Below are positions 1 through 64,000 of a stretch of 64,000 nucleotides of DNA, piece by piece; the first letter of the stretch is position 1; each line of letters starts with the position of its first letter. The stretch covers positions 186,001 to 250,000 of the forward strand of contig QHNH01000009.1 of the NCBI GenBank assembly GCA_003218375.1, read 5' to 3'. Below the pieces are notes generated by a model that was not told the origin of the DNA, did not search any database, and worked only from the letters and a program-made list of their open reading frames with translations. This DNA comes from Verrucomicrobiota bacterium. GTDB taxonomy: Bacteria > Verrucomicrobiota > Verrucomicrobiia > Chthoniobacterales > UBA10450. A program made the position numbers and the translations under genes.

Positions 1-1
1 T

Positions 2-271
2 CGCGTCATTCTGGAAGAACATTGGAAACCCGATTACCTGGAATCCTCCACCTGGCCGGTCAGCGTGGCCAGCGACGCGGAGATCAATCCAAGCGCCACG
101 CTCTCGGGCTTTTATTCGATCGGGGCCGGTTGTCGGGTCGGCGCTGGCGCGACCCTGGAGGACACAATTCTCTGGCCGGGCGCACAAATCGCTTCCCGAT
201 CTCACCTTCGTAACTGTATTGTCCGCTCCCAGCGTAAAGCGGAAGGCGACCTCAGTGACACCGACATCTAG
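2..271 (+). CDS. Sugar nucleotidyltransferase, C-terminal end (5' partial)
   Basis: The open frame enters from the left edge and ends at 271, so only the last 89 residues are visible. They contain isoleucine/glycine-rich hexapeptide-type repeats (NPSATLSGFYSIGAG, CRVGAGATLEDTILWPGA), the left-handed beta-helix found at the C-terminus of mannose-1-phosphate guanylyltransferase, GlmU-like and MurU-like nucleotidyltransferases. The catalytic N-terminal half is outside the window. The next gene is an APH-fold kinase that overlaps this one by 17 nt, so the two are probably translationally coupled. Kinase and nucleotidyltransferase together suggest activation of a sugar to an NDP-sugar, as in the MurU/AmgK cell-wall recycling pair. 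The exact sugar is not evident. Confidence 0.75.
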   Translation, partial: RVILEEHWKPDYLESSTWPVSVASDAEINPSATLSGFYSIGAGCRVGAGATLEDTILWPGAQIASRSHLRNCIVRSQRKAEGDLSDTDI

Positions 272-1265
272 AACCACCAGGACCGAGCTGCTCCTCCGGC
301 AGACCCGGATTCATTTTCCCAGGCTTGAAGACGCGAAGGTCAGGATCACGCCGATCGAGAAGGGCGGCTCCGACCGGAAATTCTATCGCGTTCGTTGTTC
401 GCCGGAACAGACGATCATCCTCGTTAAATACAATCTCGAGCGCGAAGAGAACCGGCATTACGTCGAGATCGCCGAGTTCCTGGCCGCGCACAAAATTCGC
501 GCTCCGAAGATTTATTTTCACGATGCCGCGGAAGGCCTGATCTGGATCGAAGATCTCGGCACGACCGACCTTTGGAGTCACCGCCATGAAAGCTGGATGG
601 TGCGCCGCGCTTTTTACGAATCAGCGCTCGGCGAAATCGTGAAATTGCATTGCCTGCCAGAACAAGCGCGGCAGAACATTCAGAAAAATTTACCGGCGGA
701 ATTCGACGCGGCGCTCTATCGATGGGAGCAGAACTATTTCTTCGAGAACTGCCTCGGCCGTTTTTTCGGCGTCGCAGCGAATGAGCTTTCCGAGCTGGCA
801 AAGCTGCCCTCGTTAGGCCAGATTGCGGAAGAGCTCGCTCGGCGGCCGCGCGTTCTCGTTCACCGCGACTTTCAATCGCAAAACATCATCATTCGCAACG
901 GCCAGGCGCACTTCATCGATTTCCAGGGAATGCGTCCCGGTCTCGCCGAGTACGATCTCGCCTCGCTCCTCTTCGATCCCTACGTCACCTTTTCGCGCGC
1001 GGAATGCGAGGAGCTTCTGGCGGATTATGAAGCGAAACGCGCCGCCGCCGGCAGCTCGGTCGCGCCCGATTCGCGCTCGATCTTTCGCCTCTGCGGAATC
1101 CAGCGGCTGATGCAGGCGCTGGGCGCATATGGATTCCTCGGGCTCGTCAAAGGCAACGGGACATTCCTCGAACATATTCCCGCCGCGATCGGTTCGCTGC
1201 GCGGGCTGGTGGCGGAGATTCCGGATCTGAAAAAACTGAGCGTGGCGCTCGACCTCGTGTCGTAA
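255..1265 (+). CDS. APH-family phosphotransferase (AmgK-like sugar kinase)
   Basis: A protein of 336 residues with the aminoglycoside phosphotransferase/choline kinase fold. The Brenner motif is HRDFQSQN (catalytic Asp and Asn) and the metal-binding motif is IDFQGM, followed by the GLAEYDLASLL segment typical of AmgK/HipA-distant sugar kinases. An early GGSDRKFYRV is the glycine-rich nucleotide loop. The start chosen is GTG at 255 because a GGAAGG box lies 8 nt upstream. A TTG at 219 in the same frame would add 12 residues. It overlaps the upstream nucleotidyltransferase by 17 nt. AmgK phosphorylates the anomeric position of N-acetylmuramate or GlcNAc and hands it to MurU. The adjacency supports that role, but substrate identity is inferred. 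Confidence 0.8.
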   Translation: MTPTSRTTRTELLLRQTRIHFPRLEDAKVRITPIEKGGSDRKFYRVRCSPEQTIILVKYNLEREENRHYVEIAEFLAAHKIRAPKIYFHDAAEGLIWIEDLGTTDLWSHRHESWMVRRAFYESALGEIVKLHCLPEQARQNIQKNLPAEFDAALYRWEQNYFFENCLGRFFGVAANELSELAKLPSLGQIAEELARRPRVLVHRDFQSQNIIIRNGQAHFIDFQGMRPGLAEYDLASLLFDPYVTFSRAECEELLADYEAKRAAAGSSVAPDSRSIFRLCGIQRLMQALGAYGFLGLVKGNGTFLEHIPAAIGSLRGLVAEIPDLKKLSVALDLVS

Positions 1266-1276
1266 GCGCAGCGGCG

Positions 1277-2188
1277 ATGTCCGCAAGGCAGATGAACCCC
1301 GCTACCCCAGCATCCTCGAATTCCTTGCCGCGCCTCATCGCGTGGACCGCCGTCATTGGCAGCACGCTGCCGGAAATTATCTGGCAGGAATCCGGGCATC
1401 AGGTGGGGTGCTGGTTCACGACGATCGAATCGTTGGTGATCGTGGCGGCGGCGCTCCTGGCTATTTGGATTCCATCGTTGCGCGCGCTGGTGAGATTTTT
1501 GGTCGCGGTCGCGCTCCTAAATCTGGTGTGGGGCTGCATCTCGCCGGCGCTGGTGGCGCTGCCTGCGGTTCGCGCCGTGACGGACAATGCCAGCTGGGGC
1601 GCGCGCTTGTTCCTGGCCCGGACCTTCACGGTTTCCGGCGCGATTCTCGTCAGCTTTACCTTGATCGGCAGCGGAATTACGCGGCGCGATTTGTTTTTAT
1701 GCTGGGGAAATCCGGCCGCGCCGGCGCAACCGATCCCATTTCTCGGCCTGCGCAAATCGGTTCCGTGGACGTGGCTCGGCCCGGCCTTCGTCCTGGTTTT
1801 CGCGGTGGTGCTCTCGCCTTATCTTTACCTGACGGTGCACCCGAATTTCAGTTTCAGTGAACGCATCGTGCGCACGTTCCCCTGGAGCATCGCCGTCGCC
1901 ACGCTCAACGCGGCCAGCGAGGAATTTCAATTTCGCAGCGTCCTTCTCGCGCATCTCCGTGGCGTTTTTCGCCCGGCGGAAACGATTTTGCTGACGGCGG
2001 TTTTCTTCGGGCTCGGTCATTACTACGGCCAACCGTCCGGGCCGCTGGGCGTTTTAATGGCGGGATTCGCCGGCTGGATTTGGGCCCGCAGCATGATCGA
2101 GACGCGGGGCGGCGTCTGGGCGTTTCTCATTCATCTCATCCAGGACATCGTCATTTTCACCTTCCTTGCGGTGGGCGCTGGGATGTGA
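1277..2188 (+). CDS. CPBP-family intramembrane glutamic protease
   Basis: A 303-residue polytopic membrane protein with about eight hydrophobic segments. The C-terminal half carries the CPBP (CAAX protease and bacteriocin processing, formerly Abi) signature. EEFQFR (EExxxR, residues 215-220) gives the catalytic Glu pair and Arg. His248 (FGLGHYY) and His286 in the last helix (FLIHLIQD) complete the expected active site. Family members cleave or process peptides within the membrane, and some give bacteriocin immunity. The gene starts 11 nt after the kinase stop and may share its transcript, though no functional link is obvious. The N-terminal about 160 residues are hydrophobic but not recognisable. 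Confidence 0.85.
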   Translation: MSARQMNPATPASSNSLPRLIAWTAVIGSTLPEIIWQESGHQVGCWFTTIESLVIVAAALLAIWIPSLRALVRFLVAVALLNLVWGCISPALVALPAVRAVTDNASWGARLFLARTFTVSGAILVSFTLIGSGITRRDLFLCWGNPAAPAQPIPFLGLRKSVPWTWLGPAFVLVFAVVLSPYLYLTVHPNFSFSERIVRTFPWSIAVATLNAASEEFQFRSVLLAHLRGVFRPAETILLTAVFFGLGHYYGQPSGPLGVLMAGFAGWIWARSMIETRGGVWAFLIHLIQDIVIFTFLAVGAGM

Positions 2189-2194
2189 AGGGAT

Positions 2195-2298
2195 AATGAC
2201 GAAGCACGAATGTCGAATGTCGAAAGACGAAGCATGAATGCCGAAATCAGAATGCGGAGGGCTCCTGTCCGATTTTCGACATTCGAGCTTCGTCATTT
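2195..2298. repeat. Word-hairpin element, GAATG/GACGAA type
   Basis: Non-coding spacer between convergent genes. The left half repeats the words GACGAAG, CACGAATG and TCGAATG; the right half holds their complement (TTCGACATTCGAGCTTCGTCATT as an imperfect inverted copy), so the whole can fold into a long imperfect hairpin. A second copy with the same words lies at 32647-32777. The position between convergent stops would suit a bidirectional terminator, but there is no clear U-tract. Confidence 0.7.
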
Positions 2299-2303
2299 CG
2301 ACG

Positions 2304-2915
2304 CTATCGCACGAAGGGATTCGTTCGTCGCTCGGCGCCGATTGTCGTCGCGGGTCCGTGACCCGGGAGCACTGTGACGTCGTCGCCGAGCGAATAGAGC
2401 TTCTCCTTGATCCCGCGAAACAACAGGTCGCCGTCGCCCCCGGGCAAATCCCAGCGGCCGACTCCGCTCGCGAAAAGGACATCGCCGCCGATCAGCAGCT
2501 TCTCTTTCCGCGAATAAAAACAGACGCTGCCTGGACAATGTCCCGGCACTTCCAGGAGTTCCAGCTCGAGGCCGAGGAAGTCGCGCGCCGGCGTTGCCGC
2601 AATCAGGAAATCCGGCTCGACCGGCTCGATCTCCAGTTGGAAACCAAAGCCGCGAAAAAATTCCGGGTCGGAAATCATCGGCGCCGTTTCGGCATGGCAA
2701 CCGAGCTGGCAGCCGAATCGGCGTTTGATTTTCGCTACGTCCGGAATGTGATCGAAATGACCGTGCGTCAGAAGTAACAGCTTCGGCGTCACGCCCTCAG
2801 CCACGAGCCAATCACAGGCGCCGTCCGGCGCGTCGAACAGGATCGGGCCTTTCGGCGCCTCGATCAGGTAGCAGTTCGTCTCGAAAATCCCGCCGCAGAA
2901 AGTCTCGTATCGCAT
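2304..2915 (-). CDS. MBL-fold metallo-hydrolase (glyoxalase II-like)
   Basis: A 203-residue metallo-beta-lactamase-fold hydrolase. The metal motif is THGHFDH (His51, His53, Asp55, His56), followed by further ligands in VPGHCPGS, the GGDVLF segment and the C-terminal LPGHGP. This order and the short length match the glyoxalase II/YcbL-type subgroup, which hydrolyses thioesters such as S-lactoylglutathione or related metabolites. The start is the ATG at 2915, giving the usual N-terminus (MRYETFCGGIFETNCYL); the longer frame upstream runs into palindromic spacer. It is transcribed alone, convergent with the CPBP gene. The substrate cannot be told from sequence. Confidence 0.85.
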   Translation of the reverse strand: MRYETFCGGIFETNCYLIEAPKGPILFDAPDGACDWLVAEGVTPKLLLLTHGHFDHIPDVAKIKRRFGCQLGCHAETAPMISDPEFFRGFGFQLEIEPVEPDFLIAATPARDFLGLELELLEVPGHCPGSVCFYSRKEKLLIGGDVLFASGVGRWDLPGGDGDLLFRGIKEKLYSLGDDVTVLPGHGPATTIGAERRTNPFVR

Positions 2916-2924
2916 CGCCCAAAA

Positions 2925-3004
2925 CTGTAGCCGGGGTCGGTGACCCCGGCCAGGGGGCCGGCCACTTGCCATCATTTCCGCCGGGATTAACGATCCCGGC
3001 CACA
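2925..3004. repeat. CTGTAGCCG-bounded double hairpin
   Basis: Starts with CTGTAGCCGGGGTC and ends with GGCCACAG. Inside are a perfect CCGGGGTC/GACCCCGG hairpin and a second GGGATTAACGATCCC hairpin. It lies between the divergent MBL and prc genes. CTGTAGCCG also opens the element at 54051-54127, and the hairpin at 17179-17195 is followed by its complement, so this looks like a dispersed palindromic family. Confidence 0.6.
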
Positions 3005-3158
3005 GGGAACGAAAGCTGCATGCAAGGGCGCGGCCAACGGCTCGTTCTTTGAATGTTCCGCCCAGCCGATTGTCTCACTTCCTACGAATGAACTTACGCG
3101 CCGCGGTTTTCTTGCCTTCTGCAGGGATTCTGCGACTTTCCGAAACCTCTTTTTCAGA

Positions 3159-5369
3159 ATGAAGCTATCTCTCCGCACTCTTTTCACCCCGCTCGCTGTC
3201 GTTTTGGCCGCCGCGCTCACGACCACGCCCCTCCTGGCGAAGTCGGACGCGGGAAATGTCACCACCTCCGTCGGCCGCCTTCTCGAGGAAGGTCATTACA
3301 CCCACCAGGCACTCAACGACGAGGTCTCGAAGAAGTTCCTCAAGACCTATCTCGAGCTGCTCGATTTCAGCCATCTCTTCTTCACCCAGCAGGACGTCGA
3401 CATGCTGACTTCGAAATACGGCGCGTCGCTGGATGACGATGTGCTCCTGGGAAACCTGAAGCCGGCCTACGAAATCTACGATCTCTACACCAAGCGCGTC
3501 GACGACCGCGTCGCCAGGATCAAGGAACAGCTCAATCAGCAGCAGATCGATTTCAAAAGCGACGCGACCATCGAGATGAGCCGGCAAAAAGCGCCGTGGC
3601 CAAAGGATGACGCGGAGGCTGACAACGTTTGGCGCGGCCGGATCGTGAGCGAGCTGCTCCAGGAACATCTCAGCGAGCATCCGATCGAGCCCGGGCCGAA
3701 ATTAATCGCGCGCCGTTACGAGCGCCTCGCCCGCAACGTTCACGAGCAGGACAAGGACGAGCAGGTGAAACTTTTCCTCGACGCGCTCGCCCAGGCTTAC
3801 GACCCGCATTCGGAATACCTGAGCAAAGCCGACCTGAAGAATTTCAGCATCAACATGGGGCTGTCGCTGGTCGGCATTGGCGCGATGCTCCGGACGGAAG
3901 ACGGCTACGCAAAGATTGAAAGCCTGGTGCCGGGTGGCCCGGCGCAAACGGACGGACGCCTGAAAGTGGGCGACCGGATTACGGCTGTGGCGCAGGGGAA
4001 CGGCGAGTTCAACGACGTCCGCGACATGCGTCTCGACAAGGTGGTTGAACAAATTCGCGGCAAGAAGGGAACCAAGGTCCGGCTTCTGGTGATTCCGGCT
4101 GATTCGCCGGATCCGTCGAAGCGCAAGACGATCGAGCTGGTCCGCGACGAGATTAAGTTGAAAGACCAGGAAGCGCGCGCCGACATCATTATTAAGAAGA
4201 ACGAAAACGGCGAACCAGTGAAGCTCGGCTGGATCACGTTGCCGTCGTTCTACGCTGACATGGATCGGCACCAGAAGAGCACTACCAAGGACGTGCTCGC
4301 GCTCCTCAAGCGGTTGAAGAAGGAAAACATCTCCGGCCTGATCGTCGATCTGCGCCGGAACGGCGGCGGCTCTCTCGAAGAAGCGATCGCGCTGACCGGA
4401 CTCTTTTTGAAATCGGGCCCGATCGTGCAGACGAAAGGCTCGAACGGCAACATCGTCGTCTCGAGCGATCCCGATCCGGGCATCGCTTACACCGGGCCGA
4501 TGATCGTGCTGACCAGCCGGCAAAGCGCATCAGCCAGTGAAATTTTCGCGGCCGCGCTCCAGGATTATGGACGCGCCTTGATCGTCGGCGACAAGAACAC
4601 GTTCGGCAAAGGCACGGTGCAAACGATCCTCGAGATCGGGCGTTTCACCTCCTTGCTCGGCAGCCGTTCGCAGGAAGATGGCGCGCTGAAGCTGACCATC
4701 CAAAAATTCTACCGCGTCGCCGGTGGCTCGACGCAGCTTCACGGGGTCGCGTCGGATATTGTTCTGCCGACGTTGAGCGACCTACCGGAGTTCGGCGAGG
4801 GCGCCCTGAAGAATTGTTTGCCTTACGACGAAGTCCCGAAGGCGCGGTATACGAAATGGTCTGACGGCCGCGGTTTGTTTATCGACGAATTGAAACGCCG
4901 TTCGGAAGCGCGCGTCCAGGCGAACCCCGAGTTCAAATATGTGATGGAAGACATGGAGCGTCTCCGCAAGCGGCTCGATGAAAACCGCATCTCGCTCAAT
5001 GAAGACACCCGCCGGGTAGAGTTGAACGACGACAAGATCCGCAAGGAAACGCGCGCCAAGGAACGGCTTGCCCGCCACGACGAAGAAATGCAGATGATCC
5101 GGCTCACACTCGACAACGTCGACAAACCGAATCTCCAGCCGATCATTTTCCCCGGGAAACTGGCCGCCAACAAGAAGGGCGGAAACAACAAGGTCGCGCC
5201 CGAAGCGGCGACTGATTCCGATTCCGACTCGATTGGCAGCGACGACGGAACCAAAGAGCCGGCGATCGATCCCGAGCGCGACGAGACCCTGAACATCCTG
5301 AAAGACCTCGTCGATTTGAATCGCGGTCCGACGACCGCGAGCACGACCAGCACGCCGGCCCCGAACTGA
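3159..5369 (+). CDS. prc: Tail-specific protease Prc (S41 family, periplasmic)
   Basis: A 736-residue exported serine protease. The N-terminal signal peptide ends near residue 27 (PLLAK). The tail-specific protease N-terminal helical domain covers roughly 30-225 (including HYTHQALNDEVSKKFLKTYLE, recognisable from E. coli Prc). A PDZ domain covers roughly 235-315 and the S41 core roughly 350-500, with the NGGG oxyanion segment near 401, the SASASE box at 456-461 and the general-base lysine K484 in FGKGTVQ. The C-terminal region is the charged DUF3340-type tail, ending in Ser/Asp/Thr-rich sequence. Prc degrades misfolded periplasmic proteins and processes peptidoglycan enzymes or penicillin-binding proteins from their C-termini. 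The start ATG gives the signal peptide directly. Monocistronic. Confidence 0.95.
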   Translation: MKLSLRTLFTPLAVVLAAALTTTPLLAKSDAGNVTTSVGRLLEEGHYTHQALNDEVSKKFLKTYLELLDFSHLFFTQQDVDMLTSKYGASLDDDVLLGNLKPAYEIYDLYTKRVDDRVARIKEQLNQQQIDFKSDATIEMSRQKAPWPKDDAEADNVWRGRIVSELLQEHLSEHPIEPGPKLIARRYERLARNVHEQDKDEQVKLFLDALAQAYDPHSEYLSKADLKNFSINMGLSLVGIGAMLRTEDGYAKIESLVPGGPAQTDGRLKVGDRITAVAQGNGEFNDVRDMRLDKVVEQIRGKKGTKVRLLVIPADSPDPSKRKTIELVRDEIKLKDQEARADIIIKKNENGEPVKLGWITLPSFYADMDRHQKSTTKDVLALLKRLKKENISGLIVDLRRNGGGSLEEAIALTGLFLKSGPIVQTKGSNGNIVVSSDPDPGIAYTGPMIVLTSRQSASASEIFAAALQDYGRALIVGDKNTFGKGTVQTILEIGRFTSLLGSRSQEDGALKLTIQKFYRVAGGSTQLHGVASDIVLPTLSDLPEFGEGALKNCLPYDEVPKARYTKWSDGRGLFIDELKRRSEARVQANPEFKYVMEDMERLRKRLDENRISLNEDTRRVELNDDKIRKETRAKERLARHDEEMQMIRLTLDNVDKPNLQPIIFPGKLAANKKGGNNKVAPEAATDSDSDSIGSDDGTKEPAIDPERDETLNILKDLVDLNRGPTTASTTSTPAPN

Positions 5370-5382
5370 TCAATGCTCGTCT

Positions 5383-5574
5383 AGCGCCAAAGGCGCGGCA
5401 TTCATCAAAAGCCTGGGGCAGCGCCCCAGGAATTCGAACAACGTCAATCCGTCAGCGCTGAAGGCGCGATTCAATTCCCGGCCTGTTGAATCGCGCTTTC
5501 AGCGCTCGTTGATCCTCCGATCAGATTCCTGGGGCGGATGCCCCGGGCTATTATGAGTACGCGCCTTTGGCGCT
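5383..5574. repeat. Concentric three-arm palindrome between convergent genes
   Basis: The outer arms are AGCGCCAAAGGCGCG at 5383 and its exact complement at 5560. The middle arms are CCTGGGGC-type hairpins (CCTGGGGCAGCGCCCCAGG and a relative near 5528), each palindromic itself. The inner arms are GCGATTCAA / TTGAATCGC around 5470-5495. The region lies between the convergent prc and thyA genes and contains no gene. It could act as a bidirectional terminator or be a REP-like mobile repeat. Confidence 0.7.
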
Positions 5575-5590
5575 GAATGGCACCCGCTTA

Positions 5591-6385
5591 TCACACCGCG
5601 ATCGGCGCTTTGATCGTGGGGTGCGGGTCGTATTCGCTGAGGACGAAATCCTCGAAACGGAAATCGTAGATGCTTCTTACTGCGGCGTTCAATTGCATTC
5701 GCGGCAGCGGCCGAAATTCGCGAGACAATTGCTCGCGCGCCTGTTCGAGATGGTTCTGGTAAAGGTGGAGGTCGCCAAAGGTGTGGATGAATTCGCCCGG
5801 CCGCAGATCGCACACTTGCGCGACCATCATCGTGAGCAGTGAATACGACGCGATGTTGAACGGGACGCCGAGAAACAGATCGGCGCTCCGCTGATAAAGC
5901 TGGCAGCTCAGCTCGCCGTCGCGCACGTAAAACTGGAAGAGCACGTGGCAGGCAGGCAGCGCCATCCGGTCGAGATCGGCGACGTTCCACGCACTCACGA
6001 TCAATCGCCGGCTCTCCGGATTTCGTTTTATCTCCGCAATGACGCCGTCGATTTGGTTGATGACCGCTCCATCGGCCCCGCGCCAGCGGATCCATTGCGC
6101 GCCGTAAACTGGGCCGAGCTCGCCGCTTTCATCCGCCCATTCATCCCAGATCGTCACCCCTTTTTCATTGAGCGAACGCACGCTCGTGTCGCCTCGGAGA
6201 AACCAGAGCAACTCGTGGATGATCGACTTGAGATGGAGCTTCTTCGTGGTGAGCAGCGGAAATCTTTCCCGCAAATCGAAGCGGGTTTGCGCGCCGAAAA
6301 CGGAGAGCGTTCCCGTGCCGGTGCGATCTTCGCACGGCGCGCCCTTCTCCAGGACCAGCCGAAGAAGATCGTGATACTGCCGCAT
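5591..6385 (-). CDS. thyA: Thymidylate synthase
   Basis: A 264-residue protein, the same length as E. coli ThyA, that transfers a methylene group from methylene-tetrahydrofolate to dUMP to make dTMP and dihydrofolate. The nucleophile is Cys146 in [12 protein letters not shown]. The phosphate-binding Arg21 lies in EDRTGTGT, the dUMP-binding [16 protein letters not shown] segment is present, and the C-terminus ends KAPIAV, as the catalytic closing tail should. The start is the ATG at 6385; a longer open frame upstream runs through the CYTH gene and is not plausible. No dihydrofolate reductase gene is adjacent. The CYTH gene lies 26 nt upstream on the same strand. Confidence 0.97.
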
Positions 6386-6411
6386 CCCTGACCTAGATAA
6401 ACGCGAAAAAC

Positions 6412-6864
6412 CTACGACGCGAGCAGTTGATTGCTGTAGCGCGGATCGCCGGTGACATCGTCGCCGAGCCAGGCCGGCGGCATGAAATCTTTCGCGGCCT
6501 CTTCCGTATCGAATTCCACTTCCGCCACGACGAGGCCCTCGTGCCGGCCATGGTAAACATCGATCTCGACGATGCGGTCGCCGACCGGGATTTTGGAGCG
6601 CGTCTTCAGCAGCCGTTTGCCTTCCGTCGCCGGCCAAAGCGCGGCGAACTGTTCGGCCGTCAGTTCCACTTCTCTTTCCTCGCGCACATTGCCGAGCCCG
6701 CGCTTGTAGGTGAGCGAGTGCCGTGCGCCCGATTTTCGCAGCCGCACCTGCAGGCCATCGTCCAGGCTAACGAGGTAGCCCTGCGAGATCTCCGCGGACG
6801 GATAACTCGTTAGGTCGTCCGGCAGTTTGCGAACAAGAAATTTTCTCTCGATCTCAAGGGGCAT
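6412..6864 (-). CDS. CYTH domain protein (triphosphate-binding)
   Basis: A 150-residue protein that is essentially one CYTH domain. The hallmark ExExK motif is at the N-terminus (LEIERKFLV). It is followed by alternating acidic and basic strands ([49 protein letters not shown]) that form the triphosphate tunnel. Bacterial single-domain members hydrolyse inorganic triphosphate or have unknown phosphoryl activity. The start is MPLEIERK at 6864; upstream in-frame ATGs fall in repeat DNA and would add a peptide encoded by the repeat. It is probably co-transcribed with thyA. Confidence 0.88.
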
Positions 6865-6865
6865 G

Positions 6866-6968
6866 GAAGAAAGTGACATGTGACGAGTGACAAGTGACAT
6901 GAAAAAAGCAGTCAACGCTTCGGCGAAGCCAACTCCTCACACGTCACATGTCATTCGTCACTTTCTTC
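6866..6968. repeat. Word-hairpin element, GTGACAAGTGACATG type
   Basis: The left arm opens GAAGAAAGTGACATGTGACG and the right arm ends CACGTCACATGTCATTCGTCACTTTCTTC. Each arm is made of repeats of the word GTGACRWGT. The element sits just before the CYTH start codon, and its last bases overlap the stop region of the DMT transporter gene. The same words recur at 58221-58305. Confidence 0.75.
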
Positions 6969-7899
6969 ATCCCTGCGGCAATGCCGTTTCGCATTCCTCG
7001 AGCTCGGCCGGTTTCGCTTTACGGAAGATCATCCAGACGCCGGCGAGGACCAGCGCGCCGCCGGCGAGCGACCAGAGACTGAAAGTTTCGCCGCCCACGA
7101 GCCAGCCGAACGCGACCGCGCCCGGCGGGGTGATGAACGAGATGGTTTGCAGGTTCGTTACCGACATGCGCGGCATCAGCCAGTAGAGCAGGAGGAACGC
7201 AAACGCGGATCCGGGAATCGCGAGATAGAAAAGGCAGAACACCGCGCGCGGCGTCCAATGGAAATGAAGCGGATTTCCTTCGACCAGAAATCCGGCCACG
7301 AGCAGCGGGACCAGGCCGAAGATCATTTGCCAGGCGGCAATCATCGCCGGGGCAAGGCGGACGGCGCGCGCTTTCAACAAGACATTCGAGAACGCCGCGC
7401 CGGCCGCGCCGAAAACAATCGCCACGCCGCCCCAGAACGCGAGGAGCCCGCCGAAATCGAGCAGTCGCGAACAGATGACGGCCACACCGCCGATCGCCAG
7501 GACCGCGCCCGCGATCCGCGGCGCTCGGAGCGGTTCGCTCGGGATGATGAAATGTGCGAACACCATCCCGAAGATGGGGATCGTCGCCTGCAAGACCGCG
7601 GACAACCCCGACGAAACATAAAGCTCGGCCCAGAAGAGAAGAGCGTAGTTGATGCAGAACATGAGCACGCCGGTGCAAGCCAGCAGTTTGAAATCGGCGC
7701 GGTTCGGCGGGAGCAGACGGACGCGGCCGATCGAGATCGCCAGGAGAACCGCGACCGCGATGACGAAGCGGAGCGCGACGAATGAGATCGGCGGCAGATC
7801 GCGGAGCCCGAGCTTGATGGCGAGCCAGGTCGAGCTCCAGATAATGCAGAGCGCCACGAACGCGGCGATCGCCGCCAGTTTGGTTCGTTGCTCCGGCAT
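6967..7899 (-). CDS. EamA/DMT-family transporter
   Basis: A 310-residue inner-membrane protein with ten predicted hydrophobic helices arranged as two EamA (DUF6) repeats, the drug/metabolite transporter layout. The first repeat begins with the characteristic CIIWSSTWLAIKLGLRDLPP, and the second with WGGVAIVFGAAGAAFSNVLLKAR. Family members export amino acids, metabolites or drugs, but the substrate cannot be assigned. The start at 7899 places a short hydrophilic N-terminus before helix one. It precedes the CYTH-thyA pair on the same strand, separated by a repeat element, so it may or may not be co-transcribed. Confidence 0.9.
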   Translation of the reverse strand: MPEQRTKLAAIAAFVALCIIWSSTWLAIKLGLRDLPPISFVALRFVIAVAVLLAISIGRVRLLPPNRADFKLLACTGVLMFCINYALLFWAELYVSSGLSAVLQATIPIFGMVFAHFIIPSEPLRAPRIAGAVLAIGGVAVICSRLLDFGGLLAFWGGVAIVFGAAGAAFSNVLLKARAVRLAPAMIAAWQMIFGLVPLLVAGFLVEGNPLHFHWTPRAVFCLFYLAIPGSAFAFLLLYWLMPRMSVTNLQTISFITPPGAVAFGWLVGGETFSLWSLAGGALVLAGVWMIFRKAKPAELEECETALPQG

Positions 7900-7955
7900 C
7901 GACTAGCAGCGCATCAGGTTCCCCGCCTTGCAACTGCTTTCAATAAGGAGGGATG

Positions 7956-8024
7956 AATCTGGAAACCAGGAAGCCAGGAATTTCAGAAGCAATTGATTCT
8001 TCCTGGTTTCCTGGCTTCCAGATT
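7956..8024. repeat. Word-hairpin element, CCAGGAA type
   Basis: Inverted repeat with arms AATCTGGAAACCAGGAAGCCAGGAA (left) and TTCCTGGTTTCCTGGCTTCCAGATT (right), separated by 19 nt. Each arm itself contains the word CCAGGAA repeated at an 8-nt step. It lies between the ADH stop and the DMT start, both on the minus strand. Confidence 0.8.
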
Positions 8025-8034
8025 GTTCTCTTCT

Positions 8035-9078
8035 TTAGAGCGAGGCCATGTCGATGACGAACCGGTATTTCACGTCGCTCTTCAGCATTCGCTCGTAGGC
8101 TTCGTTGATCTGGTCGATAGAAATTTTCTCGATGTCGCAGACGATCCCGTGCTCGGCGCAATAATCGAGCATCTCCTGGGTCTCCGCGATCCCGCCGATG
8201 AGCGATCCCGCCAGGCTGCGCCGGCGATGAATGAGGCTGAACGCGTCCACGGCGAGTGGGTCCGGCGATGCGCCGACGAGCACCAGCGTCCCGTCGCGTT
8301 TCAGCAGCGAAAGATAAGCATCGAGATCGTGCGGCGCCGAAACGGTATCGAGGATGAAATCGAAACTCTTCTCGTGCTTCTCCATTTCCTCTTCGTTTTT
8401 CGAGAGGATAACTTCATGCGCGCCGAGCTTCTTCGCGTCGGCGGTCTTGTTCGGTGACGTCGTGAAGAGCGCGACTTGGGCGCCGAACGCGTTCGCGAAT
8501 TTTACTCCCATGTGCCCGAGACCGCCGAGCCCGACGACGCCCACCTTGTGTCCCTTGCCGATCTTCCAGTGGCGCAACGGCGAATAAGTCGTGATCCCGG
8601 CGCACAAAAGCGGCGCGGTCGCTGCGAGATCGAGTTTGTCGGAAATGCGGAGCACGAAATCCTGATCGACGACGATGCTCTGCGAGTATCCGCCGTAAGT
8701 ATTGCCGCCGGTGTGTTTGTCTTTGCTGTTGTAGGTAAAGACCGGGCCGTTATCGCAAAACTGCTCCAGGTTTTCCCGGCAATTGGCGCAGGCCCGGCAG
8801 GAATCGACCATACAGCCGACCGCGGCGAGATCGCCCTCGCGAAATTTCTTCACCTCCTGTCCCACCTTGACCACGCGCCCGACGATCTCGTGTCCCGGCA
8901 CGCAGGGAAAAATGGTGCCGCCCCATTCGCCGCGGACGGTGTGCAAATCCGAATGGCACACGCCGCAAAACAGGATGTCGATCTGGATATCAGTCGGTCC
9001 CGGATCGCGGCGTTCGAAGGAGAAGGGCGCGAGCGGCGAAGTTTTCGATTTGGCGGCGTAGCCTTTGGTCGGATGCAT
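8035..9078 (-). CDS. NAD(P)-dependent zinc alcohol dehydrogenase (YahK/CAD type)
   Basis: A 347-residue medium-chain dehydrogenase of the cinnamyl alcohol dehydrogenase/YahK branch, which typically reduces aldehydes with NADPH. Catalytic zinc ligands are Cys41 (CGVCHSD) and His63-Glu64 (GHE). The structural-zinc cluster is Cys94, Cys97, Cys100 and Cys108. The Rossmann motif is GLGGLGHMGVK. The start is the ATG at 9078 (MHPTKGYAAKSK); upstream sequence is hairpin repeat. Monocistronic, followed by the CCAGGAA hairpin. The physiological substrate is unknown; general aldehyde detoxification is the usual inference. Confidence 0.92.
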   Translation of the reverse strand: MHPTKGYAAKSKTSPLAPFSFERRDPGPTDIQIDILFCGVCHSDLHTVRGEWGGTIFPCVPGHEIVGRVVKVGQEVKKFREGDLAAVGCMVDSCRACANCRENLEQFCDNGPVFTYNSKDKHTGGNTYGGYSQSIVVDQDFVLRISDKLDLAATAPLLCAGITTYSPLRHWKIGKGHKVGVVGLGGLGHMGVKFANAFGAQVALFTTSPNKTADAKKLGAHEVILSKNEEEMEKHEKSFDFILDTVSAPHDLDAYLSLLKRDGTLVLVGASPDPLAVDAFSLIHRRRSLAGSLIGGIAETQEMLDYCAEHGIVCDIEKISIDQINEAYERMLKSDVKYRFVIDMASL

Positions 9079-9100
9079 ATCAAGTAATCGTGCCTCTTCC

Positions 9101-9160
9101 AAGGAGCGGCGGTTTGCAACCGCCGAACAATAAAAACGGCGATGCAAATCGCCGCTCCTT
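9101..9160. repeat. AAGGAGCGGCG inverted repeat
   Basis: Left arm AAGGAGCGGCGGTTTGCAACCGCCG and right arm CGGCGATGCAAATCGCCGCTCCTT, with about 11 nt between. Each arm contains its own smaller palindrome (CGGCGGTTTGCAACCGCCG), so the structure is nested. It lies upstream of the ADH gene. Confidence 0.7.
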
Positions 9161-9261
9161 GAGGCTTATCGAACCGCCCCGGCTGTTGGCGTCACTCAAC
9201 GCGATTAGATGCCGCGTCTTTTCCGTGCTCGATTTAACGCTTCGCTTTGGCCGAACGATAG

Positions 9262-9650
9262 CACGCGCCCCAAGGTGCTATACGTGAATCACGTATAGCA
9301 ACGATAGAGCACGGCTACTCTCCCGCTGCGCGTGGCTCCTGGAAAGAGGCACTAAACCAGATTGCAAATCAGAGATCGGCAAGGACGGCGAAGCGCGCCG
9401 CCTTTTCCCTTCGCCCGGCCCAAACAACAGGCAGGCGCTCCAAGTGCTATACGTGAATCACGTATAGCAACGATAGAGCACGGCTACTCTCCCGCTGCGC
9501 GTCCTGCCTGAAAGGGGCGCAAGCGAGATTGCGGCGTCAAGGATCGGCACCAACGGCGAAGCGCGCCGTCTTTTCTCTTCGCCCAGCCAAAACAACAGGC
9601 ACGCGCTTCAAGTGCTATACGTGAATCACGTATAGCAACGCCAGAACACG
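9262..9650. repeat. 168-nt tandem repeat with a perfect palindrome in each unit
   Basis: Two full units (about 9262-9430 and 9431-9598) and a truncated third (9599 to about 9650). Each unit has a 25-nt palindrome near its start: TGCTATACGTGA, one A, then the exact complement TCACGTATAGCA, at 9277, 9445 and 9613. Palindrome spacing is exactly 168 nt both times. The rest of the unit is partly conserved (ACGATAGAGCACGG, CGGCGAAGCGCGCCG, AACAACAG). The whole 9079-9678 stretch holds no credible gene. A related palindrome occurs at 40274 and 43705. Confidence 0.85.
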
Positions 9651-9678
9651 CGCGGAAAGGGGGACTCGGGCAGCGTGC

Positions 9679-9909
9679 TCAATGGGTGAGGAGGGCGCCG
9701 AGGGCGATGAATGCGATTCCGCCGCCCCAAACCCAGAGCAATTGGGGGAAGCGGTTATAGGCGTCGCCAAAGGCAACGAACGGCAGAATGAGGTTGCGAA
9801 TCCCGCGCCAGAATCCGATCGCAAAGCCGCAGAACACAATCCCGATGTAGCCGACAAAGAGCGCAACGGCGCCAGTATAAAGCAAAACTAAACCGATGCC
9901 GTTCTGCAT
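9679..9909 (-). CDS. Small membrane protein, unknown
   Basis: A 76-residue protein with two clear hydrophobic segments (IGLVLLYTGAVALFVGYIGIV and LLWVWGGGIAFIALGALL) separated by a short loop. The start at 9909 puts the first helix close to the N-terminus; an in-frame ATG at 9978 would add a 23-residue hydrophilic leader. No domain is recognised. It lies downstream of the integron-type cassettes on the same strand, next to the 168-nt tandem repeat, and could belong to the degenerate distal end of the array. Confidence 0.55.
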   Translation of the reverse strand: MQNGIGLVLLYTGAVALFVGYIGIVFCGFAIGFWRGIRNLILPFVAFGDAYNRFPQLLWVWGGGIAFIALGALLTH

Positions 9910-9994
9910 GCGCGTGACTTCATCATCCCGTTGGCCGAAGTAAATACGCGAATGCAGCGAGCTGGAAAGCCGCGACATTGACAGCTAGAAACAC

Positions 9995-10426
9995 TCAATG
10001 CGCCAGCTTTCCGATCAGCGCGGCAAAGAGAAGAAAGATCAGCCCCAGCACGAACAGGACGGCATAAATCGCCAGGATAGCAGACAGGTGATGTCCGAGG
10101 ACCGTGAAAGCGCGCGACCAAAACTTCGGGCTGTGCAAGCTGCTCTGGGCCAGGCGAACCTCGAGGGCGGCGACGCGAGCTTCCAGGGTCGCTGGCGCCG
10201 GAGCCGCCACTGTGGCGGGCCGCAAAGCGGGCGTTGCCGGCGGTTGAGTGGAAGGTGACAAATCCGTCGACGGCAACGTGGAGATCGGCGCCCAGGCGGT
10301 AAGGCCCTGGTAGTAGATGAGATCGTCGCTCGACAGTTCGCCGCGCGCGAGCATCTCCCGCACGATCTGCGCGGGAAACGGCCCCAGCTGCTGCTTTGTG
10401 CTCTGACGAAAAACGGTGACGTCCAT
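9995..10426 (-). CDS. GYF_2 (DUF4339) domain membrane protein
   Basis: A 143-residue protein. Residues about 1-50 form a GYF_2 domain (QLGPFPAQIVREMLARGELSSDDLIYY, then W in LTAWAPIS), a small fold that in eukaryotes binds proline-rich peptides and in bacteria is usually fused to membrane segments. A Pro/Ala-rich linker follows, then a short heptad-like stretch (LEARVAALEVRLAQ) and a single C-terminal transmembrane helix (AILAIYAVLFVLGLIFLLFAALI). The start is ATG 10426 because it begins the domain cleanly. It lies next to a degenerate attC-like site on its 5' side, so it may be the last member of the cassette array. Confidence 0.7.
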   Translation of the reverse strand: MDVTVFRQSTKQQLGPFPAQIVREMLARGELSSDDLIYYQGLTAWAPISTLPSTDLSPSTQPPATPALRPATVAAPAPATLEARVAALEVRLAQSSLHSPKFWSRAFTVLGHHLSAILAIYAVLFVLGLIFLLFAALIGKLAH

Positions 10427-10501
10427 GAGGCCTGCCCAAGATAAATCAGCGCCGGCTACCGAAGGCGAGCTTTCTTTCCGATACCAGATAACTCCCAAGA
10501 A

Positions 10502-10540
10502 TTAACCGGCCGCCGTCCCGATAGGATCGCATGGTTAGAC
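10502..10540 (-). other. Degenerate attC site
   Basis: On the minus strand it begins with the perfect box GTCTAAC followed by CATGCGATCC, like the complete site at 10844, and ends in GGTTAATT (near GTTRRRY). Only about 25 nt lie between the boxes, too short for a normal attC, so this is probably a deleted remnant at the distal end of the array. The stop codon of the gene at 10535 lies inside the GTCTAAC box. Confidence 0.55.
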
Positions 10541-10828
10541 GAAAAAAAGTCGCCATACGAGCCAGATGCTAATCAAGGGACCGACGAACGCGAGCAAACG
10601 CGGATGTTCGCCTCGTGTCCAACCCCAGATGGACAGGCCGCACGTCAGAATGACTGCCGAAAGAGCGGAACAAAGAATAATGCCTGCCGCAGTGTAACCA
10701 ACACCCGGCGGATCGCCGAATTGCGCACTGATGCGGACAGCAACCAGCATGAGGATCACCGGAGTGACAAGCGCAAAGCAAAATAGGATCGGAGAACGCT
10801 TCGCAACGGCTTGCCTGATGTCTTCCAT
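10535..10828 (-). CDS. Cassette-borne membrane protein, unknown
   Basis: A 97-residue protein with three hydrophobic segments (ILFCFALVTPVILMLVAV, AAGIILCSALSAVILTCGLSIWG, LLAFVGPLISIWLVWRLFF). The start at 10828 is chosen because the longer frame to 10894 would begin inside the attC site. Its TAA stop falls inside the GTCTAAC box of the next site, a common cassette arrangement. Small membrane proteins of unknown function are frequent cassette cargo. No family is recognised. Confidence 0.65.
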   Translation of the reverse strand: MEDIRQAVAKRSPILFCFALVTPVILMLVAVRISAQFGDPPGVGYTAAGIILCSALSAVILTCGLSIWGWTRGEHPRLLAFVGPLISIWLVWRLFFV

Positions 10829-10843
10829 ATCTAGTGCGTTTTC

Positions 10844-10936
10844 GTCTAACGACCCAAGCTCAGCGACTCGGCCCGCGTGAAACGTGGATTGCAACCAAAG
10901 CGCGATGGCCGGGGTCGCTGCAGCGCATGGTTAGGT
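10844..10936 (-). other. attC recombination site (complete)
   Basis: On the minus strand: box R'' is ACCTAAC (10930-10936) and box R' is GTTAGAC (10844-10850), both exact matches to RYYYAAC and GTTRRRY. Inner arms GCAGCGAC and GTCGCTG pair, with one unpaired base, followed by CCGGCC/GGCCGA, and a terminal loop of about 30 nt. Length 93 nt. Confidence 0.9.
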
Positions 10937-10937
10937 G

Positions 10938-11189
10938 TCATGGCTCTTTCAAAATCGTGTATGTGCCCCGATTCCGACGCTCCATCTGAATGTAACCCTT
11001 GTCGCGGAGCACTTGGAAAACCCGAGACTGCAAACTGCCCGGATAACCCAAACGCTTGTGATAGATCTTGGAGACAAAATCAGCAAAGCCATGCTCCAGC
11101 AACTCAAGACCGGTAACGACATGGTCACTACCAGCCAACCGCTTCAACTCAGCGAGCACCGTCTTCTCATCTTGTGTCAGAGTCTCCAT
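10938..11189 (-). CDS. Cassette-borne winged-helix-like protein
   Basis: An 83-residue protein. The C-terminal half (SLQSRVFQVLRDKGYIQMERR then RGTYTI) resembles the winged-helix domain at the C-terminus of DpnI/Dam-replacing-type nucleases, which reads LQ-x-LRD-x-G-x-IxF-x-x-G-x-Y. A second possibility is a generic MarR- or restriction-associated wing. The start is ATG 11189, just after the attC end; the frame to 11225 would lie in the attC. The stop is 1 nt from the next attC box. It follows the nuclease-like cassette at 11305 on the same strand. Confidence 0.7.
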   Translation of the reverse strand: METLTQDEKTVLAELKRLAGSDHVVTGLELLEHGFADFVSKIYHKRLGYPGSLQSRVFQVLRDKGYIQMERRNRGTYTILKEP

Positions 11190-11201
11190 GCGCGTGACGA
11201 C

Positions 11202-11300
11202 GCCTAACGACCGGAGCTCAGCCACGCCGGGCCAAGGGACGTGAACCGCGCAGCGGAACTACAACCGCTCCCCGGCGTTGGCTGCAGCGATTTATTAGGC
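11202..11300 (-). other. attC recombination site (complete)
   Basis: On the minus strand: R'' is GCCTAAT (one change from RYYYAAC) at 11294-11300, and R' is GTTAGGC (exact) at 11202-11208. Arms GCTGCAGCCAACGCCGGG and CCCGGCGTGGCTGAGC pair almost perfectly with two single-base bulges, which is the classical attC geometry. Length 99 nt, with an internal loop of about 40 nt that contains a further GC-rich hairpin. Confidence 0.92.
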
Positions 11301-11304
11301 CTCT

Positions 11305-11784
11305 TCATTTCTTTTTTGCGATGGAACGGAACATCGGCACAGTGAGTGCGCCTTTCTGGGTGTGCGTCTGTTTCCCGTCTTCACTTACAGGTAAGCTTTT
11401 CAAGCGATCTTCGATCTGCTTTCGCGAGGCCTGAAGTATCTCCCTCACCTCGAAATCCTCATCCATGAGCACGAGCACAACCGCATCCCACGTCTTCTCA
11501 AAATCCATCTTTCCGATTCTCTGGCCGCTTTCGCGAGCGCTGCGAGGATACGCACGTCCTTTTATCTGAATCAGCACCTCTGAATCCGCTTCCTTCTTCT
11601 TGGCGTCGTAACCCGGGCTTCGGGCATCAGCCAACTCCAACCCGAGACGACGCGCCGCTTCAAACTCTGCGACCTCACCTGTGATGCCAAGCGGCTTCCC
11701 GGACAGATCCTTATAGCGCCGCGATAGTCGCTTCGCTTCTATGAGTATCTTTTCGATTTCAGCGAGCTTTTCGGAGGGGGTCAT
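11305..11784 (-). CDS. Cassette-borne protein, PD-(D/E)XK nuclease-like
   Basis: A 159-residue soluble protein. An N-terminal helical segment is followed by GEVAEFEAARRLGLELADAR, SPGYDA, then VLIQIKGRAY. The order E...D...QxK resembles a PD-(D/E)XK nuclease core (acidic residue before the helix, GYDA aspartate, QIK lysine) as in DUF6998-type proteins. Nuclease activity is therefore possible but unproven. The ATG at 11784 lies 10 nt past the preceding attC box, with no good ribosome-binding site, as often seen in cassettes. The gene is flanked on both sides by complete attC sites, so it is a mobile cassette. Confidence 0.75.
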   Translation of the reverse strand: MTPSEKLAEIEKILIEAKRLSRRYKDLSGKPLGITGEVAEFEAARRLGLELADARSPGYDAKKKEADSEVLIQIKGRAYPRSARESGQRIGKMDFEKTWDAVVLVLMDEDFEVREILQASRKQIEDRLKSLPVSEDGKQTHTQKGALTVPMFRSIAKKK

Positions 11785-11794
11785 ATCGTACGCG

Positions 11795-11919
11795 GCCTAA
11801 CGAGAACAAGATGAGCGACGGCTGGCGGGAGAGCGTGTCGCTTTAGTCTCATCCTTCATAATTCATCCCTCATCCTTGATCCACCGCTGCCAGCCATTCG
11901 CTCCATCGCGTGGTTAGAT
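11795..11919 (-). other. attC recombination site (complete, long loop)
   Basis: On the minus strand: R'' is ATCTAAC (11913-11919) and R' is GTTAGGC (11795-11801), both exact. Arms GAGCGAATGGCTGGC and GCCAGCCGTCGCTC pair with the usual bulge. The 125-nt length comes from the loop, which holds a run of the words CATCCTT and CATCC (about 11849-11883), the same words found in the hairpin element at 53807. Confidence 0.9.
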
Positions 11920-11967
11920 GGTTGACGTTCCAAGCAGCAACCGGCGGAGAATGAAAGCCAGTCCGAT

Positions 11968-12210
11968 TCAAAGGACGATATTGAAGACTCCGGGAACCAA
12001 AATCACGAGGACGAAATCCGAGATGTTCTCTGGGAGCGGGAGATACTCCACGAGGAGAATTCCCGGCAATGAGAGAATGCCCAGCGCGACATCGTACCGG
12101 CCGTGTCCGCCACCGAATCCATGCTGCGCGAAAAAAAGCGCGCTCGCGACGACCGCGGCCACGACCGGAACCGCTGGCAACCAGAAAAGCCGATGGGACG
12201 CTTTGACCAT
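11968..12210 (-). CDS. Cassette-borne small membrane protein, unknown
   Basis: An 80-residue protein with two to three hydrophobic stretches (LFWLPAVPVVAAVVASALFF, VALGILSLPGILLVEYLPL, FVLVILVPGVFNIVL). Its ATG overlaps the GTTAGAT core box at 12209-12215, and its stop is followed within 50 nt by a complete attC, so gene and site together form one cassette. No family is recognised. Confidence 0.65.
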   Translation of the reverse strand: MVKASHRLFWLPAVPVVAAVVASALFFAQHGFGGGHGRYDVALGILSLPGILLVEYLPLPENISDFVLVILVPGVFNIVL

Positions 12211-12226
12211 CTAACTACAATTAGAC
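12209..12226 (-). other. Proximal core-site pair, collapsed attC or insertion point
   Basis: On the minus strand the sequence reads GTCTAAT, TGTA, GTTAGAT: two core boxes separated by only 4 nt. This marks the upstream boundary of the array. It could be an attC that has lost all internal arms, or the scar of an attI-like insertion point. The gene upstream (12342-13088) shows no cassette features. Confidence 0.6.
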
Positions 12227-12341
12227 GAAAGAAAGTTTCGTCTATTCCCGCTTCCTTCGAGGGGCGGTGCTTGGCAAAGCGAAAGGGAGGACACCGCGGA
12301 CCTTTATCAAATCGGCTGGCGGACGGCAACGGAAAGTCCGG

Positions 12342-13088
12342 TTATTCGGGCTTTGTGGTGATGATGAGTTTGTCGCCGTTGAGCGAGATGCTTTTGACGT
12401 GGTTCCAGAATTGGTTTTCGCGGTTGTTCTTGCGCAGCTCCTTCTGGAATTCTTCGTTCATGCTTTCGTTGAACGAGGAGTTGAAGGCGGAAAGAAATGA
12501 ACTCGGGAATTCGTTGCCGTTGGCTTCGGCGGAAATGATCTCGAGCAGAAATGTGCCGGACGCGTAGGTCATGCTGAAACGCAGGGTGCCGTTGAACCAG
12601 CGGTCTTTCAGGCCGGGCCACGGCAACGCGCTGAGCGGCGCGCTGAGGGCGACGGTCATGGTGGAATCGGCGATCTCGATCCGGCTTCGGCCGCGGAGCC
12701 AGCTCAGATCAGTTTCGCGCGCGAGAAGGTGGTTCAATTCCGGGCCGGTGAATTCGACGGTGGTTTCCTGGTTGCGCGTGATCGCTTCGTCCAGGCGCGT
12801 CGCGGAATCATCGGCTGATTTTGTCTGGGCCGGGGTGAGCGTTTGGGCGCGGATGTCGGCGGGACCAGTCGAGGTGAGATTGTTGAAGGTCTTCTTATAG
12901 AAATACCAGCCGCCACCGACGATGACCGCGAGAAAAAGAAATCCGACGACGAGAACGGTGAGACAGCCCTTGGCGAAACAGCCCATACCCGAGCGAGGTG
13001 GTGGATAATAAGGAGCTGCGGGCTGGATAGGCGGAACGGACGATGGAGGAATGGATGGGGGCGGTGGTGGTGGCGGCTGACCGTTCAT
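12342..13088 (-). CDS. Membrane-anchored protein with proline-rich N-terminus, unknown
   Basis: A 248-residue protein. Residues 1-33 are proline-rich (a run of seven prolines near the start), then GCFAKGCL leads into one transmembrane helix (about 42-65, LTVLVVGFLFLAVIVGGGWYF). The remaining about 180 residues are hydrophilic and predicted outside the cytoplasm. No domain is recognised. The layout (Pro-rich cytoplasmic tail, one helix, large soluble domain) is common among uncharacterised Verrucomicrobiota and Planctomycetota proteins. The gene is divergent from the lipoprotein-sorting-like gene at 13222. The 1728-1841-type downstream spacer up to the cassette boundary (12227-12341) contains nothing notable. 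Confidence 0.7.
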   Translation of the reverse strand: MNGQPPPPPPPSIPPSSVPPIQPAAPYYPPPRSGMGCFAKGCLTVLVVGFLFLAVIVGGGWYFYKKTFNNLTSTGPADIRAQTLTPAQTKSADDSATRLDEAITRNQETTVEFTGPELNHLLARETDLSWLRGRSRIEIADSTMTVALSAPLSALPWPGLKDRWFNGTLRFSMTYASGTFLLEIISAEANGNEFPSSFLSAFNSSFNESMNEEFQKELRKNNRENQFWNHVKSISLNGDKLIITTKPE

Positions 13089-13221
13089 GGGAAGCAGAAT
13101 TAGTAGGTTGCGCGAAAGCGTTCAAGCTTCTAAAAGAGAAGGAACGGAATACCACGGTCGCTCCGCCGTGGTGTCGCGTTTCGCGGCGAAAAGTGCGCCG
13201 CGATTTTCAGAATCCATATCT

Positions 13222-13983
13222 ATGAAAAGAATTGTCGTTCTCATGGCCGGCTCGTTCGTCGCGGCCGGACTTTATGCGCAGGAACTAAAGCCGATCGCGG
13301 TGAAGGAAACCGTGGACACGCTGGTCGCAAAAAACACGGACGCGAAAGGCGGCGCGCAAGCGTTGGCGGCCGTGCAATCGTTGCGGCTCTCGGGAAAAAT
13401 GGTGGTGAACAATGGCCGGCTCGAGCTGGGCTACGTGCTGGTGAAAAAGCGGCCGGGCGCGGTCCGGGAAGAAGCGACGCTCCAGGGCATGACGCGGGTG
13501 GACGCCTACGACGGCACGCAAGGCTGGAAGATCACGCCGTTCGGCGGCCGGAAAGATCCTGAGAAAGTATCGGTGGATGAGGCGAAGGCGCTCGTGGAAG
13601 ACGCGGAGATCGACGGGCCGCTGATCGATTGGAAAACGAAAGGGAGCACGGTCGAGTATCTCGGGACCGAGGACGTGGATGGAACACTCGCCCACAAGCT
13701 GCGGGTGGTGCGCAAGAACGGCGACGTGAATTACGTTTACCTCGACCCGGACCATTTCCTCGAGATCCGGATCATCACCCAGCGGATGGAGAACGGCGCG
13801 AAGGTCGAGAACGAAACCGATCTGGGCGATTACGAAAAGATCAACGGCGTCTTTTTCCCGTTCTCGCTCGAGGGAGGGCCGAAAGGCTCGACCGACAAAC
13901 AGAAGGTCATCTTCGAAAAGGCCGAGGCGAATACGCCGGTTGACGACACGATCTTCAAATTTCCAACGACCGCTTCCAAATAA
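13222..13983 (+). CDS. Secreted LolA-like outer-membrane lipoprotein-sorting protein
   Basis: A 253-residue exported protein. The signal peptide is MKRIVVLMAGSFVAAGLYA. The body is rich in beta strands with repeated W/Y-containing turns (VDAYDGTQGWKITPFGG, YVYLDPDHFLEIR, YEKINGVFFPFSLEGGP), typical of LolA/LolB-like outer membrane lipoprotein-sorting proteins that bind acyl chains in a half-barrel. True lipoprotein carriage is not shown. The start is ATG 13222, since upstream sequence of the open frame is not signal-like. It lies 5 nt before the VPS10-like gene, so the two are almost certainly co-transcribed. Confidence 0.8.
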   Translation: MKRIVVLMAGSFVAAGLYAQELKPIAVKETVDTLVAKNTDAKGGAQALAAVQSLRLSGKMVVNNGRLELGYVLVKKRPGAVREEATLQGMTRVDAYDGTQGWKITPFGGRKDPEKVSVDEAKALVEDAEIDGPLIDWKTKGSTVEYLGTEDVDGTLAHKLRVVRKNGDVNYVYLDPDHFLEIRIITQRMENGAKVENETDLGDYEKINGVFFPFSLEGGPKGSTDKQKVIFEKAEANTPVDDTIFKFPTTASK

Positions 13984-13988
13984 ATCTC

Positions 13989-16900
13989 ATGCGCTTCCTG
14001 AAATATTTTCTCACTGTCTCTCTCGCCGGCGCGGCCTTCGCGGCGGACCAGGCCCCTTTTAATTCGTCCACGATCTCCGGCCTCGGCGCGCGCAACATCG
14101 GCTCGGCCGCGATGAGCGGCCGCGTCTCGGCGATCGATGCGATCCGAGAACCGAATGGCAAGCTCACGATCTTCATTGGCGCGGCCGGCGGCGGCGTCTG
14201 GAAATCGGAAGACAGCGGGACGCGTTACAAGCCGGTGTTCGACGAGCAGCCGGTGCAATCGATTGGCGCGGTTGCGCTCGATCCGAAGAATTCGAAGAAC
14301 GTCTGGGTGGGCACCGGCGAAAGCTGGACGCGCAACAGCGTTTCGATCGGCAACGGCATCTACAAATCAACCGACGGCGGCGAGACCTGGAGTTACACCG
14401 GCCTGCCGAACTCTGAGCGGGTGGCGAAAATCATCGTGAGCCCGGCGAACAGCGACACGGTTTTCGCGGCAGTGCCGGGCGCGCTCTGGAGCGATTCACC
14501 AGATCGCGGTCTCTACAAAACCACGGACGGCGGCCAGAATTGGAACCTGATTTTGAAGGGCGCGAATCTCTCCACGGGCGCGTCCGGGATCGCAATTGAT
14601 CCGAACGATCCCAATGTGATTTACGCCTGCATGTGGGATTTCCGGCGGAAAGGCTGGACGTTCCGTTCCGGCGGTGACGGCCCCGACAAGCCGTCGGCGA
14701 GCGGCTTGTTCCGTTCGGCTGATGGCGGCGCGACCTGGACGGAAATCACGCCGGAAGCCAACAAGGGTTTCCCGAAGAAACCGTACGGCCGGCTCGCGGT
14801 GGCGATCGCGCCGTCGAACTCGAAGCGGGTCTATTGCTTCGTTGAATCGACCGACAGCGCGCTCTTCGTTTCCGATGATGGCGGCGTGACCTGGGACAAA
14901 CGGGACAAGAGCAACTGGATGGTGTGGCGTCCGTTTTATTTTGCGAACCTGATCGTCGACGCGAAAAATCCGGACCGGGTTTTCAAGACCGACGGTCCGC
15001 TGATCCTGAGCGAGGACGCAGGGAAAAGCTTCGCGGTGGTGGGCGGATTCCAAGGTGCGCACGGCGATCTGCACGCGGTCTGGATCGATCCGACCAATCC
15101 GCAGACGGTGATTTCGGGGGACGACGGCGGCGTTTATTATTCCTACAACAGCGGGAGCAAATGGTGGAAAGCGGAGAACCTGCCGATCTCGCAGTTCTAT
15201 CATGTGAGCGTGGACGACGCCGATCCGTTCCGCGTCTACGGCGGGTTGCAGGACAACAGTTCGTGGGTGGGCCAGTCGCAATATCCGGGCGGGATCGCGA
15301 ATGCGCAGTGGGAAAACATGTACGGCGGCGACGGCTTCTGGATGTTCGCCGATCCGGCAGACCCGGATTATCTTTATGCGGAGTATCAGGGCGGGTTCAT
15401 CGGCCGGGTGAATCGTCATACGCACCAGCGGCGCGACATTCAGCCGAAGGCGAACTACAAAGAAAAGCTGCGCTGGAATTGGAACACGCCGATCGCGCTT
15501 TCGCCGAACGAGAACGGGACAATCTACATTGGCGCCCAGTTTCTTTTCCGCTCGCGCAATCAGGGCCAGACCTGGGACCGGATTTCGCCGGACCTGAGCA
15601 CGAACGATCCCGAGAAACAAAAGCAGGAACAATCCGGCGGCGTGACGGTGGACAATTCCGCGGCGGAAATGCACACGACGATTTATTCCGTCAGCGAATC
15701 GCCGAAGGACAAGAACGTGATCTGGGTGGGGACGGACGACGGCAACGTGCAGGTCACGCAGAACGCGAAGGACTGGGTGAACGTCGCCGGTAACGTGCCG
15801 AACCTGCCGAAGAACTCGTGGGTGAGCTGGGTGCAAGCGAGTAACTTCGACAAGGGCACGGCCTACGCCGCGTTCGATCGCCATACGTTTGGCGACATGG
15901 CGCCGTACGTTTATCGCACGACTGATTTCGGGAAGACCTGGACGCCGCTGTTGACGGCGCAGGATTCGAAAGGCGTCCGCGGTTATGCGCACGTGGTGAA
16001 GGACGACCTGGTGCAGAAGGACCTGCTGTTTGTCGGCACCGAATTTGGATTGTTCGTCTCGATCGATGGCGGGAAATCATGGGCGCAATTCAAGGGAAGC
16101 CGGTTCCCGGCGGTGGCGGTGCGCGATCTGGCGGTGCATCCGCGCGATCACGATCTGGTGCTCGCCACCCACGGGCGCGGCATCTGGGTCATCGACGACA
16201 TCACGCCGTGGCGCGCGCTGACGGCGGATTTGTTAAACCAGGAGGCGGCGTTTGTTTCAGCGCGGCCGGTGCAACAACGGATCGATGCGAATGGCGGCTG
16301 GGCCAGCGGCGCGGCGACTTTCGTTGGCGATAATCCGCCGGATGCCGCGGTGATTACTTACTACCAGAAGTCACGGCATCTCTTCGGCAAACTGAAATTG
16401 GAAGTGCTCGATTCGACCGGACGCGTGGTGGACACGTTGCCGGCCAGCAAACGGCCGGGATTAAATCGCGTGGTCTGGAGCATGCACGAGAAGCCGCCGC
16501 GAGTGCCGCCGGCGGTGCAACTGGCCGGGGCCGGCCTTCAGGGCCCGCGATACCTTCCGGGCACTTACAAGGTTCGGATGACGAAGAACGGAAAGGTTTC
16601 CGAGACGGAACTGAAAGTAGGCCTGGATCGCCGGGTAAAATTTAATGAAGCCGATCGCAAGGCGCAGTTCGACGCCGCGATGAAAGTGCACGCGCTCTTC
16701 GGCGACGAAACCGCGCTCATGGATCGGATCCTGTTTTTGCGCGGCGCGCTGGCGAAGAGCAAGAACGCGATGCCGCAGGGCGACGAGATGGTCAAGACGA
16801 TCGGCGATTTCGACGGGAAAGTGGACGCAGTCCGGAAACAGATCGTGGCGACAACGGAAGGCGGCGCAATCACCGGCGAGGAACGGTTGCGCGAGCACAC

Positions 16901-17162
16901 CGACCAACTTTACGGCGCGATCCTCACCTACGAAGGCAAACCAGGCGATTACCAGGTCGCGCGGATCGACGCGTTGCGGAAAGAGCTGGGCGATGTCACG
17001 CGCGATTTTGAGAATTTGGTCACGAAGGATTTGCCGGCGCTGAATGACGCGCTGAAAGCGAAAGGTAAGGAGCCGATCCTGGTTCCGCCGGCAAAGGTGG
17101 CGGTGAACGAGGATAACTCGTTAGGCGGCAGCGGTCCGCTGCCAGCGACGCTGCTGAGATAG
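13989..17162 (+). CDS. Secreted VPS10/BNR beta-propeller protein (sortilin-like)
   Basis: A 1057-residue exported protein with signal peptide MRFLKYFLTVSLAGAAFA. Most of the chain is a series of BNR/Asp-box-type repeats (S-x-D-x-G-x-T-W), for example STDGGETWS, TTDGGQNWN, SADGGATWT, SDDGGVTWD, SIDGGKSWA. These form the large VPS10/sortilin-like propeller found in Acidobacteriota, Bacteroidota and Verrucomicrobiota. The final about 250 residues (from around 800) are an alpha-rich region with a FlgD-like beta domain (RVVDTLPASKRPGLNRVVWSM). It probably binds or cleaves extracellular polymers or peptides, but no catalytic residues can be assigned. Co-transcribed with the upstream LolA-like gene. 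Confidence 0.88.
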   Translation: MRFLKYFLTVSLAGAAFAADQAPFNSSTISGLGARNIGSAAMSGRVSAIDAIREPNGKLTIFIGAAGGGVWKSEDSGTRYKPVFDEQPVQSIGAVALDPKNSKNVWVGTGESWTRNSVSIGNGIYKSTDGGETWSYTGLPNSERVAKIIVSPANSDTVFAAVPGALWSDSPDRGLYKTTDGGQNWNLILKGANLSTGASGIAIDPNDPNVIYACMWDFRRKGWTFRSGGDGPDKPSASGLFRSADGGATWTEITPEANKGFPKKPYGRLAVAIAPSNSKRVYCFVESTDSALFVSDDGGVTWDKRDKSNWMVWRPFYFANLIVDAKNPDRVFKTDGPLILSEDAGKSFAVVGGFQGAHGDLHAVWIDPTNPQTVISGDDGGVYYSYNSGSKWWKAENLPISQFYHVSVDDADPFRVYGGLQDNSSWVGQSQYPGGIANAQWENMYGGDGFWMFADPADPDYLYAEYQGGFIGRVNRHTHQRRDIQPKANYKEKLRWNWNTPIALSPNENGTIYIGAQFLFRSRNQGQTWDRISPDLSTNDPEKQKQEQSGGVTVDNSAAEMHTTIYSVSESPKDKNVIWVGTDDGNVQVTQNAKDWVNVAGNVPNLPKNSWVSWVQASNFDKGTAYAAFDRHTFGDMAPYVYRTTDFGKTWTPLLTAQDSKGVRGYAHVVKDDLVQKDLLFVGTEFGLFVSIDGGKSWAQFKGSRFPAVAVRDLAVHPRDHDLVLATHGRGIWVIDDITPWRALTADLLNQEAAFVSARPVQQRIDANGGWASGAATFVGDNPPDAAVITYYQKSRHLFGKLKLEVLDSTGRVVDTLPASKRPGLNRVVWSMHEKPPRVPPAVQLAGAGLQGPRYLPGTYKVRMTKNGKVSETELKVGLDRRVKFNEADRKAQFDAAMKVHALFGDETALMDRILFLRGALAKSKNAMPQGDEMVKTIGDFDGKVDAVRKQIVATTEGGAITGEERLREHTDQLYGAILTYEGKPGDYQVARIDALRKELGDVTRDFENLVTKDLPALNDALKAKGKEPILVPPAKVAVNEDNSLGGSGPLPATLLR

Positions 17163-17178
17163 CACGACCGAGACTCAC

Positions 17179-17195
17179 GTCGCCCGCAGGGCGAC
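17179..17195. terminator. Hairpin between convergent genes
   Basis: GTCGCCC, GCA, GGGCGAC is a perfect 7-bp stem lying between the VPS10-like gene and the convergent kinase-like gene. It is followed by GGCTACAG, the complement of the CTGTAGCC end seen in elements at 2925 and 54051. There is no U-tract, so function as a terminator is only inferred. Confidence 0.4.
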
Positions 17196-17208
17196 GGCTA
17201 CAGAAGAA

Positions 17209-18831
17209 TTACCCGCCGGGTGGCGGCGGGACGATCACGATCTTTTTCGAGGGCAACGAAAACATCCAGTTGCCGTCGGCGGTTACCCCGATGAAACGGG
17301 CGCGGGTGCGACCGTTCGGTAATTGAGGCAGTGCCGCGGCGGCTTCTTCATCCTCATCCGCCGCGCGCGCACGCGGTATCTCCTCATCAGCCGGCTCGCG
17401 TTTCGGTTTTGTGGCGCGCTCTTTTTTCGCTTTCGTGCTGGCCGCGATTTTCTTTTCAGTTGTCGCCGGCGGCGCTGCTTCTTCCGGTCCTTCCGCCGGC
17501 GGCACCAGCTCGGCGCGTCTTACTTCGGGCGAAACGGGCTTCGCGGTTGGAATAGCAGCGGCAACCTCAGTGGGACGGCTCGGCTCCGGTTCCCGAACTT
17601 CCGGGCGTACCGATTCCTCTGGCGGCGGCGCGGTGCTTTTTTCCTGAACAACATTCGATTCGTTAGCTACGACCTTGGGCGGCTCCACCGGCTGAGTGTT
17701 CGCCGGCGGCGCGGAGGCGGTCGCATCCGAAACGCCGATCGGCACTCCGATCGGTTCCTCGGCCTGGCGAATCCGCTGGTGCCGCACGTATTGCGACAAC
17801 ATCACCGCCGTCACGGTCGCGATCGCGACCAGGATCGCAGCGAGCGCGACCATTTTCCTCGGGAGCCGCCGGCGGCTCGGCAGATCGACAACGTTCGACC
17901 GCGACAAGAACGGAACGCCGAACCGCCGCGCCATCGATTCCCGCCGGTCGACCCGGGCGATGCAATCCTGAATCTGACGATAAAGCGCGAGCGGATCCTG
18001 CGGACGGCCGGCGGGATTCGTGGCCAGCATTTGGGCGAGAAGACGGCGCACTTTCTTGGGCATGCCGTTCAATTTGTCGACGGCGAGCCCGATCGTTGTC
18101 GGCTGCATCGCGAGCGGACCTTTCGGCGCCATCAAGGGCGGCGCGCCCGTGACGAGAAACCACATCGTCGCGCCGAGCGAATAAATCTCCGACCGGAAAT
18201 CAACGGTGCCGTGCTGCAATTGCTCGGGGCTCGCGTAATGGGTCGACTTGTCGAAGGACGCGACCGACGTGTCCGCACTTGCGAAAGTGGGAGCGACGCC
18301 GACGAAATGCAGCACCTTCACCAGGGGCCAATCGCCTTCCGGCGTCTGCCCCGGCACGAGGATAAGATTTCCCGGGTTGATGGCGTGATGCGAAATTCTG
18401 TGGAATGAGGCCGCGCCCATCGCGCCGATGACCTGGAGCGCGATCCGCAGGACGGCGCCGGTGGGCATCGGGCCATGGTCGTTCACCCATTCCTCGGCGC
18501 TGGTGCCATCGAAATATTCCGTGACGTAAATGAGCTGGTTATCCTCGATCCCGAAATCGTAGAGCGCGGGGATGTTGATGTGATTGATTTTTTTGGCGGT
18601 CGCGGCTTGCGTTTCGAGTTGATCTCGAACGGCGTTCTTAATTGCGAGGGCGGGAATCACTTCCACGCTCACGTCGCGCCCGGAATCAATCTCCACGCCG
18701 CGGTAAACCCGGGGCGCGCCGCCTGGTTCCGCTGCGGACGCCGTGCGGGCGGGCTCCGAGGGGTCGGCGGCCACCAGCGCGATTTCATCCGCGGCGACGC
18801 GGTATTTGGCGAGGAAGATTTTGTGTTCCAT
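17209..18831 (-). CDS. Serine/threonine pseudokinase with membrane anchor
   Basis: A 540-residue protein. Residues about 40-310 have the bacterial Hanks-type kinase fold, but key catalytic residues are changed. The ATP-anchoring Lys is Glu57 (DVSVEVIP), the HRD motif is His148-His149-Ala150 (no catalytic Asp), and DFG is His175-Phe-Val. The fold-supporting Asn155 (INPGN) and the SPEQL segment near the APE position are kept. A single transmembrane helix (near 325-345, MVALAAILVAIATVTAVML) is followed by a long Pro/Glu/Lys-rich tail. It is therefore likely a scaffold or regulator and not an active kinase. The start is ATG 18831; a longer frame upstream overlaps the divergent gene at 19030. Confidence 0.85.
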   Translation of the reverse strand: MEHKIFLAKYRVAADEIALVAADPSEPARTASAAEPGGAPRVYRGVEIDSGRDVSVEVIPALAIKNAVRDQLETQAATAKKINHINIPALYDFGIEDNQLIYVTEYFDGTSAEEWVNDHGPMPTGAVLRIALQVIGAMGAASFHRISHHAINPGNLILVPGQTPEGDWPLVKVLHFVGVAPTFASADTSVASFDKSTHYASPEQLQHGTVDFRSEIYSLGATMWFLVTGAPPLMAPKGPLAMQPTTIGLAVDKLNGMPKKVRRLLAQMLATNPAGRPQDPLALYRQIQDCIARVDRRESMARRFGVPFLSRSNVVDLPSRRRLPRKMVALAAILVAIATVTAVMLSQYVRHQRIRQAEEPIGVPIGVSDATASAPPANTQPVEPPKVVANESNVVQEKSTAPPPEESVRPEVREPEPSRPTEVAAAIPTAKPVSPEVRRAELVPPAEGPEEAAPPATTEKKIAASTKAKKERATKPKREPADEEIPRARAADEDEEAAAALPQLPNGRTRARFIGVTADGNWMFSLPSKKIVIVPPPPGG

Positions 18832-19029
18832 ATCAGTAGCCCGCTGATTCGTGTCCCTATAAAAGATTCGAAGCGCACGGTGGCGGCGAGCGTCGGCTTC
18901 CGTAAAATTTAGACTTCGTTTGCCGCAAAAAAATTCACGGCAAGTTTCTTCGGGCGGGTCGCGAAATGCGGCAAGGCCGCGCAACTGATCGCTTGTCAGG
19001 GCGCGCCGATCTTCGCACATTAATTGCAA

Positions 19030-19275
19030 ATGCTCGCCGAGATTACCCTCACTGCGATCATCCTCTGGGCGATTTGTCTCTTGCTGGCCGCGGGCGTGGC
19101 CTGGACCCGTTACGACAAGAAAAAAACGCGCGATAAGTTTTTGCGCGAGCTGATCGCGATGGACCCGGTGCGCCGGGAAAAGGTGCTCAGCCGGTTGCGT
19201 CCGGAACTCGCGATGGAGCTGCGCCGGCAACTGATGGAGCGCTTTCGGATCAGCTCCATCCAGAGCGGTCGCTAA
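19030..19275 (+). CDS. Small membrane protein, unknown
   Basis: An 81-residue protein with one N-terminal transmembrane helix (LTAIILWAICLLLAAGVAW) followed by a strongly charged, helical cytoplasmic tail (DKKKTRDKFLRELIAMDPVRREK, then RPELAMELRRQLMERF). The start is ATG 19030; a TTG six bases upstream is possible. No family is recognised. It is divergent from the pseudokinase gene, with about 200 nt of spacer that could hold both promoters. Confidence 0.65.
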   Translation: MLAEITLTAIILWAICLLLAAGVAWTRYDKKKTRDKFLRELIAMDPVRREKVLSRLRPELAMELRRQLMERFRISSIQSGR

Positions 19276-19277
19276 CC

Positions 19278-19340
19278 TGGAGGGACGACCGTTGTGTTGT
19301 CCCAAGAATTAAGTTGGGACGGACAGCGCCCGTCCCTCCA
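19278..19340. repeat. TGGAGGGACG inverted repeat
   Basis: Left arm TGGAGGGACG and right arm CGTCCCTCCA are exact complements, with GTTGTCCCAA/TTGGGACGGAC inside as a second, nested pairing. This is a diverged relative of the GGGACGTGC elements at 23573, 47316 and 48167. It lies between two plus-strand genes. Confidence 0.65.
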
Positions 19341-19397
19341 ATGGGCTTGCATCGCGCCTCTTAGCCCGCGCATAATCGGCCCCTCTAGGAGGAACTT

Positions 19398-19988
19398 ATG
19401 ACTACAACAAAAATCTTTCTCGCCGGCGTTCTTGGCGCCGTTGCGATGTTTATCTGGACTTTCGTCGCCCACGAGCTTCTTCCGCTGGGTGAAGCTGGAA
19501 TCAGCGAAATCCCGAACGAAGACGAAGTGCTCGCCGCGATGAAGAGCAACATTGGCAAGAAACCCGGCCTCTACTTCTTTCCCGGACTCGGTCTCGGCCC
19601 GAAGGCGACGCACGCAGAGCAGAAGGAGGCGATGAAAACATACGCGACCAAGCTTGAGAAGAATCCATCGGGATTATTCGTCTATCATCCCGCCGGCTCG
19701 CGGCCGTTTGTGATGCCGAAGTTCCTGGCGATCGAATTCGTAACCGAGTTGGCGGAAGCGCTTCTCGTGGTATTTCTCCTGGCGCAAACGCGCATAGTGA
19801 CCTTTGGCGGCCGGCTTGGGTTTGTACTCGGAGCCGGAATTTTGGCGGCCATCTCGACCAACGTTTCGTATTGGAACTGGTACGGGTTTCCCGCGGTCTA
19901 CACCGCGTCCTATATTTTTATCGAGATCGTCGGTTTCTTCTTGGTCGGCGTCGTGGCCGCGCTTATGTTTCGCCGGGTAACGGCGTAG
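19398..19988 (+). CDS. Membrane protein, unknown (DUF1761-like layout)
   Basis: A 196-residue protein. The first helix is residues 5-27 (IFLAGVLGAVAMFIWTFVAH), then a soluble stretch of about 80 residues, then three more hydrophobic segments (LAIEFVTELAEALLVVFLLA, LGFVLGAGILAAISTNVSYWNWY, IFIEIVGFFLVGVVAALMF). The overall layout is like small DUF1761-type membrane proteins, but this is a weak resemblance. A good ribosome-binding site (AGGAGG) lies 6 nt before ATG 19398. Monocistronic. Confidence 0.75.
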   Translation: MTTTKIFLAGVLGAVAMFIWTFVAHELLPLGEAGISEIPNEDEVLAAMKSNIGKKPGLYFFPGLGLGPKATHAEQKEAMKTYATKLEKNPSGLFVYHPAGSRPFVMPKFLAIEFVTELAEALLVVFLLAQTRIVTFGGRLGFVLGAGILAAISTNVSYWNWYGFPAVYTASYIFIEIVGFFLVGVVAALMFRRVTA

Positions 19989-20081
19989 CGCAGCCCCGCG
20001 ACTTCGCACCAACTAAACTAATCACAGTTGTCAGGCTGACGGCCTCACGTCGGTCCTGATCGCCACTTCTACATCCTGTTT

Positions 20082-23000
20082 ATGCGTCCAACATCGCTTC
20101 TTCGTTTCTTTCTCGCGTTCGTGCTCGTGCTCGTAATCGACCGTCCGGCCTCGGCCCAAAGCCTGCCGAACACCACGCGCCTTCTTCGTTTCCCGACGAC
20201 GAACGGCCAGCAAATCGTTTTCTGCTACGCCGGGGAGCTTTACACCGTTGCCAAGGAAGGCGGGATCGCGCGCCGTCTCACGAGCGGGCCGGGCTACACT
20301 TCGTTCCCGCATTTCAATGCGGACGGAAAACAGCTCGCGTTCACATCGCAGTACGACGGCAACACCGAGGTCTACGTCATGCCGGGCGACGGCGGCGCGC
20401 CGAAACGGATCACGACCACGACCACGGTCGGTCGCGACGATATCTCGGACCGGATGGGGCCGAATAACATCGTGATGGCGTGGGAAAACACGAAACCGCT
20501 CGTCGTGTTCCGCTCGCGGATGCGGACCTTCAACTCATTCATCGGCGAGCTTTACACCGCGGGCCTCGACGGCGATCTGCCCCAGCAATTGCCGGTGCCG
20601 CGCGGCGGGTTCGCTTCCTTTTCGCCGGACGATTCAAAGATGGCTTACAACCGCGTCTTCCGGGAGTTCCGCACCTGGAAACATTATCGCGGCGGGATGG
20701 CCGACGACGTCTGGATTTTCGATTTCAAGACCGGCCAGACCACGAACCTGACCAACGATCCGTCCCAGGACATCTGCCCGATGTGGGGGCCGGATAACCG
20801 CATCTATTTCATCTCCGATCGCGACGGCCGGATGAATCTCTTCTCAACCGATCTCACCGGCAAGGACACCAAGCAGCTCACGACCTTCAAGGATTACGAC
20901 ATCAAGTTCCCGACGATCGGGAAGGACGCGATCGTGTTCGAACAAGCGGGCTACATCTGGCGCTACGATCTGGCCAGCGGGCAATCGGCCGTGGTGCCGA
21001 TCGACATTAAGGAAGATTTTGCGTCCGGCCGCTCGGCCCTGGTCGACGCGTCCAAGCATATTGAATCGGTCAGCTCGGCGCCGGATGGCCAGCGCGTCAT
21101 CGCGGTCGCGCGCGGCGATTTGTATTCCATCCCGGGAAAAGACGGGACGGCGCGTAACCTGACCCGGACGTCGAATGCGCACGAGCGCGACGCCGTCTGG
21201 TCGCCGGACGGGAAGTGGATCGCCTACAATTCCGATGCGACGGGAGAGAACGAGCTCTATGTGCGTTCCCAGGACGGCAAAGGCGAGCCGACCCAACTGA
21301 CGAGCGGCGCCGACACCTATTACTACGCGGCCATCTGGTCGCTCGACAGCAAGAAGCTGATGTGGAGCGATCGAAAGCAGCGATTGCGCTTCATCGACGT
21401 GGCGAGCAAGGCCGTGACCCAGGTCGCCGAGAGCAAAGAGGCGGAGATCCGCGGCTATGATTGGTCGCCCGACAGCCAATGGATCGCTTACGCGCTTCAG
21501 GAGGAGAATGGGGGCGACAAGGTCTATCTCTTTTCGATGGCAGCCAAGAAATCAACGCCGGTGACCGATGACTGGTATTCCGCCGATAACGCGACCTTCA
21601 GCGATGACGGCAAATATCTGATGATGACTTCCAGCCGCGACTTCAAACCGATCTTCGACCAGACCGATTTTAACAACGTCTATCGCGACCTGGAGCGCGT
21701 CTATCTCGTGACTCTTTCCAAGGAGACCGAGAACCCACTCGGACCACGCAGTGACGAAGTAGGAAAGAAGAAGGACAAGGATACGGACAAAGACAAAGAG
21801 AAGGCGGACGACAAGGACAAAGACAAGGACAAAGACAAGGGCAAGGATGCCGACAAAGACAAGGCCAAGACCGAGAAGAAGCCGGGCGAAGAGACTAAGA
21901 AGGACGACAAGGAACAGGACAAGGACGCGAAGGGAAAGAAGCCGGTTCCAGTCAAGGTAGACCTCGAAGGAATTCATGATCGCCTGGTTGCTCTCGAGAT
22001 TCCTCCCGCGAACTACACGAACCTTAGGCTCGTTAGCGATCGCATTTTCTACATGCGCCGCACGGTGGCGGACGATCAGGCCGAGAACGATGACGACGCC
22101 GGTCCGGATAGCCGCCGTTATCACCTTTGCTCGTACAGCCTCGAAGATCGGAAAGAAACCGTGCTCGGCGACGTGAGTAACTACGAAATCACCGCGGACG
22201 GGAAGAAGATGCTGGTGAAGGTCGGCAAGGAATACGCCATGATCGACCTGCCGAAGGACAAGCTGGAGTTCAAGGACGAGAAGGCCGGGAAAGATTTCCG
22301 GCTCAAGCTGGCCGGGCTCGACATGAAGCTCGATCGCCACGCGGAATGGACCCAGATCTACAACGAATCGTGGCGGCATATGCGCGATTTCTTCTACGCG
22401 GAGAACATGAACGGGGTCGATTGGAAGGCGATGCGCGATAAGTATGCGGCGCTGGTTCCGTTCGTGAATCATCGCAACGATCTCACCTATCTTATTGGCG
22501 AACTGATCGGGGAGCTGAACAACGGCCACGCTTACGTGGCGGGCGGCGAGCGACCGGAAACGCCGCGGATCAAGCTCGGGCTTCTCGGCGCGGAGCTATC
22601 GCGCGATCCGGCTACGAAAGCTTACAAGATCGAGAAAATTTTGCCGGGTGAAAACTGGAACAAGCACGCGCGTTCACCGCTGACTGCCATCGGCGTGAAC
22701 GTAAAGCAGGGCGATTACATCCTGGCCGTGAACGGCACTCCAGTTAGTTCGCTCGCGAACATCTACGACGGTCTTATTGGCACAGCGGACAAGCAGGTGA
22801 TCCTAAGGGTTAACGCGAAACCGGCTGATGATGGCGCGCGAGACATAACCGTGGTGCCGGTCTCGGATGAGTCGCCGCTCTACTATCGCGCGTGGGTGCA
22901 GAAGAACGTCGATGAAGTGAGCAAGAAGACCAAGGGCGAGGTGGGTTACATTCACATTCCCGACATGAGCCAGCCCGGATTGAACGAGTTCACGAAGCAA

Positions 23001-23558
23001 TACTTTCCGCAGATCCGCAAGAAAGCTCTCATCGTGGATGTGCGCGGCAACGGCGGCGGCTTTGTTTCGCCCATGGTCATCGACCGGTTGCGCCGCGCCT
23101 TGGTGATGGTGGAGGTCGCGCGCAACGGGACGCCGCAGACGAATCCGCCGCAGACATTTCTCGGGCCGATGGTGGCGCTCTGTAACGAGTTCTCCGCGTC
23201 TGACGGCGACATTTTCCCGTATCGGTTCAAGGTGAATGGCCTCGGCAAGCTGATCGGGAAACGGACCTGGGGCGGCGTTGTCGGGATTCGGAACCCGCTA
23301 CCGTTAATGGACGGCGGCCAGCTTTTCCGGCCTGAGTTCGCGCCTTACTCGAAGGATGGCAAGGGGTGGGTGATCGAAGGACACGGTGTCGATCCCGACA
23401 TCGTGGTGGACAACGATCCGACGAAGGAATTCCACGGCGAAGACGAGCAGCTGAATCGCGCCATCGACGAAATTCAGAAGGACATGAAGACCAAAGGTTA
23501 CACCCTGCCGCCAAGACCGCCGGATCCGAATCGCAACCCAACGCCGCCGGCGAAGTAA
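20082..23558 (+). CDS. Tricorn-protease homologue, exported S41 peptidase
   Basis: A 1158-residue protein with signal peptide MRPTSLLRFFLAFVLVLVIDRPASA. Two successive beta-propellers built of WD40/PD40-type repeats (FNADGKQLAFTSQYDGNTEVY, WSPDGKWIAYNSDATGENELY, WSPDSQWIAY) occupy about 30-540. A low-complexity Lys/Asp/Glu linker follows (about 561-625, DKDKDKE repeats). Then come the C1/PDZ region (about 850-935) and the S41 catalytic core with DVRGNGGGF near 983 and the nucleophile box FSASDGD near 1035. Tricorn proteases degrade peptides of about 5-10 residues, usually in the cytosol or periplasm. The signal peptide places this one in the periplasm or outside. The charged linker is larger than usual. 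Confidence 0.93.
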   Translation: MRPTSLLRFFLAFVLVLVIDRPASAQSLPNTTRLLRFPTTNGQQIVFCYAGELYTVAKEGGIARRLTSGPGYTSFPHFNADGKQLAFTSQYDGNTEVYVMPGDGGAPKRITTTTTVGRDDISDRMGPNNIVMAWENTKPLVVFRSRMRTFNSFIGELYTAGLDGDLPQQLPVPRGGFASFSPDDSKMAYNRVFREFRTWKHYRGGMADDVWIFDFKTGQTTNLTNDPSQDICPMWGPDNRIYFISDRDGRMNLFSTDLTGKDTKQLTTFKDYDIKFPTIGKDAIVFEQAGYIWRYDLASGQSAVVPIDIKEDFASGRSALVDASKHIESVSSAPDGQRVIAVARGDLYSIPGKDGTARNLTRTSNAHERDAVWSPDGKWIAYNSDATGENELYVRSQDGKGEPTQLTSGADTYYYAAIWSLDSKKLMWSDRKQRLRFIDVASKAVTQVAESKEAEIRGYDWSPDSQWIAYALQEENGGDKVYLFSMAAKKSTPVTDDWYSADNATFSDDGKYLMMTSSRDFKPIFDQTDFNNVYRDLERVYLVTLSKETENPLGPRSDEVGKKKDKDTDKDKEKADDKDKDKDKDKGKDADKDKAKTEKKPGEETKKDDKEQDKDAKGKKPVPVKVDLEGIHDRLVALEIPPANYTNLRLVSDRIFYMRRTVADDQAENDDDAGPDSRRYHLCSYSLEDRKETVLGDVSNYEITADGKKMLVKVGKEYAMIDLPKDKLEFKDEKAGKDFRLKLAGLDMKLDRHAEWTQIYNESWRHMRDFFYAENMNGVDWKAMRDKYAALVPFVNHRNDLTYLIGELIGELNNGHAYVAGGERPETPRIKLGLLGAELSRDPATKAYKIEKILPGENWNKHARSPLTAIGVNVKQGDYILAVNGTPVSSLANIYDGLIGTADKQVILRVNAKPADDGARDITVVPVSDESPLYYRAWVQKNVDEVSKKTKGEVGYIHIPDMSQPGLNEFTKQYFPQIRKKALIVDVRGNGGGFVSPMVIDRLRRALVMVEVARNGTPQTNPPQTFLGPMVALCNEFSASDGDIFPYRFKVNGLGKLIGKRTWGGVVGIRNPLPLMDGGQLFRPEFAPYSKDGKGWVIEGHGVDPDIVVDNDPTKEFHGEDEQLNRAIDEIQKDMKTKGYTLPPRPPDPNRNPTPPAK

Positions 23559-23572
23559 TCTGTCTGGTTCCC

Positions 23573-23655
23573 CGGAGGGACGTGCTTCTGCACGTCCCAA
23601 AATTGCGGGCCTTGGCGCGCGTGAAGAATGGGACGTGCAGAAGCACGTCCCTCCG
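23573..23655. repeat. Nested GGGACGTGC palindrome
   Basis: A perfect 26-bp inverted repeat. Each arm (CGGAGGGACGTGCTTCTGCACGTCCC and its complement) also folds on itself through GGGACGTGC/GCACGTCCC, so the element can form either one long hairpin or two smaller ones. It lies between the convergent tricorn and GNAT genes. Close relatives are at 47316-47400 and 48167-48259. Confidence 0.85.
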
Positions 23656-23662
23656 AGAAGCG

Positions 23663-24094
23663 TTACAGTTCTCGCGTCATCGCGATGGCGCCGCCGATGT
23701 CTTCCCAGCCGTTGCGCAACCAGAACTGGTGCCCGGCTGGGTTATCGCCGGCCACGAGAATGATGGCGCGTTTCAGGCCGAGCGTTCGTAATCCCTGCAC
23801 GCAATCGCCCAGTAACAGCTTCCCGACTTTCCGGCGGCGATACGCCGGCGCCACCGCGAGGTGATAAATCCAGCCACGGCGTCCGTCGTGGCTGCACAGG
23901 GCGACTCCGACAATTTTCCCATCGGCTTCGGCCACCCGGCTTAGCCTCGGGTTTTTCTTTAGATACTCCGCAATCTCCTCCCGCGAATCCCCCTCGCAAA
24001 TCTCCACGCCTTCCACGCCATTCCAAAGCGCGATCGCGCCGTCATAATCAGACACCACAAATTCCCGCGTGATAACGCCACCCTTGGTTGCCAT
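23663..24094 (-). CDS. GNAT-family N-acetyltransferase
   Basis: A 143-residue single-domain GNAT protein that transfers acetyl from acetyl-CoA to an amine. Motif A is present as LAVAPAYRRRKVGKLLL (the V-x-P-x-x-R-x-x-G/K-x-G/A pyrophosphate-binding loop), followed by strand beta-5 (RAIILVAGDN) and AGHQFWLRNGWEDIG (motif B; the N-A-x-x-F/L-Y-x-x-x-G-F equivalent). The acceptor is unknown. It starts 5 nt downstream of the HD-domain gene stop, so the two form an operon. Confidence 0.88.
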   Translation of the reverse strand: MATKGGVITREFVVSDYDGAIALWNGVEGVEICEGDSREEIAEYLKKNPRLSRVAEADGKIVGVALCSHDGRRGWIYHLAVAPAYRRRKVGKLLLGDCVQGLRTLGLKRAIILVAGDNPAGHQFWLRNGWEDIGGAIAMTREL

Positions 24095-24099
24095 GAATT

Positions 24100-24690
24100 T
24101 CAGGTGGCCGGATTTGGTTCCCCCGCCAACCCGAGCCGTTCCGCATCACCCTGAAGCGCCGTGATCACTCCTGCGATCACTTCGTCCAATGACATTCCCA
24201 GCTCGGCCGCCCCGCGGGTGATGTCTTCGCGATTCACCGCGCGAGCAAATGCCTTATCCTTCATTTTCTTTTTCACGGACGCGACTTCGACCTCGTGGAT
24301 GCTCTTCGACGGCCGCACCCGCGCGACCGCCATGGCAAAGCCGCTCAGCTCATCCACGGCGTAGAGCGTCCGCTCCAGCGGCGTCTCCCGCGCGACGCCC
24401 GCATAATCGGCATGCGAAAGAATCGCGCGGCAAACTTCTTCGCTCCAACCCTGCTCGCGCAGCCAGGCGACGCCGACGAACGGGTGACCTTCCGTCGCGC
24501 TTTGCTCCTGGTTCGGATGCCGCTCGTAATCCATGTCGTGCAAAAGGCCGACCGCTTCCCAGAGGTCCGTGTCCGCGTTCGCGGATTGCGCGAAGTGCTT
24601 CATCGAATCGGCGACCGCGTAGCAATGGCGCCGCAGACTTTCGGATTGAACCCAGTCATGTAAAACCGCGAGTGCTCGTTCGGCCAGCAT
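24100..24690 (-). CDS. HD-domain protein, predicted phosphohydrolase
   Basis: A 196-residue protein with an HD domain. His22 (LRRHCYAVADSM), the HD pair in VGLLHDMDYERHP, and His/Asp ligands further on (TEGHPFVGVAWLREQGW, ILSHADYAG) match the H...HD...D metal site of predicted HDIG phosphohydrolases of the YedJ/YfbR-like type. Possible substrates include nucleotides or phosphodiesters. The order HD then GNAT on the minus strand, with 5 nt between, suggests an operon. No N-terminal signal is seen. Confidence 0.82.
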   Translation of the reverse strand: MLAERALAVLHDWVQSESLRRHCYAVADSMKHFAQSANADTDLWEAVGLLHDMDYERHPNQEQSATEGHPFVGVAWLREQGWSEEVCRAILSHADYAGVARETPLERTLYAVDELSGFAMAVARVRPSKSIHEVEVASVKKKMKDKAFARAVNREDITRGAAELGMSLDEVIAGVITALQGDAERLGLAGEPNPAT

Positions 24691-24712
24691 CTTGTTTCTA
24701 GATACCCCAGGT

Positions 24713-25453
24713 TCAATCGCGCCGCCGCCTGCTGAGAAACCGTTTGTGAACGGGCACCAAAATGGCCATCGAAAAATAAATCCAACCGCTCCAGGAGATA
24801 TACCTGATCGGCAAAGTCAGCGCGAGCACAACCGCCACGATCCCAACGCTCATCGGAATGCTCCAGCCCGCCACCTCCGCGCGCGTCATGGATTTTTCCC
24901 GGTCGTTCAAGCGCAACGGCTCCCGCAATTGCCACGCTCGCCAATGAAGCAACAGGATCTCGGTCGCGATAGCGGTGAAACCGAGCGCGTAGATCGAGAA
25001 CAGGGAGCGCGCCTGCAATTCGGTGCGGACGCCGAGCGCCATTCCGAGTTTACCGTCGCTGAGCAGGTAAAACATCGAGCCGAAAAGCGCTTTGAGGGGA
25101 TAGATGTAGATCAGGACCGTGACCAAGAGTGCCCAGCTGATGAAACTGGAAACGCCATTCTCCAGCCCGTAGCGCCGGCTCCACAACCAATGGCCACGCC
25201 AGAAAATCCCGAGCACGACGACGCTCGCGACTAACGTCGGCACGTTCTTAAACGCCGCGAGCAGGGTGTTGATGTCGTCAGGGGTTCGATCGGCCGCGAT
25301 CACCACCATAGTCACGGCAAAGGCGAACGCGGCATCGATGAACGTCTCCAGCCGCGTCATCTCGAGGCCGCGCAAGCGAAAGCCGTCGAGCCGCGGCAGG
25401 CCGTCGAGATTTTCCGGAAGGCCCAATGCGATCTCCTCGTCTCTCTTGCTCAT
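24713..25453 (-). CDS. TMEM175/DUF1211-family channel-like membrane protein
   Basis: A 246-residue protein with six hydrophobic segments. The first carries RLETFIDAAFAFAVTMVVIA, which corresponds to the R-x-x-x-FSD-x-x-FAI-x-x-T motif of bacterial TMEM175 potassium channels. Here FSD is replaced by FID and the repeat is single, so conduction is uncertain. ATG 25453 (MSKRDEE) gives a hydrophilic N-terminus of about 30 residues; upstream in-frame ATGs would add unrelated sequence. It is divergent from the toxin-antitoxin pair at 25612. Confidence 0.75.
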   Translation of the reverse strand: MSKRDEEIALGLPENLDGLPRLDGFRLRGLEMTRLETFIDAAFAFAVTMVVIAADRTPDDINTLLAAFKNVPTLVASVVVLGIFWRGHWLWSRRYGLENGVSSFISWALLVTVLIYIYPLKALFGSMFYLLSDGKLGMALGVRTELQARSLFSIYALGFTAIATEILLLHWRAWQLREPLRLNDREKSMTRAEVAGWSIPMSVGIVAVVLALTLPIRYISWSGWIYFSMAILVPVHKRFLSRRRRD

Positions 25454-25576
25454 ACTGAATTTGCTGGCGGCGAGTCTGCCGAAAATTTCCGGTGACCGAA
25501 AGCTGTTTTGGCGCATCGCGGAATGCCGGGGCGGAACGTCTTTGCATCTTCGCCGGAACCAACTTTTTATCTTTGG

Positions 25577-25605
25577 TTGAAGATAACCGGTGTAAAACAT
25601 AGTAT
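25577..25605 (+). promoter_or_regulatory. Predicted sigma-70 promoter for the toxin-antitoxin pair
   Basis: TTGAAG (25577-25582), 17 nt, then TAGTAT (25600-25605). The -10 box ends only 6 nt before the antitoxin ATG, so transcription would begin at or very near the start codon, giving a leaderless message. AT-rich sequence around the start (AAACATAGTATTACAG) could also hold the AbrB-type operator. Prediction only. Confidence 0.45.
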
Positions 25606-25611
25606 TACAGC

Positions 25612-25842
25612 ATGACCAAGACGATCTCGAAAATCGGCAACTCCCAGGGAATCATCTTCGACGCCGCACTCATGGACCTGGCGCGGGTGAAGTTGGGCGA
25701 CCAGGTAAACGTCACTGTCATGCCCGGCAGCGGCACGATCGTTCTCGAACCGCTTCGCAAAGGCCCTTCGAAAACCGAGATCAGTTCGCTCATCAAGAAG
25801 ACGGCAAAAGACTATCGGGAAACGTTGCGCAAACTGGCGTGA
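25612..25842 (+). CDS. AbrB/MazE-type antitoxin
   Basis: A 76-residue protein. The N-terminal half is a swapped-hairpin AbrB/MazE/SpoVT DNA-binding fold (TKTISKIGNSQGIIFDAALMD, then VKLGDQVNVTV). The C-terminal half (SSLIKKTAKDYRETLRKLA) is the flexible segment that would wrap the toxin. It is expected to neutralise the Doc toxin and repress its own promoter. The stop overlaps the start of the next gene by 4 nt, typical of antitoxin-toxin coupling. Confidence 0.88.
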   Translation: MTKTISKIGNSQGIIFDAALMDLARVKLGDQVNVTVMPGSGTIVLEPLRKGPSKTEISSLIKKTAKDYRETLRKLA

Positions 25843-26255
25843 GCGCGACGCCCGAAGATTGCATCCATCTCAGCGTCGAGACAGTCCGCCAGATTCATGC
25901 GGAAGCGCTGCGAAGATTTGGCGGGTCGGATGGAGTGCGCGATGAAAATTTACTCGCCTCGGCTGTATTGACGCCGCAGTCGAGCTTTGGCGGCAAGTCG
26001 CCTTATGCGGACCTTGTCGAAATCGCTGCAGCCTATCTGTTTTATCTTTGCGGCAACCATCCTTTCGTCGACGGGAACAAGCGGACGGCGATGATGGCCG
26101 CGATAGTATTCCTGCGGCTGAACGGAATTGAGCCAGCGCCGGATAGCGATGACTGGGAGCGGTTTGTTCTGAATGTGGCTTCGAGCAAACTCGATCGTAA
26201 CGAAACCACGCAGCGCTTGCGCAGGCTTTTGAAGACTTCGGGCAGGAAACGCTGA
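25839..26255 (+). CDS. doc: Doc-family (Fic-fold) toxin
   Basis: A 138-residue death-on-curing toxin. The active-site Fic motif is HPFVDGNKRT at residues 74-83, matching HPFxDGNKR(T). Doc phosphorylates elongation factor EF-Tu and so stops translation. The usual GTG start overlaps the antitoxin stop. The partner here is AbrB-type, not Phd, a known alternative combination. The full length and intact motif suggest a working toxin. Confidence 0.9.
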   Translation: MSATPEDCIHLSVETVRQIHAEALRRFGGSDGVRDENLLASAVLTPQSSFGGKSPYADLVEIAAAYLFYLCGNHPFVDGNKRTAMMAAIVFLRLNGIEPAPDSDDWERFVLNVASSKLDRNETTQRLRRLLKTSGRKR

Positions 26256-26357
26256 TTGGGCTACGCGGCGGCTGCTCACTTCGCCGCGCAACTTCAGCAA
26301 GCGTCCGGAGTTATTAAATCCACGGGGCGACGCAACGGCGTTCTTCGTTTGGAATTT

Positions 26358-26471
26358 ATGCTGACCCTGATCGAGTACCTCGCTCTCGTTGTCCTCGTCG
26401 TGGTGTCGCTGGGCGGTTTCGCCGCGGCGATCACGTGGATGTTCGCAGTCTGGTTCGGCTACCGAGGCTAG
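26358..26471 (+). CDS. Very small membrane protein (37 aa)
   Basis: An ATG at 26358 opens a frame of 37 residues that is almost wholly one transmembrane helix (IEYLALVVLVVVSLGGFAAAITWMFAVWFGY). It lies between the toxin and a convergent DUF2059 gene. The strongly hydrophobic composition is unlike a chance frame, but there is no homology evidence. Low confidence. Confidence 0.35.
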   Translation: MLTLIEYLALVVLVVVSLGGFAAAITWMFAVWFGYRG

Positions 26472-26482
26472 GCGAGCCCGCT

Positions 26483-27028
26483 TCAGCCGTCCTTATTTTT
26501 TCCTTCCGTCTTCATTTCGGCCACGACGTCCTGCTGCATCTGCTGCATCTTTTGCATGACCGGGCCCATCAGCTGTTGCATTTCCTCGATCGTGTTTTGC
26601 ATGACCGCCGGCATTTTGCCGATCACGGCCTGACCAGCCGGCGTCTTATAAAACGCGATCATGCCGTCGACCTCCTGCTGGCTAAAGGTCTTCTGATAGA
26701 CCCGCACATACATCGGCTCGAGCTTGGACCAATCGAGGAGTTCTTTCATCATGGCGATCATCTCGGCGTGTCGCTGGTCGATGTCTTTCTGAACCTTTGG
26801 CGGAATCTTCTGGCCCTTGGTGGCCTGCGCGATCGATTGCTGCATGAGGTTATCCATCTGGTTCATGACGGAATCGATCAGCTTGTGGGCCTGGGCGAGC
26901 TCGAGCAGTTGTTTGATGGAAGCTTCGCTCGCTGGGCCGGAGGGCGCCGGCGAATTGGGCGATGAGTTGTCCGCGGCCAGGGCGATCGAGCCGCAGAGCA
27001 GAAGCACGGGAAGGATGCGCGTGAACAT
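26483..27028 (-). CDS. Secreted DUF2059 protein
   Basis: A 181-residue exported protein with signal peptide MFTRILPVLLLCGSIALA. The body holds the DUF2059 signature: helices including VMNQMDNLMQQSIAQAT, a central acidic segment (WSKLEPMYVRVYQKTFSQQEVDGMIAFYKTPAGQAVIGKMP), then a Met/Gln-rich helix (MQQLMGPVMQKMQQMQQDVV). Such proteins are periplasmic and of unknown function. The start is ATG 27028. It is divergent from the methyltransferase gene at 27077. Confidence 0.85.
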   Translation of the reverse strand: MFTRILPVLLLCGSIALAADNSSPNSPAPSGPASEASIKQLLELAQAHKLIDSVMNQMDNLMQQSIAQATKGQKIPPKVQKDIDQRHAEMIAMMKELLDWSKLEPMYVRVYQKTFSQQEVDGMIAFYKTPAGQAVIGKMPAVMQNTIEEMQQLMGPVMQKMQQMQQDVVAEMKTEGKNKDG

Positions 27029-27076
27029 AGTAGTAGTTAGACTAGGCAGCGGCTGGCGGCGTTGAAAGAGCAAACG

Positions 27077-27889
27077 ATGGATGCGTTCACCGAGTTCGAG
27101 CATGAAGGCTGGGAACGGGTCGCTGAGAAATACGACTCGGTCTGGTCCAGTTCGACCCGCCAATTCATCGCGCCGCTCCTGGACGCGGCGGAAGTCCGGG
27201 AAGGAATGGCGGTGCTCGATGTCGGTTGCGGGCCCGGCTACGTTTCCGCCGCCGCCACCGAACGGGGGGCGACGGCGCTGGGCGTGGATTTTTCACGCGA
27301 AATGGTCGGCATCGCGCGACGAATGTTTCCGCGGATCGAGTTCCGCGAAGGCGACGCCCAGAAGCTCGCCTTCCCCGATCAGAGCTTCGACCGGGTGCTG
27401 GCGAACTTTGCGCTCCTTCATCTCACGAATCCCGAGCGCGCCTGCCGCGAAGCGTGCCGGGTTTTGAAGCCGGGCAGGAAGTTCGGCTTCACCACTTGGG
27501 CGCGCGTCGAGGAGAATCCCTTTGTGAAACTCGTCGATGACGCGATCCAAGCCCATGCGAACCTCGAGGTAAATCTTCCGCCGGGCCCGCCCTATTATTT
27601 GTTCGAAAGCCCGGAGGAATTTCGCGCAGCGCTCGAGCGCGTCGGGTTCGATGGCAGCTCGATGACTTTCAAAATCCACCGGATCGAATGGCAAGTGCCA
27701 ACCGCGCGTTTTGTTTTCGACGCCGAACGAGATGCCGGGGTTCGGACCGCGGGCTTGCTGGCGCGCCAGACGCCCGAGGCGCTAACCGCGATTCAGGCGG
27801 CCATCGAACGAGGGATGCGCCGTTACGCGCGGGCCGATGGGTTTGCCATTCCCAAGGCTGCCTATGTAGTCGCGGTGGGGAAGGCTTAA
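27077..27889 (+). CDS. Class I SAM-dependent methyltransferase
   Basis: A 270-residue UbiE/Coq5-like methyltransferase. Motif I is VLDVGCGPGYVSAAA, motif II includes GVDFSREMVGIA, the post-motif acidic residue appears in EGDAQKL, and motif III is FDRVLANFALLHLTNP. It probably methylates a small molecule, but the acceptor is not identifiable. The start is ATG 27077 (MDAFTEF), with AAAGAG upstream; a TTG 15 nt earlier is possible. Monocistronic, divergent from the DUF2059 gene. Confidence 0.88.
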   Translation: MDAFTEFEHEGWERVAEKYDSVWSSSTRQFIAPLLDAAEVREGMAVLDVGCGPGYVSAAATERGATALGVDFSREMVGIARRMFPRIEFREGDAQKLAFPDQSFDRVLANFALLHLTNPERACREACRVLKPGRKFGFTTWARVEENPFVKLVDDAIQAHANLEVNLPPGPPYYLFESPEEFRAALERVGFDGSSMTFKIHRIEWQVPTARFVFDAERDAGVRTAGLLARQTPEALTAIQAAIERGMRRYARADGFAIPKAAYVVAVGKA

Positions 27890-27942
27890 CATTTGCAGGC
27901 GCTAATTGCATTCCGCTCCGGCCTTCCCTAATTTCCGTTTAC

Positions 27943-28176
27943 ATGAATTCGTCCAAAATACCGAACCGACCTGAAGCCGCGGCGATTTCTTCCGAGGCGC
28001 TCGTTGGCTTGGGCATCACGATCGGGGCGCTGGGTTTGCTGGGGTTGCTGCTCGGTTTGGCGCAGCACATGAGGTCGGTGCCCGGTGGGGCGATGCTTTT
28101 GTTTGGACTCGGAGCTGGTCTCGTGGTGCTCGGCATTATCATAGCCGCCGCCGCCCGTGCTGGGAAACGTCGCTAG
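27943..28176 (+). CDS. Small two-helix membrane protein, unknown
   Basis: A 77-residue protein with two hydrophobic helices (LVGLGITIGALGLLGLLLGLA and GAMLLFGLGAGLVVLGIIIAAAARA). The start ATG 27943 gives a 20-residue hydrophilic head. No family is recognised. It precedes a small secreted protein gene at 28234 on the same strand. Confidence 0.6.
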   Translation: MNSSKIPNRPEAAAISSEALVGLGITIGALGLLGLLLGLAQHMRSVPGGAMLLFGLGAGLVVLGIIIAAAARAGKRR

Positions 28177-28233
28177 CGGATCGCAACAAAGCGCCATGAC
28201 AGGAGTTACCGTTTCGGTGATTCGCTTCTTCTC

Positions 28234-28566
28234 ATGACGACAACCAAAACCTTTCTGACGATCCTTGCGCTTTTGGCACTGGCGTCCCCGGCCTTCGCCA
28301 AGAAAAACCGGAAGCCCGCCACCCTCGTGCCTTGGAAAGACGTGCCGGCGCAGGTCCAGGCAACGATCCAAAACAACGCCGGCACCGGCAAAGTGAGAGA
28401 AGTGCAAAAGGAAACGGCGGCGAACGGTGTGGTTTTCTACTGCGCCGAAGTCAAGGGGGCCGACGGGAAATGGATCAAGGTTTACGTCAGTGACGCGGGC
28501 GCCCTGATGAAGACCGAGCCGGACAACGCGCGCAACAAACGAAAGCACAAACCGCTTTTCGGCTGA
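28234..28566 (+). CDS. Small secreted protein, PepSY-like
   Basis: A 110-residue exported protein with signal peptide MTTTKTFLTILALLALASPAFA. The mature part (VPWKDVPAQVQATIQNNAGTG, VREVQKETAANGVVFYCAEV, KWIKVYVSDAGALMK) follows the helix-then-strands pattern of PepSY-like (BLIP-related) domains. Function unknown. An excess of basic residues at the C-terminus (RNKRKHK) is unusual. Confidence 0.75.
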   Translation: MTTTKTFLTILALLALASPAFAKKNRKPATLVPWKDVPAQVQATIQNNAGTGKVREVQKETAANGVVFYCAEVKGADGKWIKVYVSDAGALMKTEPDNARNKRKHKPLFG

Positions 28567-28644
28567 CCGGGCGCCACTACCGCGTCCGGATTCAAAGAGT
28601 CGTCGTAAATTGAATTACCTTGCAGTAATCTCGTTCGAACCCCC

Positions 28645-29328
28645 ATGGAACTTCTCAACGAAGATCGGCAAAGAGAATTGCTCGCGCAGCCCGAATCCGG
28701 GATGGGCTACCAGAGCGTCGAAGTCACTTTGCGGAATGGCGAGAGCCGGCACGGCACGGTCTTCAACACCGAGTATCTCATTTATTCGGGAGAATCGCTG
28801 GATCGGCTCGATGCGATCGGGGAACCATCACGACGATCGCAAATGCTGGAGCGGAACGAGGTCGGCTTCGGCGAGGAGATTGTCGAGATTACGGTCTTAC
28901 CGAGCCACGTGCCCAGTGACAGCCGGGTCCGCGAGAGCGCCGGAGGAGACTCCGACTCATCTTCATCCGGAGCGAGTGAGGCTTTCCCCGAGGCTCTCAA
29001 CAAGAAGGAACAGTTCAAACGCTTTTCCCCATTCCCGAACGATCGCCGCGTAACCCCGACGCGCGCCTTGTTACCCGGCACTTACACAACTACCGCGGAA
29101 GATGCGAAGCAGGTGCACAGTGGACGGGACGCAGTGAGACGATATGCTTTGCCCAATCCAGTCCCGGCGATCAATGTACTTACCATCGATCCTCCCGCGC
29201 CGGGTACGATGCTTCAGCGTGGCATCGCGCAGCCAGCCTATGGACAACCGGGGGGAGGAGTGGAAGTTATTTTTATGAACGGCTCTCCGGATAAGACGGT
29301 GACCGGCCCGAAACAGATTCGGCCATGA
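28645..29328 (+). CDS. Unknown protein with QPESGMGYQ domain (long form)
   Basis: A 227-residue soluble protein. The N-terminal about 60 residues contain LAQPESGMGYQSVEVTLRNGE and share a pattern with the next gene (QPESGMGYQxVxVxLxN). The rest is Ser/Pro-rich and looks weakly structured. No known family is recognised. It overlaps the next gene by 4 nt (ATGA), so the two are coupled. No signal peptide. Confidence 0.7.
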   Translation: MELLNEDRQRELLAQPESGMGYQSVEVTLRNGESRHGTVFNTEYLIYSGESLDRLDAIGEPSRRSQMLERNEVGFGEEIVEITVLPSHVPSDSRVRESAGGDSDSSSSGASEAFPEALNKKEQFKRFSPFPNDRRVTPTRALLPGTYTTTAEDAKQVHSGRDAVRRYALPNPVPAINVLTIDPPAPGTMLQRGIAQPAYGQPGGGVEVIFMNGSPDKTVTGPKQIRP

Positions 29329-29525
29329 CCGTCCGAATTCCAGAACAGTGGACTCGCTTCCTCCTGCGCCAACCAGAGAGCGGCATGGGTTATCAACGCG
29401 TGGACGTGCGTCTAGCGAATAACCGGCAGATCAACAATGTGATTGTTCTTAACGCAGAAGAGATCGAATTGCCGAACGACTGCGATACCTGCGAAATCGC
29501 GGAGATTCGCATCCACGGGTCTTAG
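29325..29525 (+). CDS. Unknown protein with QPESGMGYQ domain (short form)
   Basis: A 66-residue protein made almost only of the domain shared with the preceding gene: QPESGMGYQRVDVRLANNRQ, then VIVLNAEEIELPND. The 4-nt overlap with 28645-29328 and the shared motif indicate tandem duplication followed by loss or gain of the tail. The pattern of alternating hydrophobic residues suggests a small beta fold. Confidence 0.7.
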   Translation: MTVRIPEQWTRFLLRQPESGMGYQRVDVRLANNRQINNVIVLNAEEIELPNDCDTCEIAEIRIHGS

Positions 29526-29533
29526 CCCAGCGA

Positions 29534-30025
29534 TTATGCTGACTGCCGCGCAGTTTTGTGGCCGGAACAGATCTCGCGGGCGAGGGAGCGCGCTTCATCT
29601 TCGAGCGAGCCGAGGCTGAAATCGCGGGAGTCGCGACGGTCCGTCAGGTATTCGCTCACGAACGTTTCGAGGCCGCCGCTGCGTTCGCACTGAGCGACGT
29701 GGACGAGCTGATGGAGGAGCAGTTCCCGGTTCTGCCAGCTGTCCGCGCGGATAATAATCCCATGACCAATGGCCACGGCCCGGGAGGAATCCGTGATGAT
29801 TTGAGCGAGGCGGGCGGCGTCGGCCAGCTCTTTGTCGTCGGGCATCGGAATGCGATCTACGACGAGGACCCGGACGCGGGTCGCGTCCTCGACCCCGACG
29901 CGCCGGGCGTCGGCGACCTGGTCCTTGGCCAAAGGAACACCGTGTTTAAGGATGTAGGCCTCCTGGCTTTTCGCCCATTGGTACGCAAGCGGGGTGAGGC
30001 GCTCGAAATCTTTCTGGTCAATCAT
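29534..30025 (-). CDS. Zincin-like protein with HQxxH motif (possibly inactive)
   Basis: A 163-residue protein. The segment LLLHQLVHVAQCERSGG aligns with the HExxH helix of DUF4157-like zincin peptidases, but the catalytic Glu is replaced by Gln (HQLVH). A downstream Glu (LETFVSEYL) could be the third ligand. If metal is bound, hydrolysis would be much reduced. The gene is convergent with 29325-29525, and its 5' end faces the TPR protein. No signal peptide. Confidence 0.7.
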   Translation of the reverse strand: MIDQKDFERLTPLAYQWAKSQEAYILKHGVPLAKDQVADARRVGVEDATRVRVLVVDRIPMPDDKELADAARLAQIITDSSRAVAIGHGIIIRADSWQNRELLLHQLVHVAQCERSGGLETFVSEYLTDRRDSRDFSLGSLEDEARSLAREICSGHKTARQSA

Positions 30026-30142
30026 ATCGGGGAGAAGTCGTTAGGTTTGGTAGAGCACAGCGCATGCGAGATCTGGCCAGCGCCGTCCTGTTATGCGGAT
30101 CTGGGTTTGTTTGAAAGGGAACGTCACTTTAGAATCGAATTG

Positions 30143-32641
30143 ATGCGACGGGACGCGTGCCACCAAACAAAAAGATTTTGCACCCTGTCGCCGGCGCTTC
30201 CGGGCCTGTTTGCACTCATTATCTGGATGGCCAAACCGGGGTTCGCCGAGATCGCAGATTGGGACGCCGCCGTGCGGCCGCTCGATGAAGGGGTGCCGCA
30301 GGTGGCGGTGATGCGGCTGCGCAATATTCTCAAGCGCGACCTGGCCGAGCCCGACAAGAAAACGGCCACGGCGAAACTAGGAGAAGCGCTGCTCGCGGCC
30401 GGCGAGGCCGAGGAAGCGCTGAAGGTGCTGGGAGATCCGGCGTTGCAAGATCTGCCGGCGACCTCTCTCTGGCGCGCGCAAGCGCTGGCCGCCCTGCAAC
30501 GCTGGCCGGAAGCGCTTCCCCTTTACCGGAAAGTCACCGCGCAGAATCCTTCGCCGTTCCGGACCACCGCGCTGCTCGGCCAGGCGGAAGCGCTTCGGGC
30601 TTTGCAACGCTACGACGAAGCACTCCAGATGTTCGCATCGCTTCTGGGCGATCCGCTGTGGAACGATCGCGCACAATTACGGTCGATTGAGTTGTTGCTC
30701 GAGAAACGAGACAGCGCTGGCGCGCGTCGCATTCTCGACAAGGCGCGCCCCACGGCGCTCGGCGATAAAAAGGAAAAGCGTTATCTGCAGGGGCGGCTCG
30801 AGGCGCAGCTCAATCATCACGAGCGCGCGATCGAGCTTTACCAGACCATCCTGAGGCGCCAGGAGGGAGCGAGCCGCGCGGTGCTGATTGCGACGCTTTG
30901 TGCGATGGCGGAATCGCATCTGCAATTGCAAACGCCGGAAACCGGCGACGATTCGCTGGAAGATTTTATCGAACATCACCCGACCGATCCGGAGTTGCCG
31001 GCCGTCTTCGAAAAACTCGACCAGCTTTATCAGGCGGAGCGGCAGGCTTCGAGCCAGGAACTTAGCCGATGGGCGAACGATTCGGCGCAGCCCCGACGCG
31101 CGCTGGCGGAATGGTACCTGGCCCGGGCCGAATTTCGTGCGGGGCGTCGGGAGGCGGCGGCGCGTGCTTATGCGAAATTGCGAGAGGACCGGACCCAGCT
31201 TCCCGCCCTCGCGGCAGGACTCTTTGAGTTTGCGCAGTTGGAAATGGAGGCGCGCCGTTTCGAGGAAGCGATCGCGATTTTGAATGAGGCCGCGGCGCTG
31301 CGGCCGACATCCCTTTGGCGGGAACGAATCGCGCTCCTCACGGCGCGCGCGCATTACCAGGCGCGACAGTTCGACAAGGCGGCTCCCCTTTTTGAACAAA
31401 TCGCAAACAACTCACCCCGCCTCCGCCGCGATTCGCTGTTTAACGCTTCGCTCGCCTGGCTCCAGCAGAACGACCGGGACCGGTTCCTGGCCGACACGAA
31501 AGAGTTGGCGAGCAGCGGCGCAGCTGATGACACGCGCGGCGATCTTTTGCTCGAGGAAGGGCTAACCCAGGCGGCGCAGGGCAACAACAAGGCCGCCGAA
31601 ACCCTCGAAAGCTTCGTTCGACAATTCCCGCGCCACCAGCGCGCCGCTGAGGCGTGGGTCGCTCTCGCCGAACTGGCCTTTCACGCGGCGCCGTCACGTC
31701 TCGATGACGCCCGAAAAAATCTCGAGAAAGCCCGAGCGAGCGAGCCAAAGCCTGCCGCCAGCGAGCGAGCCGATTATCTCACGATCTGGATGGAGGACGC
31801 CGCGCCGGATTCCGATCCGGCCAAAGTCATCGCAGCTGCCGCCGAATTTCTTCGGAAATACCCGGGCTCGTCGTTCGTTCCCGATGTCCGGATGAAACTC
31901 GCGGAGACCTATTACCGCCGCCAGGATTTCGCGAACGCTCAGACCTATTTTCAAATCCTGGCGCAGGAAAATCCGCGGGGGCCGTTCGCGGAGCGGGCTC
32001 TGTTTTTCGCGGCGAAATCGGCGACCCAAAGCATGGCGACGCAGTCGCTCGATCGCGCCCTGGTGTTGCTCGACGAAGTGGTGAAGAAAAATGGTGAATT
32101 GAAATGGGCGGCCCGGAACGAGCAGGCCGCGATCGAGCGCAAGCTGAGCAAGAATCAGGACGCGGCCACGCTTTACGACGAAGTCCTGCAGGGGAACGCG
32201 AAGCCGGAGGAAAAACGCGAGGCGCTTTGCGGCAAGGGCGATATTTTTTATGAGCTTGGCGAGACCAAGCGGGAGAACTACCAGCGCGCGATCGAGATTT
32301 ACGACCAGCTCGCCGCGCAAAAGGATTCGCCCGTCCATTGGCGCAACCAGGCTTTGTTCAAGAAGGGGATCTGCCTCGAGAAACTCGGAGATCGCGAAAA
32401 TGCGCTCGCCACTTTCTATAAGATTATCGAGGAAGAAAATCGGCCCGACCGGCCGCAGCGGGAATTCTTCTGGTATTACAAGGCGGGATTCAACGCCGCC
32501 CGTTTGCTCGAGGACGATTCGAAATGGCAACCGGCCGCCGTGGTTTACCAAAAGCTCGCTTCGGCTGGCGGGGCGCGCAGCGACGAAGCGAAATCGAGAT
32601 TGAGCCGCCTCCGCCTGGAGCACTTTCTCTGGGAGCAATGA
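30143..32641 (+). CDS. Large exported TPR protein
   Basis: An 832-residue protein. An N-terminal hydrophobic segment (LFALIIWMAKPGFA) serves as a signal peptide or anchor. The rest is made of tetratricopeptide-like repeats (ALLAAGEAEEALKVLGDPAL, EALRALQRYDEALQMFASLL, KLAETYYRRQDFANAQTYFQIL, KGICLEKLGDRENALATFYKII), as in BamD/YbgF-like periplasmic scaffold proteins. It may organise envelope complexes. The start is ATG 30143; the open frame extends further upstream but overlaps the opposite-strand zincin gene and is not expected to be coding. It ends next to a word-hairpin element. Confidence 0.82.
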   Translation: MRRDACHQTKRFCTLSPALPGLFALIIWMAKPGFAEIADWDAAVRPLDEGVPQVAVMRLRNILKRDLAEPDKKTATAKLGEALLAAGEAEEALKVLGDPALQDLPATSLWRAQALAALQRWPEALPLYRKVTAQNPSPFRTTALLGQAEALRALQRYDEALQMFASLLGDPLWNDRAQLRSIELLLEKRDSAGARRILDKARPTALGDKKEKRYLQGRLEAQLNHHERAIELYQTILRRQEGASRAVLIATLCAMAESHLQLQTPETGDDSLEDFIEHHPTDPELPAVFEKLDQLYQAERQASSQELSRWANDSAQPRRALAEWYLARAEFRAGRREAAARAYAKLREDRTQLPALAAGLFEFAQLEMEARRFEEAIAILNEAAALRPTSLWRERIALLTARAHYQARQFDKAAPLFEQIANNSPRLRRDSLFNASLAWLQQNDRDRFLADTKELASSGAADDTRGDLLLEEGLTQAAQGNNKAAETLESFVRQFPRHQRAAEAWVALAELAFHAAPSRLDDARKNLEKARASEPKPAASERADYLTIWMEDAAPDSDPAKVIAAAAEFLRKYPGSSFVPDVRMKLAETYYRRQDFANAQTYFQILAQENPRGPFAERALFFAAKSATQSMATQSLDRALVLLDEVVKKNGELKWAARNEQAAIERKLSKNQDAATLYDEVLQGNAKPEEKREALCGKGDIFYELGETKRENYQRAIEIYDQLAAQKDSPVHWRNQALFKKGICLEKLGDRENALATFYKIIEEENRPDRPQREFFWYYKAGFNAARLLEDDSKWQPAAVVYQKLASAGGARSDEAKSRLSRLRLEHFLWEQ

Positions 32642-32646
32642 TGAAT

Positions 32647-32777
32647 AAATGACGAATGACGAATGACGAATGAAGAATGAATGCCGCATGATGAAACCCG
32701 AAAAGCCGGCTTGGTGTTTTCCTTCGACATTCGTGCTTCGTCATTGTTTCGACATTCGACATTCGTGCTTCGTCATT
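32647..32777. repeat. Word-hairpin element, GAATGACGAATG type
   Basis: The left half repeats GACGAATGAC three times and GAATG further on. The right half carries the complement words CATTCGTGCTTCGTCATT twice, ending 3 nt before the next ATG. It shares its words with 2195-2298. It lies between the TPR gene and the histidine kinase gene, and its end includes the kinase upstream region. Confidence 0.78.
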
Positions 32778-32779
32778 CA

Positions 32780-33979
32780 ATGAAGTCCGGTTTTCTCGAC
32801 AAGCTGATCGAACGCCTCGGGCGGATCGGGCCGGAAGACGTGCAGAATTACCTGCTCCAGCTCGCGCAGGAGAAAGGGCTTATCGAGACCGTCTTCAACG
32901 CGATCCAGGAAGGGATCATCGTCACGGACGCGAACGGGCGGATCACTTATGTGAACGAAGCGGCCTGCGAGCTGTTCGGTCTCGAAGCCGATACCTCGAT
33001 CGGGAAACGGCTCGATGAACGGGTGCGCGGGCTCGATTGGAAATCGCTCTCCCAATCACAGGGCGCCGTCAGCCGCGACATGGAGATTTTTTATCCGGCG
33101 AATCGGTTCCTGAATTTCTACATTGTGCCCTTGTTGATCGAGCGGCGCGAATCTGTCGCCGAGATCGACGATCCTGGCCACACAGCTGAGCCGGTCGGTC
33201 ACGCGATCATTCTGCGCGACATCACCGAGAGCCGGCGCTCAACGGAAAAGACGATCGAATCGGAACGGTTCAACGCGCTCACCTTGCTCGCTGCCGGCGT
33301 CGCGCACGAGATCGGGAACCCGCTGAATTCGCTTCACATCCACTTGCAGTTGATGGAACGCAAAGTGCGCAAGCTCGACGGCAAAGTGAAAGAAGAGCTG
33401 CAGGAAGCGATCGCGATTTCCCGCGCTGAGATCACACGGCTCGATTCGATCGTAACGCAATTCCTTCAGGCCATCCGTCCGTCAAAACCGGTCCTCCATC
33501 CGGAGAACGTCAACTCCATCGTGGAGGAAGCGCTGCGCTTTTTCGCGCCGGAAATTGCGGACCGCGACATCGTGGTGGAACCGGAATTGCGCCCCGACCT
33601 TCCTCTGATCGAGGTCGATCGCGACCAGATGAAGCAGGCGTTTTACAACGTCATCAAGAACAGCTTCGAAGCGATGAAGCGCCGCGGAATTCTCCGTATC
33701 CACACGGACATGGACGCCACCCACGTGAACGTCAGCTTCACCGACACCGGCGGCGGAATGTCCGCCGAAAGTCTGAGCCGCGTCTTCGAGCCTTACTTCA
33801 CCACCAAGAGTTCCGGTTCCGGCCTGGGCCTCCTGATCGTGCGCCGGATCGTCCGCGAACACGGCGGCGAAATGGCGATCGAAAGCAACGAAGGAAAAGG
33901 CCTGACATTGACGATCCGCCTGCCGTATCTCGACAAACGCGTTCGGATGTTGGAGGCAGGAAGTTCGAAACCCGATTAG
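32780..33979 (+). CDS. Cytoplasmic PAS-domain sensor histidine kinase (NtrB-like)
   Basis: A 399-residue protein with no transmembrane segment. An N-terminal PAS domain (about 40-150, AIQEGIIVTDANGRITYVNEAA) is followed by a HisKA domain with the phosphorylated His176 (GVAHEIGNPLNSLHIHLQLM), then an ATPase domain (N box QAFYNVIKNSFEAM, G1 DTGGGMS, G2 GSGLGLLIV). The organisation resembles NtrB-type kinases that signal nitrogen or intermediate metabolites. No response regulator is adjacent; an NtrC-type regulator lies about 25 kb away at 58295. The start is ATG 32780, just after the repeat element. Confidence 0.9.
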   Translation: MKSGFLDKLIERLGRIGPEDVQNYLLQLAQEKGLIETVFNAIQEGIIVTDANGRITYVNEAACELFGLEADTSIGKRLDERVRGLDWKSLSQSQGAVSRDMEIFYPANRFLNFYIVPLLIERRESVAEIDDPGHTAEPVGHAIILRDITESRRSTEKTIESERFNALTLLAAGVAHEIGNPLNSLHIHLQLMERKVRKLDGKVKEELQEAIAISRAEITRLDSIVTQFLQAIRPSKPVLHPENVNSIVEEALRFFAPEIADRDIVVEPELRPDLPLIEVDRDQMKQAFYNVIKNSFEAMKRRGILRIHTDMDATHVNVSFTDTGGGMSAESLSRVFEPYFTTKSSGSGLGLLIVRRIVREHGGEMAIESNEGKGLTLTIRLPYLDKRVRMLEAGSSKPD

Positions 33980-34017
33980 ACTTGTCTGTCGGAGGTCGGC
34001 TCCGTCAACGTCACGCG

Positions 34018-34443
34018 ATGCTTGCACTAATCTTCCTGATCGTGTTTCCGTTCGCGTTTTATAAGGCGTGGAAAAATGTGCAGATGGCCAAGGCGAGCAC
34101 CTCGTGGCCAACCACCACCGGGAGAATTACGGCGTCCGACACCGCGACGGTGATGTTTCGCCGGCAGCCGCGCATCGCTTATTCCTATTCAGTGAACGGT
34201 GCGTCGTTCACTTCGCAGAGGGTGTCGTTCGCCGGCGGATATAAACCCAAGGATGTCGATTCCATTCTTGCCAGCTATCCGGTCGGCGCCGAAGTGACAA
34301 TCGCGCACAATCCGCAAAACCCGGCTGAAGCCACCCTCGAAACGGGCGCGAACAAACAGGTCACCGCCCAGGTTCGTATCCTGGTGATTTGCTTCATCCT
34401 CGTCGTCGCGGTCAATGTCCTCAGCTTCATTATGAGAAGCTAG
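34018..34443 (+). CDS. DUF3592-like membrane protein
   Basis: A 141-residue protein with an N-terminal helix (MLALIFLIVFPFAFYKAW) and a C-terminal helix (ILVICFILVVAVNVLSFI). Between them lies an extracytoplasmic beta domain of about 90 residues (WPTTTGRITASDTATV, IAYSYSVNGASFTSQRVS, VTIAHNPQNPAEATLETG), the DUF3592 pattern. The ATG at 34018 is chosen because the helix follows at once. Function unknown. Confidence 0.75.
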   Translation: MLALIFLIVFPFAFYKAWKNVQMAKASTSWPTTTGRITASDTATVMFRRQPRIAYSYSVNGASFTSQRVSFAGGYKPKDVDSILASYPVGAEVTIAHNPQNPAEATLETGANKQVTAQVRILVICFILVVAVNVLSFIMRS

Positions 34444-34458
34444 TCCTGTTAATCCGGC

Positions 34459-35106
34459 CTAATTCTTCTTCGCGTACTTCGGGTCGCGCACCTGTTTCCG
34501 AATCGCGGCGAACAATTTCCGAATCCCGATTTGGCTGCCGGTATTTTTGATGAAGGCGGGGATCAGACCGCCGCTGTCGGTATAGACCATGTAGGTGGCG
34601 CGAGTAGTGTTCGGACCGGTCGGCTCCAGCAGCCAGCTGCCTTCGCATAATTTTACGCGAACCACTCCCGATTTTTCCGGGGGCCCCAGCGCATTCTCTG
34701 CTTCCCAACGGCTCAGAAAAACCTTTCCGGCCTCGGCCGGCTTAGAGCTGGAGCGGACCCGCACGGTGTAATCGCGGTCGCTCGTGAGCGGCGCCGAGAT
34801 CCGCTGGTACGCGACAACAGAATCGGCGTCCCGCTTTAAGACGCGGCATTCAGCCGTGTAAGGCATGAAGCTCGTGTAAGACTCGACGTCATCAAGAACC
34901 GCATGTGCCAGGTCGGTCGAAGCGGGAATTTCGCCGATGGCTTTCGATTCGTAAGAAGCCGTTCGCTGCCGCCGATAAAGCGCGACGCCATCCTTGTCCG
35001 AAATAAATTTCCACTCGCCCGGGCTCGCTTCGGGTTCCGCGCCTCGAGCGTTTGCGCAAAGCTCGAGAACGAGGAGCGCAGCAACAACCCTCCGCGGCCA
35101 ACTCAT
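34459..35106 (-). CDS. START/SRPBCC-fold secreted protein
   Basis: A 215-residue protein with signal peptide (RRVVAALLVLELCANARG). The mature part is a START-like lipid-binding domain (WKFISDKDGVALYRRQRTASY, VLDDVESYTSFMPYTAECRVL, ISAPLTSDRDYTVRVR, WLLEPTGPNTTRATYMVYTDSGGLIP), which binds hydrophobic ligands in a curved sheet. The start overlaps the stop of the cupin gene at 35103, so the two are co-transcribed, cupin first. Confidence 0.82.
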   Translation of the reverse strand: MSWPRRVVAALLVLELCANARGAEPEASPGEWKFISDKDGVALYRRQRTASYESKAIGEIPASTDLAHAVLDDVESYTSFMPYTAECRVLKRDADSVVAYQRISAPLTSDRDYTVRVRSSSKPAEAGKVFLSRWEAENALGPPEKSGVVRVKLCEGSWLLEPTGPNTTRATYMVYTDSGGLIPAFIKNTGSQIGIRKLFAAIRKQVRDPKYAKKN

Positions 35107-35498
35107 GTCGCCGCCGTCCCGGTCGGCACGATCCCGGCGCGTTCCACCATCAGAATCACGGTCCGCTCCGGCGCCCGCGGGCGATGCCTGACGCCTTTCG
35201 GAATCACGACTGCTTTCCCTGGTGTAAGATCGATGGAGCGATCCTCGAGATCGATCAAGAGCTGGCCGCTGACGACGTAGAAAAACTCATCTTCGTTCTC
35301 GTGTTGGTGCCAATGGTATTCGCCGTGGACCACGCCGAGGCGCACGACGGATTCGTCTACTTTGCAGAGCGTCTGGTTATACCAGCGATCGGTGCATGCA
35401 TCGACCAGGCTGCCGACATCAATCACTTCGAGCGGCCCATGGAGAATGTTGAGCCGCGTGTTGTAGGAAAACCCGGCCGGTGATGTGTCGCTCGCCAC
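35103..35498 (-). CDS. Cupin-domain protein
   Basis: A 131-residue small beta-barrel. Cupin motif 1 includes HWHQHENEDEFFYVVSG, with two His and a Glu as metal ligands, and motif 2 includes PGKAVVIPKGVRHRP. It may bind or oxidise a small carboxylate or regulate in a ligand-dependent way. The 4-nt overlap with the START protein suggests coupled translation. Confidence 0.88.
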   Translation of the reverse strand: MASDTSPAGFSYNTRLNILHGPLEVIDVGSLVDACTDRWYNQTLCKVDESVVRLGVVHGEYHWHQHENEDEFFYVVSGQLLIDLEDRSIDLTPGKAVVIPKGVRHRPRAPERTVILMVERAGIVPTGTAAT

Positions 35499-35538
35499 GC
35501 CGTAGCCTTGGCGAAGGCGGCGCGAGCCTCAACTTTTT

Positions 35539-36201
35539 TTAATCGCGTTTCCGGATCGTCCCCGCGCCGCTGATATGTTTCTCCACGGTCGGATTGCCGT
35601 TGTAGGTCACCTTGCCCGCGCCGGAGATCGCCACTTTCAATGTCTCGCTCGCCGAGATCTCCGCTTTACCCGCGCCGGAAATCGACAGCTCGGCGTTTTT
35701 CACCTGCAACGATTCCGCGTCGAGCCTGCTGGCGCCGGACATCGTCGCGATCAATTCGTTGACGGTACCGTCTACCGTCACCCGGGTTGCGCCGGTCCCC
35801 TCGAGGTAAAAGCCTTTGCCGGAAAGTTTGGTGCCTGTCAGGCGGACCGCTCCGGTAAGGCGTGCGCCGGTTAGCGCCGAGCTGGAAAGCTTCACCTTCA
35901 TTCCGTGAGTGGGATGGAGTTGGCCGTGCCATTCGAGCCGGAGCTTTTTCCCGCTCATGCTGGTCTCCACATGCCGGAGCAGGTTTTCATCGGTCCTGAT
36001 CGTGCACGACGCCGGGCCGGGGACCCACTCGATATCGAACGCGCCTTCAGCCTCCACGCTCGTGAACTCCTGCACGGGCCGATTTTCGGTAACAAGATTG
36101 CCGTTGCCTCGGATGCCGCTCAGATGGCAGCCGCCGAGGGAAAGGGCCGCGAAGGTCAGCAATTTCGCCGCGGCAAAGGGCCGGATTGTGATGGTGCTCA
36201 T
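35539..36201 (-). CDS. GIN-domain (DUF2807) lipoprotein
   Basis: A 220-residue lipoprotein. The lipobox LSLGGC ends the signal peptide. The mature part has the GIN-type parallel beta-solenoid of Gly/Asn/Ser-rich strands (ETSMSGKKLRLEWHG, LSSSALTGARLTGAVRLTG, MSGASRLDAESLQVKNAELSISGAGKAEIS, KVAISGAGKVTYNGNP). Such proteins adhere to the cell surface or polymers. Independent transcription on the minus strand. Confidence 0.88.
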   Translation of the reverse strand: MSTITIRPFAAAKLLTFAALSLGGCHLSGIRGNGNLVTENRPVQEFTSVEAEGAFDIEWVPGPASCTIRTDENLLRHVETSMSGKKLRLEWHGQLHPTHGMKVKLSSSALTGARLTGAVRLTGTKLSGKGFYLEGTGATRVTVDGTVNELIATMSGASRLDAESLQVKNAELSISGAGKAEISASETLKVAISGAGKVTYNGNPTVEKHISGAGTIRKRD

Positions 36202-36272
36202 AGGAATGGATCTCTTTGGTAGTGAGATGCAGCTCCCGGTCCCCTTGGATTCAGAAATCTTACCAACGGGGT

Positions 36273-36290
36273 CGGGGCCTTCCGGCCCCG
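36273..36290 (-). terminator. GC-rich hairpin after the NlpC-like gene
   Basis: CGGGGCC, TTCC, GGCCCCG is a perfect 7-bp stem located 23-40 nt downstream of the stop codon of the NlpC/P60-like gene (36313). There is no clear run of U, so it is a candidate terminator only. Confidence 0.4.
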
Positions 36291-36312
36291 CATTCCGACC
36301 TCCGACCTCTGA

Positions 36313-37197
36313 CTACAGCGCCGCCGGATGCCGGGCGACGTAACCGTTCGTATCCCGCCCGTAGGCGTACCAGCGAGGACCAACATCTCCTCCGCGTCCA
36401 AGATCCGTCGTATCCAGGCGCAGCCCGGCAATGACCGCGAACGTATGTCCCTGCCGCGAATAGATGGTCAGCCACCGGCCGCGCCCTCGTTCGCCGTAGC
36501 GCATCAGGTCGCTCGACGGCATCGGCGAATTCAGCAAGCCCGCGCCGTGCAGGGCAAAGGAAACCGTGCCCGAGCAATCATAGCCGCGAGCGTAAAACGT
36601 TCCGTGGCCGCCGCCCCAGACGTAGGGCTTGCGGCGAAGCGTGTTCGCGGCCCAGATCGCGTTCTTCACGCTCTGCGGCGCCCGCGACGGGGCGTAGGCG
36701 ACCCCGTTCCGCAAAACCGCGTGGCTGCCGGAAACCATCGGTCGCTCTCCGTGCTGCTCGACCTGGCCGCTTTCCTGTTCCTGCTCTTGATCCTGATCAT
36801 ACTCTTCCGCCCGCGGCGCGGCAGTCTTCGCTTTCGGTGATGCTGGATAGGCTACCCGAATCGGCTTCACGTCCGATTCTTCATCCACCTCGTAAAATTC
36901 TTCCGCTCCCCGGGGCGGCCTTGGCTTCAATCGTCGTGGCGCATAATAAGCGACCTTGATCGGCGCGACCGCTGTCGCCACCAGAATAGGCGGCGCATGG
37001 CGAACGATCGGCGCCGCCGCCGCATGAACGACCGACCGGGCGAGTACGAACGGCTGCAACGCTACTGAAAACGGCGTGGGTTTGCGGTATCGCACCGGCC
37101 GCGCTTCGAGCGTTGGTGCCAGGAGAAAAACGATCGCGATCGTGGAACAGACAAGAGCGGCCCTGCATCCTGCTGTTGGGCCGGGTAAAAAGCGCAT
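36313..37197 (-). CDS. NlpC/P60-like secreted cysteine peptidase
   Basis: A 294-residue protein with a hydrophobic N-terminal signal (VCSTIAIVFLLAPTLEA). A Pro/Ala/Gln/Glu-rich linker precedes a C-terminal NlpC/P60 domain (about 170-290). The nucleophile Cys lies in GYDCSGTVSFALHGAGLL and the catalytic His in GHTFAVIAGL, with GxxYVWGGGHG upstream as in cell-wall dipeptidases (gamma-D-glutamyl-diaminopimelate endopeptidases). The start is ATG 37197, with no other good candidate. Cell-wall remodelling is the likely role. Confidence 0.85.
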   Translation of the reverse strand: MRFLPGPTAGCRAALVCSTIAIVFLLAPTLEARPVRYRKPTPFSVALQPFVLARSVVHAAAAPIVRHAPPILVATAVAPIKVAYYAPRRLKPRPPRGAEEFYEVDEESDVKPIRVAYPASPKAKTAAPRAEEYDQDQEQEQESGQVEQHGERPMVSGSHAVLRNGVAYAPSRAPQSVKNAIWAANTLRRKPYVWGGGHGTFYARGYDCSGTVSFALHGAGLLNSPMPSSDLMRYGERGRGRWLTIYSRQGHTFAVIAGLRLDTTDLGRGGDVGPRWYAYGRDTNGYVARHPAAL

Positions 37198-37253
37198 GCT
37201 TCCGGAATAAGCTGCTGGCGCGCCAACCCGATTATTTTTTCGGTGCCAACACC

Positions 37254-38003
37254 CTAGCCCAGGCCCGGCGCCATTCCCAGGTATGTATCGTCTCGCAGTT
37301 GCTTCAGCATGAAGTCCGCGACATCGGCGCGCGAAATCATCACCGGCCAGAAGTAATTGCCGACCTCGGGCCCATGCCGGTATTGGCCGCGGGCCGGCCC
37401 GTTCGTCAGCACTCCCGGACGCACGATGACCCAATCCCGATCGCTCGCCCTGATGAGTTCTTCCTGCCGAAGTTTGTCCCACATGTAGAACTGCAGGATC
37501 AGAGGAAGAATGAAGAACGTGTGGGGCAATCCCAATCTTCCGATGCTGTTGCTGATGCCGAGCGCCGTCTCGCAGATTAAACGCGGGACCTCGCACGCCG
37601 TCATTGCCCGCAGAATATTGCGCATGCCGTCGGACTGAATCTTGTTCGGATAAAGGAATCGCTTGTGGCCCAGCGCGCTTAGCACCGCGTCCTGTCCTCG
37701 CATGGCCGATTCCACCGTCGCGTAATCGAGTACGTCGCCCTTCGCCACGCGCAGGTTCGCGTGCTCGATTTGCATCTTCGCCGGATCGCGGACGAACGCC
37801 GTAACCTGATGTCCCTGCGCGAGGGCTTGCTGCACAATCTCGCGCCCCGTCCCGCCGGTCGCGCCTATGACCAGCACGCGAAGCGGCCCGTTCGATGCCG
37901 GCCGCTCGTATTTCCGCTCTCGCCGAACCGGCGGCCGTCGCCAGAGCAACGCCGACAGAATCAGCGCATACGGAATCATCACCGCGAGAAAGATCCTGAA
38001 CAT
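37254..38003 (-). CDS. NmrA-like NAD(P)-binding protein with N-terminal membrane anchor
   Basis: A 249-residue protein. An N-terminal hydrophobic helix (MFRIFLAVMIPYALILSALLW) precedes a Rossmann domain with GATGGTGREIV (NAD(P) pyrophosphate loop) and the rest of an atypical SDR/NmrA fold (QDAVLSALGH, RPGVLTNGP, VADFMLKQL). The anchored NmrA architecture is uncommon. It could be a quinone or flavin reductase or a redox sensor. Independent gene. Confidence 0.82.
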   Translation of the reverse strand: MFRIFLAVMIPYALILSALLWRRPPVRRERKYERPASNGPLRVLVIGATGGTGREIVQQALAQGHQVTAFVRDPAKMQIEHANLRVAKGDVLDYATVESAMRGQDAVLSALGHKRFLYPNKIQSDGMRNILRAMTACEVPRLICETALGISNSIGRLGLPHTFFILPLILQFYMWDKLRQEELIRASDRDWVIVRPGVLTNGPARGQYRHGPEVGNYFWPVMISRADVADFMLKQLRDDTYLGMAPGLG

Positions 38004-38099
38004 GCCATCCGCATTCTTATCCAGCCTCCGCGACGTTTGGGAGATTTAACTTCCCTGCTAGATTTCCGACTTTCGCCTTCATCCTTCCGCCTTTCTTAA

Positions 38100-39446
38100 A
38101 TGTCCGACCCGCTGACCACCGATCTCCGGCTTCCGGCTTCCGCTACCTCCAACGTGCCGGAGGACATGACCGGCCGGCCTCGGCGCGTGGCGACTGGCGG
38201 CATCTCGCTCCGGAAAACTTTCTCCGCGTTCAAGCACCGGAATTTCCGGCTCTACTTTTCCGGCCAGCTCATTTCGTTCACCGGTACCTGGATGACGACT
38301 ACCGCGCAAGGCTGGCTCGTCTATCAGCTCACCGGCTCGAAAGCCCTTCTCGGCATTGTTGCCGCGGCCGCTTCCGCGCCGATGCTTTTCTTCGCTACCT
38401 GGGGCGGCTGGGTGGCCGATCGTTACTCGAAACGTTCCGTCATCGTCGTTACCCAGATTTGTTCGATGATCCTCTCGCTCGCCCTGGCCGCGCTCGTTTG
38501 GACGGAGGTCGTGCAGCCGTGGCACATCATCGTGCTCGCTGTGCTCGGCGGAATCACGATGGCGTTCGACATGCCGGCGCGCCAATCGTTCGTGATCGAG
38601 ATGACCAGCCGGGAAGATTTAATGAACGCCATCTCGCTCAACAGCTCCGCGTTCAACTGCGCCCGCATCATTGGCCCTTCCATCGCCGGCCTGCTCATGG
38701 CGCATCTCGGGATCGCCCTCTGCTTCCTTTTCGATGGCCTCAGCTTTATTCCCGTCATCGCCGGCCTTCTCCTGATGCGATTGCCAAGAAAAGTCGTGCG
38801 CATCGACAGCAACACCGGCCCGATCGGCCAGGCGCTCGAAGGATTCCGCTACGTTTGGACGCATCCGCGCGTCCTCACCATTCTCTCGCTCTTCACCGTC
38901 GTCGGAATTTTCGGCTGGTCTTATTCCGTCCTCATGCCCGCGTTCGCGCGTGATATCCTGCACCTCGGCGCGAACGGCTACGGCCTGCTCATGGCCGGCA
39001 GCGGCGTCGGCGCGCTCGTGGCCGCGCTCACCGTCGCCAGCGCCGGTCACATGTTGCCCACCCGCACAATGGCCCTCGGCGGCGTCTGGATTTTCTCCAC
39101 GACGCTCGTCCTCTTCGCCTTCAACAAGAACCTCTATCTCGGCGTGCTCCTTCTCGCGATCGTCGGCTTCGGCGTCGTCCTCTATTTTTCCACCTCGAAC
39201 ACCGTCCTCCAATCCATCGTCCCCGACCAAATGCGCGGCCGCGTCATGGGCATCTGGGCCCTGATCTTCGGCGGCATGATCCCTCTCGGCAGCCTCGAAG
39301 CCGGCCTCATGGCCGATTTCCTCGGCACCCCCGCCACCATGGCCATCGGCGCGTTGATCTGCGCTTTGGCGGCGCTCGTCACTCTAAACGTTATCCGCCG
39401 CCGCGAAGCGCAGCTGGGTACGACTGCGCCGCGCGTCGGAGCATAG
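38100..39446 (+). CDS. MFS transporter (EntS/TIGR00900-like)
   Basis: A 448-residue protein with about eleven to twelve hydrophobic helices. The N-terminal motif (FSGQLISFTGTWMTTTAQGWLVYQLTGS) and the loop 2-3 sequence (WVADRYSKR) match the MFS export group that includes enterobactin and macrolide exporters. The substrate is unknown, a siderophore or drug being the usual candidate. ATG 38100 is chosen because the N-terminal about 40 residues are plain hydrophilic leader. Divergent from the NmrA gene. Confidence 0.9.
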   Translation: MSDPLTTDLRLPASATSNVPEDMTGRPRRVATGGISLRKTFSAFKHRNFRLYFSGQLISFTGTWMTTTAQGWLVYQLTGSKALLGIVAAAASAPMLFFATWGGWVADRYSKRSVIVVTQICSMILSLALAALVWTEVVQPWHIIVLAVLGGITMAFDMPARQSFVIEMTSREDLMNAISLNSSAFNCARIIGPSIAGLLMAHLGIALCFLFDGLSFIPVIAGLLLMRLPRKVVRIDSNTGPIGQALEGFRYVWTHPRVLTILSLFTVVGIFGWSYSVLMPAFARDILHLGANGYGLLMAGSGVGALVAALTVASAGHMLPTRTMALGGVWIFSTTLVLFAFNKNLYLGVLLLAIVGFGVVLYFSTSNTVLQSIVPDQMRGRVMGIWALIFGGMIPLGSLEAGLMADFLGTPATMAIGALICALAALVTLNVIRRREAQLGTTAPRVGA

Positions 39447-39518
39447 GCGTCATCGCCCACGTTCTGTCCCAGGTCAGCGAGCTTGCCAAAACGCCTTCGA
39501 AAGGGCGACATCCATTGC

Positions 39519-40160
39519 ATGCGGATTCGTTCCCTGCTGCTTTTTCTAGGCCTGGCCTTCGGGCTGACGCCTCCGGCTTTCGCGCTCCGCGGAGTCATTG
39601 ATGACCCGGACGGTTTCACTTACGTTCGAGCCGGCGAGAGCCAGGACAGTGCAATCGTTGCCAAGGTGAAAGCCGGCGAGATCTTCGAGTTCGAAGTCGA
39701 AGGTCAGATTCAACATCCGAGCGAGTGGCAGAAAGTAAAGTTGGCGTCGGGCAAGGAAGGTTACATGCACGCTAGCCGGATCCGTTTTCACGCGACAATG
39801 GCAGACCTCGCGGACAGACAAGCCGGAGATGAAGCGAATCTCTGCGCTCGCGGCAACGGATTGGATTACTATCCGTTGGCGCGAGCCGCCGCGCGAGGAG
39901 AGAAGGCAGCCATGCAGAGCTACTTTGGTCTGCCCTGCGACGGCGGAGGCTACGACATCCACGCCGAGATGTGTCGGGCAGTGATTCACCTCCTCGGTGA
40001 CGAAAAGTTTTCAAAGTTCCTTCGCGGGCAATCGAGCGAGTACCTGGTCAACTTGCGCGAACTGGTCGAATACGGGACGCCGAATCCTATGGAGCCCGCT
40101 GCCTACCTGAAGCGAGTTTTTCCCAAGGCAAGCCGCATCCTTTATGCCGAGCCTCCGTAG
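39519..40160 (+). CDS. Secreted SH3b-domain protein
   Basis: A 213-residue protein with signal peptide MRIRSLLLFLGLAFGLTPPAFA. An SH3b-type domain follows (YVRAGESQDSAIVAKVKAGEIFEFEV, EWQKVKLASGKEGYMHASRIRF), which in bacteria binds cell-wall peptides. The remainder (about 100-213) is alpha-rich and unassigned, with three cysteines that could pair. The start is ATG 39519. Monocistronic, followed by palindrome-rich module I. Confidence 0.78.
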   Translation: MRIRSLLLFLGLAFGLTPPAFALRGVIDDPDGFTYVRAGESQDSAIVAKVKAGEIFEFEVEGQIQHPSEWQKVKLASGKEGYMHASRIRFHATMADLADRQAGDEANLCARGNGLDYYPLARAAARGEKAAMQSYFGLPCDGGGYDIHAEMCRAVIHLLGDEKFSKFLRGQSSEYLVNLRELVEYGTPNPMEPAAYLKRVFPKASRILYAEPP

Positions 40161-40217
40161 GCTCGATAACGATCAGCCCTTGTCGCGACGCTGATAAGTC
40201 GGCGGAAAGGGTTTTGC

Positions 40218-40424
40218 TTCGGACTCTATCGTAAGCCGCTTACGATACATCAGTGCCAGTTGCATTGCCTATGCTATACGTGCATCACGTATAGCCGACC
40301 TGTTACGATCGCCGGGTTGCGTCGTGTGTTTCTCAAGGTCGTTTCCAAGTTGTACTTGGGAACGTCACTTGTCCCCAAGCTATGCTTCGCTCTGGCTTGG
40401 GCCTCCATCGCAAGCCGCTTACGA
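40218..40424. repeat. Palindrome-rich module I
   Basis: Contains in order: B (TATCGTAAGC, C, GCTTACGATA at 40227-40247), C (GCTATACGTG, CAT, CACGTATAGC at 40274-40296), A (CCAAGTTGTACTTGG near 40347), and a degenerate second B near 40408-40424. A and B recur with C in module II at 43586-43740, in the same direction. The spacer 40161-40552 otherwise contains no gene. Confidence 0.8.
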
Positions 40425-40552
40425 GGCGACGGGACCGGCGGCTCTGTGCAGGACGCTGGCGTCGTTTCTGCTTGTTCAGCCAGCCCATGCGAGCGCACTC
40501 CCCGGAACTCCGGTTGCACCCCGAGCACTCTTGTTTCCTTTTGCCCGGGCGG

Positions 40553-42019
40553 ATGGCGGAGCTCGTCATCGGCGTGACTGTGCTGTTTGCGCTCACTTTG
40601 TCTGCGCTTGCGGCGGAGTTGCCCGACAAAAAACTCGAAAAACTTGCGGACGATATTCAACAGGCTTTGCAGACCGAGAAGCCTGAACAGAAGGAACCGC
40701 GCCCGATTAGTCCGCGCGACAGTTCGAGCATGTTGCTGACGACATTGCGCGGTGCGATTGCGCGCGCTGACCTAGGGCAACTGCAAACCGTCCTTGAACA
40801 GTTGGTCGCGTATCTGGATTCCGCTGCGCTCCGCGATCGTTGCACACAAGCGGCCGAAGAAGTCCGTGTCTTGCGCGAAGCAAAAGAAAAGGAGACGCTC
40901 GCCGAGATCGACCGCGCGGTGAAGCGCGCTACCACAGCCGTTCGCGAGGCCATGAAGTCCTCCGACCTCGACGAAATCTTACTGGAGCTCGGCAAGTTCC
41001 GGAATATGCGGCAGGACCAGTTTTCTTCTCGTGAGGTCAGTTCCGCGCTCGCGGAAATGGAGCACGTCATCCGATTTGTTACCTACTGGCAGGATTACAT
41101 TGCGCAGAGCGAGGGTGGGGACACCAAAGCGGCCCAGGATACATTGCGACGGATGGTCGAGATTCCGCCGAACACACTGATTCCGCGGTCCGAACTTCTT
41201 GCTCGCCGCTATGGCGTCATCGCTTCGCAATCGTCGCCCTCGCCCTCGGCAGCGCCGTCCGCGACGCAAGCTCCGATGGCGCCGCTGGTCTTGAAAACAC
41301 CGGATGACCTGATCCCGGCTATCGAAAAAATGACGGCTTTGTTCAATACGCCGAACCAGGTTAAGGGCGAAGAGCGCACGGCTTTGCAGCATTTCATCGG
41401 CGCGATGACATCGCTCTCAAATGCGTACGCCGAATTCAAGGCAGGTCTTACGACCAAGCTGGAGATCGTCGCCTCCGATCCAAGCCGTCCCGATAAATTC
41501 GGGCCGGTCCTGGCGCCGATACGAGCCCAAGTTCTGAAGCTCGTCCTGCCGCGTTATCTCGGCCTCCCGCCCGCGCTGGCCCCGAAACCAGACGAAGGCG
41601 TCCAGGAGTTCCTCGATCGCGTGAAAATGCCGGAGATAAACCGACCTTCTCAGGCAGCCCTCTATGTCACCGCCCACAATCAGGAGATCGCAGGTCAATA
41701 TGACCTCGCCGTAGCTAGCTATCAGCGCGCCCTTGCTTCCGGCACCGACCTTATTCCGCCGAAAGTAATCGGCGATCGCCTCGCGCGAATCAAAGCCGAA
41801 CATCCTACGGAATTCGCCGCCGGCCTCGAGGCATTCCTCACGCCGCGCATGCCCGCAATCCCGCCTGAATTCATGAATTATTTTCCAGGCGGTCTCCCAG
41901 GCCCACCGCGGCGACCCGGCCCGCCACAGAACCCAGTCATGCAGGTGCCGGCAGCCTCGCCGAGTCCTTTCACATTCCCTGCTCCCGCGCCTTCGTCGGG
42001 TCCGCCGTCCAAGCCGTGA
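40553..42019 (+). CDS. Secreted coiled-coil/TPR-like protein, paralogue 1
   Basis: A 488-residue protein with a signal peptide (MAELVIGVTVLFALTLSALA). The middle is alpha-helical with charged heptad-like stretches (LREAKEKETLAEIDRAVKRATTAVREAM). The C-terminal part includes a TPR-like helix pair (IAGQYDLAVASYQRALASGTDLI) and ends in a Pro/Ser-rich tail. It is clearly paralogous to the next gene (WQDY, LIPRSELLARR, and YQRAL segments correspond). Function is unknown. The start is ATG 40553; earlier in-frame starts lie in repeat DNA. It overlaps the next gene by 4 nt. Confidence 0.75.
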   Translation: MAELVIGVTVLFALTLSALAAELPDKKLEKLADDIQQALQTEKPEQKEPRPISPRDSSSMLLTTLRGAIARADLGQLQTVLEQLVAYLDSAALRDRCTQAAEEVRVLREAKEKETLAEIDRAVKRATTAVREAMKSSDLDEILLELGKFRNMRQDQFSSREVSSALAEMEHVIRFVTYWQDYIAQSEGGDTKAAQDTLRRMVEIPPNTLIPRSELLARRYGVIASQSSPSPSAAPSATQAPMAPLVLKTPDDLIPAIEKMTALFNTPNQVKGEERTALQHFIGAMTSLSNAYAEFKAGLTTKLEIVASDPSRPDKFGPVLAPIRAQVLKLVLPRYLGLPPALAPKPDEGVQEFLDRVKMPEINRPSQAALYVTAHNQEIAGQYDLAVASYQRALASGTDLIPPKVIGDRLARIKAEHPTEFAAGLEAFLTPRMPAIPPEFMNYFPGGLPGPPRRPGPPQNPVMQVPAASPSPFTFPAPAPSSGPPSKP

Positions 42020-43497
42020 AATTTTTCTGCCCGCTCGCAGTCTTGTTCTGTGTCATTTGCATGGCGCTCTCAAGCGCCAATGCATTCGCTCAAAAATCCG
42101 CGGAAGCGCTTACTCAGCTCGAGAGTGCGATCCGCGAGGAGATAACACGACGCCCACCTGGCTCCGAGCCGGAGAGGCAAGGCGACCAGCGCCTTGAACA
42201 TAGTGCGTACACCTTAATGCAACTTCGGCCCGCACTGGCCCGCAACCAGGGGGCGGAGGTCGACGGCCTGTTAAACCAAGTCCTGGTTTCGTTCCCCTCC
42301 GACAAAGTAAGGGCGAGTGTCGAGAAGTTGCGTAGCGCGTTACAAACCGAACGCGAAGAAAAGGAAAACTCCTTGGTCGAAAAAATCGAGGCGATCATGG
42401 CGCGAACGATCAAGGCCGTTGAGACCGCCCGCGCCCCCGCCGATCTCGATAACGCAATTCGCGAGCTCAGTTCGGTGCCGGAACAGCGGGAAGCAATCTC
42501 AGAGAAAACCCGGGTCCTGGTGGAACGGATTCGAAACGCGCGTCAATTCACCATCTGCTGGCAGGACTACCTCGATTACATGGCGGCCGGCCGCTCGGAC
42601 CTGGCAAAGAAAAGTCTGGAAGAAGCGAACCGCGTTAGCGCGGCGAACATCCTGCCGCGCTCCGCCGTTCTCTCCCGGCTCGCGGAATTCAAAGATCCGA
42701 AGAAAGAAGAATCCGAAACGTCTCCGCTGCCGCGGCTGCGAGAGATCATGGCAAAGGCAAAATCACTCGCCGATCTTCCCGCCGCCATTGAGGCCGTCTC
42801 CGACTTCCGTTCCGCCTCCGGCAAGGCCGCCAGTTACGACAATCCCATGACCGCGCTCTACAACGAGCTGATCAGCATTCAGCATTGTTACGAAGATTTC
42901 CGCGGCGGTCTTCCGACGCTGCTCCAACTTGAACCGGCGAACAGTTACCCGCATCACGGCGAGGCCATCCAACTCGCTTTTCCGCTGAAACTCGAATTGA
43001 TGCGTCTTGTTTTTCCGCGTTTTCTCCGTGTCGATCGGGTCCCGACGAAGGATGAACCGATTGACGACTACGTCGCTCGCATGATGCAGTTCGCCCTTGA
43101 ACAAGGCGATCCGCGTTTGATCCTCCGCGTCTATGAGCTGCGAAATGCGATCAACGCTACCTATCAATCGGCGCAGCTCTCGCCCGGGTTGGATGCGTTA
43201 CTGGCCGCCCGGAACCAGGAGGATGCCGGGCAATTCGTGCCCGCCGTCATCTCCTATCAAAAAGCGCTGCGACTTGGCGGCGAGCTGGTGCCGGCGAAAG
43301 CAATCGGCGCGCGCCTCGATGCAATCAAAGCATCGCATCCCGCCGAGTACGAAGCCGGCATGAAATTGTATCTCGCGAAACCCGACCCCGCGCCTCCGAT
43401 GATCCAGGGCAGCATTCAAGCATACTCGCTTCAAGTGCCCAGTGCCGACGCCAACCCGGAACCGGTCCCGCCGCGTCTCAGCCCCACTCCTCCCTGA
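42016..43497 (+). CDS. Secreted coiled-coil/TPR-like protein, paralogue 2
   Basis: A 493-residue protein with signal peptide (MKFFCPLAVLFCVICMALSSANAFA). It has the same layout as the preceding protein: long helical middle (EEKENSLVEKIEAIMARTIKAV), WQDYLDYMAAGRSDLAKKSL, ILPRSAVLSRLAEF, and the C-terminal AGQFVPAVISYQKALRLGGELVPAKAIGARL, with a Pro-rich tail. A GTG start overlaps the previous stop by 4 nt, so the pair is translationally coupled. Tandem duplication with later divergence is inferred. Function unknown. Confidence 0.75.
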   Translation: MKFFCPLAVLFCVICMALSSANAFAQKSAEALTQLESAIREEITRRPPGSEPERQGDQRLEHSAYTLMQLRPALARNQGAEVDGLLNQVLVSFPSDKVRASVEKLRSALQTEREEKENSLVEKIEAIMARTIKAVETARAPADLDNAIRELSSVPEQREAISEKTRVLVERIRNARQFTICWQDYLDYMAAGRSDLAKKSLEEANRVSAANILPRSAVLSRLAEFKDPKKEESETSPLPRLREIMAKAKSLADLPAAIEAVSDFRSASGKAASYDNPMTALYNELISIQHCYEDFRGGLPTLLQLEPANSYPHHGEAIQLAFPLKLELMRLVFPRFLRVDRVPTKDEPIDDYVARMMQFALEQGDPRLILRVYELRNAINATYQSAQLSPGLDALLAARNQEDAGQFVPAVISYQKALRLGGELVPAKAIGARLDAIKASHPAEYEAGMKLYLAKPDPAPPMIQGSIQAYSLQVPSADANPEPVPPRLSPTPP

Positions 43498-43585
43498 GGC
43501 CGTCCTTCCGCCATCGCAGCCGGGATATCCCCGACCGCCATTGCAGGCCTCGTGCCGCTTTCCCGTCCATCTCCTGACCGGATCT

Positions 43586-43740
43586 CGTTCCCAAGTTGAA
43601 CTTGGGAATGCCACTTGTCCCGGAAGCTTTGCTTCGTCCCTAGCTTCGGCTCTCCATCGTAAGCCGCTTACGATGCATCATAGACCCGCGATCTCCGCCA
43701 GGCTGCTATACGTGACTCACGTATAGCTGAGCTGTGGCGA
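43586..43740. repeat. Palindrome-rich module II
   Basis: Contains in order A (CGTTCCCAAGTTGAACTTGGGAA at about 43586-43609), a CACTTGTCCC and AGCTTTGCTTCG segment, B (ATCGTAAGC, C, GCTTACGAT near 43654-43672) and C (GCTATACGTGA, C, TCACGTATAGC at 43705-43727). It is a direct-orientation copy of parts of module I at 40218. The whole spacer 43498-43828 has no gene. Confidence 0.8.
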
Positions 43741-43828
43741 TTGTCGGATTTGGCGCGCAGGATCTGCCGGATGGGTTGGATTTTCTTGAATCCAAATCTC
43801 CGCCATCCTGCATCGAATCAGTAAAGCC

Positions 43829-44218
43829 ATGGAAACTTCACCGTCACCCTCGCCGTTGCCGCCTGCGAACATTTCCGCCATCGCGAACGTGCGCACCTGG
43901 AGCGCGTTCATCCACGCCAGCGCCCTGCTCGGCGTCCTCCTGCATTTCCCCGGTCACCTGCTCCCGCCTCTCATTCTCTGGCTGATCAAACGCGACGAAG
44001 CGCCTGAGCTCGACGCGCACGGCAAGGAAGCAGTCAACTTCCAAATCTCGATGTTGATCTACAACGCGGTCGCCGCCGTCTTTTGCCTGGTCCTGGTCGG
44101 CTTCGTTTTCCTCGCCGTTCTCTGGGTCCTGAACACCATCTTCGTCATCATCGCCGCCATCCAGGCGAGCGACGGAAAATTCTATCGCTACCCGATGACG
44201 ATCCGCTTCATTCAATAG
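43829..44218 (+). CDS. DUF4870 membrane protein
   Basis: A 129-residue protein with three hydrophobic segments. The DUF4870 signature is present: IHASALLGVLLHFPGHLLPPLILWLIKRDEAPELDAHGKEAVNFQISMLIY, then two further helices. Function unknown, widespread. The start ATG 43829 gives a short Pro/Ser-rich leader. Monocistronic. Confidence 0.88.
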   Translation: METSPSPSPLPPANISAIANVRTWSAFIHASALLGVLLHFPGHLLPPLILWLIKRDEAPELDAHGKEAVNFQISMLIYNAVAAVFCLVLVGFVFLAVLWVLNTIFVIIAAIQASDGKFYRYPMTIRFIQ

Positions 44219-44326
44219 ACGACGCCTCACTGCCACACAGGCGGTGTTGCCTCCCTCCTTATGGAACGAACGCTACGTCGTGAATGTCACAGCCCTGATC
44301 TTCGATGCCACGATGCGCGGTAGCTG

Positions 44327-45457
44327 CTAGTCCTCGTCGCCAAAGTATTCGGCGGTCTTTTTCAAGAAGTCTGGCTTAAGAGAAGTAGCCAAACCCAGTT
44401 GCCGAATCCCCCGCAGTTTGCTCGTTAGAACCTCGAAACTTAGGAAGCCGCACACCGACGCTAACGGTTTATCGCGCAGTTTGAACGTAGGACGAAGGAG
44501 TTCGGCTTCGACTTTATCCTTTCGTTCCTCGGGCGCAACCAAGAACAGATCAATGGCCAAGTTCGGCTGGAGAGCGAGGAGATCGCTCATCCGTAGCAAG
44601 CCAGAATAAACAGACGTGGTGCTCTCGACTTCGAATGCTGCGACAATCGAATTCCCTCTTAGCCACAGCACATCGATCAATTCGATTGTTCGATTGGTTG
44701 CTTCATTGAACTGAGTGGGTAACACGGAGACCATATTCGGCAAACTACCGAGCGTAGTGCCTTCCCATGTCTTTGACCTATCATTTCTTGCGACCCAAAC
44801 CTCGAAACCCATTTCCTGTCCAAGAGTCAGTAACGCATGCTGAATTTCCGTATGTCGCGTTGTGAAGACAACTTTGTCGGCCTCTTGATTCAATTCGACG
44901 CGACTTGTTTCGTCCGCGTCGGGTACAGCGACAACCGTTGTAAACGTTTCCCTGCCTCGTTTCCTCTCGGCTTTGTAAAACGGTTTCCGTGCTAGCTGTT
45001 TCGCATCGACAGGTCGCATGGTCGGATGCTCTTTTGCCCTGCCCAGTAGATCCATGAGCAAAACAGCATCGGCTTGTCGCTTGAAACGATTCGGACTCAT
45101 CCGGAGAAACCCGTTGTAACCAGGTCGATCTCGCGCGGATCGATAGAAGTCTACTTTGCCCTCCAATTCCTCCATTGGAACGCCCTGCTCAGGCGCCAGG
45201 ACGATTGTCGGCGTTACATTGAGCCGTTCGGGGAAAGGATCGAATTCCCAAATAGCGGACTTGTCCTTGCTGCGCCCGTTAACGGTTAGGGCACCAACCC
45301 AACGTTTAACGCCGGTCAGATAACAAAGAAGAATATCTCCAGGCTTAATCCGTTCGACAGCATTATGCATCCGTTTTCGGAAACCGCTGACTTTGGCGCC
45401 ATGGTTCTGAAATTCTTGCCAAGTTTGTCCGGTGAATAGATCAAGCCAGTACGTCAT
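44327..45457 (-). CDS. EVE-domain protein fused to a PD-(D/E)XK nuclease-like domain
   Basis: A 376-residue protein. The N-terminal about 130 residues are an EVE domain (YWLDLFTGQTWQEF, KPGDILLCYLTGVKRWVGALTV), a PUA-like fold that reads modified bases. The C-terminal part has the pattern IDVLWLRGNSIVAAFEVESTTSVYSGLLRMSDLL, in which the Asp and the FEVE pair suggest a PD-(D/E)XK-related nuclease with the Lys replaced by a Val-Glu arrangement. The combination suggests modified-DNA recognition and cleavage, as in some type IV restriction systems. A frameshifted NYN gene lies just upstream. Function inferred. Confidence 0.8.
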   Translation of the reverse strand: MTYWLDLFTGQTWQEFQNHGAKVSGFRKRMHNAVERIKPGDILLCYLTGVKRWVGALTVNGRSKDKSAIWEFDPFPERLNVTPTIVLAPEQGVPMEELEGKVDFYRSARDRPGYNGFLRMSPNRFKRQADAVLLMDLLGRAKEHPTMRPVDAKQLARKPFYKAERKRGRETFTTVVAVPDADETSRVELNQEADKVVFTTRHTEIQHALLTLGQEMGFEVWVARNDRSKTWEGTTLGSLPNMVSVLPTQFNEATNRTIELIDVLWLRGNSIVAAFEVESTTSVYSGLLRMSDLLALQPNLAIDLFLVAPEERKDKVEAELLRPTFKLRDKPLASVCGFLSFEVLTSKLRGIRQLGLATSLKPDFLKKTAEYFGDED

Positions 45458-45500
45458 TGGGAGACAAGGCTATCAAACTTTCTGAGCGAACGCATCACCG

Positions 45501-46119
45501 TTACCACGCCGGCGGTTTGTGAAAATCGCCGAGAGCGTCGGTCAGCTTGTCGGGAAACTGGCATGTCCCGAGAACGGATGGACGAATCGATTTGAAGAAG
45601 CTCGCCACTGCTTGTAGCTCACGGCTGGGCCGCGGGTGCGGACTCACAATGCCGACAATCTTTCCGAGGAAGCGCTTAACGTGCTCAATCGGGAACACCA
45701 AGTCGGAATCGTTCGAGATGACGACCGCAATGTCACACTTGCTCGTGTAAGAATCAATCAGAATGCGGCTGGCGAGATTCACATCTGAGCCTTTTTCCTC
45801 CGACTTGAGTACTTGGACCATTTCGCTGCGATCAGTCCGCATCATCCACTGCTTGCTAGCGAGGAAGTGGCCAAAATCAATCGTTAGGTTCGGAAGCGTG
45901 CGGAGGGCACGAAGATATATCTCTTGTCGCGTGCGCTGCTGTGGATCGATTGGGCGCGGCGTCAAAAGGGCGGTGAAGTAGCGAATCCGCGTGATCTCGT
46001 TATTTGCGCAGCAGTCGCGCACAAAGTGCGGCAAGGTCGAGCCATTTGTGAGGCGTGCCTTTGAGGCAGCCGTAATACAGGTTGAAGCCATCTATATAGA
46101 CGTGGGTCTTCAGTGCCAT
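45501..46119 (-). pseudogene. NYN-domain protein (LabA/DUF88-like), frameshifted
   Basis: The first 39 residues are read in one frame from ATG 46119 (HVYIDGFNLYYGCLKG, with Asp10 as the catalytic-site acid, then WLDLAALCARLLRK) to a TAA at 46000-46002. The rest continues in the +1 frame (NEITRIRYFTALLTPRP, GSDVNLASRILIDSY, CDIAVVISNDSDLV with the second and third acidic residues, then QFPDKLTDALG to 45501). Removing one T (position 46002) restores an intact NYN ribonuclease-like protein of about 205 residues. It is either a decayed gene, a sequencing error or a programmed +1 shift. It lies next to the EVE-nuclease gene on the same strand. Confidence 0.8.
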
Positions 46120-46188
46120 AAAATGCAGAAGCCGCAGGATTTCTCCGGCGGCCTCGCGCCCCTCGCCCGAAGGCTTGGGGGGGATATG

Positions 46189-46217
46189 TCTATAAAAGGT
46201 AGCAGAGGGGCTGCCAA
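46189..46217 (-). promoter_or_regulatory. Predicted sigma-70 promoter for the NYN gene
   Basis: On the minus strand, TTGGCA (46212-46217), 17 nt, then TATAGA (46189-46194). This is a near-consensus promoter with perfect spacing. Transcription would begin about 60 nt before ATG 46119. Prediction only; it suggests the gene was recently, or still is, expressed. Confidence 0.5.
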
Positions 46218-46299
46218 AGCAAGGATTATCTTGAGATGCTTCGGCGGAGTACGCCAATGCAGACTACGCGATGCTGATATACGGCGTGCCTGCTCGTGA

Positions 46300-46510
46300 T
46301 CATTCCCCTTCGGTTTCCAGATGATGGCCGGCGATGAATTTGAAGGCTACAAAGCAGAGGCCGGAGCCGAGGGTGCAGCCGGCGTGGAGAAAGCCAGAAA
46401 TTCGTGGTGGGCCATTTTTCGAGGAAGCCGCCGATCCAGCCGACCAATGAATTCGCGGCGAAGAAGGCGAGGTAATAGAGGCCGATGATGGTGGCGTTTC
46501 TATTTTCTCC
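46300..46510 (-). pseudogene. Remnant of a POT-family (peptide MFS) transporter
   Basis: Only the last about 65 residues are present, in two frames. The first covers NATIIGLYYLAFFAANSLVGWIGGFLEK from about 46498; the second covers FLHAGCTLGSGLCFVAFKFIAGHHLE to 46300. One extra T near 46390-46392 (CTTT for CTT) explains the shift. The segment corresponds to the last two helices of proton-coupled oligopeptide transporters (G-W-I-G-x-F-x-E...FW-L-H-A). The upstream nine-tenths of the gene are missing, replaced by the small winged-helix gene, which overlaps the remnant. Confidence 0.65.
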
Positions 46511-46808
46511 AGTGTCGGAGAACGCGGTGCGTCGGAATCGCAGTCGAGTGTTCGCTCTCCGTGTCGATCAACTCGCGGCGGCGCAGGAGATCGAGAGCGG
46601 TTTGGACGGCGCTCTTCGAAAGGCCGGTGGCTTCGGCGAGGGTGCGCAGACTCGCGGCGACCGGCTTCCATTTTTGGCGCGCGGCCAGGCCGAAAAGATA
46701 AAGGTAAACAAGATAGGCGGCCGGTTGGCGATCGTGGCCGACGATGTCGCGCATCAGGACGTCGAGGACATAATCGTCGATGGGAATGGTTTGGCGGAAG
46801 CGAGGCAT
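46500..46808 (-). CDS. Small winged-helix transcriptional regulator
   Basis: A 102-residue protein. The helix-turn-helix is in SLRTLAEATGLSKSAVQTALDLLRRRELI, the pattern of GntR- or Rrf2-like winged helices (LAEATGLSKSAVQTAL), followed by an ending wing. It may regulate the neighbouring defence-like genes, but no evidence exists beyond location. The start is ATG 46808 and the reading frame is complete. Its 3' end overlaps the transporter remnant. Confidence 0.7.
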   Translation of the reverse strand: MPRFRQTIPIDDYVLDVLMRDIVGHDRQPAAYLVYLYLFGLAARQKWKPVAASLRTLAEATGLSKSAVQTALDLLRRRELIDTESEHSTAIPTHRVLRHWRK

Positions 46809-46947
46809 GGCGGGGAAAGTAGGAAGTAGAAATTAGGAAGTAGGAAACGAGTCTAGCGGCTATACCGATAAACGGACAGCGTTTTCTGCGGCGAAAGGGC
46901 GACTGCGGCTGGACGTGCGAGGAGGAGGAATTACGGTCGGGGTCGCC

Positions 46948-47313
46948 ATGATCAAACAAATCAAATTCGTCAGCATCCCAGTCGCGGATCAGAACCGGGC
47001 GCTGGATTTCTATACGGAGAAACTCGGGTTTACCATCATCACCGATCAGCCGTTCGATGAGAAACAGCGCTGGATCGAGCTGCGGGTGCCGAAGGCGGAG
47101 ACACGAGTCGTGTTGTTCACCGCCGAGGGCGAGGAGAAACGGATCGGGACTTTCATGAACATGTCTTACTCCTGCGACGACATAGACAAGACCTACGAGG
47201 AATTAAAGAAACGCGGTGTCGAGTTCGACGGCCCACCAAAGAAGGAGCCGTGGGGCACCTATGCGATCTTTAAGGACAGCGAAGGCAATCGCTTTGTGCT
47301 CTCGGCGGACTGA
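46948..47313 (+). CDS. VOC-family protein (glyoxalase/dioxygenase-like)
   Basis: A 121-residue single-domain vicinal oxygen chelate protein (FVSIPVADQNRALDFYTEKLGFTII, GTFMNMSYSCDDIDKTYEELKKRGVEF, GTYAIFKDSEGNRFVL). Family members include glyoxalase I, antibiotic-binding proteins and extradiol dioxygenases, all with beta-alpha-beta-beta-beta repeats. The metal-ligand His is not obvious here, so it may be a binding protein. The start is ATG 46948 (MIKQIKF). The gene is convergent with the SDR gene. Confidence 0.85.
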   Translation: MIKQIKFVSIPVADQNRALDFYTEKLGFTIITDQPFDEKQRWIELRVPKAETRVVLFTAEGEEKRIGTFMNMSYSCDDIDKTYEELKKRGVEFDGPPKKEPWGTYAIFKDSEGNRFVLSAD

Positions 47314-47315
47314 TT

Positions 47316-47400
47316 CGGAGGGACGTGCTTCCGCACGTCCGACTTTTCGACCATACCGACCAGCCAGGAGAATTGGGACGTGCGGAAGCACATCCCTCCG
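47316..47400. repeat. Nested GGGACGTGC palindrome
   Basis: A long inverted repeat with arms CGGAGGGACGTGCTTCCGCACGTCC and its near complement (one mismatch in the right arm, CATCCC for CGTCCC). Each arm is palindromic itself. It lies between convergent VOC and SDR genes and is highly similar to the elements at 23573-23655 and 48167-48259. Confidence 0.85.
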
Positions 47401-47409
47401 AGCGAAGAA

Positions 47410-48108
47410 TCACCAGGGAATCACTTTGCGATCCTTGACGAATTTGCCGGTGAGATCGTGCGGGGCATCGGTCGCGAGCCAGACGATGGTGGCGGCGCCT
47501 TCGCCGACGGAACGGGTAGCGTTCTCGCCGCCCATGTCGGTGCGGACCCAGCCGGGGCAGACGCTGTTCACGGCGAATTTCGGCAGCGCGGCGGCGAGCT
47601 GCACGGTCACGCCGTTCAACGCGTTCTTCGAAACGCAATAGCCGGGCGCCCAGCCATCGGCGCCGCCGTCGAGCTGGCCGCCGCTGCTCGACACGTTCAC
47701 GATTCGCGGCTCACGGCTCTTCTTTAGCAGCAGCGCGAAGGCCTGCGCCACGAGCCACGGCCCGAGCGTGTTCGTCCGCAATGTCGTTTCGAAAATCTTG
47801 GGAGTGATGCTGAGCGCATCCTTATCTTCGTCGAGCAGAACGCCGGCGTTGTTCACGAGCACATCGAGGCGATCGCTTTGCCGGGAAAGTTCTTCCGCCG
47901 CCGCGCGAATGCTCTTGGCATCCGAGACATCGATTTTAAGAAAAACGACATCGCCTTCCTCGCTCAGTTTTTCCGTCGCATCGCGCCCGGCCTTTTCATT
48001 CCGCGCTCCGAGAAAAACCCGAAAGCCCCGGCGCGCGAGCTGCCGCGCCACTTCGAACCCGATCCCCTTATTTGCGCCGGTCACCAGCGCGTTTTTCTGA
48101 TTTCTCAT
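47410..48108 (-). CDS. SDR-family oxidoreductase
   Basis: A 232-residue classical short-chain dehydrogenase. The cofactor motif is TGANKGIGFEV (TGxxxGxG), the structural motif is NNAG (DVLVNNAGVL), and the catalytic residues are Ser (VNVSSSGG), Tyr and Lys (YCVSKNAL), with the conserved downstream CPGWVRTDMGG. The substrate is unknown. It uses NADP(H) or NAD(H). Convergent with the VOC gene. A compound palindrome lies upstream. Confidence 0.92.
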   Translation of the reverse strand: MRNQKNALVTGANKGIGFEVARQLARRGFRVFLGARNEKAGRDATEKLSEEGDVVFLKIDVSDAKSIRAAAEELSRQSDRLDVLVNNAGVLLDEDKDALSITPKIFETTLRTNTLGPWLVAQAFALLLKKSREPRIVNVSSSGGQLDGGADGWAPGYCVSKNALNGVTVQLAAALPKFAVNSVCPGWVRTDMGGENATRSVGEGAATIVWLATDAPHDLTGKFVKDRKVIPW

Positions 48109-48119
48109 GGCGCATCAAA

Positions 48120-48287
48120 CCTCACACAAAGGTCACAAAGGGACACAACGGATTATTTTGCAATCTCGGAGGGACGTGCTTCCGCACGTCCCAAGATTTG
48201 TCATTGATTGACGCATCCGCAGCTAAGAAAAGTGGGACGTGCGGAAGCACGTCCCTCCGACAAGTGCCTTTGTGACCTTCGTGTGAG
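48120..48287. repeat. Word-hairpin element enclosing a GGGACGTGC palindrome
   Basis: The outer arms are CTCACACAAAGGTCACAAAGG (left) and CCTTTGTGACCTTCGTGTGAG (right, 48267-48287). The inner part, 48167-48259, is a complete nested GGGACGTGC palindrome. The outer words also form the element at 51677-51750. The arrangement suggests that one repeat inserted into, or grew inside, the other. Between an SDR start and an S9 peptidase stop on the minus strand. Confidence 0.8.
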
Positions 48288-48291
48288 ATCT

Positions 48292-50322
48292 CTAGGGAGC
48301 GGCTGGCTTAGGCGTGATCCATTTCGCGTACCAATCGAGGTAGCGCTTGTAACGATCGATGATGTAGCTCGGCTTTTTCAGACCATGATTTTGGCCGGGA
48401 TAAATCACGAGCTCGGTCGGGACGCCCTGGCTGCGCAGCGCCTGATACATCTGCTCGCTGTTGAGGAGTGGGACGTTGAAATCGGCTTCGCCGCAAAGAA
48501 AAAGCGTGGGCGTTTTGATTTTGTCGGCGTGCAGGAACGGATACGAAATGCGGGTCCACGTCTCCATGTTTTTCCACGGCACGCCAAGCTCGTTCTCGTA
48601 ATCGAGGATGTATTGGTCGGTGCCGTAACCGGCGAGGACGTTCGAGATCGAAGCACCGCTCGTCGCTGCTTTGAAGCGAGTGGTCGTGGCGATCAGGTAG
48701 TTCGTCGAAATGCCGCCGTAACTCCAGCCGCCGACACCGAGCCGGTCGGGATCGGCGAGGCCGCGCGCCACGACGTCGTCCACCGCGGCAAGATCGTCCT
48801 CCACATCGCGATGGCCCCAATCGGCGTAGATGCCCATGGCGAATTTCTCGCCGCGCCCGGTGGAACCGCGCGGGTTCGGCAGGATAACGGTGTAACCGTT
48901 GGCGGCGAAGAGTTGCGCGTCGAAGCTGAATTCGCAGGCGTACTGCGATTGCGGTCCGCCATGCGGACGGAGCAGGGCCGGCGGTTTTGTTCCCACCGCG
49001 GGCGCGTCGAGCGGATTGACAACGAAGCCGTGGATCTCGGTCCCGTCCGCGCTCTTGAACTTCGTCTCGTCGACGTGCCCCAGCCGCAGATCTTTAAGGA
49101 ACGCCTCGCTCTGTTTCGTCAGATCGCGACGCTTGTCCTTCTCAACCGCGAAAATTTCATACGGACGATCGGGCGTGCTGACGCGCACGATGATCTTCCC
49201 GTCGCGACTCATATCGTAGGCGGTTACCTTCCGTCGACCGGTCGTGACCGGCTGAGGCGCGCCGCCATCGACCGGGACGCGGAAGAGATGCTCAGCGCCA
49301 TCGTCCTCAACCACCGCGAAGATTGATTTCCCGTCCGGCGCCCAATGCGGCTGGACCACGTTGCGATCGAGTTTTTCGGTCAACACTTTCGCCTGGCCGC
49401 CCGCGGCCGGGATAATCGCAAGCGAGTGAACGGCGTATTCGATCTTCTTGGGATCGCCGCCGTGAATGTAAGCGATCCATTTTCCATCGGGGCTCCAGGC
49501 CGGCGCGCTATCCCAGTTCGGATCCGGGTCCGCCTCGGGCGAGGTGGTGAGCTGGCGTTCTTTCGCGCCAGGTTCGGAGCCAATCACCCAGACGTCCCAG
49601 TTCTCGGTCCGGTCGGGATCGTCCCCGCGCTTGGTAACGAACGCGATCTCCTTCCCGTCCGGCGACCACGCGGGCCAGAGGTCGTCGTGTTTGCCGGAGG
49701 TGAGCGGCTCGATCTTGCGCGTTGCGAGATCGAGCAATTGGAGGTGCGAATAGCGCTCCGTCAGATAACCGTCCATGTCCTTCTTGAAGAACAGGCGGTC
49801 GATCACGAGCGGCGGGACAGTCTTTTTCTCTTTCTCTTTTTTCTCGGGCTCACGCGGATCGGGATCGTGGACCACGAGAGCGATCCGCTTCGAATCCGGC
49901 GACCAGGCGAAATCTTCCACGCCGCCTTTCGCGTCCGTAAATTTTTCCGCTTCTCCGCCGCCGATCGGCAGAATCCAGAGCTGATCGTTCTCGTTGTCGT
50001 CTTCGCGACCGGAAAGGAACGCGATCCATTTCCCATCAGGACTCCAGCGCGGATGTTTCTGTCCCTTATTCCCGAAAGTCAGGGCGCGGTTCTCCGAGCC
50101 GTCCCATTTCGCGAGCCAGAGATTGCCGGGCCGTTTGTCTTTGTCCATGTCGGCCGCTTTGACGACGTAAGCGATGAAGTTGCCGTCCGGCGAAAGATTC
50201 GGCTCATCGACTTCGCGCAAGGCGGCCCAGTCTTCCGGCTTCAGCGTCCGCGGCGGATCTGCAGCCGCGGACGTGGCGACGATGAAAGCGAGCAAGCAGA
50301 AGCGAAAGATTGAGCAGTTCAT
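48292..50322 (-). CDS. S9-family peptidase (dipeptidyl-peptidase/acylaminoacyl-peptidase type), exported
   Basis: A 676-residue serine peptidase with signal peptide MNCSIFRFCLLAFIVATSAAA. The N-terminal part (about 40-380) is a beta-propeller with WSPDGKWIAFLSG-type repeats. The C-terminal alpha/beta hydrolase (about 410-676) has nucleophile Ser in GGWSYGG (near 533), an Asp downstream in the usual position, and His in NHGLKKP near the C-terminus. Enzymes of this type cleave short peptides. A second member lies at 59863. Downstream of a compound palindrome. Confidence 0.93.
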   Translation of the reverse strand: MNCSIFRFCLLAFIVATSAAADPPRTLKPEDWAALREVDEPNLSPDGNFIAYVVKAADMDKDKRPGNLWLAKWDGSENRALTFGNKGQKHPRWSPDGKWIAFLSGREDDNENDQLWILPIGGGEAEKFTDAKGGVEDFAWSPDSKRIALVVHDPDPREPEKKEKEKKTVPPLVIDRLFFKKDMDGYLTERYSHLQLLDLATRKIEPLTSGKHDDLWPAWSPDGKEIAFVTKRGDDPDRTENWDVWVIGSEPGAKERQLTTSPEADPDPNWDSAPAWSPDGKWIAYIHGGDPKKIEYAVHSLAIIPAAGGQAKVLTEKLDRNVVQPHWAPDGKSIFAVVEDDGAEHLFRVPVDGGAPQPVTTGRRKVTAYDMSRDGKIIVRVSTPDRPYEIFAVEKDKRRDLTKQSEAFLKDLRLGHVDETKFKSADGTEIHGFVVNPLDAPAVGTKPPALLRPHGGPQSQYACEFSFDAQLFAANGYTVILPNPRGSTGRGEKFAMGIYADWGHRDVEDDLAAVDDVVARGLADPDRLGVGGWSYGGISTNYLIATTTRFKAATSGASISNVLAGYGTDQYILDYENELGVPWKNMETWTRISYPFLHADKIKTPTLFLCGEADFNVPLLNSEQMYQALRSQGVPTELVIYPGQNHGLKKPSYIIDRYKRYLDWYAKWITPKPAAP

Positions 50323-50349
50323 AACGTCAGAACACCTCGTTGGGAAAAA

Positions 50350-50425
50350 TTCAGGCAGGATTTACAGGATTGACTGGATTAGGAGAATCAAATCCTGTGA
50401 ATCCTGTCTGATTTCGTTCAGGATT
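50350..50425. repeat. Word-hairpin element, CAGGATTG/AATCCTG type
   Basis: Left half: AGGCAGGATTTACAGGATTGACTGGATT; right half: AATCCTGTGAATCCTGTCTG. Each half repeats the word CAGGATTx or AATCCTGT at about 10-nt steps, giving an imperfect hairpin. It lies between the S9 peptidase start and the DEAD-box stop, both on the minus strand. Confidence 0.75.
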
Positions 50426-50434
50426 GTGTTGTTC

Positions 50435-51652
50435 CTAACGCCGGCGCCGGCCGAAGGAATAGCCGCGATGCGTCCGACCGCCGCCGATCGCGCGCTTACC
50501 GCCGGTGGTCGATTCGGGCTCGAAGAGCGCCGTATAGAGATACGGGAAGCCCTCCAGTTTCAAGCGAGGGATTTTCTGTCCCATGAAGCGCTCGATCGAG
50601 TGGAGCGATGCCAGCTCTTCGCCGTTCATCAGGGTGAAAGCGTCGCCGACATTTTGGGCGCGGCCGGTCCGGCCAATCCGGTGCACGTAGTCTTCGGGAT
50701 GCTCGGGCACATCGTAATTGATGACGTGACTGACGCCGGCGATGTCGATTCCACGCGCCGCAATATCGGTCGCGACCATGATTTCATATTTGCCGCTCTT
50801 GAAACCTTCGAGCGCTTCGACGCGCTCGCGTTGGGTGCGGTTCGAATGCATCACCGCGACGGAATGCTTTCCCGCCTTCAGTTTCACCGCGATCTTGTCG
50901 GCGCCGTGCTTCGTCCGACTAAAAATGAGGGCGCTGTCAAAATTCGTCCGCTCGAGCAGCGCCATGAGCAGCTCGAATTTTTGCTCGGCCGCGACCGGAT
51001 AGACCGCATGCGTGACCGTTTCGGCGGGCGATCGGCGCGCGCCGATCTCGACCAATTCCGGTTCGCGCAACACCCAGGCGGCGAGCCGCTCGATCTCCGG
51101 CGGCAGAGTCGCGGAAAAAAGGAGTGTTTGCCGGTCAGTGGAAATTTGCTCCACGATCCGGCGCACATCGGGGAGAAAACCCATGTCGAGCATGCGATCG
51201 ACTTCGTCGAGAACAAGGATCTTGACGTGCCGGAAATTGAGCGAGCCTTGCTCCAGCAAATCGAGCAGACGCCCGGGAGTGGCGGCGACGATGTCCATGC
51301 CGCGAGCAGCTTCTTCGCGTTGTTTGCCGTAGCCGACCCCGCCGTGGACAACGGACACCCGAAGATCGGTGAAGCGTCCGTAGTCACGAAAAGCGGTTTC
51401 AACCTGGGCTGCCAGCTCACGCGTGGGTTCCAGGATGAGACAGCGAAAATTCCCGTGCTTCGCGAGCAGCGTGAGAATGGGAAGCGCAAAGGCAGCCGTC
51501 TTGCCGGTGCCGGTTTGCGCCGTGCCGATCAAATCCTTGCCAGCGAGAACAATCGGGAAAGCGCGAAGCTGGATCGGAGTGGGCTCCGTGAAGCCCATCG
51601 CCTGGGTGCCGCGCACGACTTCTGTCGAGAGCCCAAAATCTTTAAATGACAC
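50435..51652 (-). CDS. DEAD-box RNA helicase (RhlE-like)
   Basis: A 405-residue helicase. Motif I is AQTGTGKTAAF, Ia PTRELAAQ, II DEVD (a DEVD variant of DEAD, in LDEVDRMLDMGF), III SAT, and VI HRIGRTGRA, with the Q motif (PTPIQ) at the start. A short Gly/Arg-rich tail (RAIGGGRTHRGYSFGRRRR) follows the helicase core. RhlE-type proteins unwind RNA in ribosome assembly and RNA decay. The start ATG 51652 begins MSFKDFGLS. Divergent from the metallophosphatase, with a hairpin element between. Confidence 0.93.
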   Translation of the reverse strand: MSFKDFGLSTEVVRGTQAMGFTEPTPIQLRAFPIVLAGKDLIGTAQTGTGKTAAFALPILTLLAKHGNFRCLILEPTRELAAQVETAFRDYGRFTDLRVSVVHGGVGYGKQREEAARGMDIVAATPGRLLDLLEQGSLNFRHVKILVLDEVDRMLDMGFLPDVRRIVEQISTDRQTLLFSATLPPEIERLAAWVLREPELVEIGARRSPAETVTHAVYPVAAEQKFELLMALLERTNFDSALIFSRTKHGADKIAVKLKAGKHSVAVMHSNRTQRERVEALEGFKSGKYEIMVATDIAARGIDIAGVSHVINYDVPEHPEDYVHRIGRTGRAQNVGDAFTLMNGEELASLHSIERFMGQKIPRLKLEGFPYLYTALFEPESTTGGKRAIGGGRTHRGYSFGRRRR

Positions 51653-51676
51653 TGGGAGAGTTTACTCGTTGTTAGG

Positions 51677-51750
51677 CCTCGCACAACGGACACGAAGGGA
51701 CACAAAGGAAAAAATCTGACGTTGTGACCCTTTGTGACCTTTGTGCGAGG
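51677..51750. repeat. Word-hairpin element, GGGACACAAAGG type
   Basis: Left arm GCCTCGCACAACGGACACGAAGGGACACAAAGG, right arm CCTTTGTGACCTTTGTGCGAGG. The words ACAAAGG and GACAC recur, as in the outer arms at 48120-48287. It lies between divergent genes, a likely promoter region for one or both. Confidence 0.75.
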
Positions 51751-51757
51751 TTTCTCA

Positions 51758-52210
51758 ATGGCGGCGCCGTTGAAGATTTTCGTTCTCGCCGATACGCACG
51801 ATAAACTCCCGGCGAACCTCAAGACGCTCGCGGTGGGCGCGGATGAAATCTGGCATCTCGGGGATGTCTGCGCCCCGGCTATTCTGGAGACGATCGAGGC
51901 GTTCGGGCCGCCGGTCACGGCCGTGCGCGGGAACTGCGACAGCAATTTTGATTGGCCGTTAATGGTCGATCTGAAGCGGAACGGGATCCGGTTTCGGCTG
52001 GTTCATATTCCACCGGATCACGCGCCGAACAATGTCGACGTAGTTTTGCACGGGCACACACACGTGGCGCGAGATGAACGAGTGGCCGGCGTGCGGTTCC
52101 TGAATCCAGGATGCGTCACCCGGCCGAATCGCGGTGCGCCGCCGAGCGTCGCGAACCTGGAAATTGCCGCGGATGGAAAAATGACGTGGTGGCTGACGAC
52201 GTTGCGCTGA
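51758..52210 (+). CDS. YfcE-type metallophosphoesterase
   Basis: A 150-residue phosphoesterase of the calcineurin-like family. Motifs are in order: DTHD (VLADTHDKLP, Asp-x-His), GDV (HLGDVCAP), GNCD (RGNCDSN), and the final HGHTHVA. This is the YfcE/MJ0936 layout, which hydrolyses phosphodiesters. The start is ATG 51758, 8 nt after the repeat ends. The 5' spacer also serves the divergent DEAD-box helicase. Confidence 0.9.
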   Translation: MAAPLKIFVLADTHDKLPANLKTLAVGADEIWHLGDVCAPAILETIEAFGPPVTAVRGNCDSNFDWPLMVDLKRNGIRFRLVHIPPDHAPNNVDVVLHGHTHVARDERVAGVRFLNPGCVTRPNRGAPPSVANLEIAADGKMTWWLTTLR

Positions 52211-52246
52211 CTCGCGCCGCTAACCGAACGGTCAGCGAGCATAACC

Positions 52247-52720
52247 CTACTTCTCGTCGCTCTTCTTGGACTTGCGGTCGGACTTCGTCTCTGAATCGGC
52301 GGCCGGCTTTTTGCCTTTGGTCTTCTTGCCTTTTTCTTCCGCAGCCGGTTCTTCAATGACCAGCGGCGCATCGACCCATTCGATGAACGCGACCGGCGCC
52401 GAATCACTCTTCCGCGCGCCGAGCTTTACGATCCGCGTGTAGCCGCCATTCCGATCCGCCGAGCGTGGCGCGATATCGTCGAACAATTTCTTGACCGCAT
52501 TTTTCTGGCGCAGCACGGCCAGCGCAGTGCGCCGGGCATGGAGCGAACCGTTTTTCCCGAGCGTCACCATCTTTTCCGCGAGCGGACGAACGGCTTTCGC
52601 CTTGGCCAGCGTCGTCTTGATGCGCTGATGCTCGATCAAACTGCAAACCTGGTTCGCCAGGAGTGCCTTCCGGTGCTCGGCGGTCCGGCCGAGTTTGAGG
52701 GTTTTCTTTTGATGTCTCAT
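52247..52720 (-). CDS. rplQ: Ribosomal protein L17
   Basis: A 157-residue large-subunit protein at the exit-tunnel region. The L17 core is clear ([37 protein letters not shown], then [26 protein letters not shown]). The C-terminus carries an added Lys/Glu/Ser-rich tail of about 35 residues (KGKKTKGKK and so on), longer than in E. coli (127 residues). It follows rpoA, 38 nt apart, on the same strand, the conserved order. Confidence 0.96.
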
Positions 52721-52758
52721 GGGTTCGTCCTCGAGGCAGACTCTGGCCTAACGACCGC

Positions 52759-53799
52759 TTACTTTTCTTCTTCCTTCGCGCCGTTGCTGCCGGCGCCATC
52801 CACGGAAGCCGGCGTTTCCACCAGGCCCGGATCGAATTTCATCCCAAGGCCGAGCTGCAACTGCTGGAGTTTGTCCTTGATCTCGTTGAGCGATTTCTTG
52901 CCGAAGTTCCGATACTTGAGCATCTCGGCCTCCGTCTTCTGGGCCAGCTGGCCGACGGTGGTGATGTTCGCGTTGTTCAGGCAGTTCGCCGCGCGCACGC
53001 TGAGCTCGATCTCGTTCACGCTCATGTTGAGCAGCTTCTTCAGTTTCATGTTTTCCTCGCTCACGCCGGCCGGGGTTTCGTCGAACTCGATCACGTCTTC
53101 ATTGAAGTTCACGAAGACATCGAGGTGATGGCGCAGGATCGCGGAGGCTTGGAGCAGCGCGTCGTCCGGAGTGAGCCGGCCGTCGGTCCAGACTTCGAGG
53201 ATGAGCTTGTCGTAATCGGTTCGCTGACCGACGCGGGTGTTTTCCACCGCGTATTTCACGCGGGTGACCGGCGAGAAAATGGAATCGATCGGGATCAGGC
53301 CGATCGGTTGATCGGGCCGCTTGTTTTCATCGCCGGTGGCAAAGCCGCGGCCGACGCGCACTTCGAGCTCGGCGTCGAACTTATGCTTCTTGTCCATCGT
53401 GCAGATGAGCTGGTCGGGATTCAGGACTTCGTAACCCTGGGCAAGCTGGATATCGTCGGCGGTGACTTCGCCTTCTTTGTTGATCGAGAGCGAGAGCTTG
53501 CGCGGCTCGTGCTCGGTCGCCTTGAACTTGATCCGCTTCAGGTTGAGAACGATGTCGGTCACGTCCTCGACCACGCCCGGCAGGGTGGCGAACTCGTGCT
53601 GCGCGCCGGTGATCTTCACCGCGGTGATCGCCGCGCCTTCCAACGAGGAAAGCAGGACGCGGCGAAGCGAGTTGCCGACCGTGTGGCCGTAACCGGCTTC
53701 GAATGGTTCCGCGACAAAGCGCGCGTAGGTTTCCGTGGCGCCGTGCTCGTCCTTGACGAGGGTCTTCGGCATTTCAAAACGACCGTAATGAACTGGCAT
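52759..53799 (-). CDS. rpoA: RNA polymerase alpha subunit
   Basis: A 346-residue alpha subunit. The N-terminal assembly domain (GYGHTVGNSLRRVLLSSLEGAAITAVKI) is followed by a linker and the C-terminal domain (LNMSVNEIELSVRAANCL, then NFGKKSLNEIKDKL), which binds promoter UP elements and activators. The upstream ribosomal genes (rpsM-rpsK-rpsD) that usually precede rpoA are not found within the window. ATG 53799 gives MPVHYGRFEMPKTL. The 328-nt spacer upstream (53800-54127) holds a word-hairpin and a CTGTAGCCG element and no gene. Confidence 0.98.
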   Translation of the reverse strand: MPVHYGRFEMPKTLVKDEHGATETYARFVAEPFEAGYGHTVGNSLRRVLLSSLEGAAITAVKITGAQHEFATLPGVVEDVTDIVLNLKRIKFKATEHEPRKLSLSINKEGEVTADDIQLAQGYEVLNPDQLICTMDKKHKFDAELEVRVGRGFATGDENKRPDQPIGLIPIDSIFSPVTRVKYAVENTRVGQRTDYDKLILEVWTDGRLTPDDALLQASAILRHHLDVFVNFNEDVIEFDETPAGVSEENMKLKKLLNMSVNEIELSVRAANCLNNANITTVGQLAQKTEAEMLKYRNFGKKSLNEIKDKLQQLQLGLGMKFDPGLVETPASVDGAGSNGAKEEEK

Positions 53800-53806
53800 A
53801 GGATTT

Positions 53807-53890
53807 AAGGATGAGGGATGAAGGATGAATTATGAAAAGTGAGATGGAGCGTGGAACGTTTCATCCTTCCTCCTTCAACCTTCATCCTTT
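53807..53890. repeat. Word-hairpin element, AAGGATGAGGGATG type
   Basis: Left half is built of GGATGAGGGATGAAGGATGAA; right half carries TTTCATCCTTCCTCC and TTCATCC. The words equal those in the loop of the attC site at 11795-11919. It starts 8 nt upstream of the rpoA start codon. Confidence 0.75.
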
Positions 53891-54050
53891 CTCAGCACCG
53901 GGTTACCCCTGACGAGTGCGGCCTCACGTCCAGCGACGGAAACCCAGGGACCAACGGCGCAACTTCAAAAACTCGTTGCGGGACGGGAATGAACACCGGA
54001 GAGCCAGCTTTGCAAGCGGGTTTTGTGCAGGACCGGGTTCTGAGATTCTT

Positions 54051-54127
54051 CTGTAGCCGCCGCCCTGTGGGCGGCGTGAGGTGCGGCGGCGTCTCTTCTC
54101 ACGCTTCGCATAGCGAAGCGGCTACAG
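54051..54127. repeat. CTGTAGCCGC-bounded hairpin element
   Basis: Bounded by CTGTAGCCGC at 54051 and the complement GCGGCTACAG ending at 54127. Inside are CGCCCTGTGGGCG and GCTTCGCATAGCGAAGC hairpins, so the element is a three-stem cruciform. It ends against the stop codon of the following TPM gene. Confidence 0.8.
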
Positions 54128-54565
54128 TTACCCTTCGACGATCTCGTCCGGCAGCTCGTTTGCCGATGGCCCCGTTTTCGGAAAATAGCGGGCCAATAAT
54201 TGCCCGGCTGATTCTATCCCTTCCACTAACGCGTCCGTGAATTCCTCACGCAAAAAGCGCTGGCGCATCTTTTCCACGAGCTCCTGCCAAAATTGCTCGC
54301 CGCATTTCTGGTGAACGCCCTCGTCGCCAACCACGGCAAATTTCTGCATTCGCGGCGCCACCAGGATCAAGATCGCGTTTCGTTCTCGCGTCTTGTGCAT
54401 TCCGAGCTGGAAGAATTTTTTTTGCGCCCGCTCCAGCGCGTCTTCCTCGAATTTTCCGCGCTGGAGAAATACGCGAATCTGCCCGGACGTTTTCGATTCC
54501 GCCGCCTTGATCGCGTTCACAATCCGATCGTGCTCGAGTTCGCGGAGAAATCTGTGGGTGCGCAT
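54128..54565 (-). CDS. TPM-domain protein, soluble
   Basis: A 145-residue protein with a TPM/TLP18.3/Psb32-type fold (IVNAIKAAESKTSGQIRVFLQRG, KKFFQLGMHKTRERNAILILVAPRMQKFAVVGDEGVHQKCGE, IESAGQLLARYFPKTG). TPM domains are phosphatase-like. No signal peptide at the ATG 54565 start; upstream reading overlaps the next gene, which is implausible. It is followed by the larger TPM gene at 54573, so the two form a pair. Confidence 0.82.
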   Translation of the reverse strand: MRTHRFLRELEHDRIVNAIKAAESKTSGQIRVFLQRGKFEEDALERAQKKFFQLGMHKTRERNAILILVAPRMQKFAVVGDEGVHQKCGEQFWQELVEKMRQRFLREEFTDALVEGIESAGQLLARYFPKTGPSANELPDEIVEG

Positions 54566-54572
54566 CGCGAGA

Positions 54573-55421
54573 TTACCAACTCGAGCCGGCGCCCCCGCCG
54601 CCAAAGCTTCCTCCGCCACCGCTGAATCCACTGAATCCACCCCCAGAGGACGATGACGAGGAGCTGCTCGACCATCCGCTCCCCCAGCCACTGCTGATGA
54701 ACGGCCCGCCCAGGCCGGTGTAGCCATACCCGCCCTTTCGACGACCGAGCCGGATGATCCCCAGCACGATGATTAGCATGACGAGGAACCCAAGCGGGCC
54801 GCAGCCGCTGGACGCACCAGGCGTCCGCTGTTTTTCCTGCGCCGTCGCGCCGTCGCCTTTGTACTCGCCGCGAATCGCCTTGAGAATCAGTTCGATGCCT
54901 TCCTCAAGTCCGTTAGCGTAATCTCCTGCGCGAAAACGTGGCTTGACGTGCCGCTCGGTGATGTCGAACGCAGTGACATCCGGCAATGCGCCCTCGAGGC
55001 CGTAGCCGACTTGGATGAACATCTTGCGATCGTCGATGAAGACGAAGAGGACCGCGCCGTTACGTTTCTCCGCCTGTCCGACCTTCCACGACTGTGCAAT
55101 GCGTTGTGTGTAACCAGCGACGTCGGAGTCGCTCTCCATTTTTCGAAACACCGCGACGACCACCTGGTTCGAAGTATCGCGTTCGAACTGCGCCAGCTTC
55201 TCGTTGAGCGCTCGCGCCTTCTCTTTCGAAACGACGTTCGCGTAGTCGTTGAAATAGGCGGGCGGCTTCGGCGGAATAACTTCGGCCGCGGCTGCTCGAT
55301 TTACGAAAACGGAAGAGAAGATGAGAGCCGCTGCTAAAACGCGCGGCCGAAGAAGCTCCAAATCCCAAGCTCCAAATCCCAAGGAAGCACCAAGCACCAA
55401 GCTCCAAGAGCGATTGCGCAC
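54573..55421 (-). CDS. TPM-domain protein, exported, Gly-rich C-terminus (YgcG-like)
   Basis: A 282-residue protein. The TPM domain runs about 50-190 (FNDYANVVSKEKARALNEKLAQFERDTSNQVVVAVF, FIQVGYGLEGALPDVTAF), then a transmembrane segment (GPLGFLVMLIIVLGIIRLG) and a C-terminal tail rich in Gly/Ser/Phe (SGGGFSGFSGGGGSFGGGGAGSSW), as in YgcG proteins. The signal peptide is about 25-45 (VLAAALIFSSVFVNRAAAA). The annotated start at 55421 codes its first 20 residues from the word-hairpin element at 55352-55483, so the real start may be TTG near 55361. Probably operonic with the shorter TPM gene and LemA. Confidence 0.8.
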   Translation of the reverse strand: MRNRSWSLVLGASLGFGAWDLELLRPRVLAAALIFSSVFVNRAAAAEVIPPKPPAYFNDYANVVSKEKARALNEKLAQFERDTSNQVVVAVFRKMESDSDVAGYTQRIAQSWKVGQAEKRNGAVLFVFIDDRKMFIQVGYGLEGALPDVTAFDITERHVKPRFRAGDYANGLEEGIELILKAIRGEYKGDGATAQEKQRTPGASSGCGPLGFLVMLIIVLGIIRLGRRKGGYGYTGLGGPFISSGWGSGWSSSSSSSSSGGGFSGFSGGGGSFGGGGAGSSW

Positions 55422-55483
55422 GACCGTATTGGGATTTGAAATTTAAAGCCTCTGGAGCTTGGAGCTTGGGATTTGGAGCTTCC
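55352..55483. repeat. Word-hairpin element, CCAAGCTCCAAATC type
   Basis: Left half repeats GCTCCAAATCCCAAGCTCCAAATCCCAAG; right half repeats TGGAGCTTGGAGCTTGGGATTTGGAGCTTCC. The words GGAGCTT and GGGATTT are nearly identical to those at 59694-59824. The left half overlaps the annotated start of the TPM gene, and the right half lies 7 nt from the LemA stop. Confidence 0.8.
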
Positions 55484-55489
55484 CGCCTG

Positions 55490-56116
55490 CTACGGAGTAG
55501 CAGTCGGGCCTGGTTTGCTGAAATCGAATTTCACTTCCGGCGCTTTCTCCGCGCCCGCCGCGGCGGTGAAGAATGGGCGCGGTTTGAAGCCAAACATCTT
55601 GTTCAACATGTTAGTCGGGAACCGCTCCAGGGCCGTGTTGTACTCTTGCACCGCGGTGTTGAAATTGTTTCGTTCCACCGAGATCCGGTTCTCCGTTCCT
55701 TCCAGTTGGGCCTGGAGATTTTGGAATGCCTCGGTCGCGCGCAGCTGCGGATAATTCTCGCTCACCACCAGGAGCCGCGACAACGCGTTGCTCAATTGCC
55801 CCTGGGCTTTTTGGAATTTTTCCAGCTCAGCGGCATCGGTTGGCGCCTTGCTGGGATCGAGCTTCACCTGCCCGACGCTGGCGCGCGCGTTAGTCACTTC
55901 GGTGAGCGTGGACTTTTCGAAATTCGCCGCGCCCGCCACGGTGCTGACGAGGTTCGGGATCAGATCCGCCCGGCGTTGATAGACGGATTGCACATCTGCC
56001 CATTTCTTGTTCACGGTCTGTTCGAGGGTGACGAGCCGGTTGTAAGTTCCGCAGCCCGTCAGGCTGAACAACGAAACCAGCACCACCAATTTTCCGAATC
56101 CGAGAAATGTTTTCAT
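55490..56116 (-). CDS. lemA: LemA-family lipoprotein
   Basis: A 208-residue lipoprotein with lipobox SLTGC. The LemA fold is a long helical bundle (TYNRLVTLEQTVNKKWADVQSVYQRRADLIPNLVSTV, ENYPQLRATEAFQNLQAQLEGTENRISVERNNFNTAVQEYNTAL). LemA proteins are membrane-associated and found next to TPM/YgcG genes in many phyla, as here (54128, 54573). Function unknown, perhaps membrane stress. The start is ATG 56116; the longer frame upstream is unrelated. Confidence 0.93.
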   Translation of the reverse strand: MKTFLGFGKLVVLVSLFSLTGCGTYNRLVTLEQTVNKKWADVQSVYQRRADLIPNLVSTVAGAANFEKSTLTEVTNARASVGQVKLDPSKAPTDAAELEKFQKAQGQLSNALSRLLVVSENYPQLRATEAFQNLQAQLEGTENRISVERNNFNTAVQEYNTALERFPTNMLNKMFGFKPRPFFTAAAGAEKAPEVKFDFSKPGPTATP

Positions 56117-56168
56117 AGGCCAGGCGCGCAGTGGCGCGCGGAGAAGCGTCGTCAATGTAAACGCCAAG

Positions 56169-56804
56169 TCAATCCTGCGCGGGAGCCGGTTCGGCCGGCG
56201 CGGGTTCCGCCGGAGCGACAGCCTCTTTCCGCGGCGCCATCGGAAGGTAACGGGTGCGCAATTCCTCCGCGTTCGGGAGTTCGTCGAGATCACGCAACCC
56301 GAAATGTTCGAGGAAAAATTGCGTCGTCTCGTAGAGGAGCGGACGACCTGGGACTTCTGCCCGGCCGCCGATCTTCACCAGCCCGCGCTCCATCAGATTT
56401 TGGAGAACGCCGTCGACCGCCACGCCGCGCACGGCCTCGATATCCGCGCGCGTGATCGGCTGGCGATAAGCGATGATGGCGAGCGTTTCCAGGGACGGCG
56501 GCGTGAGCCGTGCCGGCTTCACCGCGGGAAATAACTGGCGGACCCAGGGCGCATACGCCGGATCGCTCACCAGTTGCCAGCCGTCCGCTTTCTCGGCGAG
56601 TTGAAAGGCGCGGCCCTGCTGGCCGTACTCGATCTTGAGCTGCTCGAGGGCCGCGACGACCTGCGCTTCCGTCGTCCTGGCAAACTCGTTAGGTATAAGC
56701 TCGTCCTCGCCGCCAGCGCCCTTGATGGCGCTCAGCAGCTCCCGCGCGGTGAGCGGCTTTTGCGCGGCGAACAAGATCGCCTCTATGACCTGGCTTAGAC
56801 TCAT
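56169..56804 (-). CDS. scpB: Chromosome segregation and condensation protein ScpB
   Basis: A 211-residue protein with two winged-helix repeats. SQVIEAILFAAQKPLTARELLSAIKG is the N-terminal winged helix; ALETLAIIAYRQPITRADIEAVRGVAVDGVLQNLMERGLVKIGGR is the second. With ScpA and SMC it forms the condensin complex. scpA is not adjacent in the window. It lies just downstream of glmM on the same strand, with 23 nt between. Confidence 0.93.
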   Translation of the reverse strand: MSLSQVIEAILFAAQKPLTARELLSAIKGAGGEDELIPNEFARTTEAQVVAALEQLKIEYGQQGRAFQLAEKADGWQLVSDPAYAPWVRQLFPAVKPARLTPPSLETLAIIAYRQPITRADIEAVRGVAVDGVLQNLMERGLVKIGGRAEVPGRPLLYETTQFFLEHFGLRDLDELPNAEELRTRYLPMAPRKEAVAPAEPAPAEPAPAQD

Positions 56805-56827
56805 ACGTCGTATACGTCCTATAGGAC

Positions 56828-58210
56828 CTATTCCCCGATCGCGTTCTGGATCGCTTCCGCGATCCGGTTCGCCTGGCGGTCGATTTGTTCCAGCTCCCGG
56901 CCCTCAATGAGCAGGCGGATCTTCGGTTCCGTTCCGGAATAGCGAAGCAGCACACGCCCTTTCCCGGAAAGTTCTTTCTCCGCGTCGCCCACCAGCTTCA
57001 TCACCGTCGGCAATTCTTCGAGCGGCCGCTTCTCCTTCACCTTCAGGTTCCGCTGGGCTTGCGGATATTTCTTCAGGCATTGCTTCAGCTCGTTCAATGG
57101 CTTCCCACTCGACTGGATGATCCGCAAAACCTGGAGCGCGCTGATGATTCCGTCGCCGGTCGTGGTGAAATCCCGGAAAATCATGTGGCCGCTCTGTTCC
57201 CCGCCGAGGTTCAGATTTCGCTCCACCATCTCTTCGATCACATAACGGTCGCCGACTTTCGTGCGCACGACTTTGCCGCCGAGCGGTCCGAGCGCTTCAT
57301 CGAGCCCGAAATTGCTCATCACGGTGGCGACGAGCGTTTGCTCGGCGAGCCGGCCCGATTTCAAAAGATCGACCGCAGCAATCGCGAGAATCTCATCGCC
57401 ATCCACCAGCTCGCCTTTTTCGTCGCAGAGCAATACCCGATCGGCATCGCCGTCATGGGTGATCCCGATCTGCGCGCCGGTTTCCTTGACCACTCGCTGG
57501 ATCTCCGAGGGGAACGTGCTCCCGCACTGGGCGTTGATGTTCGTTCCGTTCGGCTCGTCGTGAAACACCGCCACGTCGGCCCCGAGCTCGCGCAGAATGC
57601 AGGGCGTGGATTTGTAAGCCGCGCCATTCGCCACATCCACCGCGACACGCAGCTTCTCCAACGACATTTTTCTCGGGAAACTCGCCTTGGCGAATTCCAC
57701 GTAACGCCCGAGCGCGTCATCGATCCGGCGCGCCCGCCCGATCTTTCCCGCCGTCGGTCGGATCGAATCGATCTCGCCGCTGAAGACCAGATCCTCGATC
57801 TGTTGCTCGACCTGGTCGTCGAGCTTGTAGCCGTCGTGCCGGAAAAATTTGATGCCATTGTCTTCGTACGGATTGTGCGAAGCCGAGAGGACAATGCCGG
57901 CATCGGCGCGGAGCGAGCGCGTGATGTAAGCCACGCCCGGGGTCGGCAGCGGACCGATCAACAAAACATCCACGCCGAGCGACGTGATACCGGCCACGAG
58001 CGCGTTCTCCAGCATGTAACCGGAAAGCCGCGTGTCTTTCCCGAGCACGATTTTTGGGCGGGCGCCACTCGGATGCTGGCGCGGATTCAGTTTCGTGAAA
58101 ATGTGGGCCGCGGCCCGCCCGAGCTTGAGCGCGGTTTCCGCCGTCACCGGCTCGACGTTCGCGACGCCGCGCACGCCGTCCGTTCCAAAAATCTTTTTTT
58201 CCTGCGCCAC
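56828..58210 (-). CDS. glmM: Phosphoglucosamine mutase
   Basis: A 460-residue alpha-D-phosphohexomutase that converts glucosamine-6-phosphate to glucosamine-1-phosphate for peptidoglycan and lipopolysaccharide precursors. The N-terminal TDGVRGVAN and the active-site phosphoserine Ser111 (SASHNPYEDNGIKFF) are present, as are the metal-binding DGDADR (THDGDADRVLLCD) and the sugar-binding GEQSGH. The C-terminal phosphate-binding RYSGTEPKIR is intact. Start ATG 58210. The following scpB is likely co-transcribed. Confidence 0.97.
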   Translation of the reverse strand: MAQEKKIFGTDGVRGVANVEPVTAETALKLGRAAAHIFTKLNPRQHPSGARPKIVLGKDTRLSGYMLENALVAGITSLGVDVLLIGPLPTPGVAYITRSLRADAGIVLSASHNPYEDNGIKFFRHDGYKLDDQVEQQIEDLVFSGEIDSIRPTAGKIGRARRIDDALGRYVEFAKASFPRKMSLEKLRVAVDVANGAAYKSTPCILRELGADVAVFHDEPNGTNINAQCGSTFPSEIQRVVKETGAQIGITHDGDADRVLLCDEKGELVDGDEILAIAAVDLLKSGRLAEQTLVATVMSNFGLDEALGPLGGKVVRTKVGDRYVIEEMVERNLNLGGEQSGHMIFRDFTTTGDGIISALQVLRIIQSSGKPLNELKQCLKKYPQAQRNLKVKEKRPLEELPTVMKLVGDAEKELSGKGRVLLRYSGTEPKIRLLIEGRELEQIDRQANRIAEAIQNAIGE

Positions 58211-58220
58211 GCTACGAGCA

Positions 58221-58305
58221 GTGACGAGTGACGAGTGACATGTGGCAAGTCAAAAAATACGAGGACACCCGGGTTTCTCGTCACTTGTCACACGTTACTT
58301 GTCAC
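58221..58305. repeat. Word-hairpin element, GTGACGAGTGAC type
   Basis: Left half GTGACGAGTGACGAGTGACATGTGG; right half CTCGTCACTTGTCACACGTTACTTGTCAC. The same words are found at 6866-6968. It sits between glmM and ntrC-type genes; the last codons of the ntrC gene are coded within the element. Confidence 0.8.
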
Positions 58306-59689
58306 TTTCCCCCTTCATCTCATTGATCTTGCGATGCAACGTTCGCCGGCTGATGCCGAGTTTCTTCGCGGCTTTGGTAATGTTCCCGTTCGTCGTCGCG
58401 AGCGCCTGCATGATGAGACGTTTCTCCGTCTCGTGCAGGTCGAGCGCGCTCGACTTCTCGCCGAACGCTTTCGCGGGCGTGATGCCGCCGGGCAATTCCG
58501 CCCCCGTCGCCGCGCGCACATTTGGCGGCAGATCGCGCAACGTCAGCTTCGTCCCGCGCGCCATGACCACGCCGTGCTCGATCGCCGTCCGCAGCTCGCG
58601 CACGTTTCCCGGCCAACTATAAGTGAGCAGCGCGTTCATCGCGTCCGCGGTCAGCTCGAGCAACGGCTTTTCGTTCACCTTGCAGAAGTGGCGCAGAAAA
58701 TTGCGCACCAGGAGGGGAATGTCTTCCTTCCGCTCGCGCAACGGCGGCATCGTGATGTGCACCACGTTGAGGCGAAAGTAGAGGTCGTCGCGAAATTTTC
58801 CCTCGGCCACGAGCTTCTCCAGGTTCTTGTTCGTCGCCGCGATCAGGCGAATGTCCGCGCGCAAAGTCTGGTTCCCGCCCACCCGTTCGAAGGCGCGGTC
58901 TTCGCTCATCACCCGCAACAGCTTCACCTGCGTGCTCGCATCGATCTCGCCAATCTCGTCGAGGAAAATCGTGCCGCCGTTCGCCTGCTCGAACCGACCG
59001 ATCCGGCGTTCGTGCGCGCCGGTGAACGCGCCCCGCTCGTGGCCGAACAGCTCGCTCTCGAGCAATTGCGGCGAGAGCGCCGCGCAATGGACCGTGACGA
59101 ACTTCGCCTTGTTCCGCCGGCTCAGGTTATGGATCGCCTGCGCCGCCAGCTCCTTGCCCGTGCCACTTTCACCTTCGATCAGCACATTGGCCGATGACGG
59201 CGCCACCTGGCGGATCGTGTCGAGCACTTCGCGCAAGGCGGGCGATTCGCCGATGATATTTTCGAGCCCGTAACGCTCGTCGATCTGCTGGCGCAACGTC
59301 CGGTTTTCCTGCTCCATCTTTCGGCTGGCAAGGGCGCGAGCGATGAGCATCTCGACCTTGTCGAGGTTCAGCGGCTTCGTCACGAAATCGTAGGCGCCGC
59401 GTTTCATCGCTTCGACCGCGGTATCGACCGTGCCGTAGGCCGTCATCATCATGCAGATCGGCGGATGCGGCAGCTTCAGCGCCCGTTCGATCAACGTCAT
59501 ACCGTCATCGCCACCGAGCCGCAGGTCGGTGATGAGCACATCAATCGGCTCCCGCTCCAGAACGTCCATCGCGCCGCGAATGTCTTCGGCGACGTAGGTG
59601 TCATATTCGTCCTCGAGCAGCCGCCGCAGCCCATCACGGGTGTGCTTTTCGTCGTCGACGATCAGGATGGTGGGCTGGAGAGAGTCCAT
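58295..59689 (-). CDS. NtrC-family sigma-54 response regulator
   Basis: A 464-residue regulator. The receiver domain has Asp55 (LITDLRL) as the phosphorylation site. The AAA+ domain has Walker A GESGTGKE and GAFTGA, which contacts sigma-54, then the arginine-finger region. The C-terminal Fis-type helix-turn-helix ends GISRRTLHRKINEMKG. It activates sigma-54 promoters. No histidine kinase lies next to it; a candidate partner is the NtrB-like kinase at 32780. Its stop overlaps the hairpin element, which codes the final SDK-type residues. Confidence 0.95.
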   Translation of the reverse strand: MDSLQPTILIVDDEKHTRDGLRRLLEDEYDTYVAEDIRGAMDVLEREPIDVLITDLRLGGDDGMTLIERALKLPHPPICMMMTAYGTVDTAVEAMKRGAYDFVTKPLNLDKVEMLIARALASRKMEQENRTLRQQIDERYGLENIIGESPALREVLDTIRQVAPSSANVLIEGESGTGKELAAQAIHNLSRRNKAKFVTVHCAALSPQLLESELFGHERGAFTGAHERRIGRFEQANGGTIFLDEIGEIDASTQVKLLRVMSEDRAFERVGGNQTLRADIRLIAATNKNLEKLVAEGKFRDDLYFRLNVVHITMPPLRERKEDIPLLVRNFLRHFCKVNEKPLLELTADAMNALLTYSWPGNVRELRTAIEHGVVMARGTKLTLRDLPPNVRAATGAELPGGITPAKAFGEKSSALDLHETEKRLIMQALATTNGNITKAAKKLGISRRTLHRKINEMKGESDK

Positions 59690-59693
59690 TTAA

Positions 59694-59824
59694 GAAAGCC
59701 CCAAGCCCCAAGCCCCAAGCTCCAAAGAAGCTCCAAATCCCAAGCTCCAAATTAGCCGCGCGCGACCAGAAACTGTTTGGAGCTTGGAGCTTCTTTGGAG
59801 CTTGGAGCTTGGAGCTTGGAGCTT
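59694..59824. repeat. Word-hairpin element, TTGGAGCTTGGAGCTT type
   Basis: Left half repeats CCCCAAGC and CTCCAAAGAAGCTCCAAATCCCAAG; right half repeats GGAGCTT at an 8-nt step six times (TTTGGAGCTTGGAGCTT...). Related to 55352-55483. It lies between ntrC (start 59689) and an S9 peptidase stop (59863). Confidence 0.8.
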
Positions 59825-59862
59825 CGGCGTCATCCGTGGCGCCCGCGTTAACGCTGCTCCCC

Positions 59863-61953
59863 TCATTTTGCGCCGCACCACTGGTCCACCCAATCGTTCA
59901 CGGTCTTGTACCAAAGCCGCGAGTTCTGCGGCTTGAGTACCCAATGGCCTTCATCCGGGAAGTACAACATTTTCGACGGCACCTTCAGCCGCTGCAGGGT
60001 CGTGAAAAGCTGGAAGCCCTCGCTCACGTCGAGCCGGAAATCGAGCTGGCCGTGCACGACCAGCGTCGGCGTTTTGAACTTTTCCGCGAACAGGTGCGGC
60101 GAAAATTTCCGGTAAAGCTCGCGGTTCTTCCAGGGTGGGCCTTTGAATTCCCACTCGTTGAACCAGAGCTCTTCCGTCGTCCCGTAGGCCGATTCCGTGT
60201 TGAACACGCCATCGTGCGACACGATGCACTTGAAACGATCGGTGTGGCCTAACAACCAGTTCGCCATGTAACCGCCGTAGCTCGCGCCCATCGCCGCCTC
60301 GCGGGTTTTGTCGATGAACGGATAGGTCTTCTCGATGTAATCGAGACCTTTCATCAAATCGTCGTACGGTTTGCCGCCCCAATCGCCGCTGATCGAGTCG
60401 GTAAATTTCTGGCCGTACCCGGTCGAGCCATGAAAATTGATCATCGCGACGACGTAGCCGCTGGCCGCGAAGAGCTGCGCGTTCCAGCGATAGGTCCACG
60501 AATCTCCCCACGCGCCCTGCGGCCCGCCGTGGATCAAAAACTTCAGCGGATATTTCTTCGTCGAATCGAATCCCGGCGGGCGAATGATGAACCCTTCGAC
60601 GTTCTCGTTGGTCGCGCCCGGGAAGGTGAAGGATTCCATCGGCTGCATGTCGATCTGCGAGAGCACCGCGTCGTTCATGTGCGTTACGGCGACTGGAGTC
60701 AGGTTCGAGCTCTTCGGCTTTTCCGCGACGTCGAGCCGGGCGATCTCGCTCGGCGCACCGATCGAGACGCGACTAAAAAAGAGCGAGTTCCCGTCCTTCG
60801 AGAAAACGAGATCGTCCGCATGAAGCCGCGCGACTTGCTTCGGTGGTTTACCATCCATCAACAACACCCAGATCGGCGCTTCGCCGTGATCTTCCGCTGT
60901 GAAACAAATCGCCTTCGAATCGGGGGTCCAGGTCAGGCTGCCGACCGAACGGTCGAAATTGATCGTCGCATTCCGGCTCTGCCCGAGTTTGCGCTGATAA
61001 ATTATGAGCGATTCCTTGTCCGCTTCGAATCCGGCGCGCGCCATCGAGCGCCAGGCGATGTGTTCTCCATCCGGCGAATAAACCGGCGTGTTGTCGTTCC
61101 CAGGACTGGTCGAAATTTTCTTTCCTGCAGCTGCCGGACCGGCCATCGGCGCGAGGAAAATTTCGTTGTTGGTGCTGGTCGCTTCGACCTCGTCGATGTT
61201 GCTGGTGTAGGCGAGCTCCTGTCCGTCGGGCGAAATCGCATACATATCCTGGCCGCCAAGATTAAACGGCGGCACGTCGTGATCGCCCGGCGTGAGATCG
61301 CGCTCTTCGCCCGGCGCGTCCGCGCCCATCACGAACAAATGGCTCCGCTTGTGTTCGGTGTAGGACGTCCAATGCCGATAGAGCAGCTTCGTGAAGATCT
61401 TCGCCTTCACCTTGCTCTTGCTCAGCTCATCGTCGCGCCTCTTATTGTCGGCGTCGTCTTTCGCGTCCGGGTAAACCGACGAGAGAAAGACGATGTTCTT
61501 TCCGTCGGGCGACCAGATGGCGCCGTCCGCACCCGTGGAAATATTCGTGACCTGATGCGGCTGGCCGTCCAGTCCGCCGCTCTCCGGAGTGAAATTAGAC
61601 ATCCAGATTTGGGTCGGGTCGGTTGCTTTCGAAGTCCAGATCAGGCGCTTTCCGTCGGGTGAAAACCGTGGCCGCTCTTCGTGGTTCGGGGTTTGGTTTA
61701 ACCGCCGCGCGTCCCCGCCCGCCGCGGGTACGATCCAGAGATGCGAGATTTTGGTGTTCGCCTGCAGATCGACATCGACTGCATCGAACACGACCCATTT
61801 CCCGTCCGGCGACGGCACCGGCGCGCCAACCCGTTTCAATTTCATCATGTCTTCGAACGTGAACGGGTGTTTCGAAGTCGCGCTCGGTGAGGGCGACTGC
61901 GCGAACACGGAACCGGCGAGCGCCAAAGAAACAGTCAGGATTTTCCAGTGCAT
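59863..61953 (-). CDS. S9-family peptidase, exported
   Basis: A 696-residue serine peptidase with signal peptide (MHWKILTVSLALAGSVFA). A propeller of WSPDGKNIVFLSS-type repeats precedes the alpha/beta hydrolase domain, with nucleophile Ser in GASYGGYMA (near 557), and the C-terminal His in GHWVLKP. Similar overall to the enzyme at 48292, but the two differ enough to be separate subfamilies (dipeptidyl-peptidase versus acyl-peptide hydrolase-like). The start is ATG 61953; longer frames upstream are antisense to the next gene. Confidence 0.93.
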   Translation of the reverse strand: MHWKILTVSLALAGSVFAQSPSPSATSKHPFTFEDMMKLKRVGAPVPSPDGKWVVFDAVDVDLQANTKISHLWIVPAAGGDARRLNQTPNHEERPRFSPDGKRLIWTSKATDPTQIWMSNFTPESGGLDGQPHQVTNISTGADGAIWSPDGKNIVFLSSVYPDAKDDADNKRRDDELSKSKVKAKIFTKLLYRHWTSYTEHKRSHLFVMGADAPGEERDLTPGDHDVPPFNLGGQDMYAISPDGQELAYTSNIDEVEATSTNNEIFLAPMAGPAAAGKKISTSPGNDNTPVYSPDGEHIAWRSMARAGFEADKESLIIYQRKLGQSRNATINFDRSVGSLTWTPDSKAICFTAEDHGEAPIWVLLMDGKPPKQVARLHADDLVFSKDGNSLFFSRVSIGAPSEIARLDVAEKPKSSNLTPVAVTHMNDAVLSQIDMQPMESFTFPGATNENVEGFIIRPPGFDSTKKYPLKFLIHGGPQGAWGDSWTYRWNAQLFAASGYVVAMINFHGSTGYGQKFTDSISGDWGGKPYDDLMKGLDYIEKTYPFIDKTREAAMGASYGGYMANWLLGHTDRFKCIVSHDGVFNTESAYGTTEELWFNEWEFKGPPWKNRELYRKFSPHLFAEKFKTPTLVVHGQLDFRLDVSEGFQLFTTLQRLKVPSKMLYFPDEGHWVLKPQNSRLWYKTVNDWVDQWCGAK

Positions 61954-62089
61954 AGTTGTCTCCGCTGAGTGCGCAAAGTCTCGCTGAACTGGGATACGCG
62001 CAACAGCAGGCTTCCCCGTAGCCCGCACCCGCGCTTCCCTTTCCGCGCTGCTCTGATTAAAACCAGGTAACGCACCATCGCTGCTCATT

Positions 62090-63547
62090 ATGTATATGAA
62101 ACGATTTCCGCTCCTCGCTCTCATCACCGCCTCCACGGCGTTCGCCACCCCGTCCGCCACGACCATCATCATCAACGGCACCGCCATCGATCCCGGCACC
62201 GGAAAGATCATGCCGAACGCCGCGATCACCATCGAAGGCGACCACATCAGCGCGATCAAAGAAAACGCGACCGACATTCCGAAGAAAGGCGACACCGTGA
62301 TCGACGCCCGGGGCAAATTCATCCTGCCGGGTTACATCGACACGCACGTCCATTTCTTCCAGTCCGGCGGGCTTTTCACCCGGCCGGATGGCATCGACCT
62401 GACGAGTGTCCGCCCGTACAAGGATGAGGTCGCGGCGATCAAGCGCAACCTTCCCGATACTTTCAAGCGCTACCTGCGCAGCGGCATTACTTCCGTCGTC
62501 GATATCGGCGGTCCGATGTGGAACTTTGAGATGCGCCGGCTCGCAGTCGCCGAGGCCAGGGCCCCGCGGGTTGCGGTGGCCGGTCCGCTCATCTCCAGCA
62601 TTTCGCGTCCCCAACTCGATCTGGGCGATCCGCCGATCGTCAAGATCGACACCCCGGAGCAAGCGCGCGACATGGTGCGCAAGCTTGCCATCCAAAAGCC
62701 CGATTACATTAAGATCTGGTACATCGTTCCGCCGGCGCAGTCTCCTTCCCCCGGAGCTTCCGCCGCCCCTGGCCAATCCGACGTGGAACGGGCGGCGATC
62801 TTCCGGCCGATCGTTCACGCAGTCGTCGAAGAAAGCCATCGTCTGAAACTGCGCGTCGCCGTGCATGCGACCGAGCTGGAAGCGGCGCGCGCTTCAGTCG
62901 AAGAAGGCGCCGATCTTCTTGTCCACAGCGTTACGGACAAACCGGTCGATGAGCGTTTCGTCAAACTACTCAAAGAAAAAGGAACAATCCTCACGCCGAC
63001 CCTCGTTGTCTTCGAGCGTTACGGCCGCACCTTCGCGCACAAGCTCGAGCTGACTCCGGAAGAAAAAGCGTGGGGCAACCCGGAAGTGATCGCGTCGCTC
63101 GACGTAACGAAATTGCCGCCCGATAAAGTTCCCGATCGGATCAAGACCGCGATGGCGAATCCGCAACAAGGTCTCGATCGCATCCAGCAAACCTACGACG
63201 TGGCGCTGAAGAATTTGAAAACACTCGAGGACGCCGGCATCACCATCGCCACCGGGACAGATGCCGGGAACATCGGCACGATCCACGGGCCCGCGATCTT
63301 CCGGGAGTTCCAGCTCATGAAACAAGCCGGCCTCACCCCGATGCAAATCCTCCAATGCACCACCGCGAACGCCGCGAAAACTTTCGGCGGCGACACCGGC
63401 GCGAAAATTGGCTCACTCAAGCCCGGCAATTTCGCCGATCTTGTCATCCTGAAATCAAACCCGCTCGACGACATCAAGAATGCCTCCGATATCGACAGCG
63501 TGATCAAGAACGGTGTCGTCTACCAGGCCAACTCGATCCTGAAGTAA
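62090..63547 (+). CDS. Exported amidohydrolase (imidazolonepropionase/prolidase-like)
   Basis: A 485-residue protein with signal peptide (KRFPLLALITASTAFA). The metal-binding amidohydrolase motif is DTHVHFFQSGG (H-x-H), with a further His in VAVHATELEAA and the late Asp in IATGTDAGN; the final substrate-binding segment is GSLKPGNFADLVIL. Such enzymes cleave dipeptides or cyclic amides. It is followed at once by a small secreted gene (63548). ATG 62090 is used; MYMKRF, 6 nt later, is equally possible. Confidence 0.9.
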   Translation: MYMKRFPLLALITASTAFATPSATTIIINGTAIDPGTGKIMPNAAITIEGDHISAIKENATDIPKKGDTVIDARGKFILPGYIDTHVHFFQSGGLFTRPDGIDLTSVRPYKDEVAAIKRNLPDTFKRYLRSGITSVVDIGGPMWNFEMRRLAVAEARAPRVAVAGPLISSISRPQLDLGDPPIVKIDTPEQARDMVRKLAIQKPDYIKIWYIVPPAQSPSPGASAAPGQSDVERAAIFRPIVHAVVEESHRLKLRVAVHATELEAARASVEEGADLLVHSVTDKPVDERFVKLLKEKGTILTPTLVVFERYGRTFAHKLELTPEEKAWGNPEVIASLDVTKLPPDKVPDRIKTAMANPQQGLDRIQQTYDVALKNLKTLEDAGITIATGTDAGNIGTIHGPAIFREFQLMKQAGLTPMQILQCTTANAAKTFGGDTGAKIGSLKPGNFADLVILKSNPLDDIKNASDIDSVIKNGVVYQANSILK

Positions 63548-63745
63548 ATGAAGCGCATTTCGTTGATCATCGGCGTTCTGCTTGTCCTTTCCGTCCGTGC
63601 CGGAGACAAGAAAGTCGACGTCTCGAAGATCCATGGCCGCATTCAGTTCGTGCAAAGTTTTCCCGACTACAAAGTGCAGGCGGTCCCCAGCTTCGCGGAT
63701 CTGCACGTCCACATCATGAAGAGCTTTCCAGGGCCGGCAAAATAG
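63548..63745 (+). CDS. Small secreted repeat protein
   Basis: A 65-residue protein with signal peptide (MKRISLIIGVLLVLSVRA). The mature 45 residues show a short repeat of aromatic-Pro-Asp or Phe-Ala-Asp type (VQSFPDYKVQAV, PSFADLHVHIM, KSFPGPA), each about 10 residues, like small beta-solenoid (septoil-knot) proteins of other phyla. Its start abuts the amidohydrolase stop, so it is in the same operon. Function unknown. Confidence 0.7.
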   Translation: MKRISLIIGVLLVLSVRAGDKKVDVSKIHGRIQFVQSFPDYKVQAVPSFADLHVHIMKSFPGPAK

Positions 63746-63750
63746 ATCCT

Positions 63751-64000
63751 ATGAGTCTTATGCGACCTATATTTGTTTTGACCGCGCTGCTCTTTCTAAG
63801 GGCGAGCGCCTCTGCCCAACCAGCCGCGATGATGAGAGCCGTCGTCGTGCATGAGTATGGCGCGCCGGAGGTATTGAAGTATGAAGATGCGCCGCGGCCG
63901 GAACCGAAGGAGAACGAGCTGCTCGTGCGCGTGATTGCGTGCGGCGTGAACCCGGCGGACCCGCTCGTCATTTCTGGGCGGCTGGCGAAGGAATTCGGGA
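63751..64000 (+). CDS. Quinone oxidoreductase-like MDR with signal peptide (3' partial)
   Basis: Only the first 83 residues are present. After a hydrophobic leader with AQ cleavage site (PIFVLTALLFLRASASA), the sequence MMRAVVVHEYGAPEVLKYEDAPRPEPKENELLVRVIACGVNPAD is the start of a zinc-free NADPH:quinone reductase. These are normally cytosolic, so an apparent signal peptide is notable. The gene runs off the right edge. It lies 5 nt after the small repeat protein, so it belongs to the same operon as the amidohydrolase. Confidence 0.85.
   Translation, partial: MSLMRPIFVLTALLFLRASASAQPAAMMRAVVVHEYGAPEVLKYEDAPRPEPKENELLVRVIACGVNPADPLVISGRLAKEFG

What the first reader, a model, noticed from the sequence alone, without database searches (positions are those of the whole stretch)
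10502..12226. Integron gene-cassette array without an integrase
Three complete attC sites (10844, 11202, 11795) and two degenerate ones separate four small minus-strand genes. Core boxes fit RYYYAAC/GTTRRRY, arms pair with the typical single-base bulges, and orientation is consistent: each gene reads into its attC and starts just past the previous one. Start or stop codons overlap the boxes (12208, 10535). The window has no IntI. Cassette arrays are well described in Pseudomonadota; in a probable Verrucomicrobiota chromosome the cargo here is unfamiliar. Seen: boxes, arms, orientation. Known: attC structure. Inferred: past cassette insertion.
Basis: partly seen in the sequence, partly recalled or inferred. 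Interest (0 to 1): 0.85.

Follow-up and report, generated by a model that had tools for sequence, protein, structure and literature searches.

The report
Integrase-less cassette array with attI head
This stretch is a real integron gene-cassette array that still has its probable docking site but has lost its integrase, one of about fifteen such arrays scattered through a soil Verrucomicrobiota genome, and scattered, integrase-less arrays turn out to be the rule in its family.

Summary
The array is real. A covariance model of attC sites built without any window sequence hits the three sites on the minus strand (90.4, 48.9 and 44.6 bits; E 1e-25 to 2e-11). Cassette B encodes a probable methyl-directed type II restriction enzyme (PADLOC E 1e-29).

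No intact intI was found in the 97.8%-complete genome; the only trace is a truncated 5' end beside an attI on contig C32. The genome holds about 38 attC on 12 contigs. An attI model made only from integrase-linked attI of other genomes finds 12 loci at E<=0.002, every one upstream of attC in the right orientation. In the family (Chthoniobacterales) attC occur in 83/83 genomes, attI in 69, IntI in 40; of the 123 best attI, 100 have no IntI within 3 kb. Six congeners keep the window locus's flanks but carry an unrelated gene there and no attC.

Best explanation: a decayed integron (attI plus cassettes, intI lost), now frozen here. Integrons, CALINs and their presence in Verrucomicrobiota are known; I found no description of attI-headed, integrase-less arrays as a genome-wide pattern.

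The parts
12211..12245 (-). attI-like head: short hairpin (TAGACGAAA..TTTCGTCTA), spacer, crossover box G|TTAG; the ATG of gene A overlaps the box
   Evidence: (pattern match, expected 0.00); 95% match to the head of the C51 array. Same short element lies behind the 3' end of intI in congeners.
11968..12210 (-). Cassette A gene, 80 aa, small hydrophobic protein, no family
11795..11919 (-). attC of cassette A (125 bp, typical of the family)
   Evidence: R1 90.4 bits, E 1.2e-25
11305..11784 (-). Cassette B gene, 159 aa, probable methyl-directed type II restriction enzyme
   Evidence: PADLOC PDLC03209 E 1e-29; weak DUF6998; weak match to NhoI structure, E 0.024
11202..11300 (-). attC of cassette B (99 bp, R'' box slightly degenerate: GCCTAAT)
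   Evidence: R1 48.9 bits, E 8.5e-13; folds better than shuffles, z -3.3
10938..11189 (-). Cassette C gene, 83 aa, winged-helix-like (weak)
   Evidence: DUF6293_C E 1e-4, below cut-off; CARF3 E 0.008
10844..10936 (-). attC of cassette C (93 bp)
   Evidence: R1 44.6 bits, E 1.8e-11; similar short attC at C23:3045-3137 and G023:C20
10535..10828 (-). Cassette D gene, 97 aa, small hydrophobic protein, no family; its stop codon overlaps the R'' box
10526..10540 (-). Truncated attC of cassette D: R'' box, spacer and start of L'' only
   Evidence: GTCTAACCATGCGAT on minus equals the family consensus start; the rest of the site is missing

Best explanation
The feature is the remnant of a small integron: an attI-like site followed by four gene cassettes in one orientation, whose own integrase gene is gone and whose last attC is broken. 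Shown: the cassettes, the attC, the attI-like head, no local intI, no intact intI in the assembly, and no array at the same locus in six congeners. Inferred: the cassettes were inserted at the attI by an IntI (single-stranded attC x attI recombination); the platform then lost intI by deletion, a process seen at several stages in this genome (C32) and in relatives; the array is now fixed and its genes persist as ordinary genes, one of them a probable methyl-directed restriction enzyme. Further movement would need an IntI acting from elsewhere, and none was found here.
For: Independent attC model hits. Head matches the attI class that lies beside intI in relatives. Genome-wide, 12 of 12 attI loci at E<=0.002 sit upstream of attC in the right orientation, one with a truncated intI. 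Decay series: intI with internal deletion at G037:C1 and fragments at G039:C18, G039:C36, G022:C4, G023:C54, G066:C54. Congeners keep the flanks but not the array.
Against: No intI debris is left next to the window head, so loss of intI at this very locus is not shown. The window head is a short variant (GTAG before the crossover) that the main attI model does not reach and that was never seen beside an intI. The assembly is a 52-contig draft, so a missed intI is possible.
Confidence: 0.7

Rival explanations
1. Distributed integron: in this lineage one or a few IntI serve many attI-headed arrays in trans; orphan attI are working docking sites, and this genome has only lately lost its IntI.
For: Orphan attI are the rule: 100 of the 123 best attI have no IntI within 3 kb, while 40 of 83 genomes have IntI. 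Hairpin and crossover motif stay recognisable in orphan copies. In G023 a cassette is shared at 91% between an orphan-attI array and another array.
Against: The sharing is old (91%), no trans activity is shown, and intI fragments beside several orphan attI point to simple decay. Some genomes have orphan attI and no IntI at all.
Confidence: 0.2
2. Off-target insertion: cassettes were put by an IntI into an ordinary chromosomal site (attG), with no attI ever present.
For: Known to happen with class 1 IntI (attG work as cited in PMC12444791 and PMC12901181). The window head is short, and its GTAG variant is not seen beside intI. Some arrays of this genome show no attI head.
Against: Off-target sites should not share a hairpin-plus-crossover element; the window head is shared with C51 and with G021 and G022 loci, and 12 other arrays have model-supported attI.
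Confidence: 0.08
3. Chance palindromes or another repeat family that only looks like attC.
For: Several palindromic repeat families occur nearby (window 9100-9162 and 9261-9650).
Against: Independent attC model hits with E down to 1e-25, strand-specific, with the architecture of intI-linked arrays, and no hit in six syntenic loci of relatives.
Confidence: 0.02

Closest known systems
CALIN, cluster of attC sites lacking an integron-integrase (PMC8618304, PMC9024848)
   Same: attC sites in one orientation, small cassettes, no intI nearby
   Different: Here the array keeps an attI-like head, as do most other arrays of this genome; CALIN is defined by attC and absence of intI alone and says nothing of attI, which is not detected outside class 1
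Sedentary chromosomal integron (intI, attI, cassette array)
   Same: attI-like head followed by cassettes; relatives have the same head beside full IntI
   Different: intI is absent here, and the genome has about fifteen small headed arrays instead of one large one
Xanthomonas integrons with progressive intI loss (PMC12444791)
   Same: intI widely truncated or lost, CALINs at several loci
   Different: That study found intI at one ancestral locus (ilvD) and reports no attI at the distant CALINs
Delta-attI gene cassettes of class 1 and 2 integrons (PMC12901181)
   Same: Fragments of attI found away from the intI junction
   Different: There the attI fragment stands behind the gene in place of attC; here it stands ahead of the first gene

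Membership tests
CALIN | At least two attC in cluster, less than 4 kb apart, same orientation | tested here: met
   Three sites within 1.1 kb, all minus
CALIN | No integron-integrase nearby | tested here: met
   No IntI match in the window
Complete integron | intI coding for a tyrosine recombinase with the IntI patch | tested here: not met
   Only a truncated intI on C32; the other hits are XerC and XerD
Complete integron | attI next to the first cassette | tested here: inconclusive
   attI-like head by pattern and by kinship to intI-linked short attI, but not reached by the attI model and not tested for recombination
Integron attC | RYYYAAC / GTTRRRY boxes, paired arms with extra-helical base in L'' | tested here: met
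   the R'' box of 11202-11300 departs at its last base
Integron attC | Recombination of the folded bottom strand by IntI | not testable with these tools
   Needs a recombination assay
Methyl-directed type II restriction enzyme (cassette B) | Profile match to the family | tested here: met
   PADLOC PDLC03209 E 1e-29 over residues 10-156
Methyl-directed type II restriction enzyme (cassette B) | Cleavage that depends on methylation | not testable with these tools
   Needs purified protein

The most novel reading that the evidence does not exclude
In Chthoniobacterales the integron is a distributed system: many attI-headed docking sites over the chromosome, each with a small cassette array, served in trans by one or a few integrases that come and go. 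The short attI hairpin, bracketed by two G|TTAG-like boxes, might even be moved by IntI as a mini-cassette, which would explain its spread without intI.
Probability: 0.2. Interest if true: 0.85.

Novelty: new variant of a known kind. Interest (0 to 1): 0.6.

Why it matters
Integrase-less cassette clusters are about as common as complete integrons in surveys (PMC9024848), yet their origin (decayed integrons or off-target insertion) is open, partly because attI is hardly described outside class 1. Here a family-specific attI model makes the question testable: in this family most attI have no integrase nearby, which favours decay or service in trans over off-target insertion. Its cassette pool is large and little described, and includes a probable restriction enzyme here.

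Tried and rejected
Rfam at gathering thresholds: no match in the window. A strict box regex found only one of the three sites; it was replaced by a scan that allows a bulge and then by the covariance model. Of the genome-wide IntI-profile hits, C3 and C40 are XerD and XerC; only C32 is an intI remnant. The attI model R2 does not reach the short window head, so a pattern was used. tblastn ran on an emptied query file and is void; it was repeated. A clean empty site with base-precise junctions was not obtained: at the window locus congeners carry a different gene, at C42 the intergenic sequence is too diverged, and at C19:265138 the flanks are not syntenic. C2 and C32 looked like neighbouring contigs through G023:C13, but no exact overlap was found. 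Single-site folding z-scores are weak for two of the three attC, so the case does not rest on them. Hairpin pairing is good in many attI but absent in some, so no claim is built on it.

Full report
WHAT IS THERE. The window lies at C19:186001-250000 of a 3.96-Mb, 52-contig genome, 97.8% complete. On the minus strand between 12245 and 10526 there are, in order, an attI-like head, gene A, attC, gene B, attC, gene C, attC, gene D and a broken attC. The sites were tested with a covariance model built from 23 attC of which none came from the window array: three from contig C32 of the same genome, the rest from relatives, nearly all from arrays beside an intI. It hits 11795-11919 (90.4 bits, E 1.2e-25), 11202-11300 (48.9, 8.5e-13) and 10844-10936 (44.6, 1.8e-11), all on minus. 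The training alignment shows compensatory change: 10 of 24 pairs have both-sided changes. The extra-helical base in L'' is almost always G on the cassette-sense strand, so C on the folded bottom strand; the classic sites have G on the bottom strand, where a G-to-C change had only a mild effect (PMC2727003).

THE HEAD. Relatives have the same kind of element between intI and the first cassette: GGATTAGAC-hairpin-GYCTACTTCTCG|TTAGAY. A short form, TTAGACGAAACTTTTTCGTCTAATTCTCG|TTAG, lies directly behind the 3' end of intI in integrons whose intI runs with the cassettes (G023:C43, G008:C99, and remnants in G022:C4, G023:C54 and G066:C54). A pattern for the short form, whose variable positions were chosen with the window and C51 heads in view, matches the window once, at the head, expected 0.00. 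The exact window variant (GTAG before the crossover) occurs at four places in three genomes of the genus and was not seen beside intI.

THE GENOME. The attC model finds 38 sites at E < 1e-5 on 12 contigs. A second model, built from 15 intI-linked attI of other genomes, was run over the whole genome: 12 distinct loci at E <= 0.002, and each lies upstream of an attC in the matching orientation. Weaker hits (C42:70606, C10:172522, C27:95726, C52:69402) have no strong attC nearby. By my estimate the stretch within 2.5 kb upstream of attC clusters is about 0.5% of the two strands, so 12 of 12 is not chance. With the short heads (window, C51, C2:9265) there are about fifteen attI-headed arrays. Only one, on C32, has an intI trace, homologous to IntI residues 9-58 and then broken off. 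The two other tyrosine recombinases found are XerC and XerD. So no intact IntI was found in this assembly.

THE FAMILY. A congener's contig is PMSN01000023.1, a Spartobacteria MAG, and other close IntI come from Udaeobacter and Chthoniobacterales MAGs, so I place the family in Chthoniobacterales. In 83 genomes of the family: attC in all, attI in 69 with up to 13 matches (palindromic sites are sometimes counted on both strands), IntI at E <= 1e-30 in 40, of which 33 pass the curated cut-off. Of the 123 best attI, 23 have an IntI match within 3 kb and 100 do not; 49 of 53 genomes have at least one orphan. Contig ends explain some but not all: G038 (100% complete, about 20 contigs) has 7 attI matches and no IntI, and G037 (about 10 contigs) has 6 and one. 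Decay is visible in stages: G037:C1 has IntI residues 1-37 joined to 299-319 next to an attI; G039:C36, G039:C18, G022:C4, G023:C54 and G066:C54 hold fragments.

THE LOCUS IN RELATIVES. Six congeners keep the genes on both sides of the window array, but between them, in the four whose sequence I printed, lies another gene that reads like a luciferase-family monooxygenase (my reading of the sequence, not searched), and none of the six has an attC there. The stretch 9190-12340 is therefore particular to this genome. At a second array, C42:285321-285896, the two flanking genes are 57 bp apart in G020 and about 800 bp apart here, the difference holding attI, cassette and attC.

CARGO. Cassette B matches PADLOC's methyl-directed type II restriction enzymes (E 1e-29), in line with weak hits to DUF6998 and NhoI. 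Cassette C is winged-helix-like by weak matches. A and D are small hydrophobic proteins without relatives in the libraries.

READING. The simplest account is a small integron that took up four cassettes and then lost intI and the end of its last attC. 'Insertion by IntI' and 'loss of intI' are inferred from anatomy and from the decay series elsewhere; the window head itself has no intI debris. The alternative that orphan attI are served in trans where an IntI survives stays open: a cassette is shared at 91% between an orphan-attI array and another array in G023, and one at 95% between this genome and G023. Off-target insertion is disfavoured by the shared head.

WHAT IS KNOWN. Integrons are reported from Verrucomicrobiota, and CALINs with three proposed origins (PMC8618304). 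Xanthomonas shows intI loss with CALINs at other loci (PMC12444791). IntegronFinder 2 states that integrons typically have one attI close to the integrase and that attI outside class 1 are poorly described and not detected (PMC9024848). I found no paper on attI-headed integrase-less arrays as a genome-wide pattern, or on integrons in Chthoniobacter or Udaeobacter; the library is open-access only, so this is not proof of absence.

Noticed in passing
window 9100-9162: A GC-rich palindromic repeat of about 63 bp (AGGAGCGGCGGTTTGCAACCGCCG...), found at dozens of places in this genome and all seven congeners: a REP-like dispersed family.
   Followed up: partly
window 9261-9650: About 220 bp repeated in tandem-like fashion at 86%, with the perfect palindrome GCTATACGTGAATCACGTATAGC three times; found.
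   Followed up: no
window 9190-12340: This stretch replaces a luciferase-like monooxygenase gene that congeners carry between the same neighbours; besides the array it holds a GYF-domain gene (9995-10498) and a small gene (9679-9978) without counterparts there.
   Followed up: partly
L026 (G020:C24), L227 (G023:C43), L228 (G008:C99): A second integron layout in the family: intI runs in the same direction as the cassettes and attI lies behind its 3' end.
   Followed up: partly
A1 alignment, column 17: The extra-helical base of the family's attC is G on the sense strand in 22 of 23 sites, the reverse of the classic bottom-strand G.
   Followed up: no
L231 (G021:C4): A window-type attI followed by one cassette whose attC breaks off after its R'' box; the sequence beyond looks like a transposase gene.
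   Followed up: no
G000:C42:70606 and G000:C10:172522: attI-like hits without an attC nearby: possible empty attI or chance.
   Followed up: partly
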